Shown: positions 1 to 64,000, numbered from the stretch's first letter. The stretch: 64,000 bases of DNA from Candidatus Alistipes merdigallinarum (GCA_019119305.1 DWXH01000012.1:1-64000); one strand, 5' to 3'. The notes: a model not told the origin generated them from the sequence alone. Program-made: numbers and translations.

Positions 1-2
1 AA

Positions 3-587
3 AAAAGTTTTATGCCGAATCAATTCAGCAAAGAGTTTGGTGCCTCATGTACACCAAAGGTAAAGCAATTCAATAATAGTCGAGTCTATGCATCGCACAT
101 TTATTCTGATACGATCTATCAGGTCACTCCGGAAGGGATGATCCCCAAATATTGGATCGACTTGAGCCCGGTCAATGGAATCGCGAATTTTTGGAAAGAA
201 ATGACTCCGGAAAAGCACGAAGCGATACTCAACGAAGTTATTTTTAACGGCGAATTTTTAGAGAACGACCATTTTGCCATTTTCCAACCATTGGGAGATA
301 TCCCTAATGTGGGTTTCATCCCTAAAATTTTGTTTTCAAAAGAGACGAAAAAATGCTATTATTTAGGTAAAAGCTCCTCTACGGTTCTTGGAATTTATGT
401 AGGATCTGTCCGTTTTGCTTATAAGGATCAATTTATTACTGTTGTACCAGCCTTTAGGTTATATGAAGACTCTAAAAGACGTTATGTAAATCAAAGATAC
501 CCAAAGTTAATGAAAGAGATAGGTACAGGTTTGACGGAAAACGACGATCCCGTGCTGCTGTTCTACACACTTAAAGAACCCAAATAA
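3..587 (+). CDS. 6-bladed beta-propeller lipoprotein, C-terminal part (5' end outside window)
   Basis: The frame is open to the window edge. The protein aligns by eye with the C-terminal half of the downstream paralogs (DTIYQVT...YWIDL...VNGIANF; ENDDPVLLFYTLKEPK). Confidence 0.75.
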   Translation, partial: KSFMPNQFSKEFGASCTPKVKQFNNSRVYASHIYSDTIYQVTPEGMIPKYWIDLSPVNGIANFWKEMTPEKHEAILNEVIFNGEFLENDHFAIFQPLGDIPNVGFIPKILFSKETKKCYYLGKSSSTVLGIYVGSVRFAYKDQFITVVPAFRLYEDSKRRYVNQRYPKLMKEIGTGLTENDDPVLLFYTLKEPK

Positions 588-630
588 AAAACTGAAAATA
601 TAATCTACAAGCTTTTAACTATTAATCTTT

Positions 631-1794
631 ATGAAACATTATTCTTTTGCTTTGATTTTTGCGGGCCTTCTGCTCTATTCTTGCGGGGGGAACGGCACTT
701 CGAACTCAACCGGCGATCTCTCCCGAATGGATCGGGTAGAAATTAAGGACCAACGGCAAATTCCAGTCGATTCAGTTATCGAAAAAATTGACTACATCAA
801 ATTAGGCAAGACAGGTGATGCACTAATCGGCCAAGTAACGCATCTTTTGTTTACGCCCGATCACATTATCGTTGGAGATGCAGACCAAGCAAAGGCCATA
901 TTTATTTTCGATCGCGCAGGAAACTCGCAAGCGGTCATCAATCGATTAGGGCGTGGCCCTCAAGAATATCAAGGCATTACAGATATAGATATTTCTCCGG
1001 ATCAACAAAAGATAATAGTTTTAGATAGCTGGGGAGACAAACTATTAACTTTTGACATGAATGGAAATTTTCTAAATAAGCAAACTTTTACACCATTTTC
1101 AAGAATTGTAAAGTGGCTTGATCCTGAAACTATTTTAATAGGAATTTCTGGTGGTGACAATCCAGAACTTGACACGTATACGACTAAAGAAGACCTGTTG
1201 CTTTTTATGGATTCAACTCTACAATTCAAATACAGTGCATTTCCCAATCGATTTAATAGCGATATTTTTAAATTCGATCCACTTGTCGTAAAACGTTTCG
1301 ATGATCGTGTTTTGATTTCTGTTCCATATAGTGATACGATTTACCAATATACCTCTCACGGAATACAACCTCGTTATAAATTAGATATGGAAGAGGTCGA
1401 TGGAATTGCCAATTTCGGGAAAGACATGACAAATGAAAAATTACGTCAAATTAAAAATGATCACACCACTTTCCCTCATATATATGTTGAATCAGACGAT
1501 TTTTCATTATTTTATTTAAGTAAAGATAAAATTATGTTTCCTGTCTTGTTTAACAAAAACAACAAACAGACATACAACATAACCGCGCACCAATCACGAA
1601 CAGCTTTAGGAGAGTATATCTTATGGTCTGCATTTTCTCACAAGAATCAGTTTATCTCAGTCGTTCCAGCTTTTGAGTTTTTGACATTCTGTCCGGACGT
1701 CCCGGGTGTAGAATTGAGGAATGAGATCAAAGAGGGTCTTACTGATGAGGATAACCCCGTATTGTTGTTCTACACATTTAAAGATCCGGAATAA
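631..1794 (+). CDS. 6-bladed beta-propeller lipoprotein (array copy 2)
   Basis: Lipobox LLLYSCGG. Propeller-like motifs KIDYIKLG, IFIFDRAGN, INRLGRGPQEY typical of Bacteroidales 6-bladed beta-propeller proteins. Confidence 0.8.
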   Translation: MKHYSFALIFAGLLLYSCGGNGTSNSTGDLSRMDRVEIKDQRQIPVDSVIEKIDYIKLGKTGDALIGQVTHLLFTPDHIIVGDADQAKAIFIFDRAGNSQAVINRLGRGPQEYQGITDIDISPDQQKIIVLDSWGDKLLTFDMNGNFLNKQTFTPFSRIVKWLDPETILIGISGGDNPELDTYTTKEDLLLFMDSTLQFKYSAFPNRFNSDIFKFDPLVVKRFDDRVLISVPYSDTIYQYTSHGIQPRYKLDMEEVDGIANFGKDMTNEKLRQIKNDHTTFPHIYVESDDFSLFYLSKDKIMFPVLFNKNNKQTYNITAHQSRTALGEYILWSAFSHKNQFISVVPAFEFLTFCPDVPGVELRNEIKEGLTDEDNPVLLFYTFKDPE

Positions 1795-1842
1795 CAGGCA
1801 ACCGACACCAAAAACTGAAAATACAACCTAAAAACATCTAAA

Positions 1843-2985
1843 ATGAAACTTTATTCTATTACTTTGATTTTTGCAGGCCTTTTGCTCTACTCTTGCGGAC
1901 ACGGACCAAACAACAATGAATCTTCAGACTCCAATACCCTGCAAGTCGTGGTGGTTCCCGAACAGGCAGACATGCCGATAGACTCGATCATCGGAAAAGT
2001 CGACTACATCAAACTGGGCGATACAGGTGATGTACTGATCGGCGACGTAAGCAAACTATGGATCACGCCTCAACATATAGTCATCGTTGACAAGTTCAAA
2101 GCCATGTCTATCTTCGTTTTCGACCGAGCCGGCAATGCTCAGGCAGTCATCAATCGTTTGGGACGCGGCCCTCAGGAATATACAAGCCTGACTGACGTTT
2201 GTCTTACACCCGATCAGCAACGCATCGTTGTACTGGATAACAGCAAAAAGAAGCTATTATACTATAATATGGAGGGCGATTTTCTATATGACAAAAACAC
2301 ATCGTTCTGGATCGGAGACCTTGCGTATGCCGATGAACAGCATATTATCGCCAAAACCTATGGGGCACAAAATGAGGATCCCGGCCTGACTTCTTACGAA
2401 AACAAAGATGATAATCTCTATATATTAGACACATTGATGCATATCAAACAGAGTATGATGCCACGAACAGCGATTCTTAAACAATTTGAAGATCGGCTTT
2501 ATGTCAACGCCATACACGGCGATACCATATATCGTGTAGCAGGAAGCAACGGCCTCGTACCACAATACCGACTGGACATGTCCGCAATCAACGGGGTCAC
2601 TAACTTCGGAGAGGAATCCATGGAAAAGGTTATGGAAATTCGTAAAAACAATGCCTACTTTCCGAACGATTATGTGGATGGAAAGGATTTCGCTCTTTTT
2701 AGATTTTCGATGCCCGTTGCTCCATATATGCAACTGATTATGCATAACAAGCATACCGGACAAAACTACTCGATAGAAGGGGCAAGCAAAAAAGCTTTGA
2801 ATATTTATTTCATGGAAGTTAGTTATGCTTTTGACGATCAATTTGTTGCAGCCATTCCTGCATTTCGCTTCGTCGGAGATAATACCCCGATGCCCGGATC
2901 CGAGCAACGAGCAGCCATCCAAAAGAACCTTACCGATGACGATAATCCTGTACTGTTGTTCTACACGCTTAAAGACCCGGAATAA
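1843..2985 (+). CDS. 6-bladed beta-propeller lipoprotein (array copy 3)
   Basis: Lipobox LLLYSCGH. Same motifs KVDYIKLGDTGDVLIG, INRLGRGPQEYTSL, DDNPVLLFYTLKDPE. Confidence 0.8.
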   Translation: MKLYSITLIFAGLLLYSCGHGPNNNESSDSNTLQVVVVPEQADMPIDSIIGKVDYIKLGDTGDVLIGDVSKLWITPQHIVIVDKFKAMSIFVFDRAGNAQAVINRLGRGPQEYTSLTDVCLTPDQQRIVVLDNSKKKLLYYNMEGDFLYDKNTSFWIGDLAYADEQHIIAKTYGAQNEDPGLTSYENKDDNLYILDTLMHIKQSMMPRTAILKQFEDRLYVNAIHGDTIYRVAGSNGLVPQYRLDMSAINGVTNFGEESMEKVMEIRKNNAYFPNDYVDGKDFALFRFSMPVAPYMQLIMHNKHTGQNYSIEGASKKALNIYFMEVSYAFDDQFVAAIPAFRFVGDNTPMPGSEQRAAIQKNLTDDDNPVLLFYTLKDPE

Positions 2986-3033
2986 CAGACAACCGACATA
3001 AAGAACTGAAAATACAACCTAAAAACATCTAAT

Positions 3034-4194
3034 ATGAAACATTATTCTTTTGCTTTGATTTTTGCGGGCCTTCTGCTCTATTCTTGCGGAGGGAACGGCA
3101 CTTCAAACTCAACCGGCGATCTCTCCCGAATGGATCGGGTGGAAATTAAAGACCAACGGAAAATTTCAGTCGATTCAATCATAGAAAAGATCGATTACAT
3201 CAAATTAGGCAAGACCGGCGATGTATTGGTCGGACAAGTAACGCATCTTTTGTTTACGCCCGATCACATTATCGTTGGAGATGCAGACCAAGCAAAAGCC
3301 ATATTTATTTTCGATCGCGCAGGAAACTCGCAAGCGGTCATCAGTCGATTAGGACGCGGTCCTCAAGAATATATGAGTTTGCGTACAATTTTTCTCACTC
3401 CAGACCAACAAGCGATAGGGATTGTCGATAATTCCATGAAAAAATTATTGTATTTCGACCTGCAGGGAAATTTTATAAAAAAACAAGACCTTCCTTTTAG
3501 TTGTAACGGAATAGAGTTCCTCGACGATAAGAAGATGATGTTGGTTTCAGACGGATGGGCCGATAAGCTACCCGCACTCGAAACTTATCCAAATAAAAAA
3601 GATTTATTGTTCTTTACCGATACAACTTTGCAAATTCAAAGTAGTGCTATCGTAAATCCTTTCGATGTCAACAAGTTCAACTATGCACCTGTTTATAAGA
3701 AAAAATTCGATGATCGCATCTATGTCGGGAAAGCTTTTGGTGATACGATTTATCAGGTAACCGCAGATGAGATTTTTCCTCGTTATTGGATCGACATGAC
3801 CGCAGTTGACGGGGTTGCGAATTTTGGGGAAGATGCGTCGAATGAAAAGATTGCCCCAATGATGAATAATATACCTCTTTTCCCTGGCAATTTATACGTA
3901 GAATCTGACGATTATGCTCTGTTTCATATATCGGGAATGGGATGTGTTTTATTTAATAAACATACAAAAAAAGGTTATAATATAGAGTATGTTTCGCAAA
4001 CAGCCTTAGGAATGTATGTATTAAGCGCTGGATTTTCTCATAAAAATCAGGTTATATCCGTTATCCCCGCGTTCCAGTTCCTGACATTCTGTCCGGACGT
4101 TCCGGGTGTAGAATTGAGGAATGAGATCAAAGAGGGTCTTACCGATGAGGATAACCCCGTATTGCTGTTCTACACACTTAAAGATCCGGAATAA
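3034..4194 (+). CDS. 6-bladed beta-propeller lipoprotein (array copy 4)
   Basis: N- and C-terminal blocks nearly identical to the ORF at 631..1794, with a divergent centre. Confidence 0.8.
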   Translation: MKHYSFALIFAGLLLYSCGGNGTSNSTGDLSRMDRVEIKDQRKISVDSIIEKIDYIKLGKTGDVLVGQVTHLLFTPDHIIVGDADQAKAIFIFDRAGNSQAVISRLGRGPQEYMSLRTIFLTPDQQAIGIVDNSMKKLLYFDLQGNFIKKQDLPFSCNGIEFLDDKKMMLVSDGWADKLPALETYPNKKDLLFFTDTTLQIQSSAIVNPFDVNKFNYAPVYKKKFDDRIYVGKAFGDTIYQVTADEIFPRYWIDMTAVDGVANFGEDASNEKIAPMMNNIPLFPGNLYVESDDYALFHISGMGCVLFNKHTKKGYNIEYVSQTALGMYVLSAGFSHKNQVISVIPAFQFLTFCPDVPGVELRNEIKEGLTDEDNPVLLFYTLKDPE

Positions 4195-4240
4195 CAGACA
4201 TGTAAATCTCCGATTCAGGTTTATTAACAAGCACAAGCAC

Positions 4241-4279
4241 GAGCGGTACGAGAACATGAAATGATTCATCGTACCGCTC
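4241..4279 (+). terminator. Rho-independent-like hairpin between convergent genes
   Basis: Perfect 11-bp stem GAGCGGTACGA / TCGTACCGCTC followed by CTCTTTT, between the stop codons of the propeller array and the convergent RND gene. Confidence 0.65.
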
Positions 4280-4284
4280 CTCTT

Positions 4285-7200
4285 TTATGCATCCTCTGAA
4301 ATCCCTATTTGCTCCGGCATCTCGTTCTTGGGCAATACCTTTTTCCTTTTTCTACTTTTTATTCCCATCGGCACGAACAACGGGAGGAAAAAGATCAGCG
4401 CAACAATCGAGCAGACGGTTCCCCCCATCGTACAAACTGCGAAAGCGAACCAAAAGACTTCCGACGGCCCCTCCAGCAAAAACGGGATCAATCCCAAGAC
4501 CGAAGAGAGGATCGTCAGCATGATCGGAATGATTTTGTGATTATAAGACTTGATATAATTTCTTAATGAGGGACCCCGCTCTTCCTTACAGGTTATGTTG
4601 TACTGGTTGATGATGTAGATTCCTGCATTGACCACCGTTCCGCAGAGCAGGACGAATCCGGCGAATCCACCCTGATCGAACGGGAATCCGGTCCATGCGA
4701 ATATCAGGAAGGCCCCGATAAACGATATGGGAATCAAAGAGAGAATAATCAACGGCTCCTTTAACGATTCGAACAGAATCGCACAGAAAAAGTATATAAT
4801 CGCAATCACCAACAGGATAAGCAGGTAACTTCGGTCCCTGCCGCTGCCCCAAGACATGTAATATCTCTCGACAGAGGCTTTGAATCCGACCGGAAGAACC
4901 TCTTCATTGAGACGATCCACCTCCTCCCAGATGACTCTCGCCGCCAACTCTCCGGCTCCGAGAAAATTATACGCCACATACAGCGAGTATTGCTGATCCC
5001 GCTTGTAAATGTCGTTACCCGTCCGCCGCTTGGCCACCTCTCCCAATTCAGAAAAACGGATCGCTTTATCTCCGATCATCTGGTACTCGTGATTCATGTG
5101 CCATACGTCGAACCGGTCGCGCTTGGACGAAACCAACGACACGGGCACCGTCGCTTCTCCATCGAAATAGGTCGTGATCTGCTGTTGGTAGAGTTGCTGC
5201 TGGAGCTTATTGTAGAGCCTATAAATATCGACCTGTTGCAGCGCCATTTCATCCGCGTGCAAATCCACATAAAACTCGTTGCGAGAGAGTTCATTGTTCC
5301 ACTCAACCCGCCCATAGATCGCCGGCTCCTCGACGCGTTTGTTCTTTCCCAGATTCTTAACCACCTCCTGAGCATAACGATACAGCTGGTCGTAATTATA
5401 TCCGTTCAACAGAATGCGCTGCGCTTTATATTCCGAAGAGGTTGCATTGTTAAAATTGGCAGTATTGATCCCATATACGTTCCATGTCGCCCCCCCATAG
5501 TTGGCAGCCTTGCCAATAACGATCTGCTTCAGATAGGAGGGGAAACCGCCATGTTCAAACTCCTTCTTGAAAGTAACCTCGATATGTCCGGAATTATATC
5601 CATAGATTCTCGTCTGAAACATTTCGATTTCATCGAACTGGCTCAACGTGTTCTCCATCATTTTCATAACCTCGTTGAGCTGTTGAACGGTACACCCTTC
5701 GGGCATGGCTGCGGTGATCGTCAGTGTGGGCCGGACCGGATTCCGATAATATTCCGATCCCGAAGTGCGGGTCATAAACAGCCGCAGCGAACCGCCGAAA
5801 ATCTTCTCCACGACCGACTTCATATTATCCTGATACCATTTGGTGCCGATCGTATTATTATAAAGCTCAACCCCTTTCGACGGCTCTTCTCCCTCTTTGA
5901 CTTCGATCTGCGTGGGCATCATGTGGACCGGCAGTCCGAATCCCAATATGATCAGCAGAATGTACACCCATTTGTAACGCTTGCCGAACAGGATATACCG
6001 ACCGTAAAAGCGGTTGAAAACCAACAACCACCGCGCCTTCCGTCGGGACAGTTTCTTCACCTTCTGCCGGAGCGGGAATTTGTCCATCAAGGCAGGGACA
6101 AAAATCAACGCGATGAAGATAGAGATCGCCAGATTGACGATAATAACGGCGGAGAATTCAACCAGATTCGCCTTCTGGTGCTCGGGAAGGAAGAAGACGA
6201 CGGCAAGGGAGCCGATCGTCGTCAAGACGGCAGCCAAAATGGCCAGAAAAGCCTTGCGATTACGATAATAGCCGTAGTGATCGACCATGATGATCGAAGT
6301 ATCGATGATAATCCCCAGCGAGACGGTAATTCCGGCCAACGAATAGAGGTGAATCTCGAGGTTCAGCAGATAGTAAAAAATGCAGGCGATAAAAATGTTC
6401 GCCGCCAAAGTAACCGTGATGATAAACAGGTAACGGAGCTTCCGGCTGACGATATAGACGAACAACAACAGAATCAGGACCGAAAGCACCGTACGGAGTA
6501 CGATTTTATGCAACTCGTTTTTGACATACTCCGAAGAGTCGTGGGCCAACGTGGCGGAAAAGCTCTGCGGGAAAGTCTTCTCCAGTTCATGCATCCGCTC
6601 TTTGACCTGATCGGCGAGTTTGATCGTATTGACGTACTTATCCGGGGTAACCGTCAGGTTGATCGTATTCAGCCCGTTGATTCTGAAATAGAACGCAGGG
6701 AGCTGTTCCTTGTAGACCACCGTAGCCACATCGCGCAACAGAATGATCCGGCCGTTGACGTTCTTGATCGGAATCGTCTCGAAATCAACCTGCTCGCTGC
6801 CGTTACCCAAGAGTACCGTAATCTGTTGCGACACACTGTCATGATCCAGTTCCGTAACGTTTCCTACGACATTCTGGCGTGTCACTCCCGTCTGTATGGC
6901 GGATATAAACTCGTAAAGTTCTATACCGTAAGAAGTCAATTTATCCGGATCGAAACTGATCTCCATATAATAAGGCGTAGCCCCAGAGAGTTCCACCTTG
7001 CTCACCCCCTTTATCAGGGCCAGTTGCTTGACAATGTGCTCTTCGGCATAACGTTGTATCTGCTGCGTGGGAATGCCCGCATTGAGCGTATAGGTCAGAA
7101 TCGGATTGACCTGCTCTCCCGAAGAGGCTGCCGACAAGGCGGGATACGAGACTCCCTCGGGCAGTTTCGGGTAGAGATGCCTCATCTGGGAAGCGATTTC

Positions 7201-7530
7201 GAACCGTATCGCATCGACGTTTACATGCTTCTTAAACAGAACATCCACACGGCCGCCCCCCTGATATGTGACCGAATTGACATGCGCCACACCCTGTATC
7301 GACATGAGCAGCCCTTCGATTTTCGAGGTGACCTCCGCCTCGATCACCCGAGCCGATGCGTTGTTCCAACTGTAGTTCACGCTGACCCCCTGTTGTTCCC
7401 CGGATGGCGTATACTGTACGTTCAGCAACGGCATGATACCCGCACCGATCACCACCAGCACGAGTACAATCAGTATAACCGAGAAAGAGGATATGCGTGA
7501 AAATATGTTGGACTCTTTGGCGTTCATCAT
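4285..7530 (-). CDS. Efflux RND transporter permease subunit
   Basis: 1081 aa. AcrB/CusA-type architecture with two TM blocks; TM4 motif GITVSLGIIIDTSIIMVDHY. Confidence 0.9.
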   Translation of the reverse strand: MMNAKESNIFSRISSFSVILIVLVLVVIGAGIMPLLNVQYTPSGEQQGVSVNYSWNNASARVIEAEVTSKIEGLLMSIQGVAHVNSVTYQGGGRVDVLFKKHVNVDAIRFEIASQMRHLYPKLPEGVSYPALSAASSGEQVNPILTYTLNAGIPTQQIQRYAEEHIVKQLALIKGVSKVELSGATPYYMEISFDPDKLTSYGIELYEFISAIQTGVTRQNVVGNVTELDHDSVSQQITVLLGNGSEQVDFETIPIKNVNGRIILLRDVATVVYKEQLPAFYFRINGLNTINLTVTPDKYVNTIKLADQVKERMHELEKTFPQSFSATLAHDSSEYVKNELHKIVLRTVLSVLILLLFVYIVSRKLRYLFIITVTLAANIFIACIFYYLLNLEIHLYSLAGITVSLGIIIDTSIIMVDHYGYYRNRKAFLAILAAVLTTIGSLAVVFFLPEHQKANLVEFSAVIIVNLAISIFIALIFVPALMDKFPLRQKVKKLSRRKARWLLVFNRFYGRYILFGKRYKWVYILLIILGFGLPVHMMPTQIEVKEGEEPSKGVELYNNTIGTKWYQDNMKSVVEKIFGGSLRLFMTRTSGSEYYRNPVRPTLTITAAMPEGCTVQQLNEVMKMMENTLSQFDEIEMFQTRIYGYNSGHIEVTFKKEFEHGGFPSYLKQIVIGKAANYGGATWNVYGINTANFNNATSSEYKAQRILLNGYNYDQLYRYAQEVVKNLGKNKRVEEPAIYGRVEWNNELSRNEFYVDLHADEMALQQVDIYRLYNKLQQQLYQQQITTYFDGEATVPVSLVSSKRDRFDVWHMNHEYQMIGDKAIRFSELGEVAKRRTGNDIYKRDQQYSLYVAYNFLGAGELAARVIWEEVDRLNEEVLPVGFKASVERYYMSWGSGRDRSYLLILLVIAIIYFFCAILFESLKEPLIILSLIPISFIGAFLIFAWTGFPFDQGGFAGFVLLCGTVVNAGIYIINQYNITCKEERGPSLRNYIKSYNHKIIPIMLTILSSVLGLIPFLLEGPSEVFWFAFAVCTMGGTVCSIVALIFFLPLFVPMGIKSRKRKKVLPKNEMPEQIGISEDA

Positions 7531-10500
7531 TTTCCGTTTTTCCTATGATAAATCGCATAATAGAACACCGGAACGTAGAAAACGCTGACAAAAGTTCCGA
7601 TGACCATACCCCCGATCAAAGCAACGGAGAGCGGATACTGCAAATCCGACCCCATATCGCCCCGATAGAGGAACGGAGCTACGGCGAGAATCGTCGTAAG
7701 GCTGGTCATCAATATGGGCTTGATACGTCGTGAACCGCCCACCATAATGGCACGGACCAACGAGTAACCGCTTTTCCGCAGTTTATTGATCGTATCTACC
7801 TTCAGGATGGAGTCGTTGATGACAATACCGCACATGACGATGATTCCGATCAGCGACATCAGGTTGATGCTGCTGCCCAACAGCCACAGGACGAGAATCG
7901 CGCCGAAAATATCCACGACAATCTCGGAAAGGATAATGAAGGGTTGCACCAACGACTCGAATTGTGCGGCAAGGATGAAATAGAGTAGCAACAACGCTAC
8001 GGTCAATACGATGATCAGCTCCTCGATCATTGTCCGATTCGAAAAATAGGCCCCCGAATAGCTGACATCGAAATCGTCGTTCTCACGGACCACCCGGTTG
8101 ATTTTATCCATCAGTCGGGGAACCTCCCTGTTGTCCGCCGTAAGGTTAACCGGATAGTAATCGCCTTCCGGCCCCGAGACGATATTCTTCAGATCGCGTC
8201 CCCTGCTCTCGCCCACAAGCAGCGACAGCGGTATCTCGGCTCCCTGGGCATTGGTCACTTTGGTGGACAAAATATCGAGCGACTGATGGATCTGATCCCC
8301 GCTGACCACCGGAATGGAAAAGACCCCGGTATTAATCGTAAAGATCGTCGATTGATTCATCGCCTGTTTCAATGCCGCAAACACGGAGTTGTAATTCACC
8401 CCGTACAAAGCCATCATCTGGGGTTTGACGACAAATAAAAGGTGCTCCTGCCACAAAGCCGGCTCGATGTATGTATCGGGCAGTGCCTTGTTCAGTTCCG
8501 TCAGCACCCGATTCAACTTATCGGGATCCGGAGCCTGACCGTTGGTCGGTTTGAGGTGGGCTACCAAAGTCGGCTCCTTCTGCGAAAAGATCATATCGAA
8601 AATGTTCCCGGAGACTTCGAACCGGAACATGGCATCCGGGTAACGCTCCTTGATCCGTTCCGACAAACGCTGCTTCACCTCGGGCAACAGCTTGGCCTCT
8701 TTGGCCCGTATGTATACCGTGGCTTCTGAAACACTCTGTTCCGGTGTATGCGACAGGATGAACTGCTGCACCCCGGTCATAGCCGTACGTTGCGTCGTAA
8801 TGTCCGTTATCTCCTGCATCAGCTCATCCGTCCGGCGATCGTTCTCTTCGGGAGAGATCCGGTTGTTCCAGTCTATGACCAGCATCGTATCATCCTGTGT
8901 GATCGGAGGCAGCTTCTCTTTCGTGATCTCCGTATAGACGAAATAGATGGCCGGTATCGTCGCGAGAAACGTAACCCACACGAAACGCTGGTGCCGGAAA
9001 AACCATTTGAGCATCCGTTCGTAGCCGCCCTGAAAATCGATCACATTGAGTTTGGCCAAATAGCGGTTCTGAGGCCGGAAACTGTTTTTGCGGTAGAACA
9101 GGTAGTAATAGACCGGAATGACGAGCACCGATACGAGCAAAGAGGAGAACAAACCGATCGTAACCGCCATCGCCTGATCGAAAAACAGGGCACCCGCAAT
9201 ACCGCTCAGGAAAATCAGCGGCAGAAAGACCGAACAGGTCGTCAGCACCGAACTGAGCATCGGGGCGAATACCTCATTCGTTGCCGAGGGGACAGCCATT
9301 TTCAGTGTCTCTCCCCGGTCCCAGTGTTGGGATATGTTATCGATGACCACGATCGAATTGTCGACCATCATTCCAATGCCGAGCACCAAACCCGACAGCG
9401 AGATGATATTGATCGTAATCCCCATCAGGTGGAATCCCAACAGCGACACGACAAGTGACAGCGGAATGGTTATGGTCACCAGGAACGGGGTCCGCAGATC
9501 CTGCATGAACAGGAACAGGATCAGACAGGCCAGCAATCCGCCCACAATGATGTTGCTCCGCAAGTTATCGATCGAATAGGACAACAGCTCCGTCTGGTCG
9601 CGGGTAACCGTAAACTTAACGCCGGGATACTCCGCCGCAAAGTGCCCCATCAGGTTGTTGATCTCCGTTTGCAGATCGCTCATCCGCGCATCCGACTGCT
9701 TGATGACAGCGAACGAGATCGCCTCCCGCGAATCGGAACGGACCATGCCCTGCTGCCGTTGCGGATGCTCGATGACCTGCGCCAGATCCTTGAATTGATA
9801 CAGACGTCCGTGCAGATTCAGATAGATGTCCTCAATATCCTTCTTGCTGATGATGTCCGATTCGAAACGGATATTATATTGATACTCCCCGTCCCGTATG
9901 GTCAGATTCCCCAGTTTGATGTTGTTGCTCTCGATGGCCTGCGTGAGCGTCTGCTCGGTTATCCCCAGCGACTCGAGTTTCTCCTTGTTCGGAATGATCA
10001 GCAATTCCGGATAGGCCACCCCGCTGACATCCACCATCGCGACCTGCGGAATCTGCTCGATCCGGCGGGCGATCACCTGTTCGGCAAAACGCGACATCTC
10101 CATAAATCTCGGCGAAACCGGATACAACTCCTTCAACTCGGGAGAGACGGCATCCGCCTTTTTCTGTTCTTCGTCCGACAGAGTCATGTTGATAAAAAAG
10201 GCCGGAATATCCGTCGCGCTGGCCTTCACGACTTTGGGACGATCCATATCCTTGGGAAGAAATCCCATAGCCCGGTCGATCTTCTCGTTGGTCTCGATAA
10301 ACGAATAGTCGATATCGGTCCCGTGATTGAACTCCATGAAAATCGATCCCGTACCGTTCCGTGCCTCCGTCCGCATGGTTTTCAGATTGGAGACCTGCAT
10401 CAGCTGGTTCTTCAACGGCTTGAGGATCGACGCATCCAATTCCCGGGCCGAGGCGTCGTCATCGGTCACCTGTACGGTGATTTGGGGGATATCGATATCG

Positions 10501-10607
10501 GGCATCAGCGATACGGGGAGCAGCCCGATGGCCACCGAACCGAGCGTCAGCACAGCAATCAGGCTCATCGTCACCGCAACAGGGCGTTCTATCAAGCGTC
10601 GGATCAT
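7527..10607 (-). CDS. Efflux RND transporter permease subunit (AcrB/MdtB-like)
   Basis: 1026 aa. N-terminus MIRRLIERPVAVTMSLIAVL; SGLVLGIGMMVDNSIVVIDNI motif. Overlaps the next RND gene by 4 nt. Confidence 0.92.
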   Translation of the reverse strand: MIRRLIERPVAVTMSLIAVLTLGSVAIGLLPVSLMPDIDIPQITVQVTDDDASARELDASILKPLKNQLMQVSNLKTMRTEARNGTGSIFMEFNHGTDIDYSFIETNEKIDRAMGFLPKDMDRPKVVKASATDIPAFFINMTLSDEEQKKADAVSPELKELYPVSPRFMEMSRFAEQVIARRIEQIPQVAMVDVSGVAYPELLIIPNKEKLESLGITEQTLTQAIESNNIKLGNLTIRDGEYQYNIRFESDIISKKDIEDIYLNLHGRLYQFKDLAQVIEHPQRQQGMVRSDSREAISFAVIKQSDARMSDLQTEINNLMGHFAAEYPGVKFTVTRDQTELLSYSIDNLRSNIIVGGLLACLILFLFMQDLRTPFLVTITIPLSLVVSLLGFHLMGITINIISLSGLVLGIGMMVDNSIVVIDNISQHWDRGETLKMAVPSATNEVFAPMLSSVLTTCSVFLPLIFLSGIAGALFFDQAMAVTIGLFSSLLVSVLVIPVYYYLFYRKNSFRPQNRYLAKLNVIDFQGGYERMLKWFFRHQRFVWVTFLATIPAIYFVYTEITKEKLPPITQDDTMLVIDWNNRISPEENDRRTDELMQEITDITTQRTAMTGVQQFILSHTPEQSVSEATVYIRAKEAKLLPEVKQRLSERIKERYPDAMFRFEVSGNIFDMIFSQKEPTLVAHLKPTNGQAPDPDKLNRVLTELNKALPDTYIEPALWQEHLLFVVKPQMMALYGVNYNSVFAALKQAMNQSTIFTINTGVFSIPVVSGDQIHQSLDILSTKVTNAQGAEIPLSLLVGESRGRDLKNIVSGPEGDYYPVNLTADNREVPRLMDKINRVVRENDDFDVSYSGAYFSNRTMIEELIIVLTVALLLLYFILAAQFESLVQPFIILSEIVVDIFGAILVLWLLGSSINLMSLIGIIVMCGIVINDSILKVDTINKLRKSGYSLVRAIMVGGSRRIKPILMTSLTTILAVAPFLYRGDMGSDLQYPLSVALIGGMVIGTFVSVFYVPVFYYAIYHRKNGK

Positions 10608-10686
10608 AAAATCAACAGTGAATTATTTCGTCCCCACGGGAAAACCGTCAAGATGAAACTTTGGGATTAATATTATTCCGGATCGG

Positions 10687-11766
10687 TCATTTTACTACAA
10701 CTTCAGAATTGTCTGCCAGATTCAAATTCCCCGATGTGATAATGACATCCCCGACATTCAGTTCGGCACCCTTATCCGTATTGGCCGCGACCACATGTGA
10801 ATCGCTGTTCGACATCAGGACATGCACATAGGTCCATATCGAACGCCCCTCCGGACTCATCCGGAACAGCACCTCCTGGTTGTCCCGGATCACGACCGCA
10901 CTTTTCGGAACAACCAGTTGGTCGGAGATCATATTCTCGACCAATACCGAGACGTTCATCCCCTCCAGAAGCTCGCCCGTCGCATTGTTCACCTGTGCCC
11001 GGACATTGATCTGCCCCTTGTCGTCCACCAGCGGGTTGATCTGAGTGACCTCCCCGTCAAAATAGTGATCGGGCGCATTGAACACGGCCACCTTGACCCG
11101 CTGGCCTTTCCGGACAAAACCGATCTCCGACTCCAACAGATTGAAATCGACATCGAATACCCGATCATCGATCAAGGTACAGAATTCTCCCTGCGGCTGT
11201 TCATATACTTTCGACTGGAGATTGGCGATCTTCCCTCCGAACGGGGCAATGAGTGTCGTATTGGCCAGGGCAATCTCAGCCTGTTTCAAGTTATTGACCG
11301 CCGACGCATACCCCGAACGGATATCGGCCACCTTACGATGTTCCTCCGGAATATTGGTCGTATCCGAATAACCGAATCCGATCAATGCATCCATCCGGTC
11401 GATTTTGCTTTTGTCGAGAGTCAACTGAGCCTGTTTGAGGTTCAGATAGGCGGTCGTCGAATCGAGTTGCGCGATGACCTCCCCTTTCCGAACGCTCTCC
11501 CCGTTTTTAAAACGTATATCGACGATCTCTCCGGTGCCATTGAAATGGAGAACACTCTTGGTCACCGCCCGTAATTTACCGTTTCCGACAATCTGTTTGT
11601 TGAAAGGCTGCATACGAAGGACAACCGTGTCTACAAGATTCTGCTCCTCCACATACACTATCTTCGCGGCATCGGAACCCTCCTTCTCCTTTTCTTTCGC
11701 GCCACCGCAACCGGCCACCATCCCGACCAATAAAATAGACGACAGACAATAGTAGAATTTTATCAT
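10687..11766 (-). CDS. RND efflux periplasmic adaptor (membrane fusion protein), lipoprotein
   Basis: Lipobox MVAGCGG. Barrel/lipoyl-like motifs NGTGEIVDIRFKNGESVRKGEVIAQLDS and TLIAPFGGKIANL. Confidence 0.9.
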   Translation of the reverse strand: MIKFYYCLSSILLVGMVAGCGGAKEKEKEGSDAAKIVYVEEQNLVDTVVLRMQPFNKQIVGNGKLRAVTKSVLHFNGTGEIVDIRFKNGESVRKGEVIAQLDSTTAYLNLKQAQLTLDKSKIDRMDALIGFGYSDTTNIPEEHRKVADIRSGYASAVNNLKQAEIALANTTLIAPFGGKIANLQSKVYEQPQGEFCTLIDDRVFDVDFNLLESEIGFVRKGQRVKVAVFNAPDHYFDGEVTQINPLVDDKGQINVRAQVNNATGELLEGMNVSVLVENMISDQLVVPKSAVVIRDNQEVLFRMSPEGRSIWTYVHVLMSNSDSHVVAANTDKGAELNVGDVIITSGNLNLADNSEVVVK

Positions 11767-11816
11767 AATTTTTCAGTTTATCGTTGTTCGGACTCTACCC
11801 GTTACACCTGTTTCGG

Positions 11817-13442
11817 TTAATCGCCTATGATTTTGTCGAATTCGGCCGAAATATTCGTCCGGCTGATGAAATCATACAGCGTAAGTTGCCTCAGCGTATA
11901 ATAATAGTTCCAATATTTGCTCAATTCGTTGATATATCTCTGGGCGGCCTCGTCCTTCTCGCTTTGGGCCGTATTGAGGTCCGTAACCGTGGCGGTCCCG
12001 TTGACGAAACGCTCCCGGACCGCTTCATACCGTTGCTCGGCGATGCTGTCAGCCTTAGAGGAGATCTGACACTGGCGGGTCTGGTTGTTGAACTGGACCA
12101 CTTTGATCATGAGATCCTGACGACGCTCCGCATTGTCCAAATCGGCCTGAGTCCGGACTACATTCTCCCGTGATTTCGCGGTCTTGACCCGACCTTTACC
12201 CAATCCCCAATCCAAAATCGGAAAACTCAGTCCCAAACTGATAATTTCTTGATCCATCGGATTCTTATATGCATATCTGAAGCTTTCGTTTTGCTGGGTG
12301 AGACCGAATTGTGCATTCAACGTCGCCGACAATCCGCGATTGGCCTTAGCCTGGGCGACCGCCTGTTCCGCATATAAGATGGAGAGTTCCTGCGTCAATC
12401 CGAACGAGGAGTTGGCATACGACAGGTCGACCACTTCGGCCACATCCATCATGATCGTCGGGATGGAATCGGGAAGGACCAATTCCAACTCGACCGCATC
12501 GTTGTATCCGAGATAGGTTTTCAGTTGCAGCTTGTTCTTATCTACCTGCAACTGATATTCGTTGATGGCCAATCCTTCGTTCAGCAGCCGCAACTCCAGT
12601 TGTAACAGCTCGCTCTGGGTAACATTGCCGATCTCGTAACGCTCTTTCGCTATTTTATACAATGCTTCGGTGTTCTGGTAATTCTTGTTGGCCATATCGA
12701 GCTGCTGCTGAGCCAGAAGCGTGTTGAAAAACAGCGAGGTAACTGTTACGGTGATACCTTCCATCGTTTCGAGATAGACTCGTTTGGCCTTTTCATACTC
12801 TTTCGGCGAGGTTTTCTTCTGCCATTTCAGGGAGTTGTAAGCCCGCAACGGCTGGATGTAAGTAATGTTGATCGGCTGGGAATTATAGGTGATGCTCCGA
12901 TGGGGCGAATATTGATCCAAACGATACAGCTGCGTATAGACCGACAATTTTCCTCCAGTCAGGGCGATATTCTGATCCACCGACAGGCTGATGTTGTTAT
13001 ACATGTTGTTGTTTTGCACGTAATTGATATTTCCGGTCTCGGAGTTCTGGAGAGGGACCAGCGAACGGTTGAATTGCCCCAAAGTCGCATTCAGATTGAG
13101 CGAAGGAAGGTATTGTGCTTTATAGGACCGGTACTCCCAGTAGCTTCCGAGAAAGCTGTGTTTGGCCATCAACGAACTGGGAGACTGCTCATGTGCCGTA
13201 TATATCGTTTCAAAAAGGGTCAGCCGGCGAGATAGATTTTGGGCATCCATGCGGGAGGCTAAAACCGTGCCTCCGATTATTAGAAACAAAAGCAGCGTCT
13301 TTTTCATTCGTTTTTTATCGGGGAGAAGATTTACTATTATAACAAATATATAAAACATTTTATAAAAAAAGCAAAGCGAATGCTTAAAAAACATTCGCTT
13401 ATACGTTTTTATTGAATAGATATTTTTCTGTTTTCGACTCAC
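11817..13442 (-). CDS. TolC family outer membrane efflux protein (start probably internal, at MKKTLLLFLIIGG)
   Basis: TolC-like helical repeats (QLDMANKNYQNTEALYKIAKERYEIGNVTQSELLQLELRLL). Follows adaptor and RND genes in one operon. Confidence 0.85.
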   Translation of the reverse strand: MSRKQKNIYSIKTYKRMFFKHSLCFFYKMFYIFVIIVNLLPDKKRMKKTLLLFLIIGGTVLASRMDAQNLSRRLTLFETIYTAHEQSPSSLMAKHSFLGSYWEYRSYKAQYLPSLNLNATLGQFNRSLVPLQNSETGNINYVQNNNMYNNISLSVDQNIALTGGKLSVYTQLYRLDQYSPHRSITYNSQPINITYIQPLRAYNSLKWQKKTSPKEYEKAKRVYLETMEGITVTVTSLFFNTLLAQQQLDMANKNYQNTEALYKIAKERYEIGNVTQSELLQLELRLLNEGLAINEYQLQVDKNKLQLKTYLGYNDAVELELVLPDSIPTIMMDVAEVVDLSYANSSFGLTQELSILYAEQAVAQAKANRGLSATLNAQFGLTQQNESFRYAYKNPMDQEIISLGLSFPILDWGLGKGRVKTAKSRENVVRTQADLDNAERRQDLMIKVVQFNNQTRQCQISSKADSIAEQRYEAVRERFVNGTATVTDLNTAQSEKDEAAQRYINELSKYWNYYYTLRQLTLYDFISRTNISAEFDKIIGD

Positions 13443-14617
13443 TACATTCCTTTCAGCTTATATTTTATTAAAATTCCGTTATCCGACTCATCCATGGCGG
13501 CTACAATTTTCGACAACTGCTCACCGTATTTATTACCCTCCGGAAGTTTTTTCATATACGGATAGATCGTTTTTATACTCAAAGCGGAATAATAGGAGCA
13601 CACATTATCTCCGTCCACGAAATACTGACTCAGGCCCAAGTTACATGTTGAGTGATTGATCAGACCGCCTGAACTTATCAATGTGACCTCTCGGGTCTTT
13701 TTATCATAGATTGCCGTATATTCTGTTTTACCCAAATCAAATCGGAACAACAGATAGCGCGATGATGCCATAAACGCATCTATACCCAGTACATAACGAT
13801 CTGCCAGGCCCTCTTTCATGCAGTCGATCAGACTCTTTGTCAGATACTCTTTTGGGAGCGCATTATCCCCGAAATCGATACGATACTTTGGGGTGCATGC
13901 TCCGTCTGCTACCCGATAGACGGTATTGTCGGATGGATAGCACAACAGAACCTCGTCACCGAGCACCGTATAACTTTCCATATCTTTCCCTCCGTACCGT
14001 TCCGTCTCTTCGAACGGCAGGAACTTACCAAGCAACTTCCCATCTCCATCCAGGACGAACAACAAATACTGCCCCTTTTCCGTTTCACTCCACTCGTTGA
14101 TCAAATAAATATTATTGTTCTGCACAAGAATCCTATTTGCCCAGTATGGAGAAATATCGATGGTTTTTTGGTATTGCCCGTCAAGATCGAAGCAAAGAAT
14201 CTTCATAAGTATATTATCGAACAGATAAATCAACTTATCGGTGACATACATGTCACCCAACTCCATATACTCTCGATTGCTGCGCCCCTCCGCGAAAATC
14301 GACCGATCCAATGTCCCGTCTTCATGCAGGATGAACACACCGTTGGCATCTTTATCCAAGATGTATATCCGGTCATTCTTGAAAAACACCTTCGACACCT
14401 CTCCGATCAAACACTCGTCGGAAGTCTCTATGGGAATGATTTCGCATTGCGTCGTGTCAAACATAAAGGCACAATCATAAGAGCCATCTTTGCTTTGATC
14501 CACATTGATCGTAATAATCGTTTCCGCAGATGTCTGCGCATATAGATCTTTCGAGCCGCATTGCGCAAAACCGACCGTCATCAAAACGTACGCCATGAGG
14601 TAAAAAGCGTTTTTCAT
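13442..14617 (-). CDS. 6-bladed beta-propeller protein
   Basis: Propeller motifs (IYILDKDANGVFILHEDG, IYLFDNILMKILCFDLDGQYQKTI) and the ending DNGILIKYKLKGM, resembling DNPVLLFYTLKDPE of the array. Confidence 0.7.
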   Translation of the reverse strand: MKNAFYLMAYVLMTVGFAQCGSKDLYAQTSAETIITINVDQSKDGSYDCAFMFDTTQCEIIPIETSDECLIGEVSKVFFKNDRIYILDKDANGVFILHEDGTLDRSIFAEGRSNREYMELGDMYVTDKLIYLFDNILMKILCFDLDGQYQKTIDISPYWANRILVQNNNIYLINEWSETEKGQYLLFVLDGDGKLLGKFLPFEETERYGGKDMESYTVLGDEVLLCYPSDNTVYRVADGACTPKYRIDFGDNALPKEYLTKSLIDCMKEGLADRYVLGIDAFMASSRYLLFRFDLGKTEYTAIYDKKTREVTLISSGGLINHSTCNLGLSQYFVDGDNVCSYYSALSIKTIYPYMKKLPEGNKYGEQLSKIVAAMDESDNGILIKYKLKGM

Positions 14618-14807
14618 AACATAGAACCTTTTTGTTGTTATAAATTATTTTGTCAATGATTCCAAATTTACACAAAAAAGCTATTCAATATAGAAATCAA
14701 TACACGGATTAAAATACACACTATGAATAAAATTTTCAGAATATCGGCACTATCCCTAATAAACAGGAAACCGTAACACCTTCACCGATCGTTACCGGAC
14801 TCTTCCA

Positions 14808-15011
14808 TTATTTGTTTTGAATATCAACCGAATAACCCGCATTTTCGAATTGGAAAATAAAAGGCCTACCACACTCTATGCGTAACACCACTTCTTCTCC
14901 GTTTGATGTGCGTGCCATGCCCGGATGATCGACGGATCGCTTTGCCGTATGACATAAAAACGTGCCACTTCACTCATATCCAGATCATTTACACACGCAA
15001 CAGCTCTTCAA
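14808..15011 (-). pseudogene. Decayed fragment of a WxcM-like / dTDP-sugar epimerase (cupin) gene
   Basis: Reverse-strand translation of about 14876..15011 gives VACVNDLDMSEVARFYVIRQSDPSIIRAWHAHQTEKKWCYA*, which resembles the N-terminal region of WxcM-like sugar epimerases (FDMSEVKRFYvIeh.dtsiiRAWqgH..e.KWFY). There is no intact start, and it stops early. A different frame continues to a stop at 14808. Confidence 0.5.
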
Positions 15012-15171
15012 GTATCGGTCGATATTCCGCCTTTTACTATCTCTTTAAAAGTCAATATTGAAATGAAATGTCAAGGACATCCGGCATATTATTCATCGTT
15101 TCAATCTGTCACTCCGATCCTCTCAGCTAAAAAACACTCACCTCCATCTCTTTCCCTCCCCTCATTCCGGC

Positions 15172-15957
15172 CTACTCTTTCCGCTGATAATACCTGACCC
15201 AATCGATCTCCAGATATGCCGGTAACTGCGTCGGATCGATCTCGCCGACCCAATCGCCTCCCAACTGCGCATCCATCCGAAGATGGAACGGGTCGTAAGC
15301 AAAGGGGAACTGGCCATCTTTCCCGCCATTGACCTTCGGATAACAGATCGAACGCCGCCCGTTCGTGAAATAGACCAAACTGTCCGGATACATCTCCACA
15401 GCATAGATATTAAAGCCGTCGCGATCGATCGGCGCCATGGCGTATTTGGGCGGATCCTCCCGTTTCAGATGGATCGTATAGTGGCTATGGGATGTCTGGT
15501 AGACGGAATCTTCGAAATTCAGGTGTTCCATAATATCGATCTCGCCGCCGTAGGGATAGGGAATCGGATCGGGACACATCCACAAGGCTGGCCAAAACCC
15601 CTGGGCACAGGTCATTTTGGCCCGAATCTCAATCCGCCCGAATTTGAACTCCTTTTTATAGCGGCTCCAGATACCTCCCGTAAGGTAAGCCGATGTATCC
15701 TCCGGATGATCCGTATTGCAAACGGCCATCAAGCGTATGGTACTGTCCGTAAATCGGTAAAGTTCCTCATACGGCGCCATGTGGGTATCCCAAGGCGACT
15801 TCCCGCGCGGAATAACAGACCATACGGTCGTGTCGAGCCGACCGGAATTGAAGTTCTCCTCCCAAACCAATTCCCACGATTCGTCTTCCCGACAACAACT
15901 CTGAAAAATGCACGACACCAATCCGAAAAAACAAAACACAAAAATTCGCTTGCTCAT
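15172..15957 (-). CDS. Glycoside hydrolase family 16 (beta-glucanase-like) lipoprotein
   Basis: Catalytic motif GGEIDIMEHL (ExDxxE). ELVWEENFNSGRLDTTVWSV N-terminal motif. FWPALWM. Confidence 0.9.
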   Translation of the reverse strand: MSKRIFVFCFFGLVSCIFQSCCREDESWELVWEENFNSGRLDTTVWSVIPRGKSPWDTHMAPYEELYRFTDSTIRLMAVCNTDHPEDTSAYLTGGIWSRYKKEFKFGRIEIRAKMTCAQGFWPALWMCPDPIPYPYGGEIDIMEHLNFEDSVYQTSHSHYTIHLKREDPPKYAMAPIDRDGFNIYAVEMYPDSLVYFTNGRRSICYPKVNGGKDGQFPFAYDPFHLRMDAQLGGDWVGEIDPTQLPAYLEIDWVRYYQRKE

Positions 15958-15987
15958 TCCACTACCTCTTTTCTTTCTTCACTTCCA

Positions 15988-16896
15988 CTATTCATTGTTC
16001 GCTAGTATTTCAGGCCAACGCTTGCTCTGTTTTTCCCGATCGAACTGCCAGTCGTCGTCCCTGTACCAAACCATTTTCGGGAGCATCCGAAGGTATTTCT
16101 GTTCGTTCCGTTTACCCTCGTTGGTAAAGAAAAGCTTTAAAGGAACCCCGGCTCGACCCTTTCTGAAAATGATCATTCCCGTACAGTAAACATAAGGTTC
16201 CAATGCCGGTTCCATGGACGTTCCAGGCCTTCGCGCAAATACATTAATGCCCGGCAGCGTATAGACATAAACCGAATCGGCATTGAACCACCGACGGACC
16301 TTTTTCCCGGTACAAATCTTCACATAAGTATTGAAATTCTCCAACGTAAACATCATACCCGGGGTTCTCCGGTGATTTGTAAAATATCCGGGCTTCCGTT
16401 CCAACTCTATATATCCATAAGCCGAAGCCACTTCACTCGCTGCACGAGCCCGTGCACAATTGTCCTTATCGGGACGCAAGGCATACCACCCCGAAGAATC
16501 GGCAAATGGCTCTTGGGTAGATCCCTCCTTAAACACATCTATTTTACTACATGTCACCAAAAAGTTCCGGTCTTCGGATTCGAGCATGAATGCTATCGCA
16601 TCTCTGCTGGTAATATTTTCTCTACAGAACCACAACAAACGATCGCGCCACTCCCGATTGATCATTTGTTTGGGCTGGGTCAACTCGATGTTATATACAT
16701 CGTCATAGAATTGAGCCCATCGATCGAACGAGTTGGACGGATTACTTTTCACCGAGTCGGACATTTGTGCAGAAGCTTGTGCAACAGCCAACACAAAAAA
16801 CGCCGAAAGAACCATACGCTTTTCCATAACACGATCATTTATCAGGTTAATATTTTGTGTTACAAGATAATAATAATAAGCAAGCCGCTGATACAT
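15988..16896 (-). CDS. Exported protein of unknown function (likely start at MEKRMVLSAFF, about 16830)
   Basis: Complete ORF with signal peptide (LSAFFVLAVAQASAQ). Same strand as the neighbouring oxidoreductase, adjacent by 1 nt. No family recognised. Confidence 0.7.
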   Translation of the reverse strand: MYQRLAYYYYLVTQNINLINDRVMEKRMVLSAFFVLAVAQASAQMSDSVKSNPSNSFDRWAQFYDDVYNIELTQPKQMINREWRDRLLWFCRENITSRDAIAFMLESEDRNFLVTCSKIDVFKEGSTQEPFADSSGWYALRPDKDNCARARAASEVASAYGYIELERKPGYFTNHRRTPGMMFTLENFNTYVKICTGKKVRRWFNADSVYVYTLPGINVFARRPGTSMEPALEPYVYCTGMIIFRKGRAGVPLKLFFTNEGKRNEQKYLRMLPKMVWYRDDDWQFDREKQSKRWPEILANNE

Positions 16897-18762
16897 TTAT
16901 TGAACGACAGGAACCGCATTCAAGGTTCCGCCCTCGTTGTACTGCTGGTTGTTGGGCAGGCCTTTCTCATTGACTCCCTTTTTCATCAAGGCTTTCAGGT
17001 CATTCAGGTGGTAACGATATACCCCTCGCGGCGTCGTATCGTATTTTTTACACAACGAAGCGGCCATTCCGACCACTTCCCCCATCATACCCGTCGTCCG
17101 CATCACCCGCACCGTTCCCAACGCCACGTGCGTCACGCTGATATTACGCCCCGCCATGAACAGATTCTCCACATTGCGGGAGTAGAGGCAACGGTACGGG
17201 ACCGGATAGGGATAGATCAGGATGTGGGTCGTCACGGCCTTGAACTCCTGATTCGGGAAATATCGGCTATTCTTCGGATCGGGACGGTGCAGGTCGATGC
17301 TCCACGTCGTAGTGAACGAAGCATCCTCGTGCGCCACATGTTTCGTCAGATCGTCCTCTTTTAAAATGTAATCGCCCAGCAACCGGCGCGATTCGCGTTT
17401 ACCCGCCATATAGGCAACCCACCCCAACTGCCGATTCCGATACGAATCGTTCCCTTTCAGCCGATTCTTCAGGTAGCTCCAGTTCGAATAGATGACCAAC
17501 ATCCCGTAATCGCGGATCCGTTCGAAATCCCCGATCTGATCGAGGTTCATTCCCGTCTCCCAGGTCCACTCGCCCATCGTGACCTTTTCGCAGCTCTCGT
17601 CGGTAAATTCGATCCCGTAATCGAACTCGGGAAATGTGCTCGGGCCATCGGTTTCGACCGAGTACCACTGCACCGAGGCCCCCATCGTCATCTTGTCGGC
17701 CTTTTCGGGTGCAATGCTCTCGCCGAACTCCTCGCGGCTTTCACGCCCCATACGGTAATCGGCCCCCGCCAGATAACCGACCGTCCCGTCTCCCGTACAA
17801 TCGGAAAAAAGAGGAGCCTCGAACCTCAACTCGCTGCCGTTTTCGATATGTTTGGCCGTAACGGCAACAATCCGGTCGCCCTCCTTCTCCACTCCGATCA
17901 CCCGATAGTTCAGGAAGAGCGACACCCGCTCCTCGCGGGCCAACCAATCCAGCTTCTTTTGATCTTCGTAGGTCGCTGCGGGTTGTGCATTACCCCCCTT
18001 CTCGGGCCCGAACTCCTTCTGCAAACCACCCAACTCCGTGTAGGGTCCCATCTCGATCCGCCCGCCCAAATGGACACGGATTTCGGAACTGTTGTTCCCG
18101 CCCACTACCGGACGGTCATTGATCAGGGCGACATTACACCCCAGACGGGCCGCCGAAACCACCGCACTCATACCGGCAATTCCCGCTCCCACGACGACCA
18201 GATCGTACGTTCCCGCCGACGGCACCTCATCGGGCAAATGCAATGCCTTACGCCGGAAAGCGTCCAGCTCCGCAAGATCGGAGGGCGGTACATCCCCTTT
18301 TTCCGTCGTAAAATAGATCGCATCGCAACGGCCGTCGAAACCGGTCAGGTCATGCAACCGGATCACTGCTTTCTTCTCCTTCACCGACACCTTTCCGACC
18401 TCCTGCCACATCCATGCCGTACCTTCACAACCCAACACCCGCGAAATTTTCTCCTCACCCACAGAGAGCGTGAATTGTCCGGGTCCTTCTCCTTGTTTCC
18501 ATGGAGCGGTCCAGTTGTACGTACGGACATAAACGTAATACTCTCCCCGCTTCGGGAAGGCCACCTCCGTAGTAGCGTCCTCCACCGGAACCCCCATTCC
18601 ATGCGCCAACAGATAGGGCGAGCCCATCAGGTCCATAAACTGCTGATCGACCACCCATCCGCCCTTGTTGCTGAAGCTCTCCGCCTCCACGAGCAGATCG
18701 GCAGCCTGCGACACATGTACCGACAGTACAACAGCCAATAACGACACCCACAAATTCCGCAT
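16897..18762 (-). CDS. Exported FAD-dependent oxidoreductase with N-terminal carbohydrate-binding-like domain
   Basis: Signal peptide. Rossmann motif YDLVVVGAGIAGMSAVVSAARLG; GGNNSSEIRVHLGG; C-terminal NLFMAGRNISVTHVALGTVRVMRTTGMMGEVVG typical of the FAD_oxidored / xanthan-lyase-annotated family. Confidence 0.85.
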   Translation of the reverse strand: MRNLWVSLLAVVLSVHVSQAADLLVEAESFSNKGGWVVDQQFMDLMGSPYLLAHGMGVPVEDATTEVAFPKRGEYYVYVRTYNWTAPWKQGEGPGQFTLSVGEEKISRVLGCEGTAWMWQEVGKVSVKEKKAVIRLHDLTGFDGRCDAIYFTTEKGDVPPSDLAELDAFRRKALHLPDEVPSAGTYDLVVVGAGIAGMSAVVSAARLGCNVALINDRPVVGGNNSSEIRVHLGGRIEMGPYTELGGLQKEFGPEKGGNAQPAATYEDQKKLDWLAREERVSLFLNYRVIGVEKEGDRIVAVTAKHIENGSELRFEAPLFSDCTGDGTVGYLAGADYRMGRESREEFGESIAPEKADKMTMGASVQWYSVETDGPSTFPEFDYGIEFTDESCEKVTMGEWTWETGMNLDQIGDFERIRDYGMLVIYSNWSYLKNRLKGNDSYRNRQLGWVAYMAGKRESRRLLGDYILKEDDLTKHVAHEDASFTTTWSIDLHRPDPKNSRYFPNQEFKAVTTHILIYPYPVPYRCLYSRNVENLFMAGRNISVTHVALGTVRVMRTTGMMGEVVGMAASLCKKYDTTPRGVYRYHLNDLKALMKKGVNEKGLPNNQQYNEGGTLNAVPVVQ

Positions 18763-18933
18763 TACTATTTCTTTTAAAGTCGACTCTTATATGATTTATT
18801 TTCCCGCCATCCGTCCCGTCTGCACAATGCCATCTATCCATCGACGGCGATTTAAAGAACCGGATCGATCCGTTCAATCCTGTACAAAACGTGAAATAGA
18901 TTGATTCAAACAATCAATCGAACCTCTTCTCTA

Positions 18934-18941
18934 CAAAGTTA
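18934..18941 (-). promoter_or_regulatory. Candidate Bacteroidota -7 element (TAACTTTG) upstream of the FAD-oxidoreductase
   Basis: Reverse strand matches TAnnTTTG; no good -33 TTTG seen. Confidence 0.35.
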
Positions 18942-19046
18942 ATAAATATCCTATCCGAAAAAACTCTCACGAACAAAAAACCATGAAAATTCACCCTCAT
19001 GCCCGATGATTTTTTCGTCCAGAACGAAACCCCATACAAAAAAACA

Positions 19047-19080
19047 GGGGAAGCAACTGGTAACAATTTGTCGCTTCCCC
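19047..19080 (-). terminator. Rho-independent-like terminator of the TlpA-like gene
   Basis: Stem GGGGAAGC / GCTTCCCC followed on the minus strand by a T run (TGTTTTTTT). Confidence 0.7.
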
Positions 19081-19155
19081 TTGATCTGCTACGGACAACC
19101 TGTCCGTTTTCAGAAAACCCAAATCAAAATTTTTCCTAATTAAAAAAACTTCGGA

Positions 19156-20739
19156 CTATTGTGCCGATCTCTTAATAGCTGCCTGCAACTGCGGAATCAA
19201 CTCTCCGCTGCTGGGCAACTCGCACCGCTCGATGACGACCTTCCCATCCGGACCCATCAACATAAAATGGGGAATATAGTGCGTGCCTTCATAATATGGG
19301 TATTTCGCAGCCAGCTCCGGTGTCGGCAAATAATGTACACCCTCTAACTTCTTATCGAGAATCATCTTTTTCCATTGTTCGTACTGACGGCTGTAATCGA
19401 GCGACACATAAAGCATTGCAATATCGTTTTCTTTCAAGAACTTATGCAACTCTTCCGTATGGCCCATTTCGGCTAAACACGGACCACACCATGTCGCCCA
19501 AAAATCGACCAGAACATATCGCGGCCCGATAAACTTCCCGGTCAGTTGTGTCAAATCGGAGAACTCGAATTGTCCGTATTCCTTGAAACCAACCTCCTCC
19601 GAATACTCGGCAAAACAGTAATCTTTTGCCTCTTTGACTTTCAACCGCTCCAATACCGGTAAATAAATACTGTTCGGGAAAGCCTTCTTGAAACCTGTCA
19701 CTTGTCGGGCCAGTGCTACCGAATCCATCATTCCGGCCGATACATTAATAATCAATGTATTCGCAATCTCCATCTCTTGCTCTTTGCTATCGAGATATTT
19801 AAATGACGCATATATATAATCTATTCCCAAATTCAGGGTATCTCCTGGAATCAATCCCAACCTTCTTAATTCACCTTTATTTCCTACACATAACCCATCC
19901 TCTTGGAGTACCGGATAACGTTCATACAACCGGTTCAAATCGGAATAGAATGTAACCGAATCCGTCTTCTGAAAACATGGATTCTTTACTGACCGCCCAA
20001 TAGACCCGGCGCGATACAAATAATCGTCGATAACAATCCCTTTGGCATAACGTACGAAGGCCGAATCTATATCACACGCCTGTTCGATACTGTCAATCCG
20101 ACGCAAATAGGTCTGAATTTCCCGGTCGATAAAGTTATAAAACGAACTGTCCGTCCGGCACTGAAGATAGGCTTCCTGAGTCCTCTTTTCCCGTTGCGCT
20201 CCCGATCCTTTTTTCACCTCGTACAGCAGCTGTTGTAATTCGGCTCCCGTCCCCTCGAATCGAGGAGGTTGTAGCGTATCCAAATATACGGAAAGCTGTG
20301 CACCTTCTCTCATGAAAAAATTGACATTGCTGGATGACTGAAGCTGAAGATCGGATCCTATCCCTACACGAAAAGATTGGATCGAATCGGGGATAGTAAC
20401 AGACAGACAGTCTCCGACCGTATCGTATTCGGCTATATAATCTTTATAAAGATAGTTTTGTATCCCCTTAATTGAATAATACAGAACCACCCTTTTCTCG
20501 ATGGTCGAATCCGGGAAGTAGAGGGTCAGCGTCTTTTTCTCGTGTCCGCCGTCGGCACTACATGAGTGCAAGAAGAGTATTCCGACCAGGATTTTTATGA
20601 CAGGCCATCGTCGAAATACAGAAATCAAGGAGTGTCTCATCGGTTCATTATATTTATTTCCAAACAAATATAGCGAAAAGTGAAAACTGGAGCAAACCAA
20701 AAAAAGTTTTCGAATTTGGTTATATCGAATCGCATCCAT
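19156..20739 (-). CDS. TlpA-like disulfide reductase / thioredoxin-like lipoprotein (likely start at MRHSLISVFRRW, about 20640)
   Basis: VLVDFWATWCGPCLAEM motif; lipobox LFLHSCS; DUF4369-like N-terminal region. Confidence 0.88.
   Translation of the reverse strand: MDAIRYNQIRKLFLVCSSFHFSLYLFGNKYNEPMRHSLISVFRRWPVIKILVGILFLHSCSADGGHEKKTLTLYFPDSTIEKRVVLYYSIKGIQNYLYKDYIAEYDTVGDCLSVTIPDSIQSFRVGIGSDLQLQSSSNVNFFMREGAQLSVYLDTLQPPRFEGTGAELQQLLYEVKKGSGAQREKRTQEAYLQCRTDSSFYNFIDREIQTYLRRIDSIEQACDIDSAFVRYAKGIVIDDYLYRAGSIGRSVKNPCFQKTDSVTFYSDLNRLYERYPVLQEDGLCVGNKGELRRLGLIPGDTLNLGIDYIYASFKYLDSKEQEMEIANTLIINVSAGMMDSVALARQVTGFKKAFPNSIYLPVLERLKVKEAKDYCFAEYSEEVGFKEYGQFEFSDLTQLTGKFIGPRYVLVDFWATWCGPCLAEMGHTEELHKFLKENDIAMLYVSLDYSRQYEQWKKMILDKKLEGVHYLPTPELAAKYPYYEGTHYIPHFMLMGPDGKVVIERCELPSSGELIPQLQAAIKRSAQ
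20665..20696 (-). promoter_or_regulatory. Bacteroidota-type promoter (-33 TTTG, 20-nt spacer, -7 TATATTTG)
   Basis: Minus strand: TTTG at 20696..20693 and TATATTTG at 20672..20665, just upstream of the internal start at about 20640. Confidence 0.6.
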
Positions 20740-20827
20740 ATTATCGAAATATTGCGAACCTACTTTATCTTCATCTTCTTTTTAAGAAATATTATTTTTA
20801 AGCCATATTACATTTATATACAAAAAA

Positions 20828-20855
20828 CACTCCGAGCATAGCTATACTCGGAGTG
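20828..20855 (-). terminator. Rho-independent terminator of the xylose operon
   Basis: Perfect 9-bp stem CACTCCGAG / CTCGGAGTG followed on the minus strand by TTTTTTG. Confidence 0.75.
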
Positions 20856-20874
20856 ACCATCATTCTATGTTTTT

Positions 20875-22302
20875 TTATTTTTGGGAGGTGTTTCGTTTTT
20901 CAAACAGGGACTCCATTTGCTCCAGGGATTTACCCTTCGTCTCCGGGACAAACTTATACATGAACAAAGCCGACAACAGGGCCATCAGTGCATAAATCCA
21001 GTAGGCAAAACCGTGATGGAACGTATCGATCAGATAGGTCGACTTATCCATCATCGGGAAAGTCCACGACACCAGATAGTTCGCACACCACTGAGCCGCA
21101 ACGGCCAAAGCCATCGCCTGCCCCCGTATCTTGTTCGGAAAGATCTCCGCCAACAACACCCAGCAGACCGGTCCCCACGAAACAGCGAAAGAGGCCGTGT
21201 AAGCCAACATGGCAAGTAAAGAAAGCAATCCCATGTGCTCCGTATAGAACGTGAATCCCAGCGTAATCATACTGACCATCATACCCAAACTGCCGATAAT
21301 CATCAGCGGGCGACGTCCGAAACGGTCCACGGTGAAGATCGCCAGTGTCGTAAACGAAAGGTTGATCACACCCACGATAATGGTCTGCATCAGAGCCGCA
21401 TTGGTACCCATACCCATATTGCGGAAAATTTCGGGAGCATAGTAGAGTACGACATTGATCCCCACGAACTGCTGAAAAACGGACAGCAGGATTCCGATCA
21501 CAATCACAGCCACGCCACAACTGAACAGTTTGGCTTTGACGACCCCCCGTAACGACTCCCGGATACTCTCTACTTCCGCCTGGGTATCCCGAAGCGGGTC
21601 GACCCGCTTCAAAATCGTTTCCGCCTTCTCGATCCGTCCCTTCATGACCAGCCAACGGGGACTCTCCGGAACGCAGAAGATCAAGATGAGCAGAAGCATC
21701 GCAGGTACCACCTCCGAGAGGAACATCAACCGCCATCCCGTATGGGTCAGCCACGCCTCATCACCGCTCAGGGCGATCGTGTAATTGACAAAATAGACCA
21801 CCAGCATACCGAAGATGATGGCAAACTGATTCCACGACACCAATCCGCCGCGTTTCTCGGCCGGAGCCATCTCGGCGATATACATCGGCGACAGCATCGA
21901 GGCCAACCCGACACCGACACCCCCGATGATCCGGTAAACGACGAAACAAACCAAAAACTCATGCGGTTCTCCAGCCGGGAAACCCATCTCCGGATAGGCC
22001 GATCCGACCGCCGACAAGACAAACAACACCGCAGCGATCATCAGGCTCCGTTTACGCCCCAGACGGGTCGCCATAAACCCGCCGATCATCCCACCGACAA
22101 CGCATCCGATCAGGGCGCTCGACACGGCAAACCCCAACAGCGAACTGGCTGCTGTCTCATCCAACCCCAACGGATCGACAAAGTTGATCTCGAGATACTT
22201 CACCGTACCCGAAATAACCGCCGTATCGTATCCGAACAACAAACCGCCCAATGTAGCGACCAACGTCAGAAACATCAGGTAGCTATTACTATTTTTTTTC
22301 AT
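20875..22302 (-). CDS. xylE: Sugar porter MFS transporter, D-xylose:H+ symporter-like
   Basis: Sugar porter signatures GGLLFGYDTAVISGT, RLGRKRSLM, PESPRWLVMKGR, QQFVGINVVLYYAPEIF, PETKGKSLEQME. Adjacent to xylA/xylB. Confidence 0.85.
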   Translation of the reverse strand: MKKNSNSYLMFLTLVATLGGLLFGYDTAVISGTVKYLEINFVDPLGLDETAASSLLGFAVSSALIGCVVGGMIGGFMATRLGRKRSLMIAAVLFVLSAVGSAYPEMGFPAGEPHEFLVCFVVYRIIGGVGVGLASMLSPMYIAEMAPAEKRGGLVSWNQFAIIFGMLVVYFVNYTIALSGDEAWLTHTGWRLMFLSEVVPAMLLLILIFCVPESPRWLVMKGRIEKAETILKRVDPLRDTQAEVESIRESLRGVVKAKLFSCGVAVIVIGILLSVFQQFVGINVVLYYAPEIFRNMGMGTNAALMQTIIVGVINLSFTTLAIFTVDRFGRRPLMIIGSLGMMVSMITLGFTFYTEHMGLLSLLAMLAYTASFAVSWGPVCWVLLAEIFPNKIRGQAMALAVAAQWCANYLVSWTFPMMDKSTYLIDTFHHGFAYWIYALMALLSALFMYKFVPETKGKSLEQMESLFEKRNTSQK

Positions 22303-22365
22303 TTAGGTTAGTTTTAAATATAAAAGCGACCATCCCCATCTGAAAGGACGATCGCTCCGAAAAGC

Positions 22366-23724
22366 CTACATATACATGGTCAACAGTTGTTCGTATTTCT
22401 CTTGTTTACCGCTGATCGTAGCAGGTTCACCCGCCGAAGCCGCATAATCACGCAGATTCTCGAGCGTCAGTTTCCCCTGCTCAAACTCGGCTCCCTTACC
22501 TGCATCGAACGAGGCATAACGTTGTGCACGCCACCCTTCGAGAGGCGAATTTTTCAAGATGTCGTCAGCGATGATCAAGGCATGGGCAAACGTATCCATT
22601 CCGGTAATGTGGGCGATGAACAGATCCTCCACATCGGTCGAATTTCTCCGAATCTTGGCATCGAAGTTCACGCCGCCGGTACCGAATCCGCCCTTTCTCA
22701 GGATAACCAGCATGGCTTCTACCGTCTCTTGCAAATTCACAGGGAACTGGTCGGTATCCCAACCGTTCTGGGCATCGCCTCGATTGGCATCGATGCTACC
22801 CAACATACCGGCATCTACCGCACACTGCAACTCGTGTTCGAAGGTGTGTCCGGCCAATGTGGCGTGATTCACCTCGATATTGACCTTGAAGTCCTTATCC
22901 AGACCGTAATGGCGCAAAAATCCGATCACGGTCTCCGTATCGAAGTCATACTGGTGTTTTGTGGGTTCCATAGGTTTGGGCTCGACGAGGAAAGTCCCCT
23001 TGAATCCGTTGCGACGGGCGTAGTCCCGCGCCATCGTCAACATCATCGCCAGATGGTCTTTCTCCCGCTTCATATCGGTATTCAGCAAGGACATGTAACC
23101 TTCGCGTCCTCCCCAGAATACATAATTTTCTCCACCAAGGGCAATCGTCGCATCGATCGCATTTTTGATCTGCGTACCGGCATACGCCACGGCACCGAAA
23201 TCGGGGTTCGTCGCCGCACCGTTCATGTAACGGGGATGACTGAATACGTTGGCCGTTCCCCAAAGCAGCTTGATACCGGTCTCTTTCTGTTTCTGTTTGG
23301 CATAGTCGACGATCGCCTGCATGTTCTTCTCATACGCAGCAACCCCCTGACCCTCACGGATCAGATCGACATCGTGAAAACAGTAGTACGGGGCTCCGAT
23401 CTTAACGAAAAAGTCAAACGCCGAATCCATCTTCGCCTTGGCCTGCTCGACCGGGTCTGCGATTCCGGACCACGGAAAAACATGTGTCGCCGTACCGAAC
23501 GGATCGCTTCCGTCTGCACAGAACGAGTGCCAATAGGCGATCGCAAAACGCAACTGCTCCTTCAGGGTTTTCCCTCCGACGATGCGATTCTCGTCATACC
23601 AACGAAAGGCCAGCGGATTCTTCGACTCCGGACCTTCGTATTTGATCTTGTCAAATTTTGAAAACATCGATTCTTTCATGGTAGTAAATCGTTTTATGAT
23701 GAAACATTCTTTATGAAAACACAC
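22366..23724 (-). CDS. xylA: Xylose isomerase (likely start at MKESMFSKF, about 23679)
   Basis: Motifs [74 protein letters not shown]. Confidence 0.97.
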
Positions 23725-23725
23725 T

Positions 23726-25216
23726 TTATTCGTTCGTCACTCTAAGCCGGGACTCCAACTCTCTGCACCAAACAGTATATCCCTGTTCCAACGTCCCGCG
23801 GATCGCCGGATCGGGATGTACCTCATCGATTTTTTTCAGCGAAGCGAACGCCTCTTCGCGCGAAGCATACAACCCGGCACCCAACGCCGCTCCACGAGCC
23901 GCTCCCAAAGCACCATCCGTATTGTAAAGCTCAATATCGACTCCGCACAACGTTGCCAGAGTGGTCCGGAAAACGGGGCTGAGGAACAGATTGGCACGGC
24001 CGGCCCGAATCACACGAGGCCGGAGCCCTGTCTCCCGCATGATGTCCATCCCGTACCGGAAAGCACAGGCAATCCCCTCCTGTGCAGCCCGCAACAGGTG
24101 GAAACGACCGTGACGATTCAAATCCACTCCGGCAGCGACCGCTCCGGTATAGCGGTTTTCCAACATCCGTTCGGCCCCGTTGCCGAAAGGTAACATCACC
24201 ACACCGTCGCTTCCAGCCGGCACCTCCTCACACTGTCGGTTGATCTCGGCATAATCCATGTCGGGAGCCATCATCCGTTTGGCCCAAGCATTGAGGATTC
24301 CGGTTCCGTTGATGCACAAAAGCACGCCGTAACGCGGACCCTTCACCCCATGATTCACATGCAGGAAGGTGTTCACCCGCGAAAGCCGATCGGGCCGCGG
24401 TACGTCGGTCACGCCATAGACCACCCCGGAGGTTCCCCCGGTAGCCGCAACCTCACCCGGATCGAGCACATTCAACGAAAAGGCATTGTTCGGCTGGTCG
24501 CCGGCCCGATAGGTCACCGGAGTCCCTTCTGCAAGGCCCAACTCCGCCGCTGCGGCCGCATGTACATAAGCCTGCACACCGATCGAAGGCTTTTCAGTTG
24601 GGATCGTACCCGGATCGATCCCGTAGTGCGAAGCGACAAAATCGGCCCGGCGGTCCCCCTTGAAATCCCATAGGATCTGTTCGGACAGGCCGCTGCGTGT
24701 GGTCGACAAATCTCCCGTCAGGCGATACAGAATATAATCGCCCGGCAGCATAAACCGATCGATTTGCGCAAAAAGCTCCGGCTCATGCTCCTTCACCCAA
24801 GCCAATTTCGAGGCCGTAAAATTTCCGGGCGAATTCAACAGGTGTTCCAAACAATGCTCCGCCCCCAGATTTTCAAAAGCTTTCCGTCCGATCTCTACGG
24901 CACGGCTGTCGCACCAGATAATCGACTTACGCAAAGGATTTCCGGCCCGATCGAGGCAAACGAGCCCGTGCATCTGATAGGTGATCCCGATCGCACGGAT
25001 CGATTCCGCCCCGACTTGGGACACCAACCTCCGTATCCCCTCTCCGACATACCTCCACCACAACTGCGGATCCTGCTCGGCCCATCCGCTCTGCACGGCA
25101 TCAATAGGCATCTCCGTCGCGGGCAGCGTAACGGCACAAGGGCATTCTCCCGTCTCCACCTCCAACAAGGCCACCTTAACGGAGGAACTTCCAACGTCTA
25201 TTCCCAGTGTATACAT
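23726..25216 (-). CDS. xylB: Xylulokinase
   Basis: FGGY kinase motifs [58 protein letters not shown]. Adjacent to xylA. Confidence 0.95.
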
Positions 25217-25249
25217 AATTCCGATATTTTATATTTCAACAACATTCGA

Positions 25250-27742
25250 TTAATTTTCGGGGTCCGTATTTCCCTCCGACAGGACGAAACTGTATGTCCG
25301 ACCGGGCTGAGTCTCTATATCATAGACATATTTGGCCGGGAGCTCTATCCCCTCCAAAGAGGCTTGCGGCGAAACGACCACCTGCTGCAGTTCCGGCAAC
25401 CGGAACAACGGATTCGGATTCTCTCCCGTCGCAGGCTGCAACGGTTTCCCGTTTTTCATGCACAACGGCACCGACGACCGGATGCGGCAATTTCCACCGA
25501 CGGTCGAACGGATCACCACTCGCCGGACCGCACGATCGGCCCATTCGAGCTCCACAATTTCAAAGCCGCCACGGGCCCGCAATCCCGCCACACGACCCGA
25601 CGCCCACACATCGGGCAATGCCGGAAGAAGATCAATCACCCCGTCGTGGCTCTGTATCAGCATCTCGGCAATTCCAGCCGCACAGCCGAAGTTCCCGTCG
25701 ATCTGGAAAGGCGGATGGGCATCGAAAAGGTTCGGATAGGTTCCCCCCGTCTCGGCTCCGTCTCCTTCGGGCTTGATCTGATCGGTAATCAGCTTATAGG
25801 CATGGTTCCCATCCAGGAATCGGGCCCACAGACACACTTTCCATCCCATAGACCATCCGGTAGATGCATCGCCCCGATGAATGAGCGAAGTGCGGGCCGC
25901 CTCGAACAACTCCGGCGTACGGTAGGCAGAGATCAGCCGTCCCGGGAAAAGCCCCCACAGGTGCGAAACATGCCGATGGTGATCGTCGGGACTGTCCCAG
26001 TCGTGCAACAACCACTCCTGTAATTGGCCCCAACTCCCGATCCGCAAAGGAGCCAACCGCTTCTGGGTCATCCGCAACTCTTCAGCCAACGAATCGTCTA
26101 CACCAAGTGTTTCGGCCGCAGCGATCGTACTCGAAAACAGCTCATATACCATTTGGTTATCCATCGTCGCACCATCCAAGACCGAGCGGTCGATTCCCTT
26201 GGCTGCCGGCCAGTTTTCAGGCGAAAGTGAAGGCGTACACACCAAAAGCCCTGTTTTGGGATCGGGAGTCAAAAAATCGAGGAAAAACTCGCTGGCTCCC
26301 TTCATCAACGGATACACCTCTGCCAAATAACCCGTATCGCCACTATACAGATAGCGGTCCCACAGGTGCTGACAGAACCATGCATTCGCCGTAGGCCACA
26401 TGCCGCTGAGCGGCGAATCGACCATTCCGCTGATGCGCCACAGGTCCGTGTTATGGTGTACCGTCCAACCCCGAGCCCCGTACATCTGCTCCGCAGCATC
26501 ACGCCCCGTCACCCCGAGCTCTTCTATCATCTTCAGCAACGGTTCGTGCATTTCGGGAAGGTTCGCTACCTCTGCCGGCCAATAGTTCATCTCGGTGTTG
26601 ATATTGATCGTGTATTTGGAGTCCCACGCCGGCATCGTCTGGTGGTTCCAGATGCCCTGTAATGTAGCCGGCTGGGTACCGGGCTGCGACGAGGAGATCA
26701 GCAGATACCTTCCGAACTGAAAATAGAGCGCCGCCATCTGCGGGTCGAAATGCGTCGCAAATTCACGTACCCGCACGTTGGTCGGCTTTTGTGCCTGAGC
26801 ATTGGTACCCAAATCGAGCGAAACACGATCGAACCACGTGCTGTATCGGGCCGAATGGTCTGCCAACATCCGTTTATATCCTTTTTTCCTCTTTATCACA
26901 TGGTCCAGATAACGGTCGCAACGCGCCGCCGGATCCCCCGATACATCCCGATAGTTGTTGAAATTGGTCGCAATAGAGATCAGAATCGTCACCGCATTCG
27001 CCCCGGAAACCGAAACACCCGTCGTATCAGCCTCCAACGTACCGCCTTCGGGTATGATCTGTGCCACCGTTCTGTACCGTATCTGCCCCGGAATGGTCTC
27101 ATGATCGTCCGTGCGGCCGTCTATGACCAATCTGTCGTTCCGCTCCGTAAAGACCGTATAGTTTTTCATCGGTGACCAAAAACGCATCCGGAACGAGATC
27201 CGATCCCGCTCGGAAGCGGTCAACCGTACCACAATCAGCGAATCGACAAAGGACGAAAACACTTCACGTCTGTACTGTACCTCCCCCACTTTATAAGAAA
27301 CCATCGCTACGGCCCGTTCCAAATCCAACTCCCGATAATATTCCGTAAAGGCTTCGTGTCCAGGAAAATCGAGGAATAGCGAACCCGCCGTCTGATAGGG
27401 CATTCCATGCGATGCGTTCAACGAGACCTTCTCTGCACACAGGTCCGACGCCTCCCGATAGCGTCCCGCGAAAATCAGCCGACGGATCTCGGGCAAAGCC
27501 TTCCGTGCCTCAGGATTGATGTTATTATGCGGGCCTCCGGCCCAAATCGTCTCTTCATTCAGATACAGCTCCTCCGTAGCGGGACCACCCGCTACCATTA
27601 CCCCTAAACGCCCGTTCCCGAGCGGGAGCGCCTCTTCCCATCGTGTAGCCGGCCAATCGTACCAGAGCTTCAGATCGGACGCCCCGACCGAATGCACCGT
27701 AAAAGCCCATATGGCCCATCCCAAAAACAATATCTTTTTCAT
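25250..27742 (-). CDS. Glycoside hydrolase family 95 (alpha-L-fucosidase / alpha-L-galactosidase type)
   Basis: [90 protein letters not shown]. Signal peptide. Confidence 0.92.
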
Positions 27743-27772
27743 ACCCTTATTCCCGATAATTTGAAATAATCC

Positions 27773-28549
27773 CTACACCTGCCAGTTGATAAAATTCAAC
27801 CGAAACTTCAACCGATTATCTTTCATGAATTTACTCTTGTCAAAAGTGTAATACATCGCGGGCTTGTGCGCTACATTTTTCTCCTTTTCGCCGGTCGCCC
27901 GGATATAATCCGACGAGAGTACCTTTTTCCGGAAATTGCGGTTATCGATCTCGATACCGAGAATAGCCTCATAAAGCGATTGCAACTGGCGAAGGGTAAA
28001 CTTGCGCGGCAATAGCTCAAAAGCGATCGGCTCGGCAAGAAACTGTTTCGCAAGTACCTCCAACGCCCGAGCCAAGATCTGTTTGTGGTCCATAGCCAAC
28101 CGACAGACCGACTCCACGTCGAACCACCTTGCCCCTTTCTCCTCCACCGAAACCAGCAACCGACGATTCAGTTTGACAAGCGAATAGTACACTACCGTAA
28201 CCACTCGCGTCGTATTGACATGATAATACTCGTTCAACCACTTCAGCTCATCGCCGGAGACCCGATCAGGATGGGAAAACACATGCATCTGTCGCAGATA
28301 AATATCTCGGGTGGACGCATACTTTCCCAATGTCCGATAGGCCGAACTCCGAAGATCCTCATTCTCATAGATCATATCTCCGGGAAGTTTGTAGTCGACA
28401 ACAGGCATCCCCACCCCATTGACAAAATCACGCCTGACCAATAGCACTTTAAGCGAATTTCCGTCAAAACCGAAGATGACACAGTCGACCGACAAAGAAT
28501 GGTTCGTTTGCGGGGACATAGATAACGTAGTTTTAGGTTCAAATAGCAT
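27773..28549 (-). CDS. Nudix-domain transcriptional regulator (NrtR/AraR-like, Nudix + C-terminal winged helix)
   Basis: Nudix-like N-terminus (VDCVIFGFDGNSLKVLLVRRDF...KLPGDMIYENEDLRSSAYRTLGKY) plus a C-terminal wHTH (LPRKFTLRQLQSLYEAILGIEIDNRNFRKKVL). First gene of the xyl operon. Confidence 0.82.
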   Translation of the reverse strand: MLFEPKTTLSMSPQTNHSLSVDCVIFGFDGNSLKVLLVRRDFVNGVGMPVVDYKLPGDMIYENEDLRSSAYRTLGKYASTRDIYLRQMHVFSHPDRVSGDELKWLNEYYHVNTTRVVTVVYYSLVKLNRRLLVSVEEKGARWFDVESVCRLAMDHKQILARALEVLAKQFLAEPIAFELLPRKFTLRQLQSLYEAILGIEIDNRNFRKKVLSSDYIRATGEKEKNVAHKPAMYYTFDKSKFMKDNRLKFRLNFINWQV

Positions 28550-28577
28550 CGGATTCCGATCCGAAAACGCTATATTA

Positions 28578-28609
28578 CAAAACTATCGCTTCATTTCCAG
28601 AAAAGCAAA
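28578..28609 (-). promoter_or_regulatory. Bacteroidota-type promoter for the xyl operon (-33 TTTG, 20-nt spacer, -7 TAGTTTTG)
   Basis: Minus strand: TTTG at 28609..28606 and TAGTTTTG at 28585..28578, upstream of the regulator start at 28549. Confidence 0.65.
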
Positions 28610-29129
28610 CTTATCGTATGATTTACGATTACACTCTGTATCTACAAATAATAAAATACAAATAATCAGTTATATAAATCTTTATCAGAAATACGTACAC
28701 AGTACGTTTACTCGAGTGATTTTCAATCAAAATTCCTTAGATACAAAAAAACCTCTATTTATTCGACACGCAGCTGAAGGATTCATAACAAAACTTACTA
28801 ATTTTCCATTATATGATCAATATTATGTGATATATGGTCCGGCTGCAGCTATATGAAAATACATTTTTATCTATTGACAACCTTTTTATTGATCCCGATT
28901 ATAATACAATCCCCCCTATTTCCGTTAATCTATCAATCTTATTCTACAAAGATATGCAACGGTTTAAATACACTACTTTAAAATATTTTATTCGAGCAAA
29001 CAGCGGCGTTTCATCTTAAATTCGTCCTGTATTTATCCATAATTTCGCAAACAATCTATAAACCGATCAGTTGCTCTACAAAAAATGAAATACTACAAAA
29101 TTTAATTCGACAATATATCTATACCCTAT

Positions 29130-30524
29130 TTGTTTTTGAGTTTTTACTACATTTGGCCCGGAAAAAATAGTTTTATGCGACAAAAAAACCATTCAATTCG
29201 CTTTGAAAGAGTTAATTACATCACAAACAACATCAGTGACTCAAAAAGCGACATCTCCTCAAAAAGATCTATTCACCCTGTTTTCTCGCTCTGGTTAGCA
29301 CTTTTTTGCACCATTCTGTTCCATTCCTGTAAAGAGACGGTCGTCGAATATCCCGTCGTAGAGGTCGAAGAGGTAGGAACCGACGATGTGGAGATATACG
29401 GCGATTATGTAGGCTCGATTCGGGCTATTCAGAGTGTCGAGATCCGGGCCCGCGTCGAAGGCTTCCTGGAACGCATCACCTTCGATGAAGGAAAACAGGT
29501 CCGTGCTTCCGAACCGCTTTTCTACATCAACGACGCTCTCTATAAAGCCCGGGTGGAAAAGGCCAAAGCACAGTTGAAAAAGGATGAGGCACTTGCGGCC
29601 AAAGCCGAACGCGACGTCAACCGACTGACCCCGCTTTACGAACAGAACGCCGCCAGCCGGCTCGACCTGGACAACGCCGAAGCCGCACTGGACATGGCAC
29701 AAGCCAGCGTCGCCATGAGTAAAGCCGATCTGGCTCAGGCAGAATTGGAACTTAGTTACACGGTCGTACGCTCCCCGCTGGACGGATACATCAGCGAACG
29801 TTACGTCGACGTCGGGACTTTGGTCGGCAAAAACAACTCGTCGCTGTTGGCTACGGTTGTGAAACGCGATACGGTTTTGGTAGAATTCAAATTGACCTCA
29901 CTGGACTACCTCCGGAGCCAACGGCGCAACGTCCATCTGGGAGAGCTGGACACCACCCGTTCGTGGCAACCCTCCGTAACGGTTACCCTGGCCGACGGAT
30001 CGGTCTATGGCGAACAGGGAATCGTCGATTTCGCCTCTCCGCAGGTCGACCCCCAGACGGGAACTTTCGGTGTGCGTGCCGAACTGCCGAATCCTCACCA
30101 GGTCCTGTTGCCGGGACAGTTTACGCGTGTGCGGTTGTTGCTTGACGTCATGGAAAATGCCACTGTCGTTCCTCGAAAAGCCATTGTGATCGAAAAGGGC
30201 GGTGCCTTCATCTTTACCGTACGGGCAGACAGTGTAGCCGAAAAACGTTACATCGAACTCGGACCGGAACAGGAAAACCGGATCGTCGTAACGAGAGGTT
30301 TGGTTCCGGGAGAACTCATCGTAACCGAAGGGTACCAAAAGCTGACGCCCGGAGAAAAGGTTACATACGTCACCTCTGGACCGATTTCAACCGATCGGAA
30401 CTCCGCCGACAGCACGAATGCAGAGTTGCCGGCTCTCCAACAAAGAGATTCGTGTCAAATTTCCTCCAGACAGGATACTACGGCAATATCCAAAACCGAC
30501 ACCTCTAAACGGAACAATCGATGA
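29130..30524 (+). CDS. RND efflux periplasmic adaptor (AcrA-like) lipoprotein
   Basis: EIYGDYVGSIRAIQSVEIRARVEGFLERITFDEGKQVRASEPLFYIND and VVRSPLDGYISERYVDVGTLV. Lipobox TILFHSCK. Confidence 0.92.
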   Translation: MFLSFYYIWPGKNSFMRQKNHSIRFERVNYITNNISDSKSDISSKRSIHPVFSLWLALFCTILFHSCKETVVEYPVVEVEEVGTDDVEIYGDYVGSIRAIQSVEIRARVEGFLERITFDEGKQVRASEPLFYINDALYKARVEKAKAQLKKDEALAAKAERDVNRLTPLYEQNAASRLDLDNAEAALDMAQASVAMSKADLAQAELELSYTVVRSPLDGYISERYVDVGTLVGKNNSSLLATVVKRDTVLVEFKLTSLDYLRSQRRNVHLGELDTTRSWQPSVTVTLADGSVYGEQGIVDFASPQVDPQTGTFGVRAELPNPHQVLLPGQFTRVRLLLDVMENATVVPRKAIVIEKGGAFIFTVRADSVAEKRYIELGPEQENRIVVTRGLVPGELIVTEGYQKLTPGEKVTYVTSGPISTDRNSADSTNAELPALQQRDSCQISSRQDTTAISKTDTSKRNNR

Positions 30525-33500
30525 AACCGGGATTCTTTATCGACCGCCCTATCTTTTCGACGGTCCTCTCCATACTGATCGTACTGATCGGCATCATCGG
30601 TCTCACTTCGTTGCCGGTCGAGCAATACCCGCAGATCACGCCTCCGATCGTCAAAATTTCGACCTCCTATCCCGGAGCGAATGCCACGACCGTATCGCAG
30701 GCCGTAGCCACCCCGATCGAACAGGAGCTGAACGGAACGCCCGGCATGCTCTATATGGAGTCGAGCAGCTCCAACTCCGGAGGGCTTTCCATTACCGTAA
30801 CGTTCGACATCGGAGTGAATGCCGATCTGGCTGCCGTCGAGGTGCAGAACCGGGTCAAGCTGGCCGAATCCCGCCTACCGGCCGAAGTGCTTCAAAACGG
30901 TATTTCGGTTGAAAAGCAGGCCGCCAATCAGCTGCTTTCGATCGCCCTGATTTCAGACGACCCGAAGTTCGACGAAATATACCTCAGCAACTATGCGACG
31001 ATCAACGTTCTGGACGTACTCCGGCGGATTCCCGGAGTCGGACGTGTTTCGAACGTCGGCAGCCGCTACTATGGAATGCAGATCTGGGTATATCCCGACA
31101 AACTGGCCAGCTTCGGACTTACGGTGAAGGACTTGCAAAGTGCCCTGAACGACCAGAACCGGGAGTCGGCTGCCGGAGAGTTGGGCAAGCCACCCATGTC
31201 GAGTACCGATGTTACCATCCCGATTACGGCACAAGGCCGTCTGTCGAGTGTCACGCAATTCGAAGACATCGTCATCCGGGCCAATCCGGACGGTTCGTTC
31301 ATCCGGATGCGCGACGTGGCTCGCGTCTCCCTCGAGGCCTCTTCCTACAACACGGAGAGCGGACTGAACGGCAAGAATGCCGCCATCCTCAGCGTCTACC
31401 TGCTTCCGGGAGCCAACGCGATGGAAGTAGCAGACGAGGTGAAAGAGGCGATGAAAGATATCTCAAAAGATTTTCCCGAAGGATTGGAATATCTCCTGCC
31501 GTTCGACATGACCGAATACATTTCGGAATCGATCCATGAAGTCTACAAGACCCTCTTCGAAGCGCTGTTTCTGGTCATCCTGGTAGTATACCTCTCGTTA
31601 CAAAACTGGAGGTCGGCCCTCATTCCGATCATTGCAGTCCCCATCTCATTGGTCGGAACCTTCGGCTTCATGCTGATCATGGGATTCTCACTGAACATCT
31701 TAACCCTTCTGGGGTTGGTTTTGGCTATCGGGATCGTCGTCGATGATGCGATCGTCGTCGTCGAGAACGTCGAACGGATCATCGAAACGGAGCGGGTCTC
31801 TCCTCGCGAGGCGACCCACCGGGCCATGAAAGAGCTGACCGGGGCCCTGATTGCCACCTCGTTGATTCTGGCCGCCGTATTCGTCCCCGTATGTTTCCTA
31901 TCGGGAATAACGGGTTCTCTTTTCCGTCAGTTCGCGGTAACGATCGTAGTTTCCGTCCTGATCTCGGCTGTCGTGGCCCTTACGTTAAGTCCCGCATTGT
32001 GCGCAATCATTCTCCGTCCGAAAAGCCCGGAAAAGAGAAACATACTATTCCGCAGGATCAATATCTGGCTCAACAAGGGTAACAAAAAATACACGGGAAT
32101 CTTACAACGGACGATCCATGCACCGCGTCGGATGCTCGTTGCCTTCGGTATGGTCCTTATTGCCATCTTCGTTCTGAACAAATTCATTGCGACAGGATTC
32201 ATTCCCCAGGAGGATCAGGGGTATTTCACGGTAGAACTGGCCATGCCCGACGGCACCACCATCGAACGTATGAGGGAGGTGAGCGAACGGGCCATCGACT
32301 ACATCAACCACCACGAAGCCGTAGAGTACGTGCAGAACGTCACCGGACAGAGTCCCCGTGTCGGGACCAATCAAGGACGGACCACCCTGACCGTCATCCT
32401 CAAACCTTGGAACGAACGGAAACAAACGGTCGAAGAGGTGATGCACGACATCCAACGGGAGTTCCACCACTATCCTGAGGTAAGCGTTTATACCAGCCGG
32501 CCTCCTGTCGTTCCGGGATTGGGAGCCGCCGGTGGTGTCGAAATGCAGCTGCAGGCCCGCTCCGATGCGACGTGGGACGACTTGGTCGCTGCCGTCGACA
32601 CGTTCAAATACTATGCGGCAAGCGCCAAAGAGTTGGCCAACGTCTCCACATCGCTGCAATCCGAAATTCCGCAGCTCTATTTCGATGTCGACCGGGATCA
32701 GGCCATGTCGCTCGGAGTTCCGATGCCCGACATCTTCTCGACGATGAAGGCCTATTTAGGTTCGGTGTATGTCAACGACTTCAACATGTTCAACCGGATC
32801 TACCGGGTATACATCCAGGCCGACCAGTCATTCCGTGAGACGAGCGACGACATCAACCTCTTCTTCGTCCGAGGCAAACAGGGGACGATGATTCCGCTCA
32901 CGGCCTTAGGCAAAACGTCATATACGACCGGACCGGGCAGCATCACCCGTTTCAACATGTATACGTCGGCCCCGATGCAGGCGACACCCGCTCCGGGATA
33001 CAGCTCGGGACAGGCCATGGAGGCGATCACGCGTATCGTGGACGAACACCTGCCCGAGAACATCGGACTGGCATGGAGCGGACTCTCGTTCCAGGAGCAG
33101 AAGGCTTCCGGACAGACCGGCAAGGTGATGGCACTTGTGCTGATCTTCGTCTTCCTCTTCCTCGCCGCACTGTATGAAAGTTGGAGCGTCCCGATGGCCG
33201 TACTGCTCTCCCTGCCCGTCGCCGCTTTAGGCGCCTATTTGGGGATCGCCCTCGTCGGATTGGAGAACGACATCTATTTCCAGATCGGTATGGTCACGCT
33301 GATGGGTCTTGCCGCAAAGAACGCCATTCTGATCGTCGAATTCGCCAAAATTCAGACGGATCAGGGTGTCCCGCCGGCCAAGGCGGCCATCGAAGCGGCC
33401 CGGCTCCGTTTCCGCCCCATCCTGATGACCTCACTCGCCTTCGTGCTGGGTATGCTGCCTATGGTGCTTGCATCCGGACCCGGATCGGCCAGCCGCCATT

Positions 33501-33730
33501 CGGTCGGAACCGGAGTTTTCTTCGGCATGTTGGTCGCCATTACAGTGGGAATCGTTCTGGTACCGTTCTTCTACGTCATGATCTACAAGGCCAAAGAACG
33601 GTTCAACCTGCCCGAATTCGCCTTTATCGGTCGCTGGAAACAGGGAATTAAAGAGAGAATACCCAAAATCCAACTGACCTATCCGAACAAAAAGAAAACA
33701 CACGAAGAAAATGAGCGTTTTAAGAAATAA
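30521..33730 (+). CDS. Efflux RND transporter permease (AcrB-like, HAE1 family)
   Basis: MKPGFFIDRPIFSTVLSILIVLIGIIGLTSLPVEQYPQITPP; GLVLAIGIVVDDAIVVVENVERII; LMGLAAKNAILIVEFA. Confidence 0.96.
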   Translation: MKPGFFIDRPIFSTVLSILIVLIGIIGLTSLPVEQYPQITPPIVKISTSYPGANATTVSQAVATPIEQELNGTPGMLYMESSSSNSGGLSITVTFDIGVNADLAAVEVQNRVKLAESRLPAEVLQNGISVEKQAANQLLSIALISDDPKFDEIYLSNYATINVLDVLRRIPGVGRVSNVGSRYYGMQIWVYPDKLASFGLTVKDLQSALNDQNRESAAGELGKPPMSSTDVTIPITAQGRLSSVTQFEDIVIRANPDGSFIRMRDVARVSLEASSYNTESGLNGKNAAILSVYLLPGANAMEVADEVKEAMKDISKDFPEGLEYLLPFDMTEYISESIHEVYKTLFEALFLVILVVYLSLQNWRSALIPIIAVPISLVGTFGFMLIMGFSLNILTLLGLVLAIGIVVDDAIVVVENVERIIETERVSPREATHRAMKELTGALIATSLILAAVFVPVCFLSGITGSLFRQFAVTIVVSVLISAVVALTLSPALCAIILRPKSPEKRNILFRRINIWLNKGNKKYTGILQRTIHAPRRMLVAFGMVLIAIFVLNKFIATGFIPQEDQGYFTVELAMPDGTTIERMREVSERAIDYINHHEAVEYVQNVTGQSPRVGTNQGRTTLTVILKPWNERKQTVEEVMHDIQREFHHYPEVSVYTSRPPVVPGLGAAGGVEMQLQARSDATWDDLVAAVDTFKYYAASAKELANVSTSLQSEIPQLYFDVDRDQAMSLGVPMPDIFSTMKAYLGSVYVNDFNMFNRIYRVYIQADQSFRETSDDINLFFVRGKQGTMIPLTALGKTSYTTGPGSITRFNMYTSAPMQATPAPGYSSGQAMEAITRIVDEHLPENIGLAWSGLSFQEQKASGQTGKVMALVLIFVFLFLAALYESWSVPMAVLLSLPVAALGAYLGIALVGLENDIYFQIGMVTLMGLAAKNAILIVEFAKIQTDQGVPPAKAAIEAARLRFRPILMTSLAFVLGMLPMVLASGPGSASRHSVGTGVFFGMLVAITVGIVLVPFFYVMIYKAKERFNLPEFAFIGRWKQGIKERIPKIQLTYPNKKKTHEENERFKK

Positions 33731-35099
33731 CAACCTGCTTCGTCTGACAGTAATAGGGATTCTGCTGCTGTCATTGGAGGCATGCCGTGTAGGGAGAGTC
33801 CATTCACTCCCGGAGATGGATCTTCCGGAGACTTTCGAAGGTGTCTCCGCCGATTCGAGCCACATGGCCGATATCGGCTGGAGTACGTTTTATTCGGATA
33901 CGACGCTCCAGAAACTGATCGACCGCGCATTGAAGAACAACCAAAACCTGCTGATCGCCGCAGAACGGATCAAAGAGCTTGCAGCGGCCAAAAGGATCCG
34001 TTTTGCAGATATATTTCCAGCGGTCGGGATCGATGTCTATGCCAACCGGGAGTACCTCAACTACGAAGGGAAGAACAAAGAATACGATCCGGAAATCGGA
34101 GCCAAATTCACCATCGGCTGGGAGGTGGACCTCTGGGGAAACCTGCGGTGGAAACACGAAGCGGCACTGGCCGAATACCTCCAATCCGTAGAGGTCCAAA
34201 AGGCGCTCCAGCTTACGGTCGTGGCTCAGGTCGCACAGATATACTTCGAACTCCAGTCGCTCGACCGGGAATTGGAGATCGTACGTCAGACCCTTGACGC
34301 ACGGCGTCAGGCGGTCCATTTCGTAAAGCTGCGATACGACGGAGGGGTTACCTCGGAGATTCCCTACCGGCAGAGTTTGGTAGAGTTGGCCCGGACCGAA
34401 ACCCTTATCCCGAAACTCGAGGAGGAGATCAAACTCAAGGAGCACGACATGTCCGTTCTGTTGGGTGAATTTCCAAGAACGATTCCCCGCGGCCCGATCG
34501 AACAGCAAAAATTCCTGGATTCGCTTCCGATCGACCTTCCCTCATCACTGCTGGAGCGACGTCCGGACATCCGCGAAGCTGAAGAGCGGCTGCGACAAGC
34601 CAATGCCGAAGTGGGAGTCGCCAAAACCGACATGTTCCCCAAACTCCGGTTATCGGCACTACTGGGTGGCGAAAACACCGATCTATCGACCTTTTTCAGC
34701 AGCCCTACATGGTATGTTGCGGGAGATCTGGTGAGCCCGCTGTTCCAGATGGGACGCAAGAAAGCGGCCTATCGAGCCGCACTGGCCGCCCACCAACAGG
34801 AGGTCCACCGCTACCAACAGACCGTACTGGAGGTATTCAAGGAGGTCGAGAATGCCCTCACTTCGTTCAACAAGTGTAAGGAGATCCGCCGTTCGGCCGA
34901 TGCGCTGTACCGATCCGCCAGCTCTTACCACGACCTGGCCATGTTGCAGTATGTCAACGGGATCATCAGCTACATCGAAGTGCTCGATGCGCAACGGCAG
35001 ATGTTCGATGCCGAAATTGCGGTGAACGACGCCATGCTCAGCGAGTGGACCTCGATGGTCGCACTCTATAAGGCCTTAGGCGGGGGGATTCAAGAGTAG
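33711..35099 (+). CDS. Efflux transporter outer membrane subunit (NodT/OprM-like lipoprotein)
   Basis: GWSTFYSDTTLQKLIDRALKNNQNLLIAAERI; LLERRPDIREAEERLRQANAEVGVAKTDMFPKLRLSA. Overlaps the RND gene by 20 nt. Confidence 0.94.
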   Translation: MSVLRNNNLLRLTVIGILLLSLEACRVGRVHSLPEMDLPETFEGVSADSSHMADIGWSTFYSDTTLQKLIDRALKNNQNLLIAAERIKELAAAKRIRFADIFPAVGIDVYANREYLNYEGKNKEYDPEIGAKFTIGWEVDLWGNLRWKHEAALAEYLQSVEVQKALQLTVVAQVAQIYFELQSLDRELEIVRQTLDARRQAVHFVKLRYDGGVTSEIPYRQSLVELARTETLIPKLEEEIKLKEHDMSVLLGEFPRTIPRGPIEQQKFLDSLPIDLPSSLLERRPDIREAEERLRQANAEVGVAKTDMFPKLRLSALLGGENTDLSTFFSSPTWYVAGDLVSPLFQMGRKKAAYRAALAAHQQEVHRYQQTVLEVFKEVENALTSFNKCKEIRRSADALYRSASSYHDLAMLQYVNGIISYIEVLDAQRQMFDAEIAVNDAMLSEWTSMVALYKALGGGIQE

Positions 35100-35341
35100 A
35101 CAGGGCAAAAATCTATGTCCGGGATTTATGCCTGCTGTATCTTTTTCAAATATAAATACAAAATCATTCACAGACAAGCTTCGACTAATAATCACCACCT
35201 CTATTCTTTTCAAAAAAAAGACATTCTGACTCTTTAGAGTATCTTTTCCCTCCCGAATGATTTTTGTAATTCGGTGTCCCGTATTGTTTAATCTTTTGCT
35301 CACTATTATTTCCGCTACGACTATATTTCATTTCTATTCCC

Positions 35342-35349
35342 TATCTTTG
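35342..35349 (+). promoter_or_regulatory. Candidate -7 element (TATCTTTG) for the LuxR-type regulator
   Basis: Matches TAnnTTTG, 25 nt upstream of the ATG at 35375; no perfect -33 TTTG. Confidence 0.45.
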
Positions 35350-35374
35350 AGAGACTAACCCAGGAAATATCTAT

Positions 35375-36124
35375 ATGGACAATATACAAAAACAATACAT
35401 CGATTTATTATCAAGCCAACAATTTCATGAAGAGGAGTTGGATTACACCCATTTGGATCGACATATCGCAGCCTTGTCCTCATCAGCCATTTTTGCAGGA
35501 AGCGCACTCTCCATCTTCGATTTGTATCGATGCGAACATGTCTACGAATCGACGTTTCATCAATCACTTTTCCGAGATCAACAAGGTAAATATACCGGCG
35601 TACAAATCCATCCGGATGATCTCGTACAAGTTATGAAAAACGGAGTAGCCGGTATGCGACACGTTTTCCTCCACAAAAAACAGAGTCAATACGTTAAACA
35701 GAATAAATTGATCCGCGAATACCGTGCATTGATTCGTGGAACCTACAAACGCATTACAGAAGAGACTCAAGTACTGGAAACAGATCATCGTGGAAACGTC
35801 TGGCTGGTATTGAGTATCGTTAACATCTCCCCGAACCAACTCCCTCCCTATAAAGTGGTCTCGCAACTGATCGATTCCCATACGGGAGATATATTCTCTC
35901 CTCTGGACGACTATTTCGACAAGGAAAAGATTCTCTCTCCGAGGGAAACAGAGATTCTAATGTATATCGAACAGGGAAAACTCAGCAAAGAAATCGCCGA
36001 TAAGCTACACATCAGTGTCCATACGGTCAATACACACAGGCAACGGATTCTCAAAAAATTAAAAGTGGACAACTCAATCGAGGCAATCAAATATGCTCGG
36101 ATTCTCGGTTCTTTTGACGACTGA
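35375..36124 (+). CDS. LuxR-type helix-turn-helix regulator with N-terminal PAS-like sensory domain
   Basis: C-terminal LSPRETEILMYIEQGKLSKEIADKLHISVHTVNTHRQRILKKLKVDNSIEAIKYAR. Confidence 0.88.
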   Translation: MDNIQKQYIDLLSSQQFHEEELDYTHLDRHIAALSSSAIFAGSALSIFDLYRCEHVYESTFHQSLFRDQQGKYTGVQIHPDDLVQVMKNGVAGMRHVFLHKKQSQYVKQNKLIREYRALIRGTYKRITEETQVLETDHRGNVWLVLSIVNISPNQLPPYKVVSQLIDSHTGDIFSPLDDYFDKEKILSPRETEILMYIEQGKLSKEIADKLHISVHTVNTHRQRILKKLKVDNSIEAIKYARILGSFDD

Positions 36125-36143
36125 ATACTGAAAAATCAGTATT
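36124..36143. promoter_or_regulatory. Perfect inverted repeat AATACTGA-aaaa-TCAGTATT, operator-like
   Basis: 8-bp arms seen directly. Starts at the stop codon of the LuxR-type gene and touches the candidate -33 ATTG at 36141..36144. Confidence 0.5.
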
Positions 36144-36153
36144 GTAACGACTT

Positions 36154-36188
36154 CGGCAGGTCGTTAATTTTGTATATATAACCTGCCG
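36154..36188. promoter_or_regulatory. Inverted repeat CGGCAGGT...ACCTGCCG enclosing a -7 element TAATTTTG (36165..36172)
   Basis: 8-bp perfect arms at 36154..36161 and 36181..36188. -7 TAnnTTTG lies inside, 20 nt after ATTG. Confidence 0.5.
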
Positions 36189-36196
36189 ATGAAGCC

Positions 36197-38533
36197 ATGA
36201 AGAGACTTTTCGCTGTCATTTTAGCAAATTTACTGTTGTCCAATATTATATACAGTCAGAGCACCCAAACCGTGCGAGGTGTCGTCATGGAAAAAAACAG
36301 CGGGACTCCTGTTTCATATGCCTCAGTCGTATTGCTCGATTCGCTCTCTTCCTGGGGGACCACGACCGATTCGACAGGTCGTTTCACCCTGCCGAAAGTC
36401 CCCGTAGGACGACACGACTTGCAAATAAGCTGTTTGGGATACGAACCCGCTCTGCTCAAAGAGATTCTCGTAAGTTCCTCCAAAGAGGTGATCCTCGAAG
36501 TTAGATTACAGAAGGCTCTCGTCGTTTTGCATGAAGTAGTGGTCAAACCCCATATCAATAAATCCGAAACGGTGAATGAAATGGCCATAGCAGGAGGCCG
36601 TATGTTGCGTGTGGAAGAGGCAAGTCGCTATGCCGGCAGCATGGATGATCCCGCCAGATTAGTCTCTTCGTTTGTGGGTGTGACTTCCAGTGTCGGGAAC
36701 AATGGCATTGTGGTGCGAGGCAATGCACCAAAATTTCTGCAATGGCGTATGGAGGATGTGGAGATTCCCAATCCGAACCACTTTGCCGAAGTCACGAGTT
36801 TCGGAGGCGGAGGATTGACGGCGTTGAGCAGTCAGGTGCTCGGCAATTCCGATTTTTACACAGGGGCTTTCCCCGCCGAGTACAGCAATGCCCTTTCCGG
36901 TGTTTTCGACATGTATTTGCGTAACGGCAACTTCTTCCGCCACGAACATACGTTCCAACTTGGAATACTTGGGATAGACGCAGCCTCCGAAGGCCCTTTC
37001 GCAAAAAATTATAACGGTTCCTACATCTTCAATTATCGCTACTCGACACTCTCTTTGCTGACTCCGCTGCTGCCCGAAGATGCCGAAGGAACAAACTATC
37101 AAGACTTGTCATTCAAACTCTTTTTCCCGACCCGTCATATAGGAACCTTCTCCTTATGGGGAGTCGGGTTGGCCGACCGCTCGGGAACCGTAGCCGAAAC
37201 CGATCCTGACAACTGGGTTTACGATCAGGACATGGAAAATCAAGATGTAAAACAGTATATGGGTGCCGTAGGGTTCAACCACAAATTATGGATCGGCTCC
37301 TACTCTTCTCTTAAGACGACTCTGGCCATGACCGTTAGCGGGCTGAATATGCACACCGAACGAATGAATGATATGATCGTTCCTCTCCCGCAGAACGTCA
37401 TCCGCAACACGAACTGGAACTTCGTCTTTGCGTCCGCTTTCCAGACACAGTTCGACAAACGGCATACGAATAAAACAGGAATCCGTGTGACCGGATTGAA
37501 ATACGACATGTTCATGCAGGAAGCTGCCGATCCGGACAAAGCCCTGCAAACGTTGACAGACAAAACGGGATTCAGCACCCTGCTAACACTCTATTCAACT
37601 TCGATCTTCCGACTAACCGATCGTTGGGAGATGGCTCTCGGTGTCAATACACAATGGTTTACACTCAATGACCATTACACGATAGAACCCCGTGTAAGCC
37701 TGAAATACGATTTTTCTTCCGAACACTCTCTTTCTCTTGCATACGGTATGCACAGCCGGTTAGAAATGTTGAACTATTATTTCACGCAAAAAGAAGGCGA
37801 TCTAATTAACCGGAACCTCGATTTTACAAAAGCTCATCACCTGTCGATAGGATACGAATGGGACATCGACATAAATCGCCACTTAAAGATCGAACCGTAC
37901 ATTCAATATCTGTACGATGTTCCGGTAATACCCGGTACAAACACCGCTTTTATCAATCTTCAGGGCAACGACGACTGGTTCATATCTGAGCGATTGGTCA
38001 ATACAGGGGAAGGTATCAATTACGGTATGGATATAACCTTTGAAAGGTACATGTCTCAAGGGTTCTATTATCTGGTGACAGCTTCGGTATTCGACGCTCG
38101 CTACCGAACCTCCGACGGCGTATGGTACAATACCCGATATAATCGAAACTACGTGTTGAACTTGTTGGCCGGGAAAGAGTGGATGCTGGGGCGAAATCGT
38201 CAAAATTTGTTCGGTATAAACGGGAGGGTGACCTTTCAGGGGGGAGACCGATACACTCCGATTGACGAAATGGCATCAACTGCACGCGAAGAAGCGGTTT
38301 ATGACGAACAGAATCCCTATTCCCGACAATTGGAACCCGTACTGCTCGCCCATCTTACGGCAAGCTACAAAATCAATCGAGAAAGACTCTCTCTTGAAAT
38401 TGCTCTTAAAATACTAAACCTCACAGGATATAAAGATTACTACGGACACCGATACAATCACCACACCGGACAGGTAGAGGCTGAACGCGAAGCGAACATT
38501 ATCCCAAACATCAGTTATAAAATCGAATTTTAG
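36197..38533 (+). CDS. TonB-dependent receptor with carboxypeptidase-regulatory-like N-terminal domain
   Basis: STQTVRGVVMEKNSGTPVSYASVVLLDSLSSWGTTTDSTGRFTLPKVPVGRHDLQISCLGYEP, plug-like MDDPARLVSSFVGVTSSVGNNGIVVRGN, and a beta-barrel C-terminus ending NIIPNISYKIEF. Confidence 0.88.
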   Translation: MKRLFAVILANLLLSNIIYSQSTQTVRGVVMEKNSGTPVSYASVVLLDSLSSWGTTTDSTGRFTLPKVPVGRHDLQISCLGYEPALLKEILVSSSKEVILEVRLQKALVVLHEVVVKPHINKSETVNEMAIAGGRMLRVEEASRYAGSMDDPARLVSSFVGVTSSVGNNGIVVRGNAPKFLQWRMEDVEIPNPNHFAEVTSFGGGGLTALSSQVLGNSDFYTGAFPAEYSNALSGVFDMYLRNGNFFRHEHTFQLGILGIDAASEGPFAKNYNGSYIFNYRYSTLSLLTPLLPEDAEGTNYQDLSFKLFFPTRHIGTFSLWGVGLADRSGTVAETDPDNWVYDQDMENQDVKQYMGAVGFNHKLWIGSYSSLKTTLAMTVSGLNMHTERMNDMIVPLPQNVIRNTNWNFVFASAFQTQFDKRHTNKTGIRVTGLKYDMFMQEAADPDKALQTLTDKTGFSTLLTLYSTSIFRLTDRWEMALGVNTQWFTLNDHYTIEPRVSLKYDFSSEHSLSLAYGMHSRLEMLNYYFTQKEGDLINRNLDFTKAHHLSIGYEWDIDINRHLKIEPYIQYLYDVPVIPGTNTAFINLQGNDDWFISERLVNTGEGINYGMDITFERYMSQGFYYLVTASVFDARYRTSDGVWYNTRYNRNYVLNLLAGKEWMLGRNRQNLFGINGRVTFQGGDRYTPIDEMASTAREEAVYDEQNPYSRQLEPVLLAHLTASYKINRERLSLEIALKILNLTGYKDYYGHRYNHHTGQVEAEREANIIPNISYKIEF

Positions 38534-38664
38534 CCAACGCTGTCCTATTCACAACACCAATAAAATTAATTCCTTATTGTATTATCGGATATCTATTTTC
38601 CTCTCATTTTTTACGGTTTTATTTCTCTCCTTCAAATTTCATGTTTTGTGCATGTCAATAAAAA

Positions 38665-38689
38665 CGCAAAGCCCGATCCGAACTTTGCG
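38665..38689 (-). terminator. Rho-independent-like terminator of the thioesterase gene
   Basis: Stem CGCAAAG / CTTTGCG followed on the minus strand by TTTTTATTG. Confidence 0.6.
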
Positions 38690-38789
38690 ACACACGATCC
38701 TCCGATCGTCTATTGAAAACCCCGCCTGAAAAAACAGACTCCGAAAACGTAAATCACATCATGTCTCGGAATCGTTTCCGACCGACCGC

Positions 38790-39200
38790 CTACTGCTGAT
38801 CCCGAGCCATCTCCCGCCTCAGCTTCTCCTTCCACTCTTCGGGCATCTCGAACGAACGCTGCTCGTCGAAATTGTAGGCCACCATAACGGCCGTACACTC
38901 CGTCTTAACCTCTTGTGTCTCGGAGTTGACCAATTTGTGCTCGAGGGTAAAACTCTTGTTCCCGATACGGGCCACACGCGTATATACAACGATCGGCTCG
39001 TCTCTGCGGGTCTGCACGATATAATGGGTCTGACTCGCCACGATGATCAATCCGGCCGATCCCCAAAAGGGCGTCAAACCGAGCACCTGTTTGTAAAAAT
39101 CACACTTTCCCAAATCGAAATAGTGTTGCTGATTGACATTATTGACGTGTCCCAAAACGTCGATATCAGCAAAACGCATCTGTACTTTCGTCTCTATCAT
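38790..39200 (-). CDS. Acyl-CoA thioesterase (hotdog fold, 4-hydroxybenzoyl-CoA thioesterase-like)
   Basis: VQMRFADIDVLGHVNNVNQQHYFDLGKCDFY motif. Confidence 0.88.
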   Translation of the reverse strand: MIETKVQMRFADIDVLGHVNNVNQQHYFDLGKCDFYKQVLGLTPFWGSAGLIIVASQTHYIVQTRRDEPIVVYTRVARIGNKSFTLEHKLVNSETQEVKTECTAVMVAYNFDEQRSFEMPEEWKEKLRREMARDQQ

Positions 39201-39240
39201 CTTCCTTCTTCAACTTATTACTTGATTCTACTCTTCTTCC

Positions 39241-39807
39241 TTATGCTCTTAGTACGGCAACCTCTCCGCCGATCCCCACACGGATGATCGACGAGGCTTT
39301 CCGGGTCGGTTCCCCTTCGTTGGAAAGATCCGCCACCCAATCGACTCCCCGCACTATCTCACCCGAAATTTCGCTGAAAGTCGCAGGGGTGGGCTGCCCC
39401 GAGATATTGGCCGACGTCGACACCAGCGGACGGTTCAGCTTATGGATCAATCGTTTACAAAAATCATGCTGAGGAATCCGAATTCCCAGTGTTCCCTCGT
39501 CGGGAATCAGGTTCTCGGCTACACCACACGCCCCGGGCAAAATCAGGGTCAAAGGTTTGTCGGCTACCTCGAAAAGCTGCCACGCCACATCGGGAACCTT
39601 CTTTATGTATAACGAGACCTTATCGGGATGGTCCAGCAACACGAGCATACTCTTCTTGTTGACACTCTTTTTCAACGCATATATGCGCTCCACGGCCTCG
39701 GCATTGGTCGCATCACACCCGATACCCCATACCGTATCGGTCGGATAGAGGATGATCCCTCCCCGCCGCAACACCTCCAGCGCCTGATAAATCTGATCTT
39801 CTGCCAT
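39241..39807 (-). CDS. tsaC: L-threonylcarbamoyladenylate synthase (Sua5/YciO/YrdC)
   Basis: GGIILYPTDTVWGIGCDATNAEAVERIYALKKS; PGACGVAENLIPDEGTLGIRIPQHDFCKRLI; LVSTSANISGQPTP. Confidence 0.92.
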   Translation of the reverse strand: MAEDQIYQALEVLRRGGIILYPTDTVWGIGCDATNAEAVERIYALKKSVNKKSMLVLLDHPDKVSLYIKKVPDVAWQLFEVADKPLTLILPGACGVAENLIPDEGTLGIRIPQHDFCKRLIHKLNRPLVSTSANISGQPTPATFSEISGEIVRGVDWVADLSNEGEPTRKASSIIRVGIGGEVAVLRA

Positions 39808-40045
39808 AAACTACCGTATAAACCGCACAAAAATAATCTATTTCACCACGATTTCGATACCGTACCGTGGAGAATTTTTCGTATCCGCAGCCGCAGTCCG
39901 TATCCCGCTCACCGTCCGAACGGCACCAACCCACACCACACGCCTGTCCCGTTCTCAACAGATATATTCCTTTGATAGGCTCGGTATAAACGCAACTACA
40001 TGTCACCTTTTCCCAAAGTACGCTTCCCGTCGGTCGTTCCCAATG

Positions 40046-40648
40046 CTATTCGCCGACCTCCAACCCCATGATATAGTCGTTCATATAAAACCCGTTACCG
40101 ATCTCGAAATCGCCCGACCGCAACTTTTTCATCCCCATCCTTTCATAAAAATGAAGTGCCCCGTTCTCTCGGTTTACATTGAGTTCAACGGAACACCTCT
40201 TCGGATGCAACTCCTTAACCGCCTCTACGGCCCGTTCGAAAAGTTTTCGTCCGACCCCTTTCCCCTGCATGTCCGGAAGGACATATATTTTCTGGAGATG
40301 GAACAGATCATCACCCTCCTGCTGGATCGAGACATAGCCCACAGGCTTTCCCTCCTCGAAAGCCAAATAGTAGATATGCCCCTCTTCAAGCATCTGTTTT
40401 CTGAGGTTCGGAATGGAATACATCCACTCCATCATATAGTCGATCTGATCCTTCGTCAATATGCGGGCATACGTTTCGGGAAAGGCAACTTCCGCTATCG
40501 ATCGGATCGTTTCACAATCGGCTACTGTCGATTTTCGTATCTCTATCATCGTTCTCTTATATCGTTTACCGGACATCCGACAAGACATCCTGAGATTTTT
40601 CACTTCCGGCATGGCATCGGCAGATACCGTTCCCAGCCACTCTCTCAT
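40046..40648 (-). CDS. GNAT family N-acetyltransferase (likely start at MIEIRKSTV, about 40552)
   Basis: LQKIYVLPDMQGKGVGRKLFERAVEAVKELHPKRCSVELNVNRENGALHFYERMGM. Confidence 0.9.
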   Translation of the reverse strand: MREWLGTVSADAMPEVKNLRMSCRMSGKRYKRTMIEIRKSTVADCETIRSIAEVAFPETYARILTKDQIDYMMEWMYSIPNLRKQMLEEGHIYYLAFEEGKPVGYVSIQQEGDDLFHLQKIYVLPDMQGKGVGRKLFERAVEAVKELHPKRCSVELNVNRENGALHFYERMGMKKLRSGDFEIGNGFYMNDYIMGLEVGE

Positions 40649-40785
40649 TTCAGCGTGACAAAGTTACACAATTTATCGGAACCTTGTAATCGACAAAAAT
40701 ACCTCTTCTCTTACCGACATAGAGAAAAGCGGACAGCAGTGCACTGTCCCCCACGCCAATTTTTGATCGGACTGTTCGGATATAC

Positions 40786-41982
40786 CTATGCCTTATGTTC
40801 GATACGGCGAAGAATACTCCGCATACCCAGACAAGCCAAAAAGAAGTAGACCCCGGTCAAAATCCACAAGGTGATGAACTGTCCCGACACTTCGGAGAGT
40901 GTCGCCCCCATCGTCTGAATACGAAGAAATCCGTCCACCCCACTGCTGCTGGGAACGACCCTGCCTATCGTATAAAGCCAATCGGGAATACACTCTCTGG
41001 GCAGTGAAGCCCCGCTCAGCATCAGGAACGGAATTGAGGTAAACAATAGGAGAATCAATGAATTCTCTCTATACTTGAACAAGGTAGAGAGTGCAATCCC
41101 GCCAAAAATACAGGCCAGAACATATGGAATAAGGAATGCAATCAGTGTTTGCGGTGCCCCGTTTTGCGGATAACCGAAGAAATAATAGTGCACACCCAAC
41201 ACATACAACAGGTTTAACAAGGAAATCAGCATGTAAACGGCCGATTTTCCGAGTACGATTGGCAACACAGCCATCCGCTTCTCACCGGCCGGAATCAACG
41301 TCTGATAGAGCCTCTTCTCGCGCCACGTTCCCCCAACCATACCGATACCGATCAGCAGCGTCTGCTGGATGATCACCATAATGATCGCCGGCATAATAAA
41401 GGTCGCATATCCACCATACGGATTGTACAGATTCTTGATGGTCAGAACAACCGGATCGCTCAGAGCTTTTGCCTGTTCAGACTGGGCTCCACTGGAGACA
41501 AAACGCGTCCATTCAACCTCCAGTCCCGATTGCAACACACTCCGTGTCACGTCATAAAACACCTGTCGGTACATCAGAAAATAGCTGGCATCCGTATAGA
41601 TCGACAGGTTGATTTTTTCGTTGCGGTACAGTTTCTTTTCGTAATCGGCCGGGATAACGATAATCCCGTTGATCTTGCGGTCGTACAACAGGTTTTGTGC
41701 CTCTTTCAGGCTTGTAGGCTTATAGGCAATCAACAAATTGGGTGTCGCATCGAACATCCGGATCAGATCGCGGCTGGCCGGCGTCCGGCTCTCATCCACG
41801 ACTGCCACCGGAATATCTCGCAGCACCTCGTTCTTATAAGCCAACGAATAGGCGGTCGCATAAATCAGTATTGCACCGATCACAATCAGGAGAACACCTC
41901 CGTCGTGAAAGACATAGTGAAATTCATTCCGAAAGACATCGGTAAATTCACGCCACTTTAATTTCAGATTTTCGTATTTCAT
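40786..41982 (-). CDS. ABC-2 type transporter permease (YhgE/YbhR-like)
   Basis: ABC2_membrane_3-like: N-terminal TM, large periplasmic domain (PVAVVDESRTPASRDLIRMFDATPN), C-terminal TM cluster with LMLSGASLPRECIPDWLYTIGRVVPSSSGVDGFLRI. Confidence 0.85.
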   Translation of the reverse strand: MKYENLKLKWREFTDVFRNEFHYVFHDGGVLLIVIGAILIYATAYSLAYKNEVLRDIPVAVVDESRTPASRDLIRMFDATPNLLIAYKPTSLKEAQNLLYDRKINGIIVIPADYEKKLYRNEKINLSIYTDASYFLMYRQVFYDVTRSVLQSGLEVEWTRFVSSGAQSEQAKALSDPVVLTIKNLYNPYGGYATFIMPAIIMVIIQQTLLIGIGMVGGTWREKRLYQTLIPAGEKRMAVLPIVLGKSAVYMLISLLNLLYVLGVHYYFFGYPQNGAPQTLIAFLIPYVLACIFGGIALSTLFKYRENSLILLLFTSIPFLMLSGASLPRECIPDWLYTIGRVVPSSSGVDGFLRIQTMGATLSEVSGQFITLWILTGVYFFLACLGMRSILRRIEHKA

Positions 41983-41984
41983 GG

Positions 41985-43160
41985 CTACAGTTTCCCCCAG
42001 AATTTTTTATCGGTGCACAACCTCTTGAGACGCGGCATCAGAATCAGCGGCAGCACCAAAAAGATCGCCATATAAACGACATAATGGACCGTATAGATTA
42101 CCGGAGCTCCCCGCATAGCCTGATCGATAAAAATATCGACATAAAAGGTCAATGGGAAAATATATCCGAAGATTTGCAGCGGAAGGTCCATCGCGAGGAA
42201 CGGGAATGTCAGCCCCGAAAAGGTAAAGGCCAAAACCGAATACCCCCCTCCGATCGACAAGGCAAAGCGCAGATTGCCTAAAAGGGAGACGATGGCGACA
42301 CCGATTGCCTGGTAGGCCAACACGAAAATCAGCCCCGAGAGGAAGAACAGCGGCACATTACCGTTCATCGGCACCCCGACATATTTGAACAGAATGGTAT
42401 TCATCAACATGCACAAGGCAAAGAAAATAATGGTATACGGCGTCAGCTTCCCGGCCACCGCGATCCAAATATTATACCCTGAAGTGGCATACCACTCCCC
42501 TGCCGTACCGTTTTTCAGCTCCACTCCGATCGTAAAAATGGTAGAGATCACCACAAAGATCAGCAGCATCACCGGCAAGAAGATCGAAAGCAGATAATAG
42601 GTATAGTTGACATAGGGGTTGAACAAAACGTGCTTCTCGAAATAGATCGGCATCATCTGGTCGTAGGCCTGCTTTTCGGAGAGTCCCTTTTTCATAAGAA
42701 ACTGAATCTGGATACCGGAAGAGAAAGTCGTAACGGCCGTCTGTATGTCCTTGGTCAACATACCGTTTTTGACCAGGTTCAGATCGTTGATATAGGCCAC
42801 CACATCGCACTGGGTCGCACTGTAAATATCCTTCTCCAACCCGTCGGGAATATATACGATCGCATCGATTTTGCCCTCCTTCATCATCCGTTCCCCCTCG
42901 CCCATATCGGCAATGTGGTAGGCGATCCGGGCCGAAGGGGTCGCATCGATCATCCGGGTCAACTGGCGCGACAACGGCGTATTATCCCGATCGAGCACCG
43001 CCACAGCCATATCGCGCGGCATTCCGTTGTGGAACAGCACAACGAAAAACAGAAACGAGAGAATGGGAAGCCCCAACGACAGCCGATAAAAAGACTTATG
43101 GCTGCCGAATATCTCGATTTCCCGTATGAAAACCCGCCAGAACGCCTTCAGATACTTCAT
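41985..43160 (-). CDS. ABC-2 type transporter permease (paralog of the adjacent gene)
   Basis: Same architecture (MAVAVLDRDNTPLSRQLTRMIDATPSARIAY; FTFSGLTFPFLAMDLPLQIFGYIFPLTFYVDIFIDQAMRGAP). Confidence 0.85.
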   Translation of the reverse strand: MKYLKAFWRVFIREIEIFGSHKSFYRLSLGLPILSFLFFVVLFHNGMPRDMAVAVLDRDNTPLSRQLTRMIDATPSARIAYHIADMGEGERMMKEGKIDAIVYIPDGLEKDIYSATQCDVVAYINDLNLVKNGMLTKDIQTAVTTFSSGIQIQFLMKKGLSEKQAYDQMMPIYFEKHVLFNPYVNYTYYLLSIFLPVMLLIFVVISTIFTIGVELKNGTAGEWYATSGYNIWIAVAGKLTPYTIIFFALCMLMNTILFKYVGVPMNGNVPLFFLSGLIFVLAYQAIGVAIVSLLGNLRFALSIGGGYSVLAFTFSGLTFPFLAMDLPLQIFGYIFPLTFYVDIFIDQAMRGAPVIYTVHYVVYMAIFLVLPLILMPRLKRLCTDKKFWGKL

Positions 43161-43195
43161 AATCTACCCTTTAATCGATCCGCCTGTTTCGGAAA

Positions 43196-44185
43196 CTACT
43201 CTTCGATTTTGTCCCAATCGACAATAACGCTCATCCCCGGGCGCAACCCCTCGACATGGGTTTCGGGACGGGCCTTTACTTCAAACGTACGGATATCGAA
43301 GTCGCCTTTGGTCCGTGTCGCCGACCACGTCGCATATTCCGCCTGAACCGCAATGTGATCCACCTTCAGGTTCATATATCCGCCCAAGCCCGGAACATAG
43401 GCCTTCATCACGGAACCGACCTTAATCTTGGGCAACAGATCCTCCTTGATATTGAACGAGACCCATATATCCTTCATGTCGAGCAACGTGATGACCGGAT
43501 AACCGGCTCCGATCAGTTCGCCCGGCTCGGCGATAACCGTCGAAACCTCCCCATCGATCGGGGCATACTGTTTCGCATCAGCCATGTAGGACTCCACTTC
43601 GGATACCGCACCGGCAGCCTGATCGACCAATGCCGCTGCTGCTTCACGATCCTCGCGGCGGGCACCTTCCCTGGCCATATCGTATTGCGACTTGGCGGCT
43701 GCCGCCGTCGTCTCCATAGCCTTTAAATTCGCCGATGCCTCATCGAACTTCTGGGCAGGAAGTACCCCCGACTCATACAGATTCTTCACCCGATCATAAC
43801 TTTTCTGAGCTAACTCCACACCTGTCTGAGCCTTTTGCCATAAGTTATAAGCCGCTGCAATTTCCTGAGAACGTGCGCCCTTCCTTGCTTTCAAGCTCTG
43901 AGCTTGCGCTGCATTCCGTGCCGATTCGGCCTGCTTGAGTTTGGCCTCGATTTCGGGTGTGCTCAATACGAACAACAGCTCTCCCTTTTTCACCTGTTGT
44001 CCCTCCTGCACATCCAACTGTTCAATCCGTCCGGCCAGCTTGGACGAAATCTTCACACTCTTCACCTCAACCTCTCCCTGAATCAAATTGGGGACCGGCT
44101 TGATGGCGAACCAACTGACCAATGATACGACAACGATCACCACGACAATTCCGATGGTCAATCCGATAACATTGCTCTTTTTCAT
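43196..44185 (-). CDS. HlyD-family secretion / membrane fusion protein
   Basis: GEVEVKSVKISSKLAGRIEQLDVQEGQQVKKGELLFVLSTPEIEAKLKQAESARNAAQAQ; APIDGEVSTVIAEPGELIGAGYPVITLLDM. Confidence 0.9.
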   Translation of the reverse strand: MKKSNVIGLTIGIVVVIVVVSLVSWFAIKPVPNLIQGEVEVKSVKISSKLAGRIEQLDVQEGQQVKKGELLFVLSTPEIEAKLKQAESARNAAQAQSLKARKGARSQEIAAAYNLWQKAQTGVELAQKSYDRVKNLYESGVLPAQKFDEASANLKAMETTAAAAKSQYDMAREGARREDREAAAALVDQAAGAVSEVESYMADAKQYAPIDGEVSTVIAEPGELIGAGYPVITLLDMKDIWVSFNIKEDLLPKIKVGSVMKAYVPGLGGYMNLKVDHIAVQAEYATWSATRTKGDFDIRTFEVKARPETHVEGLRPGMSVIVDWDKIEE

Positions 44186-44218
44186 ATAATTGTTCGTTTT
44201 TTATGTTGCTTAATTGGT

Positions 44219-45673
44219 TTATTCATGGGTCTCTTCGAAACGAACCGGACGGGCCGTCGAGCGTTTGGCATAATCGGCAAAGGCATCGCTGATTCCCGCT
44301 GCTTCGAGCAGACGCGCCAGCATCAAATCATAATAGTAAGCCGCCTGCAGACGTTCGATCCGGATTTTAGCCAGATTAAGGCGGGCATCCACCACATCGG
44401 ATGACGGTGCTGCCCCCTCTTTGAAAGCCGCCTCTTTTATCCGCAAATACTCCTCGGCAAAACGGAAGGACGCGTCGATCGAAGGCATCTGCTCCGAATA
44501 GGTGATCATTTCATTATAAAGTTTGTCGATCAACGTCATCATGTCGTTGCGGGCCTGATTATCGAATGCATCGACTTGGAGCTTTTTCGACCGGGCCGCA
44601 CTGAATTTATATTCGCGGTTCAAACCGTCGAAAATCTTGAACGACACACCTGCCCCCACGGCCCATTTCGGAATGATCGGGGAAACCTGATAGTTGTACA
44701 ACGATGCGATTCCCATCAGGGCCACCTGAGGCGCGAAGTCTGCCCGTGTCAAACGAATGTTTTCCTGTGCCAGCTGTTTGGCCAAATTCACCTGCTTCAG
44801 CAACGGATTTTGTTCGGCTGCACACTGTTTGAAATAGTCGACCGGTTCGATCTGGTCCAAAACGAACATATCGGAAACCGGACTGTATGATGCACTATCG
44901 GACACATTCAACGTATTGTTGAGCGCACTGGCCAACGTTGCTGCCGTTTTTTGGGCCGCAAGATATTCGCGCTCGGCCTCTGCGGCATGCACTTCTGCAT
45001 ACAGGCGTTCACCCTTGGCTATGATTCCGTTCTTTTCCAGGGCAATGGCATCTGACAGATGGTGATGCATACCATCCACGACCTGTTTTCTGACCTCGAT
45101 CACCTGGAGGGCCAGTGCAAGCCCGAAATAGCGTTCCGTCAACTCCGAAATCAGCGCATTCCGAGTCTGCGATCCTTTTTCCTGGGCCTGATCGATTCTT
45201 ATTTTGGCCGCATTATTGGCCGCATTGATCTTTCCCCCAGTATAAAGCGGTATGGTAATGTTGGCCGCAACGGTTCCCAGACTGCGGTCCTGCAGCTTCA
45301 TTGCCCAATCCTTGGACATCAACGCCGCAGCCTGCTGCAACACGGCAGGAGGGAGCAACCCCTCGGGAAGACCACCCAATATACCGTTGACCGGAGTCTT
45401 GAGACCGTTCATATCGATCGACATATCGTCACCCATATAGACATAGGCTCCCGTGATGTTCGCTTGCGGCAGGCGCAAACCGTAAGTAGCTTTCCGCTCC
45501 TTCACGGCAACCTCCTCTTCATAAGCTGCCGCCTTGATTTCCGGATTCTGAGTCAGAGAGATCTGTATGGCCTGGTCGAAAGTCAGAGGCTGCGTCGTTT
45601 GCCCGGAAACGAACGTTGCAACACCCATCACGACCATCAGTACGATAATTTTTTTCATACGCCTATTCCTCAT
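44219..45673 (-). CDS. TolC family outer membrane protein
   Basis: LTFDQAIQISLTQNPEIKAAAYEEEVAVKERKATYGLRLPQANITGAYVYMG. Same strand and tight spacing with HlyD. Confidence 0.9.
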   Translation of the reverse strand: MRNRRMKKIIVLMVVMGVATFVSGQTTQPLTFDQAIQISLTQNPEIKAAAYEEEVAVKERKATYGLRLPQANITGAYVYMGDDMSIDMNGLKTPVNGILGGLPEGLLPPAVLQQAAALMSKDWAMKLQDRSLGTVAANITIPLYTGGKINAANNAAKIRIDQAQEKGSQTRNALISELTERYFGLALALQVIEVRKQVVDGMHHHLSDAIALEKNGIIAKGERLYAEVHAAEAEREYLAAQKTAATLASALNNTLNVSDSASYSPVSDMFVLDQIEPVDYFKQCAAEQNPLLKQVNLAKQLAQENIRLTRADFAPQVALMGIASLYNYQVSPIIPKWAVGAGVSFKIFDGLNREYKFSAARSKKLQVDAFDNQARNDMMTLIDKLYNEMITYSEQMPSIDASFRFAEEYLRIKEAAFKEGAAPSSDVVDARLNLAKIRIERLQAAYYYDLMLARLLEAAGISDAFADYAKRSTARPVRFEETHE

Positions 45674-45883
45674 CTTATTTTAATAAATCCTGCTTGTTTC
45701 CAACTTATTATCCTCTGTTCAAACACTTTTGTTTTGAGAGACTTTAAACCGACGCAAGATATAAATCTTCTACGGATGAGCCACCACAAAAAACGTTATT
45801 TTTTTATTCTTTTTCGGTGCATTTGTTTTCAAATTGTACAAATCTTCTCAAATTCTCCGAAATCGAATACTACAAAGATAAAA

Positions 45884-45912
45884 AATCTTGCCGTATATAA
45901 AACGGCAAGATT
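45884..45912 (-). terminator. Rho-independent terminator of the lipocalin-like gene
   Basis: Perfect 11-bp stem AATCTTGCCGT / ACGGCAAGATT followed on the minus strand by TTTTTATC. Confidence 0.7.
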
Positions 45913-46017
45913 CAAACCTTTTTCAGCTGCAGAAGCAGCTGATATTGTGAAATAACCTTTTCGCTACATAACTGAACCGGAAAAGCCGATTTTTCAGCAA
46001 CATTTCCCTCCGTCGAA

Positions 46018-46788
46018 CTATTTTTGCAGCTCCAGGCTATAGTTCAATTTCGAGTCGATCGGTTTCAGTTCTTGATCGAGTAGCTGTAACCGATCCTGCT
46101 GATAGAGAAAATTCACCGTCTCACCCTCAGCAAAAGGGACCAGTTGATAGACTACCGCATTTTTATCGACTGCATCTCCCCGAAGCGTATACATCCGGCC
46201 CGTCGTTTCGTATGTACTGTTCCCCCTTTCATCCGCATCGGTATAGGTCAATACCATTTCATACACGCCGTCTCCGCTGTGCTCATAATTGTACAAAGTA
46301 ACCTGATATTCGATCCCCGAACAAGAGGCCGCAGGCAAAACCCCTTTATACACCCTTGTCTGGAGCTGCCCCAAATCGCTCTGCACCTTCAACGAATCCA
46401 ACACATTAATCCGTCCATTATCGTTCAAACTTTCAAGCGAATCGACCCGGAAATAGTCGATTCGGTACATACCGTGTTTCCCCAACGACATCGTATCCTG
46501 ATCCAAACGGACAACCTCTAAGGTGTCGGTAAAAGCGATCGTCTGCCCGTTACCGATACTCTTCCCCGTCAGAATAAGATTCTTTCCATCGTATTTCCAC
46601 CCTTCATATTTCAATGTCTGCATCCCGATAGAACGGGCATTTCCATCCGCTTCGATCGTGATTCCCTGAGTTATCTGGGGATTCGCCGGCATCACTTCGA
46701 TCCAGTTTCCGACAAACGACTCATCCGAATAGCGGGCCGAACACGACGCAACGATCACCCCCAGCCCCACAATCACCATTTTTTTCAT
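46018..46788 (-). CDS. Lipocalin-like / NlpE-like lipoprotein
   Basis: Lipobox VIVASCSA. FVGNWIEV...ITIEADGNARSIGMQTLKYEGWKYDGKNLILTGK plus an NlpE-like second half (PAASCSGIEYQVTLYNYEHSGDGVYEMVLTY). Confidence 0.75.
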   Translation of the reverse strand: MKKMVIVGLGVIVASCSARYSDESFVGNWIEVMPANPQITQGITIEADGNARSIGMQTLKYEGWKYDGKNLILTGKSIGNGQTIAFTDTLEVVRLDQDTMSLGKHGMYRIDYFRVDSLESLNDNGRINVLDSLKVQSDLGQLQTRVYKGVLPAASCSGIEYQVTLYNYEHSGDGVYEMVLTYTDADERGNSTYETTGRMYTLRGDAVDKNAVVYQLVPFAEGETVNFLYQQDRLQLLDQELKPIDSKLNYSLELQK

Positions 46789-47256
46789 GACTTGATATTT
46801 TAATTGGTTTAACTTAGGTTATTCCGATCGATTAAGATTTCACATGCCCAAATGCTTCGAACACGAAACCGGCATATAAACCCGAAGTCAAATTTATACA
46901 CTTGTTACCGAGATAACAAATCGCTGAAAAAAAGCCTTATAACACCCGACCCACCTCTTTTTCAATCCCATTGGCATTCCCTTTGACATTCAGTCAAAAA
47001 CTTACGAACCAAACCGACCGTTTCCCGACATTTTATCCTCTTCACACCGACAACGATTCCACATCGAAAACAATCTTTACCATTCTTTAAAAACATACAC
47101 AACAAACCATCATAAAAAAAACTCACCCTTCTCTCAAAAAATCACACCCAAATCACCGGGAAACGGATTATGTATCAAAAAACAATGAATAACATCCCGA
47201 CAGATAATTCATCAAAGAACAATATGCCCCTGGCCCGATTTTCCGAGAAATGTTAT

Positions 47257-47264
47257 TATCTTTG
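47257..47264 (+). promoter_or_regulatory. Candidate -7 element TATCTTTG for the HAD/SMP-30 genes
   Basis: TAnnTTTG match 21 nt upstream of the ATG at 47285. Confidence 0.45.
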
Positions 47265-47284
47265 TCCCAAGTTGGATTGAAAAG

Positions 47285-47923
47285 ATGAAGAGAATCAGAA
47301 CCATCGTATTCGATTTGGGAGGTGTGCTAATCGACTACGACCGAGAGACTTGCGTTAAAAAATTCCTCGAATTGGGATTCGACAACGCCTATGAGCTCAT
47401 CGGACCCTACTCGACCGCCGGTTGTCTGCTGGAATTGGAAAGCGGACGCATCAGTCAGAACGAGTTTTACGACGAACTGAAACAAAGTGCCCCACGACCT
47501 ATTACGATCGAACAGATCGACGAAGCGATGTACAGTTTCATGCTCGACATTCCGGAATACAAGCTCGACATGCTGACCGATCTACGCAAACAGGGCTACA
47601 CGCTGTTCATGCTGAGCAACACGAATCCGATTCTGATGTCGCTCATTAAAGAGCACCGTTTCACCAAACAGGGGAAGACCATCGACGACTACTTCGACCG
47701 GCTTTTCCTCTCCTATGAGATGAAAATTGTCAAGCCCCATCCGGAAATGTTCCGTCAGATGATTGCCGCTACCGGCATTCGTCCCGAAGAATCGCTCTTT
47801 ATCGACGATTCCGCAGCCAACATCGCCACAGGCAAGGATTTCGGATTCGAAACCTATTTGGCAGCTCCTCACGAAGATTTCAGATCGCTTTTTTCACAAT
47901 ACGAACCTTTTACAAAAGATTAA
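47285..47923 (+). CDS. HAD family phosphatase
   Basis: TIVFDLGGVLIDYDRE; FMLSNTNPILM; KPHPEMFRQMIAATGIRPEESLFIDDSAANIATGKDFGFETY. Confidence 0.93.
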   Translation: MKRIRTIVFDLGGVLIDYDRETCVKKFLELGFDNAYELIGPYSTAGCLLELESGRISQNEFYDELKQSAPRPITIEQIDEAMYSFMLDIPEYKLDMLTDLRKQGYTLFMLSNTNPILMSLIKEHRFTKQGKTIDDYFDRLFLSYEMKIVKPHPEMFRQMIAATGIRPEESLFIDDSAANIATGKDFGFETYLAAPHEDFRSLFSQYEPFTKD

Positions 47924-47927
47924 TGTT

Positions 47928-48818
47928 ATGAAAAAGACATTGTTTTTAGCCGCGGCTGTCGTCATATCGGGTGCTGCGTGCACACCTCAATCAGAACCAC
48001 AAGAGACCCCTGTACTTCTTACCGACAACATCCGTTTCGGCGAAGCGACACTCCTCACGCCCGATGGGAAAGTGCTGGTCGGTAGTTTCGGTACCGAAGA
48101 ACTCAACCCCCTGAACAACGAAGGGAAAGGATATATTCTCGAGTTCACCGACACCGTTTCACAGATACTGGTCCCGAACGACGGAACACTTTCAGCCCCC
48201 AAAGGCATGTTCCTTAAAGACGGCTATCTGTTTATTGCCGATGTCGGCAAAATGGCTGTCTACAATTTGGCCGATTCCGTAATAGGAAACCCGAAAGTCA
48301 TTCCGTTTCCCGATGGAGAGCTGTTCGTCAACGACATGGCACTTCACGGAAATACGCTTTACATCACGGTTACGAATACAGGCAGCATCTACTCGCTGGA
48401 TGTCAGTTCGCCGGCCCAACTCGATACGACAGGGTTGAAACCCTACATCACCATTCCGGGTGCAAACGGTATCGTCATCCGCAACGACACAATGTACATC
48501 GCTTCCTATCCACCCGACGGGACAACCACACCCGACAACGTAATTTACTACATCGACAACATTTCCACACCGGTTGCCAATAAACTGTTTGACCGTCCGG
48601 GTCAATACGATGGTTTGGCATTGAGTGAAGACGGACAGCGACTTTACTTCACCAACTGGGTAGGTCCCGAAATCGGATATTACGACCTATCGACCCAAAG
48701 TGTCGAAATCCTCAACCCGGGGACCGAACTGATGGGGCCCGCGCGAATATCCCTAAAGAGCGACACACTTTATATTCCGGATTTACCCAATAGCAAAGTA
48801 GTTGTTCTCCCTTTATAA
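47928..48818 (+). CDS. SMP-30/gluconolactonase-like beta-propeller lipoprotein (ORF track start at 47763 is too far upstream)
   Basis: ATG at 47928 gives MKKTLFLAAAVVISGAACTPQ (lipobox). Propeller-like repeats. Confidence 0.78.
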   Translation: MKKTLFLAAAVVISGAACTPQSEPQETPVLLTDNIRFGEATLLTPDGKVLVGSFGTEELNPLNNEGKGYILEFTDTVSQILVPNDGTLSAPKGMFLKDGYLFIADVGKMAVYNLADSVIGNPKVIPFPDGELFVNDMALHGNTLYITVTNTGSIYSLDVSSPAQLDTTGLKPYITIPGANGIVIRNDTMYIASYPPDGTTTPDNVIYYIDNISTPVANKLFDRPGQYDGLALSEDGQRLYFTNWVGPEIGYYDLSTQSVEILNPGTELMGPARISLKSDTLYIPDLPNSKVVVLPL

Positions 48819-48831
48819 ATCTATAACTTAA

Positions 48832-48875
48832 AAAGAAAGAACCGGCACTGTTAACTCTATGCCGGTTCTTTCTTT
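48832..48875 (+). terminator. Rho-independent terminator
   Basis: Perfect 16-bp stem AAAGAAAGAACCGGCA / TGCCGGTTCTTTCTTT followed by TT, just after the stop at 48818. Confidence 0.8.
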
Positions 48876-48906
48876 TTAAAAAATCTTAAATTCCTTTAAA
48901 TTATTT

Positions 48907-48937
48907 TTTGCATCCAAAAAACTTTTTTATATCTTTA
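48907..48937 (+). promoter_or_regulatory. Candidate promoter (-33 TTTG, 19-nt spacer, -7-like TATCTTTA)
   Basis: TTTG at 48907..48910 and TATCTTTA at 48930..48937 (one mismatch to TAnnTTTG) upstream of the oxidoreductase/DUF1080 operon. Confidence 0.5.
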
Positions 48938-49035
48938 CGAGGCCATTTGTGCCGTCTTTCCCTCCGAAAGTGACCAAATGACAGCCATTCAACTCATCAA
49001 ACGACAAAACTAACCTTAATCGTTAATAGACCATT

Positions 49036-49920
49036 ATGGACAGAAGAGAATTTTTGAAAAAATCGATGTTCCTGACTGCGGGAGCGATGGTCGGAACCAG
49101 TTTTTTGGCAAAGGCCATGCCGGCATCCGTTACATCAGCGGCATCCGCATCGAAAAAAGCCAAAGAGATCGGACTTCAACTTTACTCTCTCGGAGGAAAA
49201 ATGAGTGACGTTCCCGGTTCCTTGAAGAGCATCTCGGAAATGGGATACACCGCAGCCGAAACCGCATCATATGACAACGGCAAATTCTATGGACTCGCTC
49301 CCGCCGAATTCCGCAAAATTGCTGAAGATTTCGGAATTCGTGTAACCGGAGCCCACCTCGGTCGCGCCGACGACCCCAATAACAAAAAAAGTGTCGACGA
49401 TTGGTGGAAACAAGCCTGTGAAGCCCAGGCTGCCGTAGGCGGCGAATATATCGTCGTTCCTTCCATAGGTTTCGGACAAACCCTTAAAGATCTCGACGAC
49501 ATTTGTTCGTATTTCAACAGAACCGGTGAGATCGCTCAATCTTTCGGATTGAAATTCGGATACCACAACCATTCCCACGAGTTCGGAAAACAAGAAGGGA
49601 AAGTGATCGAAAACTACCTGATCGAAAACACCGACCCGGACAAAGTCATGTTCGAACTCGACGTTTATTGGGCAACCAAAGGGGGTGTAAACCCATCGGC
49701 ATATATCCAGAAATATGCAGGCCGGTTCCCTCTGCTGCACATCAAGGATGACGACATCATCGGAGCCAGCCAAACGGTCGATTTCGAAGCGATCTTCAAC
49801 GCAGCTTACAAATGCGGGCTCGAAGCCTATTATGTCGAAATCGAAGCCAATTCCATTCCGATTATGGAGTGTGCAGAAAAGAGTGCACAATACCTCAGTT
49901 CCGCAAAATTCGTCAAATAA
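49036..49920 (+). CDS. Exported sugar phosphate isomerase/epimerase (TIM barrel, AP-endonuclease-2-like)
   Basis: N-terminal RREFLKKSMFLTAGAMVG Tat-like signal; GLQLYSLGGKMSDVPGSLKSISEMGYTAAE; LKFGYHNHSHEF; MFELDVYWATKGG; LLHIKD. Confidence 0.88.
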   Translation: MDRREFLKKSMFLTAGAMVGTSFLAKAMPASVTSAASASKKAKEIGLQLYSLGGKMSDVPGSLKSISEMGYTAAETASYDNGKFYGLAPAEFRKIAEDFGIRVTGAHLGRADDPNNKKSVDDWWKQACEAQAAVGGEYIVVPSIGFGQTLKDLDDICSYFNRTGEIAQSFGLKFGYHNHSHEFGKQEGKVIENYLIENTDPDKVMFELDVYWATKGGVNPSAYIQKYAGRFPLLHIKDDDIIGASQTVDFEAIFNAAYKCGLEAYYVEIEANSIPIMECAEKSAQYLSSAKFVK

Positions 49921-49952
49921 TATAGTACTAACCTAAACAAAAACATTCGACC

Positions 49953-51425
49953 ATGTCAGAAAAAATTTCACGTCGTGATTTCCTGCGCAAAAGCGCTGTC
50001 GGCTTGGCAGGACTCACCATTGTTCCGAGTGCAGTTTTGGGTAAAGCTGCCGGACAGACCGCTCCCAGCGACAAACTGAACCTCGCAGCAGTAGGTATCG
50101 GAGGTATGGGTGCTGCGAACCTCAAAAATATGGAGACGGAAAACATCGTAGCCTTGTGCGATGTGGACTGGAAATATGCCAAAGGCTCATTCGACCGCTA
50201 CCCCAATGCCAAAAGATATTGGGATTACCGGAAGATGCTCGATGAAATGGGTAAAAGCATCGACGCCGTATTGGTTGCTACGGCCGACCATACGCACTGT
50301 ATGATCGCAGCAGACGCCATGACCTTGGGCAAACACGTCTACGTACAAAAACCGTTGACCCACTCGGTATACGAATCACGTCTGTTGACCAAATTGGCAA
50401 AAAAATACAACGTCGCTACACAGATGGGTAACCAGGGTGCATCGGGCGAAGGCGTTCGTCAGGTATGCGACTGGATCTGGAACGGCGAAATCGGTGAAGT
50501 AACCCGTGTAGACACCTTTACTGACCGTCCGATTTGGCCGCAAGGTCTGATGCGTCCGACCGAAGTACACCAGATTCCCGAAACATTGGATTGGGATCTG
50601 TTTATCGGCCCGGCACCCATGCGTCCTTACAACCAAATCTACCATCCTTGGAACTGGCGTGGATGGTGGGATTTCGGTACCGGCGCTCTGGGCGATATGG
50701 CATGCCACATCCTCCATCCGGTATTCAAAGGCCTGCAATTAGGCTACCCGACCCGTGTACAGGGAAGTTCTACATCTCTGCTGACCGACTGCGCTCCGAA
50801 CGCCCAGATGGTGAAATATATATTCCCCGCCCGTGGGCAAAAAGAGAAAGTCAACCTTCCGGAAGTAGAAGTAACATGGTACGACGGTGGTCTGACCCCT
50901 CCACGTCCAGCAGGAATGCCCGAAGGAAAATCGCTGAACGATCAAGGCGGTGGAGCCATCTTCTATGGTACCAAAGATACGCTGATCTGCGGATGCTACG
51001 GTGTCAATCCTTGGCTGGTATCGGGTCGTAAGCCATCTGTTCCCAAATTGAACCGTGAGATTACCGTAAGCCACGAACAAGACTGGATCCGTGCTTGTAA
51101 AGAGGATGCCAAATCTCGGGTTAAGACCGCTTCGGACTTCAGCGAAGCCGGACCTTTCAACGAAATGGTCGTAATGGGTGTATTGGCTGTTCGTCTGCAA
51201 AGCCTCAACCGGGAACTGTTGTGGGACGGCGAAAACATGAAGTTCACCAACATCGGTCCTGACGAAACGATCCAGATCATGGTTGAAGACGGATTCACCA
51301 TCCACGACGGACACCCCACGTTTAACAAACGATTCACCGATCCGATCAATGCTCAGCAGTTTGCTAACGAGATGATCAAACACAACTATCGTGAAGGTTG
51401 GAAACTCGTTGATATGCCTAAATAG
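49953..51425 (+). CDS. Exported Gfo/Idh/MocA family oxidoreductase
   Basis: Tat-like SRRDFLRKSAVGLAGLTIVPSAVLG; LNLAAVGIGGMGAANLKNMETENIVALCDVDW; HVYVQKPLTHSVYESRLLTKLAKKYNVATQMGNQG. Confidence 0.93.
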   Translation: MSEKISRRDFLRKSAVGLAGLTIVPSAVLGKAAGQTAPSDKLNLAAVGIGGMGAANLKNMETENIVALCDVDWKYAKGSFDRYPNAKRYWDYRKMLDEMGKSIDAVLVATADHTHCMIAADAMTLGKHVYVQKPLTHSVYESRLLTKLAKKYNVATQMGNQGASGEGVRQVCDWIWNGEIGEVTRVDTFTDRPIWPQGLMRPTEVHQIPETLDWDLFIGPAPMRPYNQIYHPWNWRGWWDFGTGALGDMACHILHPVFKGLQLGYPTRVQGSSTSLLTDCAPNAQMVKYIFPARGQKEKVNLPEVEVTWYDGGLTPPRPAGMPEGKSLNDQGGGAIFYGTKDTLICGCYGVNPWLVSGRKPSVPKLNREITVSHEQDWIRACKEDAKSRVKTASDFSEAGPFNEMVVMGVLAVRLQSLNRELLWDGENMKFTNIGPDETIQIMVEDGFTIHDGHPTFNKRFTDPINAQQFANEMIKHNYREGWKLVDMPK

Positions 51426-51467
51426 TAAAAACCCTATCAATTTTCAATTTAATAAACTAACAACACA

Positions 51468-52259
51468 ATGAAACGATTTATGTATGTTATCGGTTGCATG
51501 GCTGCTGCATCGTTGGTAGTATCATGCGGATCGAATCCGAACAAAGCCGGTTCGGCCGACAGTACGGCAACAGCTGCCGCTGCAACGGACGAAGATCAGT
51601 ACATCACGCTGTTCGACGGTAAAACGTTCAACGGATGGAGAGGATACAACAAAACCGAAGTTCCGGGTGCGTGGGTCATCGAAGACGGATGCATCAAGAT
51701 TCAGGGCTCGGGTCGTGGTGAAGCCGGTGCCGAAAATGGCGGAGACCTGATCTATGCCGACAAAAAATTCAAGAACTTCGAACTGGAACTGGAATGGAAA
51801 GTCGACAAAGGAGCTAACAGCGGTATCTTCTATCTGGCTCAAGAAGTTCCTGATCTGCCGATCTTCTTCTCAGCTCCGGAATACCAAGTTCTGGATAATG
51901 AAAACCACCCCGATGCCAAATTGGGTGTTGACGGCAACCGTAAATCTGCATCGCTGTACGACATGATTCCTGCCAAACCGCAGAATGCTAAACCGTATGG
52001 TGAATGGAATACGGCAAAGATCATGGTTTTCAACGGAACTGTCGCTCATTATCAAAACGGCGAACAAGTGCTGGAATACCACTTGTGGACTCCGAAGTGG
52101 CAACAGATGCTCGACAGCTGCAAATTCAGCAAGGATAAAGAGCCGGTTGCTTACGAACTGTTGCTGAACTGCGGTGGTGAGAACCACGAAGGATACATCG
52201 GTCTGCAGGATCACGGTGATAACGTATGGTTCCGCAACATCCGTGTGAAAGAGTTGTAA
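51468..52259 (+). CDS. DUF1080 (3-keto-disaccharide hydrolase family) lipoprotein
   Basis: YITLFDGKTFNGWRGYN...GAWVIEDGCIKIQG...ELEWKVDKGANSGIFYLAQE...PEYQVLDNENHPDA...GYIGLQDHGDNVWFRNIRVKEL. Lipobox VVSCGS. Confidence 0.93.
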   Translation: MKRFMYVIGCMAAASLVVSCGSNPNKAGSADSTATAAAATDEDQYITLFDGKTFNGWRGYNKTEVPGAWVIEDGCIKIQGSGRGEAGAENGGDLIYADKKFKNFELELEWKVDKGANSGIFYLAQEVPDLPIFFSAPEYQVLDNENHPDAKLGVDGNRKSASLYDMIPAKPQNAKPYGEWNTAKIMVFNGTVAHYQNGEQVLEYHLWTPKWQQMLDSCKFSKDKEPVAYELLLNCGGENHEGYIGLQDHGDNVWFRNIRVKEL

Positions 52260-52281
52260 TTCAGTTTTACTCACATACGAA

Positions 52282-52314
52282 AAAGAAGGAGGGCTTTCAA
52301 CGCTCTCCTTCTTT
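52282..52314 (+). terminator. Rho-independent terminator after the DUF1080 gene
   Basis: Stem AAAGAAGGAG / CTCCTTCTTT followed by TT, 23 nt after the stop. Confidence 0.75.
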
Positions 52315-52348
52315 TTTATCTTACGCCACGAAGAGAAAAAAAGGTCGA

Positions 52349-52385
52349 TTTGAATAAAAAAATTCTGCAAAATAAACTACCTTTG
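52349..52385 (+). promoter_or_regulatory. Candidate promoter for the cobalamin-riboswitch transcript (TTTG ... TACCTTTG)
   Basis: TTTG at 52349..52352 and TACCTTTG at 52378..52385; the spacer of 25 is longer than usual. Confidence 0.45.
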
Positions 52386-52585
52386 TCGTGCAATGGTTTT
52401 CGGGAAAATCCCCGAAACAAAAGGGAATGCCGTGCGAATCGGCAACAGTTACCGCTGCTGTATGTTTCACCCTCCGGAATCCGCAAACGCGAACCGAAGG
52501 AAAATCGTTTTAAATTTTTGCCACTGACCACATCGTTCGGGAAGGCTTTAAAACGGAAACAAGTCAGAAGACCTGCCTTGCAACA
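52386..52585 (+). ncRNA. Cobalamin (AdoCbl/B12) riboswitch
   Basis: GGGAATGCCGTGCGAATCGGCAACAGTTACCGCTGCTGTA core, GCCACTGA, and B12-box-like AAGTCAGAAGACCTGCCTTG (52561..52580), upstream of a propeller + BtuB-like pair. Confidence 0.9.
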
Positions 52586-52710
52586 TGGATTTTCGGCCTG
52601 CGGTCTTATGGGCGGAACCTCCGACGGATGGTTATCCTTCGTGAATCTTCAATCTGTCTCAGCACCTCCTCCATCAACTTCGCCGGCTACAACGTTTTAA
52701 TCGGAATCGA

Positions 52711-53796
52711 ATGAGTCGTCAAGTCAGCTCGGCAATCGCCTCCAGCTTTTTTATCGGAATCTTCCTGATACTCTCCGGTTGTATGCACTACGAACCGGTC
52801 GAACGGGAAAACATCAACTCGAATAAAGATACGAAAGGTCTCTTCATCCTGAATGAAGGGAATTTCCGCTCGGGGAACGCTTCGCTCTCCTACTACGATC
52901 CCGACTCGATGAAGGTCGAAAACTACATCTTCTACCGAACCAATGGAATCAAGCTCGGCGACGTTGCCCAATCGATGACCATCCGCGACAGTTTGGGATA
53001 CCTCGTCGTAAACAATTCAGGCATCATCTTCGTCATCAATGTCAATACGTTCCAACTGGTCGGCACAATACGCGGACTGGTCTCTCCCCGCTACATCCAC
53101 TTCCTGAGTGACGAAAAAGCCTACGTAACCGATCTGTACTCCTACTTCATCTCGGTGGTCAATCCCAAAGAGTTCAAAATCACCAAGCGGATCAATGTCC
53201 GTGTGAACGGGAAGGAGCAACCTTCGACCGAGCAGATGGTCCAATACAAAAACTTCATATTCACAAACTGCTGGTCGTACGACAACAAGATTCTGGTCAT
53301 CGACACGGAGACCGACTCGGTCGTGGACTACATTGAAGTCGGCATCCAACCGACTTCGTTAGTCATCGACAAATACAACAAAATCTGGACGATTACCGAC
53401 GGCGGATATGAAGGCAGTCCCTACGGTTATACGGCCCCGGCACTCTACCGGATCGATGCGGAGACCCGAAAAATCGAAAAAACGTTCAACTTCAAGCTCG
53501 GAGAGGGCGGCTCGGAAATCTGCATGAACGGGGCAAGGGATACGCTCTACTTCATCAACAAACACATCTGGCGGATGGCTGCGACAAGCGACGAGCTACC
53601 CGAAAAACCATTTCTCGAAAATCCGACCACCAACAACTGGTACGGACTGACGGTGAATCCCTACAACTCGGATGTCTATCTGGCCGATGCGATCGACTAC
53701 ACGCAACCCGGCCGCATCTACCGGTATAATGCACAGGGTGAGCTGCTTGACCAGTTCGAAGCCGGGATCATTCCGGGTGCATTCTGTTTCAAATAA
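52711..53796 (+). CDS. BtuG-like surface beta-propeller lipoprotein (YncE/DUF5074-like), cobalamin-linked
   Basis: Lipobox LILSGCMH; GLFILNEGNFRSGNASLSYYDPDSMKVEN; directly upstream of a TonB receptor and downstream of a cobalamin riboswitch. Confidence 0.82.
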   Translation: MSRQVSSAIASSFFIGIFLILSGCMHYEPVERENINSNKDTKGLFILNEGNFRSGNASLSYYDPDSMKVENYIFYRTNGIKLGDVAQSMTIRDSLGYLVVNNSGIIFVINVNTFQLVGTIRGLVSPRYIHFLSDEKAYVTDLYSYFISVVNPKEFKITKRINVRVNGKEQPSTEQMVQYKNFIFTNCWSYDNKILVIDTETDSVVDYIEVGIQPTSLVIDKYNKIWTITDGGYEGSPYGYTAPALYRIDAETRKIEKTFNFKLGEGGSEICMNGARDTLYFINKHIWRMAATSDELPEKPFLENPTTNNWYGLTVNPYNSDVYLADAIDYTQPGRIYRYNAQGELLDQFEAGIIPGAFCFK

Positions 53797-53808
53797 ACGC
53801 AAAGGATC

Positions 53809-55824
53809 ATGAAACGAACGATACTCACCGTCGGGCAACTATTGCTGACTTTGCTCACAGCCTCCGCCCAGACCCCGGATCACGGATATGACCTCGATGT
53901 TGTGACCGTTTCGGGCCGGAAACTCAGCGAGATGGGGACAACCCGGACACAACTCGACTCATCAGCCCTCAGGGAAAACGTTATCCACAGCATGGCCGAT
54001 GTGCTGGCACAGAACACCTCGATCTTCATCAAATCGTACGGACGAGGGACATTGGCTACAGCCTCATTCCGGGGCACAGCGCCGTCACACACCCAGGTAC
54101 AATGGAACGGCATGGCGGTCAACTCCCCGATGCTGGGTATGGTCGACTTCTCGCTGATTCCCTCCTACTTCATCGACAACGCGACCGTATATCACGGCGC
54201 CGGATCGGTCGGCGTAACGGGTGGCGGGCTCGGCGGAGCCATCACGCTGGAAACCAAAGCCCCGAAACAACGCGGCTTCAATCTGAATTTCATCCAGGGG
54301 ATCAGCAGTTTCGACACGTACGACGAATTTCTCCACCTGACCTACGGTACAGACCGGTTCCAGACCTCAACACGCTTCTGCTTCGTCACCTCGGACAACG
54401 ACTTCAAATACCGTAATTTCGACAAGATCGGCGAGAACAACGAGCTCTATCCCATCGAGCGCAACAAGAACTGCGAATTTCAGGACTGGCACCTGATGCA
54501 GGAGTTTTTCTATAAAAAAGACGACCGCAACCGGTTCGGGCTGTCGGCTTGGTTCATGAATTCGCAACGCGGCATCCCGATGCTTTCGGTCGACTATCGG
54601 GACGAGAACCGTTCGAAAGACCTGCAAGGAGAAAAGACCCTTCGTGTAGTCGGAAATTGGAAGCACACGACCGACCGCATCCTGATGGAAACCCGTGTCG
54701 GATATACCTACTCCGACATGCTCTACCGCTTGTGGAACGATATGGGAACCGAAGAGCTTTCGGAAAGCCTGCATGCCGCAAGCAAAATCCACACCGGATA
54801 CGGCTCTTTCGAAATACAATACACGCCCTCGGAAAAGTGGTACATCACCGGCAGCGCCTCGGCCTACCTGCATGCCGTCAAAAGCAGCAACAAAACCGCT
54901 AACGATACGATCAAAGAGGGGTATTACCACACCCGGGTCGAGACATCGCTATACGCCAGCGTACGCTACCGTCCCCACCCCCGCATCGGATTAGGTGTCG
55001 ACTTGCGCGAGGAAAGCTATGGAGACAAGATCACCCCACCGATCCCCGCTGCATTCGTCGACTTCACGCTGTGGCCCAAATACGACGTTGTGCTGAAAGG
55101 CTCTTTTACGCGAAATTACCGCTATCCGTCGATGAACGACCTCTACTTCCAACCGGGCGGAAACGACTCGCTGCAGACGGAAAAGGGATACACCTACGAA
55201 GGCGGTGTAACCTTCGGTATACACCGCAAGAAATTTGCTTTCACAGGAGAGGGTACGGCCTACAACTCCATGTTCCGGGACTGGATCCTCTGGATGCCCA
55301 AAGGGGAAAACAAGGGTTACTGGACCCCATGCAACGTCAAGAAAGTGCACAGCTACGGGGTCGAATTGCAGGGTAAACTGGCCGTCCAGCTCGCCCCCAA
55401 CTGGAACCTTTTCATGGATGCCCATTGGGCCTGGACGCGATCGCTGAACATGGACGACCCGAAAGGGTGGACCGACGGGTCAATCGGCAAACAGTTGGTC
55501 TACATTCCGGAGTTCTCCTCCTCGATCACCGGACGGATCAGTTGGAAAAGCTGGTCGTTCTCCTACAAATACCACCATTACAGCGAACGATACACCACCT
55601 CGAGCAACGAGAAGGCCTACCGGCTCTACTACATCGGTCCCTACTACATGAGCGACATCTATCTCGAAAAATCACTCTCGCTGCGGTTTGCGGATCTTTC
55701 GCTCAAGGTATGCGTCTACAACCTGTTCAACGAGGACTACGTATCGGTTCTTTCGCGGCCGATGGCCAAACGCAACTACAGCCTGTTCATCGGAATCACC
55801 CCCAAATGGGGTCGAAAAAAATAA
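53809..55824 (+). CDS. btuB: BtuB-like TonB-dependent receptor (cobalamin transport)
   Basis: Signal peptide, plug domain (LDVVTVSGRKLSEMGTTRTQLDSSALRENVIHSMADVLAQNTSIFIKSYGRGTLATASFRGTAPSHTQVQWNGMAVNSPMLGMVD), C-terminal barrel (YNLFNEDYVSVLSRPMAKRNYSLFIGITPKWG), riboswitch-controlled. Confidence 0.83.
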   Translation: MKRTILTVGQLLLTLLTASAQTPDHGYDLDVVTVSGRKLSEMGTTRTQLDSSALRENVIHSMADVLAQNTSIFIKSYGRGTLATASFRGTAPSHTQVQWNGMAVNSPMLGMVDFSLIPSYFIDNATVYHGAGSVGVTGGGLGGAITLETKAPKQRGFNLNFIQGISSFDTYDEFLHLTYGTDRFQTSTRFCFVTSDNDFKYRNFDKIGENNELYPIERNKNCEFQDWHLMQEFFYKKDDRNRFGLSAWFMNSQRGIPMLSVDYRDENRSKDLQGEKTLRVVGNWKHTTDRILMETRVGYTYSDMLYRLWNDMGTEELSESLHAASKIHTGYGSFEIQYTPSEKWYITGSASAYLHAVKSSNKTANDTIKEGYYHTRVETSLYASVRYRPHPRIGLGVDLREESYGDKITPPIPAAFVDFTLWPKYDVVLKGSFTRNYRYPSMNDLYFQPGGNDSLQTEKGYTYEGGVTFGIHRKKFAFTGEGTAYNSMFRDWILWMPKGENKGYWTPCNVKKVHSYGVELQGKLAVQLAPNWNLFMDAHWAWTRSLNMDDPKGWTDGSIGKQLVYIPEFSSSITGRISWKSWSFSYKYHHYSERYTTSSNEKAYRLYYIGPYYMSDIYLEKSLSLRFADLSLKVCVYNLFNEDYVSVLSRPMAKRNYSLFIGITPKWGRKK

Positions 55825-55894
55825 CGATGCGGAGCACCGCTTGATGCCCCGCACCGCCTTTATTCATTCGTATTTTCGTATTCCTACCGCTACC

Positions 55895-57691
55895 CTATTT
55901 TGTAGTGAATTCATACTGAGTCGCAGCATCCTTCGTGTAGCAGGGCAACGTTCCGACTCCCCCCATAAAATAGGTGGCATCCGGATTGAAATCGGCCGGC
56001 ACACGAATCGTAGTCAACTGATTGTTTTGAGCCGCCATTCGCGTCAGGTTCAGATGAGCCAGATCCAATACTCCTGTCAGTTGATTATCCGAACAGTTCA
56101 GCTCCCATATCCGGGACAATCCTGCCAAACTGAGTTCCGTCAGCTGATTTCCTGAACAGAGCAAACCACCCAGCATCACACAATTATTCACATCAAGCGA
56201 AGTCAGTTCATTACCACAAATCTCTAACCAATAGAGATAAGTCTGTCGCGATAGATCAATCGACGTAAGCTGGTTGTTGTTCAACTTCATGTATAAATAG
56301 GGTTCACCCGCATGATCGTAACCCGAATTTGCTGCACTGGGTGTATCAAACGTCTTGTCACCCATATTGATCTCTTCAATCTGGTTGTTCTGCGCCTCCA
56401 GATAGCCGAGTTTCGTCTGGCTGAAATCGAGTTTCCCGATCCGATTGTCGGCACAATTCAAATGAACCAACTCCGTACAATGAGTCAAATCGAGCTCGGC
56501 AATCGTATTGTAGGGACACGACAAGGTCTCCAATTGGGTACAAGCCGTCACATCGAGCGCCGACAGCGCATTGTGCCCGCAATTGAGCATCGTCAACTCC
56601 TTGTTATTACTCAAATCGAGCTCTTGGATCTTCGGATTACCATAGGTCGTCAGCTGCTTCAATTTCGGATTGTGCGTCACATCCAATGCGTCCAGGCCAT
56701 ATCCTTCGACATTGCTGCTGACACAATTCAACACCTCAAGTTCAGGATTTTGACTCAGATCGATCTTCTCAATCGGAGTCAGATCCCAATAGGTATGGCA
56801 GCAATACCCCATATCCAACACCCTCAGTTTCGGATTGTGCGTCACATCCAATGCCGAAAGGTTCAAAAAGTATACATCCAACTCTTCCAATTCGGGATTC
56901 TGTGTTACATCAATCTGCGTAATACCCAAATCATCGTAACTTCTTCCCCCATTCATACCGCACTGCATCGTAATCAGTTTCGGGTTATGCGTCACATCGA
57001 GTGCCGACAGACGATTACTCCGGCAATTCAAATGGACCAGATCAGGCAACATCGTTACATCGAGTTCGGCAATCCGGTTACTGTGACAATAGAGCTCTTT
57101 CAACTTCGTATTGTAAGACACGTCGAGTGAATCCAACAAGTTGATACCGCAGTCCAACACCTCCAGATTCGTGAAATATTCGATTCCCCGCAGCGACTTG
57201 ATCTCCTGCCCATTCACATTGATCTCGGTAATCAACTCTGCTTCCCATCGCTGCAACACGCCATCGTTGTTCTTATCGAACTGGAGCACCAGCGCCGCAA
57301 AACGATTGTCTTCGAACAACAACTCCTCATTGGGATCTGTCCCCCCTGCCTCGATAACCGTAACGACACACGTAGCCCGAACGGACGTATTGCTCTTCAG
57401 ACAAACTGTCACTGTACTCTCCCCTGCGGACAACGCCTGCACCGTTCCGTCCTGAGCGACACCTGCCACAGCCTCCTTCGAACTGCTCCACGACAGTTCG
57501 ACCGGAAGCGTCGCATTATTGGGAAGATACGTCACCTCGATCTGTTTCGTTTCCCCGATCTGAAGCGTCATATTTTCGGCGATCGACAAGCCCGTTACGG
57601 CGATCGTTCCATCCTCGTCGTTCTTATCGCATCCCGACAGGCAAAAAACCGCCAAAACCATCCACAAAAAATAATTCTTCATACTTGACAT
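55895..57691 (-). CDS. Leucine-rich-repeat lipoprotein with N-terminal bacterial Ig-like (Big_2) domain
   Basis: Internal start MSSMKNYFLWMVLAVFCLSGCDKN (57691 or 57682). Ig-like VTGLSIAENMTLQIGETKQIEVTYLPNNAT...SWSSSKEAVAGVAQDGTVQALSAGESTVTV. LRR-type repeats LxxLDVTHNPKLxxLxC. Confidence 0.85.
   Translation of the reverse strand: MSSMKNYFLWMVLAVFCLSGCDKNDEDGTIAVTGLSIAENMTLQIGETKQIEVTYLPNNATLPVELSWSSSKEAVAGVAQDGTVQALSAGESTVTVCLKSNTSVRATCVVTVIEAGGTDPNEELLFEDNRFAALVLQFDKNNDGVLQRWEAELITEINVNGQEIKSLRGIEYFTNLEVLDCGINLLDSLDVSYNTKLKELYCHSNRIAELDVTMLPDLVHLNCRSNRLSALDVTHNPKLITMQCGMNGGRSYDDLGITQIDVTQNPELEELDVYFLNLSALDVTHNPKLRVLDMGYCCHTYWDLTPIEKIDLSQNPELEVLNCVSSNVEGYGLDALDVTHNPKLKQLTTYGNPKIQELDLSNNKELTMLNCGHNALSALDVTACTQLETLSCPYNTIAELDLTHCTELVHLNCADNRIGKLDFSQTKLGYLEAQNNQIEEINMGDKTFDTPSAANSGYDHAGEPYLYMKLNNNQLTSIDLSRQTYLYWLEICGNELTSLDVNNCVMLGGLLCSGNQLTELSLAGLSRIWELNCSDNQLTGVLDLAHLNLTRMAAQNNQLTTIRVPADFNPDATYFMGGVGTLPCYTKDAATQYEFTTK
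55960..57220 (-). repeat. Internal leucine-rich repeats (about 20-24 aa units, LDVTHNPKL / LDLSNNKEL / IDLSQNPEL type)
   Basis: Recurrent coding units such as LSALDVTHNPKLITMQC, LSALDVTHNPKLRVLDM, LDALDVTHNPKLKQLTT, LSALDVTACTQLETLSC. Boundaries approximate. Confidence 0.75.
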
Positions 57692-57720
57692 ACGAAATAC
57701 TCCATTTACTGATAAACGAA

Positions 57721-57759
57721 ACGGAGGCATGAAAGATCGGCAATCCCACATGCCTCCGT
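57721..57759 (-). promoter_or_regulatory. Intergenic hairpin between the PKD/DUF5074-like and LRR genes
   Basis: Perfect 11-bp arms ACGGAGGCATG / CATGCCTCCGT with a 17-nt loop. T run after it on the minus strand is weak (TTTCGTTT). Confidence 0.5.
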
Positions 57760-57783
57760 AGATATCATCCGACGGTCTACCGA

Positions 57784-59565
57784 TTACTCTCCGAACGTAT
57801 AGGTCGAATAGACACCTCCGTCTCCGGATACAGTTCCGATTGCGTTCTGGATGTCGCCCAGCTGAGCTCCGCTCTCAATATCGAACACACCGATGCTGAT
57901 CGCACTGTAATTCGTCGTCGGCACATAGAGACGCCCCTCCGAATCAGCTGCCATATATTTGGAGACCATACTATTGAGGCCTTTTCCCGTTATATCGACA
58001 AACAGAGAGGTCGTTCCGGTCTTGTAATTGTACTTATAGACTTTGGTCGTGCTGTAACCGCCCCCTCCTTTGAAGAAGAGTTCATCGCTGGTCAACGAAG
58101 CACACGTTCCGGAACCTTCCAATCCTGCATTGATATCGGTTTGCTTCCCATCGATCAGAATCGGCGTCTCGGTATATACAAAGGTCTGCGGATCGATTGC
58201 CAGAACCGAAGCGGCTGAGGTAAACGGCTCCATACCCCACAACCAATATCCGGTTTTTGCCATAGCACCGGCTACCAGAGCATATACGTTACCGTCGCGT
58301 CCACGAACGACATCGGCAATCTGACGATCCTCGGCAATCATGATCGATGTGAGTTCTTTGTCCGTCTCACTATCGAATACTTTCAGTTTATTTCCACAAC
58401 CGATATAGACATTTTTACCCACTTTGAGCATCCGAGACCAGCAAGGCCCATCCACTCCGATATTGCCGCTTGCCCCCGACAGCGGAACAAACGTATTCTG
58501 TCCGTCCGGTTGTACGGTCAGCACATGGACACTCGACACATTATTCGCATTGGAGTTGTTACTGCCTACATAAAATTTATCGGCCGACACGGCAAGCAAA
58601 TTGTAAATCTCTCCAAGTGAGCTCGTATTGAACCCTTCCGCGGTGATCACACGCTCTTTCTTCAGCGTCTGTGCATCGCACTCGACGATTTGTGCACGGC
58701 TCGAAGCAGATGAAGGCGTCAACAGATAAATCTTCCCGTTGCAAATCGACAGGTCATTCAATCCGCCATCTCCGATCGTCTCTCCATTCAACTCCTGATA
58801 GAGGTGGTCCTGATAAAACAGATTCTTTGCCGGATCGAAAAATGCAATTCCCTCATACGTCGTTCCGTAGAACCACAGACCCGACTTGAACGGACCGTTG
58901 ACATGCACGGTAAAGGAGACGGTAGTCGACAGCTGATCCCGATTGATCACCTCCACTTCAAAAGCGTTCGTTCCGCTATGGGTCAGGTCGAGCGTATACT
59001 CCTTCGTCTGGTTCTCGAGCACTTCGCCATTAAGCGTCCACTTGTACTCGCTGATCTCGACATTACCCGCATTCAAGACAATCGGCATGGTCCCTTCGGC
59101 AACCTCCACATCGAGACTTCCTCCGTCCTCCAACTGCATCTCTCCACAAAGAACGGTAACGACCGGAGCCGGATCTTTCACGGTCAGCGTCATGAATTCC
59201 TGTGCGGCAGATCCGCCATCGGCATTATAAAGCACCACCTTGACAGAGTAGTCTCCCCGCTGTGCAGGCGTCAGAACAAAAGTCGGCCCGTCAGCTTCGC
59301 TGTTAACCGTGCCATTGACCGACCACTCGTAACGAACGATCTCGACATTCTCACATTTCACCGTATAGGTCACAACTGATCCTACTACGACATCGCTGCC
59401 TGCACCCGATTCCCAATTTACCGAAAAGTTAGAAACGACCGGAGCCGGTAGTCCGTCATTCTTCGAGCACGATACGAAAACGCTCGCCACAATCACCAAA
59501 AAACAGTACAGAAATTTTTTCATCTTCACTGTAAAATTTAAAAATAGGTTAATAAAATTTTCCAA
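57784..59565 (-). CDS. PKD-like + DUF5074-like beta-propeller surface lipoprotein, cobalamin-riboswitch linked
   Basis: Lipobox ASVFVSCSK. Two PKD-like domains (YTVKCENVEIVRYEWSVNGTVNSEADGPTFVLTPAQRGDYSVKVVLYNADGGSA...). C-terminal propeller (NDLSICNGKIYLL, VYIGCGNKLKVFDSETDKEL, VYKYNYKTG). Confidence 0.82.
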   Translation of the reverse strand: MENFINLFLNFTVKMKKFLYCFLVIVASVFVSCSKNDGLPAPVVSNFSVNWESGAGSDVVVGSVVTYTVKCENVEIVRYEWSVNGTVNSEADGPTFVLTPAQRGDYSVKVVLYNADGGSAAQEFMTLTVKDPAPVVTVLCGEMQLEDGGSLDVEVAEGTMPIVLNAGNVEISEYKWTLNGEVLENQTKEYTLDLTHSGTNAFEVEVINRDQLSTTVSFTVHVNGPFKSGLWFYGTTYEGIAFFDPAKNLFYQDHLYQELNGETIGDGGLNDLSICNGKIYLLTPSSASSRAQIVECDAQTLKKERVITAEGFNTSSLGEIYNLLAVSADKFYVGSNNSNANNVSSVHVLTVQPDGQNTFVPLSGASGNIGVDGPCWSRMLKVGKNVYIGCGNKLKVFDSETDKELTSIMIAEDRQIADVVRGRDGNVYALVAGAMAKTGYWLWGMEPFTSAASVLAIDPQTFVYTETPILIDGKQTDINAGLEGSGTCASLTSDELFFKGGGGYSTTKVYKYNYKTGTTSLFVDITGKGLNSMVSKYMAADSEGRLYVPTTNYSAISIGVFDIESGAQLGDIQNAIGTVSGDGGVYSTYTFGE

Positions 59566-59659
59566 ACGATTTTACAGCGAACGATGTGTGAGCAGAGAGC
59601 TCCAATGACGAAGAACTCGCCATAACATTACCGACCCATACACCGCAGGCAAGTAAAAT

Positions 59660-59830
59660 CCATTTCAAGGCAGGTCTTCTGACTCGTTCCTGTTTTAAAG
59701 CCTTCCCAACATCCGGCAACGTCAGTGGCACAAATTTTAAAACTTTTTGACCCGCAGACACATCTGCGAGCAGGAACATACAGCAGCGGTAACTGTTGCC
59801 GATTCGCACGGCATTCCCTTTTCATCTTTA
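59660..59830 (-). ncRNA. Cobalamin (AdoCbl/B12) riboswitch, second copy, opposite strand
   Basis: Minus strand: AAAAGGGAATGCCGTGCGAATCGGCAACAGTTACCGCTGCTGTATGTTCC ... GCCACTGACGTTGCC ... GAAGGCTTTAAAACAGGAACGAGTCAGAAGACCTGCCTTG. Same core and B12-box-like signature as the copy at 52386..52585. Confidence 0.9.
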
Positions 59831-59849
59831 CTACGAGAACCTTGTCCGG

Positions 59850-59857
59850 CAAAAGTA
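59850..59857 (-). promoter_or_regulatory. Candidate -7 element TACTTTTG upstream of the second riboswitch
   Basis: Minus-strand TAnnTTTG match about 25 nt before the riboswitch core; no clear -33. Confidence 0.4.
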
Positions 59858-59957
59858 ATATTTTTTACCGGAAAACCGACAGCCCTCGAAAAATAAATTG
59901 TTTTTCCCATCAAAAATCCGCTGCAGTTCTGTCTCCCATTGCTAAAATCATTTTCCT

Positions 59958-60006
59958 AAAAACAGAGATGCGGTTTCTTGAATCAAGAAACCGCATCTCT
60001 GTTTTT
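59958..60006 (-). terminator. Very strong intrinsic terminator hairpin of the beta-helix gene
   Basis: Perfect 24-nt arms AAAAACAGAGATGCGGTTTCTTGA / TCAAGAAACCGCATCTCTGTTTTT around a single nucleotide. Confidence 0.75.
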
Positions 60007-60032
60007 ACCCCTCTTGTCCGAGACAGAAGACG

Positions 60033-62876
60033 CTACCGCGTCGGTCCGGGTTCTGAGATTTCGACCCGACGAACGGACGCCTGTTCTCCGGAAATTCCGA
60101 GATAATAGGTTCCTGCCGCAAGGATGTCGAATGAAACCGAAACCGGGCTCCAATCGTCCGCTTCGAACGGTTCGGAAACAACCGGGTCGCCCGTATCGGC
60201 ACTTTCGACAAAGAGCGTTCCGGCCGATTTCACCTCTGCACGGAAAACATAATGTCCTGCCGTCAAATAGAGTCCCTCGTAGAGTCGGCCGCCCTGTACA
60301 TACCCGCAACTGTCTTTCACTCCGGCATTCCCCTCCATCGTCCAATAAGAGTGACTCTCCGAAAAATCGCCGTTGCGGAACGTGCTGCTGCTGCGGATGC
60401 CGCAATCGGTCAGGAAATTGGTCGGCCGAACACACAACAGATCGCACGGGCTCAGATACTCATTATTAAAAATCCGGAAATTTTTAACCGCCACATAATC
60501 GTCGGTTTCGGTATTGTCGAAAGGTTTTCCGTCAAAGGGGTTATCGGGCCAAGTACCGACCGAATAGCCTCCCTTCAAAACGCAATCGTAAACTTTCACG
60601 TCGGAAATTCCCTGTTTCCCCTGATCGGGGTTCGTCGTTCCCCACGGGATCAACGCAATGGCCTTGCCTCCTCCCGAATTGAGGTAACTACGATACACCT
60701 CTATGTTGTAGACCGTGTGGTCGGCTTCGCGGTCTTCCCACCACCAAACACCTCCACGCGGGTCACCATAACTGCTGGTCAACACGATACAATCATCGTT
60801 CGACTCGAAGAATATCCGGTCAACCATCAAATCATGTGTACCCATGCTGATCCCGATCCCGTCTCCGCTGACACACTTCACCTCATGCATCTTGATATTC
60901 CCGATAAAGATATTTTCGCTGAAATAGAACGACGTATGATAATTGTTCGTACGGACCATCTCGAAATCGGTCAACTCGACATTACGCACCTTCCAGAAAC
61001 CGATCGGAATGATGTGTATCCGATCCGTACAGGTCCGTGCATAGTGGTCCAGGTGGGAGTCGACACAATACCGGTCGGCCGAACGGATCTTACCCGGTCC
61101 GGTAATCTTGATATTTTCGACCTCTTTAGCCTGAATCAACGGAAGATTGACATAGAGGCTATGCGTCCAGGGCACACCGGGGATCACCACATCGTGACCA
61201 TACGCAGGATGGTACGTATAATCAGCTTCGTCCTGCGACTGCCAAAGAATCGCTCCCGCCTCGAGATGCAGATCGATGTTGCTGCGCATCATAAGGTTCG
61301 TCGCCACATAACGCCGCCCGTACCGGCTGCTGTCACCCGGGAAAACAACCCGGCCACCGCCACGTTCGGCCACATCGTCGATCGCCGCCTGTATGCTGCG
61401 GGTATCATCGGTAAACCCGTCGCCTTTCGCCCCGTAATCCAGCACACTCACCGTCAAATCCGGCAACGTGAACGCATAAGGATTCTTTGAAAAATCCCGC
61501 CAATTTTCGACATAAAAATAGGGGGCTATTTTCGTATAATCCTCATCGGAATTTTTAACCACGGCCAGAAAACGGCTGCTCATGTGGGTCATCCCGTCGC
61601 TCTTCCACAACGAAAGGGTATCGAGCACGAAATGGGCCTGAGCCGGTCCCTCATAAAGTTTGTTCAATTCGCTCAAATCGTTGAAAGGCTGATACATCGG
61701 AACCACATAAACAGCAATCTGCTTATACTTTTCCGCATACTCCGGCAACAGGTTGCCTTCGATCCGCAGAAGGTCGTTGGCAGCTGTACAAGAGAGAATC
61801 TCTCCGGCAAACGGTTCGATCACCTCCTCCTGTTCGAAAGAGATCCGGTCGATCGACAGCTCTCCGCTACCGTTCAACGGAACGAGACGGAATCCCATCA
61901 GACTGCCCTGTGCCGTCTCAATGTCCGAAAGATTGAAGTAATAGGCCTTTTTCGGACTGTTCGGTTCCATGTCGAACGTTTTGGATTTCGCTTCATCGTA
62001 GTTCCGGTCCTCTTCCGTGATAAATTCAAGGCGTACCTTGTCGGCCGAGCTCCGGTTCTCCATAACGAAGAACAGCGTATTCCACTCCTGCAAAGGAGGA
62101 TTGAGCACCCGGTTCCGACTGTTTTCAAACGACGGGGAGGTCAACACGCCACCCGGTTCGAAATTGAAAAGCAGACAACCCCCATTTTGAGAGACTGTTC
62201 CTTTTTCGGCCGTAAACCGCTCGGCCGATCCAGCGATCGTAAACGACAGATCGATCGGCTTACCGGCTTCGAACCCATCCAGCTGGAATGCTGCATCGTG
62301 CCATACCGAATCGCTGTTGTTCATAAATCCGAATTCGACTCTTCGGATATCCTCCAGGAAGGGACAGTCGTTCAGGTCGAAAATCGTTACGTTCCAATCG
62401 TTCGTTGTCGCCTGTGCCACACTTTCGAATTTGCGCGACCCGTTCTCCAACGTCAGACGAACGTAATAGTCGGCGGCTTGTGCCCCTCCGACCGTGTTGA
62501 TTCCGAACGAAACGACCGGAGTCTGCGAAAGGTCCAGCCCATCCGGATAGTCACACACAACGGTCCGCCACACATTGGCCGGAAGGTCGGGACAATTCGC
62601 CTGCAAACATTGTGTTCCTTCGTGCAACCGATAGGGCCAATTCGGGACCGAATCGATCAATTCCAATGAGGTTACATGCTCCCCTGGAACAAATCCGTCG
62701 GTATCGGTATTGAAACCGGCCAAAAGTCGGGTTTCCGTCAGCGAACATCGTTTCGAGAAGTTGTTCGGTGTTAACAGATCTGTCTCCGTCTCGGAAGTAC
62801 AGGCAGCCCCGTACAATCCACACGTTACGAGTACGGCCATCTTTAAATTTCTAGGAAAGGGAATCCGGTGTTTCAT
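60033..62876 (-). CDS. GH28 / pectate-lyase-superfamily right-handed beta-helix lipoprotein with flanking carbohydrate-binding-like domains
   Basis: SVLDYGAKGDGFTDDTRSIQAAIDDVAERGGGRVVFPG, DLHLEAGAILWQSQDEADY, ENIKITGPGKI, SGDGIGISMGTHDLMVDRIFFESNDDCIVLTSSYG. Lipobox CGLYGAACTS. Confidence 0.88.
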   Translation of the reverse strand: MKHRIPFPRNLKMAVLVTCGLYGAACTSETETDLLTPNNFSKRCSLTETRLLAGFNTDTDGFVPGEHVTSLELIDSVPNWPYRLHEGTQCLQANCPDLPANVWRTVVCDYPDGLDLSQTPVVSFGINTVGGAQAADYYVRLTLENGSRKFESVAQATTNDWNVTIFDLNDCPFLEDIRRVEFGFMNNSDSVWHDAAFQLDGFEAGKPIDLSFTIAGSAERFTAEKGTVSQNGGCLLFNFEPGGVLTSPSFENSRNRVLNPPLQEWNTLFFVMENRSSADKVRLEFITEEDRNYDEAKSKTFDMEPNSPKKAYYFNLSDIETAQGSLMGFRLVPLNGSGELSIDRISFEQEEVIEPFAGEILSCTAANDLLRIEGNLLPEYAEKYKQIAVYVVPMYQPFNDLSELNKLYEGPAQAHFVLDTLSLWKSDGMTHMSSRFLAVVKNSDEDYTKIAPYFYVENWRDFSKNPYAFTLPDLTVSVLDYGAKGDGFTDDTRSIQAAIDDVAERGGGRVVFPGDSSRYGRRYVATNLMMRSNIDLHLEAGAILWQSQDEADYTYHPAYGHDVVIPGVPWTHSLYVNLPLIQAKEVENIKITGPGKIRSADRYCVDSHLDHYARTCTDRIHIIPIGFWKVRNVELTDFEMVRTNNYHTSFYFSENIFIGNIKMHEVKCVSGDGIGISMGTHDLMVDRIFFESNDDCIVLTSSYGDPRGGVWWWEDREADHTVYNIEVYRSYLNSGGGKAIALIPWGTTNPDQGKQGISDVKVYDCVLKGGYSVGTWPDNPFDGKPFDNTETDDYVAVKNFRIFNNEYLSPCDLLCVRPTNFLTDCGIRSSSTFRNGDFSESHSYWTMEGNAGVKDSCGYVQGGRLYEGLYLTAGHYVFRAEVKSAGTLFVESADTGDPVVSEPFEADDWSPVSVSFDILAAGTYYLGISGEQASVRRVEISEPGPTR

Positions 62877-63017
62877 AGTCTCTTCTTGTTTTATGACATT
62901 CGGGATTTGTCTTGATCGTCTATGTAATGATCAGTTTCCAAAAATATAAAAATTCTTCCGTTTTTTACTTTTCTGTTCCGATTCTCCACCACGATCTGCA
63001 ATTTTCACAAAAAAATC

Positions 63018-63047
63018 GGGAGATATGACCCGAAAGTCATACCTCCC
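63018..63047 (-). terminator. Rho-independent-like terminator of hsp20
   Basis: GGGAGATATGAC / GTCATACCTCCC (one mismatch) followed on the minus strand by GATTTTTTTG. Confidence 0.65.
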
Positions 63048-63074
63048 GTTATCGGTGAAGATTCTGCTGTCCGT

Positions 63075-63503
63075 CTATTTGATCGCGATCTCTTTCACTT
63101 TTTTCTCCTCCACAGCTATCTGTTTCTTCGGAATATCGATCTGCAATACGCCGTTTTCGACTTTCGCTTCGATCTTATCCTTCTCCACATTATCCGGCAG
63201 AATCATGATCTGTTGGAACTGTGTATAAGCAAACTCGCGACGCAAATACTTCTCTTTCTTGTTCTCGTCCTTGTGCTCCTCTTTCTTCTCCATCGATACA
63301 ATCAACTGATTGTCCGCATCGATTTTGATCGAAAAATCGTCCTTGGTCATACCCGGAGCCGCAACTTCCACCTTGTATTCACTGTCTGACTCCTTGATGT
63401 TGATGGCCGGAGAAGCCGCATTAGCTTTTTCTACCCATTCATTACCGAAAAAATCATTGAAAATTCCCGGTAACCAGTTCTGTGATCTTTTTGCAGGCAT
63501 CAT
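63075..63503 (-). CDS. Hsp20/alpha-crystallin family small heat shock protein
   Basis: YKVEVAAPGMTKDDFSIKIDADNQLIVSMEKKEE; DKIEAKVENGVLQIDIPKKQ. Confidence 0.95.
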   Translation of the reverse strand: MMPAKRSQNWLPGIFNDFFGNEWVEKANAASPAINIKESDSEYKVEVAAPGMTKDDFSIKIDADNQLIVSMEKKEEHKDENKKEKYLRREFAYTQFQQIMILPDNVEKDKIEAKVENGVLQIDIPKKQIAVEEKKVKEIAIK

Positions 63504-63693
63504 AGTTTTGTCCTCCTAAATATATTTTAATTAATTGTTATTTTTAATCGTTTCCGGATCCTTTCCGGATTCGACAGGAGAATGTTCAAAATATATGCCA
63601 CAATCCGGAGCCCACAAAACTCTTTCCTTATTACGCCCCGCATATAGATAACAATCAAAACTTTACATACAAAAAAACACATACGCACAAAAA

Positions 63694-63749
63694 AACGACC
63701 TGTTTTCGTGACAAATCTTCCCGACAAAATGTCTTCGAAACAGGTCGTT
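63694..63749 (-). terminator. Probable terminator hairpin downstream of mutS
   Basis: AACGACCTGTTTTCG / CGAAACAGGTCGTT (one bulge) with a long loop, followed on the minus strand by TTTTTTTTG-type sequence. Confidence 0.5.
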
Positions 63750-63794
63750 ATTTCAGTGTCAAGTCACTGACCGTCAGTGACAACAAGTCACATC

Positions 63795-64000
63795 TCAGAG
63801 TCCCGTGATTTTTTTGATCTCATTCAGTTTGTTCAGAGCCTCCAACGGGGTGAGTGAATTGATGTCCAAATCGCGGATCTCATCGCGGATCTGCTTCAGG
63901 ACCGGATCGTCAAGTTGGAACAGGCTCAGCTGAATTCCGTTGTCGGAGGTTGTCTCGCTCGCTTTCGACCCTTTGGTACCGCTCTCTTTCATCGTTCCTC
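63795..64000 (-). CDS. mutS: DNA mismatch repair protein MutS, C-terminal end (partial, runs off window)
   Basis: [46 protein letters not shown] matches the typical Bacteroidota MutS C-terminus. Frame open to the window edge. Confidence 0.85.

Follow-up and report, generated by a model that had tools for sequence, protein, structure and literature searches.

Results

Two cobalamin riboswitches bracket a pair of convergent operons

A search of the window (the whole 64,000-nucleotide stretch of Candidatus Alistipes merdigallinarum DNA that was analysed) against all Rfam families at the gathering threshold (cmscan) returned two hits only, both to the Cobalamin family, RF00174. One aptamer lies on the plus strand at 52376..52594 (85.9 bits, E 9e-20), 5′ of btuG-btuB, and the other on the minus strand at 59652..59859 (83.7 bits, E 3.8e-19), 5′ of an operon encoding a BtuK-like protein and a leucine-rich repeat (LRR) protein. 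Both matches are full length, exceed the family's gathering cut-off of 31.5 bits and are on the right strand upstream of their operons, confirming the riboswitch signature that a first-pass annotation of this DNA had noticed at both ends of the locus. The pair, which makes up two of the four cobalamin riboswitches in this genome, brackets four genes arranged as two convergent two-gene operons. The layout is as first described, except that the likeliest start of the BtuK-like gene is the ATG at 59523 and not the TTG at 59565.

Functional cobalamin riboswitches are expected to have a kissing loop. Both aptamers carry ACCGC in L5, and in each the complementary GCGGT follows the match after 5 bases; together these are candidates for an L5-L13 kissing pair between aptamer and expression platform. 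The arrangement is similar in close relatives, whereas in distant ones the spacing differs or the pair is absent. Between the stop codons of the two operons sits a strong hairpin (55823..55858, minus strand; 16 pairs, nine of them G-C, followed by a T-run), which is a candidate terminator and may be shared by both convergent operons, although terminator-like sites in the region are no more numerous than in shuffles.

The plus-strand operon encodes BtuG and a BtuB-type receptor

The first gene of the plus-strand operon (52711..53796, 361 aa) encodes a DUF5074 surface lipoprotein that matches BtuG2 (PDB 8bmx_D) along its length (phmmer E 2.4e-141). Of the five aromatic pocket residues of BtuG2 named in the structure paper (PMC10404256), four are kept (W194, Y239, Y316 and Y335) and W272 is replaced by G. 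As judged by homology, this protein is a close BtuG2 homologue and the true BtuG of the locus, predicted to form a seven-bladed propeller, to bind corrinoids and to cap BtuB. The second gene (53809..55824, 671 aa; PF00593 and PF07715) encodes a TonB-dependent outer-membrane receptor that matches TIGR01779 (TonB-B12) yet scores under the cut-off of the E. coli-type BtuB models, and so its name rests on its btuG neighbour and the riboswitch. BtuG-BtuB complexes are documented (PMC10404256), and a receptor of this type adjoins btuG in every relative that keeps the convergent module.

The first minus-strand gene encodes a BtuK-like lipoprotein

The riboswitch-proximal gene of the minus-strand operon (57784..59523) encodes a 579 aa protein with the lipoprotein signal MKKFLYCFLVIVASVFVSC and a VSC lipobox, in which two PKD/Ig domains (Pfam PKD and PKD-like) precede a DUF5074 propeller (94.3 bits). 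In a Foldseek search of the PDB, its AlphaFold model (mean pLDDT 87) best matched 4r5o (BT1487; E 2e-15), with BtuG1, the B12-binding lipoprotein 7biz (E 2e-9) and BtuK1 (9s6c) next in rank among bacterial B12 proteins. By sequence, 4r5o was the sole PDB match up to E 1 (phmmer E 2e-7). The first-pass annotation had left this propeller unidentified; its nearest characterised relatives are BtuK2 (4r5o), BtuK1 and BtuG. BT_1487 is the BtuK2 of Bacteroides thetaiotaomicron described in a 2025 paper (PMC12751083), which found BtuK1 and BtuK2 to be riboswitch-regulated lipoproteins that are induced without B12 and enriched in vesicles; in the same study BtuK1 bound cobalamin tightly and BtuK2 showed no binding. 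The BtuK kind is therefore recently described, and after that paper a BtuK-like gene would count as ordinary.

Profile-profile comparison (hhalign) showed that the propeller clade is homologous to BtuG (probability 99.3, E 2.4e-19), and the same alignment placed no aromatic residue opposite W194 and Y239 of BtuG2. Because these counterparts are missing despite the homology, we regard the protein as BtuK-like and not as a second BtuG. Its sequence and modelled fold identify it as a BtuK-like accessory B12 surface lipoprotein with putative corrinoid binding; such binding should not be assumed, since BtuK2 did not bind in the published assay and W194 and Y239 lack equivalents. The propeller also diverges fast (22-48% identity beyond the closest relative), which would be unusual for a protein with a fixed small ligand.

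The protein resembles several known B12 lipoproteins. BtuK1 and BtuK2 (BT_1486/BT_1487) likewise combine Ig-like and propeller domains and are encoded in a riboswitch operon with btuB and btuG, but here there are two PKD/Ig domains in front, an LRR lipoprotein as partner and a separate convergent operon; the likeness is one of sequence and predicted fold, with identity as low as 17-18% over the structural alignment. BtuG (BT_1954 and relatives) shares the DUF5074 family but lacks the PKD domains in front. BtuH2 (BT_1956), an accessory B12 lipoprotein under riboswitch control, has similar PKD-type N-terminal domains (PMC8941943) and accounts for the Foldseek match to 7biz, but whereas BtuH ends in a globular B12-binding domain, Pfam and AlphaFold found no C-terminal BtuH domain in the BtuK-like protein, whose C-terminal domain is the propeller. 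Six other proteins considered as propeller homologues (the second gene of L034, the 398 aa protein of L037, those of L041, L043 and L044, and the 572 aa protein of L105) matched through PKD only and were left out of the homologue count because their C-termini look BtuH2-like.

The second minus-strand gene encodes a conserved LRR lipoprotein

The partner gene (55895..57691, minus strand) encodes a 598 aa lipoprotein, as judged by its signal sequence, that combines InlJ-type LRRs with a Big_2 domain and an EF-hand-like DxNxDG segment (Pfam LRR_4 and Big_2). Its best PDB match, both for the predicted model (pLDDT 88; Foldseek) and for the sequence (phmmer), is internalin J (InlJ, 3bz5), which it resembles in LRR fold and in the recurrence of a cysteine at one fixed position in many repeats. 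InlJ itself comes from Listeria and another type of locus, whereas here the LRRs belong to a lipoprotein that has Big_2 at its N terminus and is encoded in an operon under B12 control. Proteins are the usual ligands of LRR proteins with the InlJ/InlA fold. Conservation along the present protein peaks in a stretch with a mean pairwise identity of 0.75-0.80, compared with 0.60 over the repeats, and this stretch includes an irregular LRR loop, CCHTYWDLTPIE, near residues 296-308; this local conservation suggests a specific binding site. The LRR lipoprotein is also better conserved than its BtuK-like partner (for example, 41% versus about 25% in L095 and L096). A literature search of freely readable papers returned nothing relevant on LRR proteins in B12 loci or B12 uptake. 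We conclude that the LRR lipoprotein is an accessory component of the B12 locus, and a new part of it that specialists would not have expected.

The convergent module is conserved across genera

The LRR lipoprotein or relatives at 41-87% identity occur in 8 of the family's 268 genomes, counting the one that the window comes from, and the search score falls sharply below this orthologue set (from 326 to 141 bits). A contig search with the LRR alignment found a further relative (52%) in L113, from a metagenome assembly labelled Prevotellaceae. The resulting nine loci span at least five genera, and all lie within B12 loci; at each of the eight that could be tested, a riboswitch and a BtuK-like gene precede the LRR orthologue. 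The full order (riboswitch, btuG and btuB, then the LRR and BtuK-like genes facing them, then the second riboswitch) is present in the window and in L030, L031, L094, L095, L096 and L113, and the L097 copy breaks off within the LRR gene, where the contig ends. The synteny check proposed in the first-pass annotation thus finds the convergent module at 8 loci in total. At the ninth, L093, the riboswitch and the BtuK-like and LRR genes occur without btuGB nearby. Two of these loci carry additional cobalamin riboswitches: in L094 they stand in tandem 5′ of the BtuK-like-LRR operon (G307:C5:301705-301935 and 302113-302325, minus strand), and in L113 a third lies beside the module, facing away (662-865, minus strand).

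InlJ-type LRR hits as such are common, occurring in 57 of the 268 genomes. Hits outside the clade (G034, G195, G227, G011 and G004) were far from cobalamin riboswitches or on other contigs, and no cobalamin riboswitch was found around the LRR hits L116-L120. The orthologue itself is rare, since a search of 393 sampled Bacteroidales genomes (E <= 1e-50) returned the window's own alone.

The genome points to dependence on imported B12

Two large proteins with B12-binding domains are encoded in this genome, one of 1221 aa (the size of MetH) and one of 715 aa (the size of methylmalonyl-CoA mutase). De novo corrin synthesis needs several TP_methylase genes, and only one is present, so the organism very likely depends on B12 salvage. 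Another riboswitch (L040) heads genes that read as btuF, btuC and btuD together with late cobamide-assembly genes. Because corrin-ring methyltransferases are missing while B12-dependent enzymes and salvage genes are present, the locus is probably the main B12 entry point of the genome.

Three further observations concern the same genome. A small B12-binding-domain protein of about 212 aa (G000:C23:9507-9848, plus strand) is possibly a corrinoid methyltransferase subunit. A cobalamin riboswitch (L039:720-915, plus strand; C21:150719-150914 in this genome) lies 5′ of genes for an apparent biotin-dependent acyl-CoA carboxylase (505, 173 and 510 aa), which perhaps belongs to a propionyl/methylmalonyl-CoA pathway needing B12. 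At 631-4194 of the window (plus strand), three tandem, closely similar propeller-like lipoproteins of 380-387 aa apparently reflect a recent local duplication.

Discussion

We consider it probable that the four genes serve a B12-dependent, Alistipes-like member of the Rikenellaceae as its locus for acquiring B12 at the outer membrane, in which BtuK-like corrinoid capture is combined with an LRR docking partner. This reading builds on the riboswitches, the gene identities, the homology to BtuK and BtuG and the conserved synteny, all of which are observed. From these we infer B12-dependent expression: at low cobamide levels inside the cell, the two riboswitches would permit expression of their operons. 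The plus-strand operon would then supply the uptake complex of BtuB pore and BtuG lid, and the minus-strand operon two lipoproteins, the BtuK-like PKD-propeller and the LRR protein, both predicted to be exposed at the surface. The BtuK-like protein most likely catches corrinoid, or retains it, at the surface of the cell or of outer-membrane vesicles and passes it on to BtuBG; the LRR protein is most likely its protein-binding partner and would dock it to that complex or to some other surface. The first-pass proposal that the minus-strand operon is an auxiliary surface B12 module is partly supported: the operon is part of the B12 regulon, both of its products are predicted surface lipoproteins, and across genera it is kept beside btuG-btuB. 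More tentatively, and with more doubt than confidence, we suggest that the LRR lipoprotein, which occurs in Rikenellaceae and in one other assembly of the Bacteroidales, represents a new class of Btu component through which a BtuK-type corrinoid catcher would dock to BtuBG or would take B12 from other proteins.

Whether the BtuK-like protein captures corrinoid at all bears on a different reading, in which the second operon would be a vesicle or surface-organisation module that is switched on in B12 starvation, does not bind the vitamin, and helps to release or decorate vesicles carrying other B12 binders. The precedent is that BtuK2 and BtuL were strongly induced and vesicle-enriched and neither bound cobalamin (PMC12751083); the nearest PDB relative of the propeller is BtuK2 itself, and the BtuG pocket residues are lost. 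We nevertheless consider this unlikely, given that BtuK1, also a fold relative, does bind, that no BtuJ, BtuL or BtuH gene was seen at the locus, and that the genome holds no DUF5074 protein above cut-off beyond BtuG and the BtuK-like protein. The fast divergence of the propeller, taken with the InlJ-type fold of its partner and the conserved CCHTYWDLTPIE loop, would also be consistent with a pair whose ligand is not free corrinoid but a protein loaded with B12, from the host (a carrier) or from another bacterium (a B12-binding lipoprotein), the LRR protein serving as recognition arm and the propeller taking the vitamin. This is quite improbable in our estimate; the LRR protein occurs in the Prevotellaceae-labelled assembly (L113) as well, and thus no specific host carrier is implied.

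Given how common InlJ-type LRR proteins are, the LRR lipoprotein could in principle be a generic adhesin placed behind a B12 riboswitch by chance. We give this hardly any weight: the orthologues follow a BtuK-like gene in a B12-riboswitch operon at all testable loci, in several genera, whereas the other LRR hits are not near a cobalamin riboswitch. The riboswitch association and these LRR controls together rule it out as the main reading of this protein.

Competition for B12 among gut Bacteroidota involves a growing number of surface lipoproteins (BtuG, BtuH, BtuJ and BtuK), and the present locus takes the BtuK type beyond Bacteroides and pairs it constantly with an LRR lipoprotein. Because the module is small, with four genes, and conserved across genera, the role of each accessory lipoprotein is testable in it. 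For annotation, DUF5074 propellers are useful as close markers of B12-riboswitch loci in Bacteroidales: among the 17 genomes of the order with a propeller-profile hit to a DUF5074-type protein and mapped riboswitches, in 16 such a hit lay no more than 6 kb downstream of a cobalamin riboswitch on its own strand. A further type of accessory lipoprotein is found in other Rikenellaceae B12 operons, where DUF4988-DUF5074 fusion lipoproteins are encoded by the first gene past the riboswitch (L034:7490-9478, plus strand; L105:9862-11754, minus strand).
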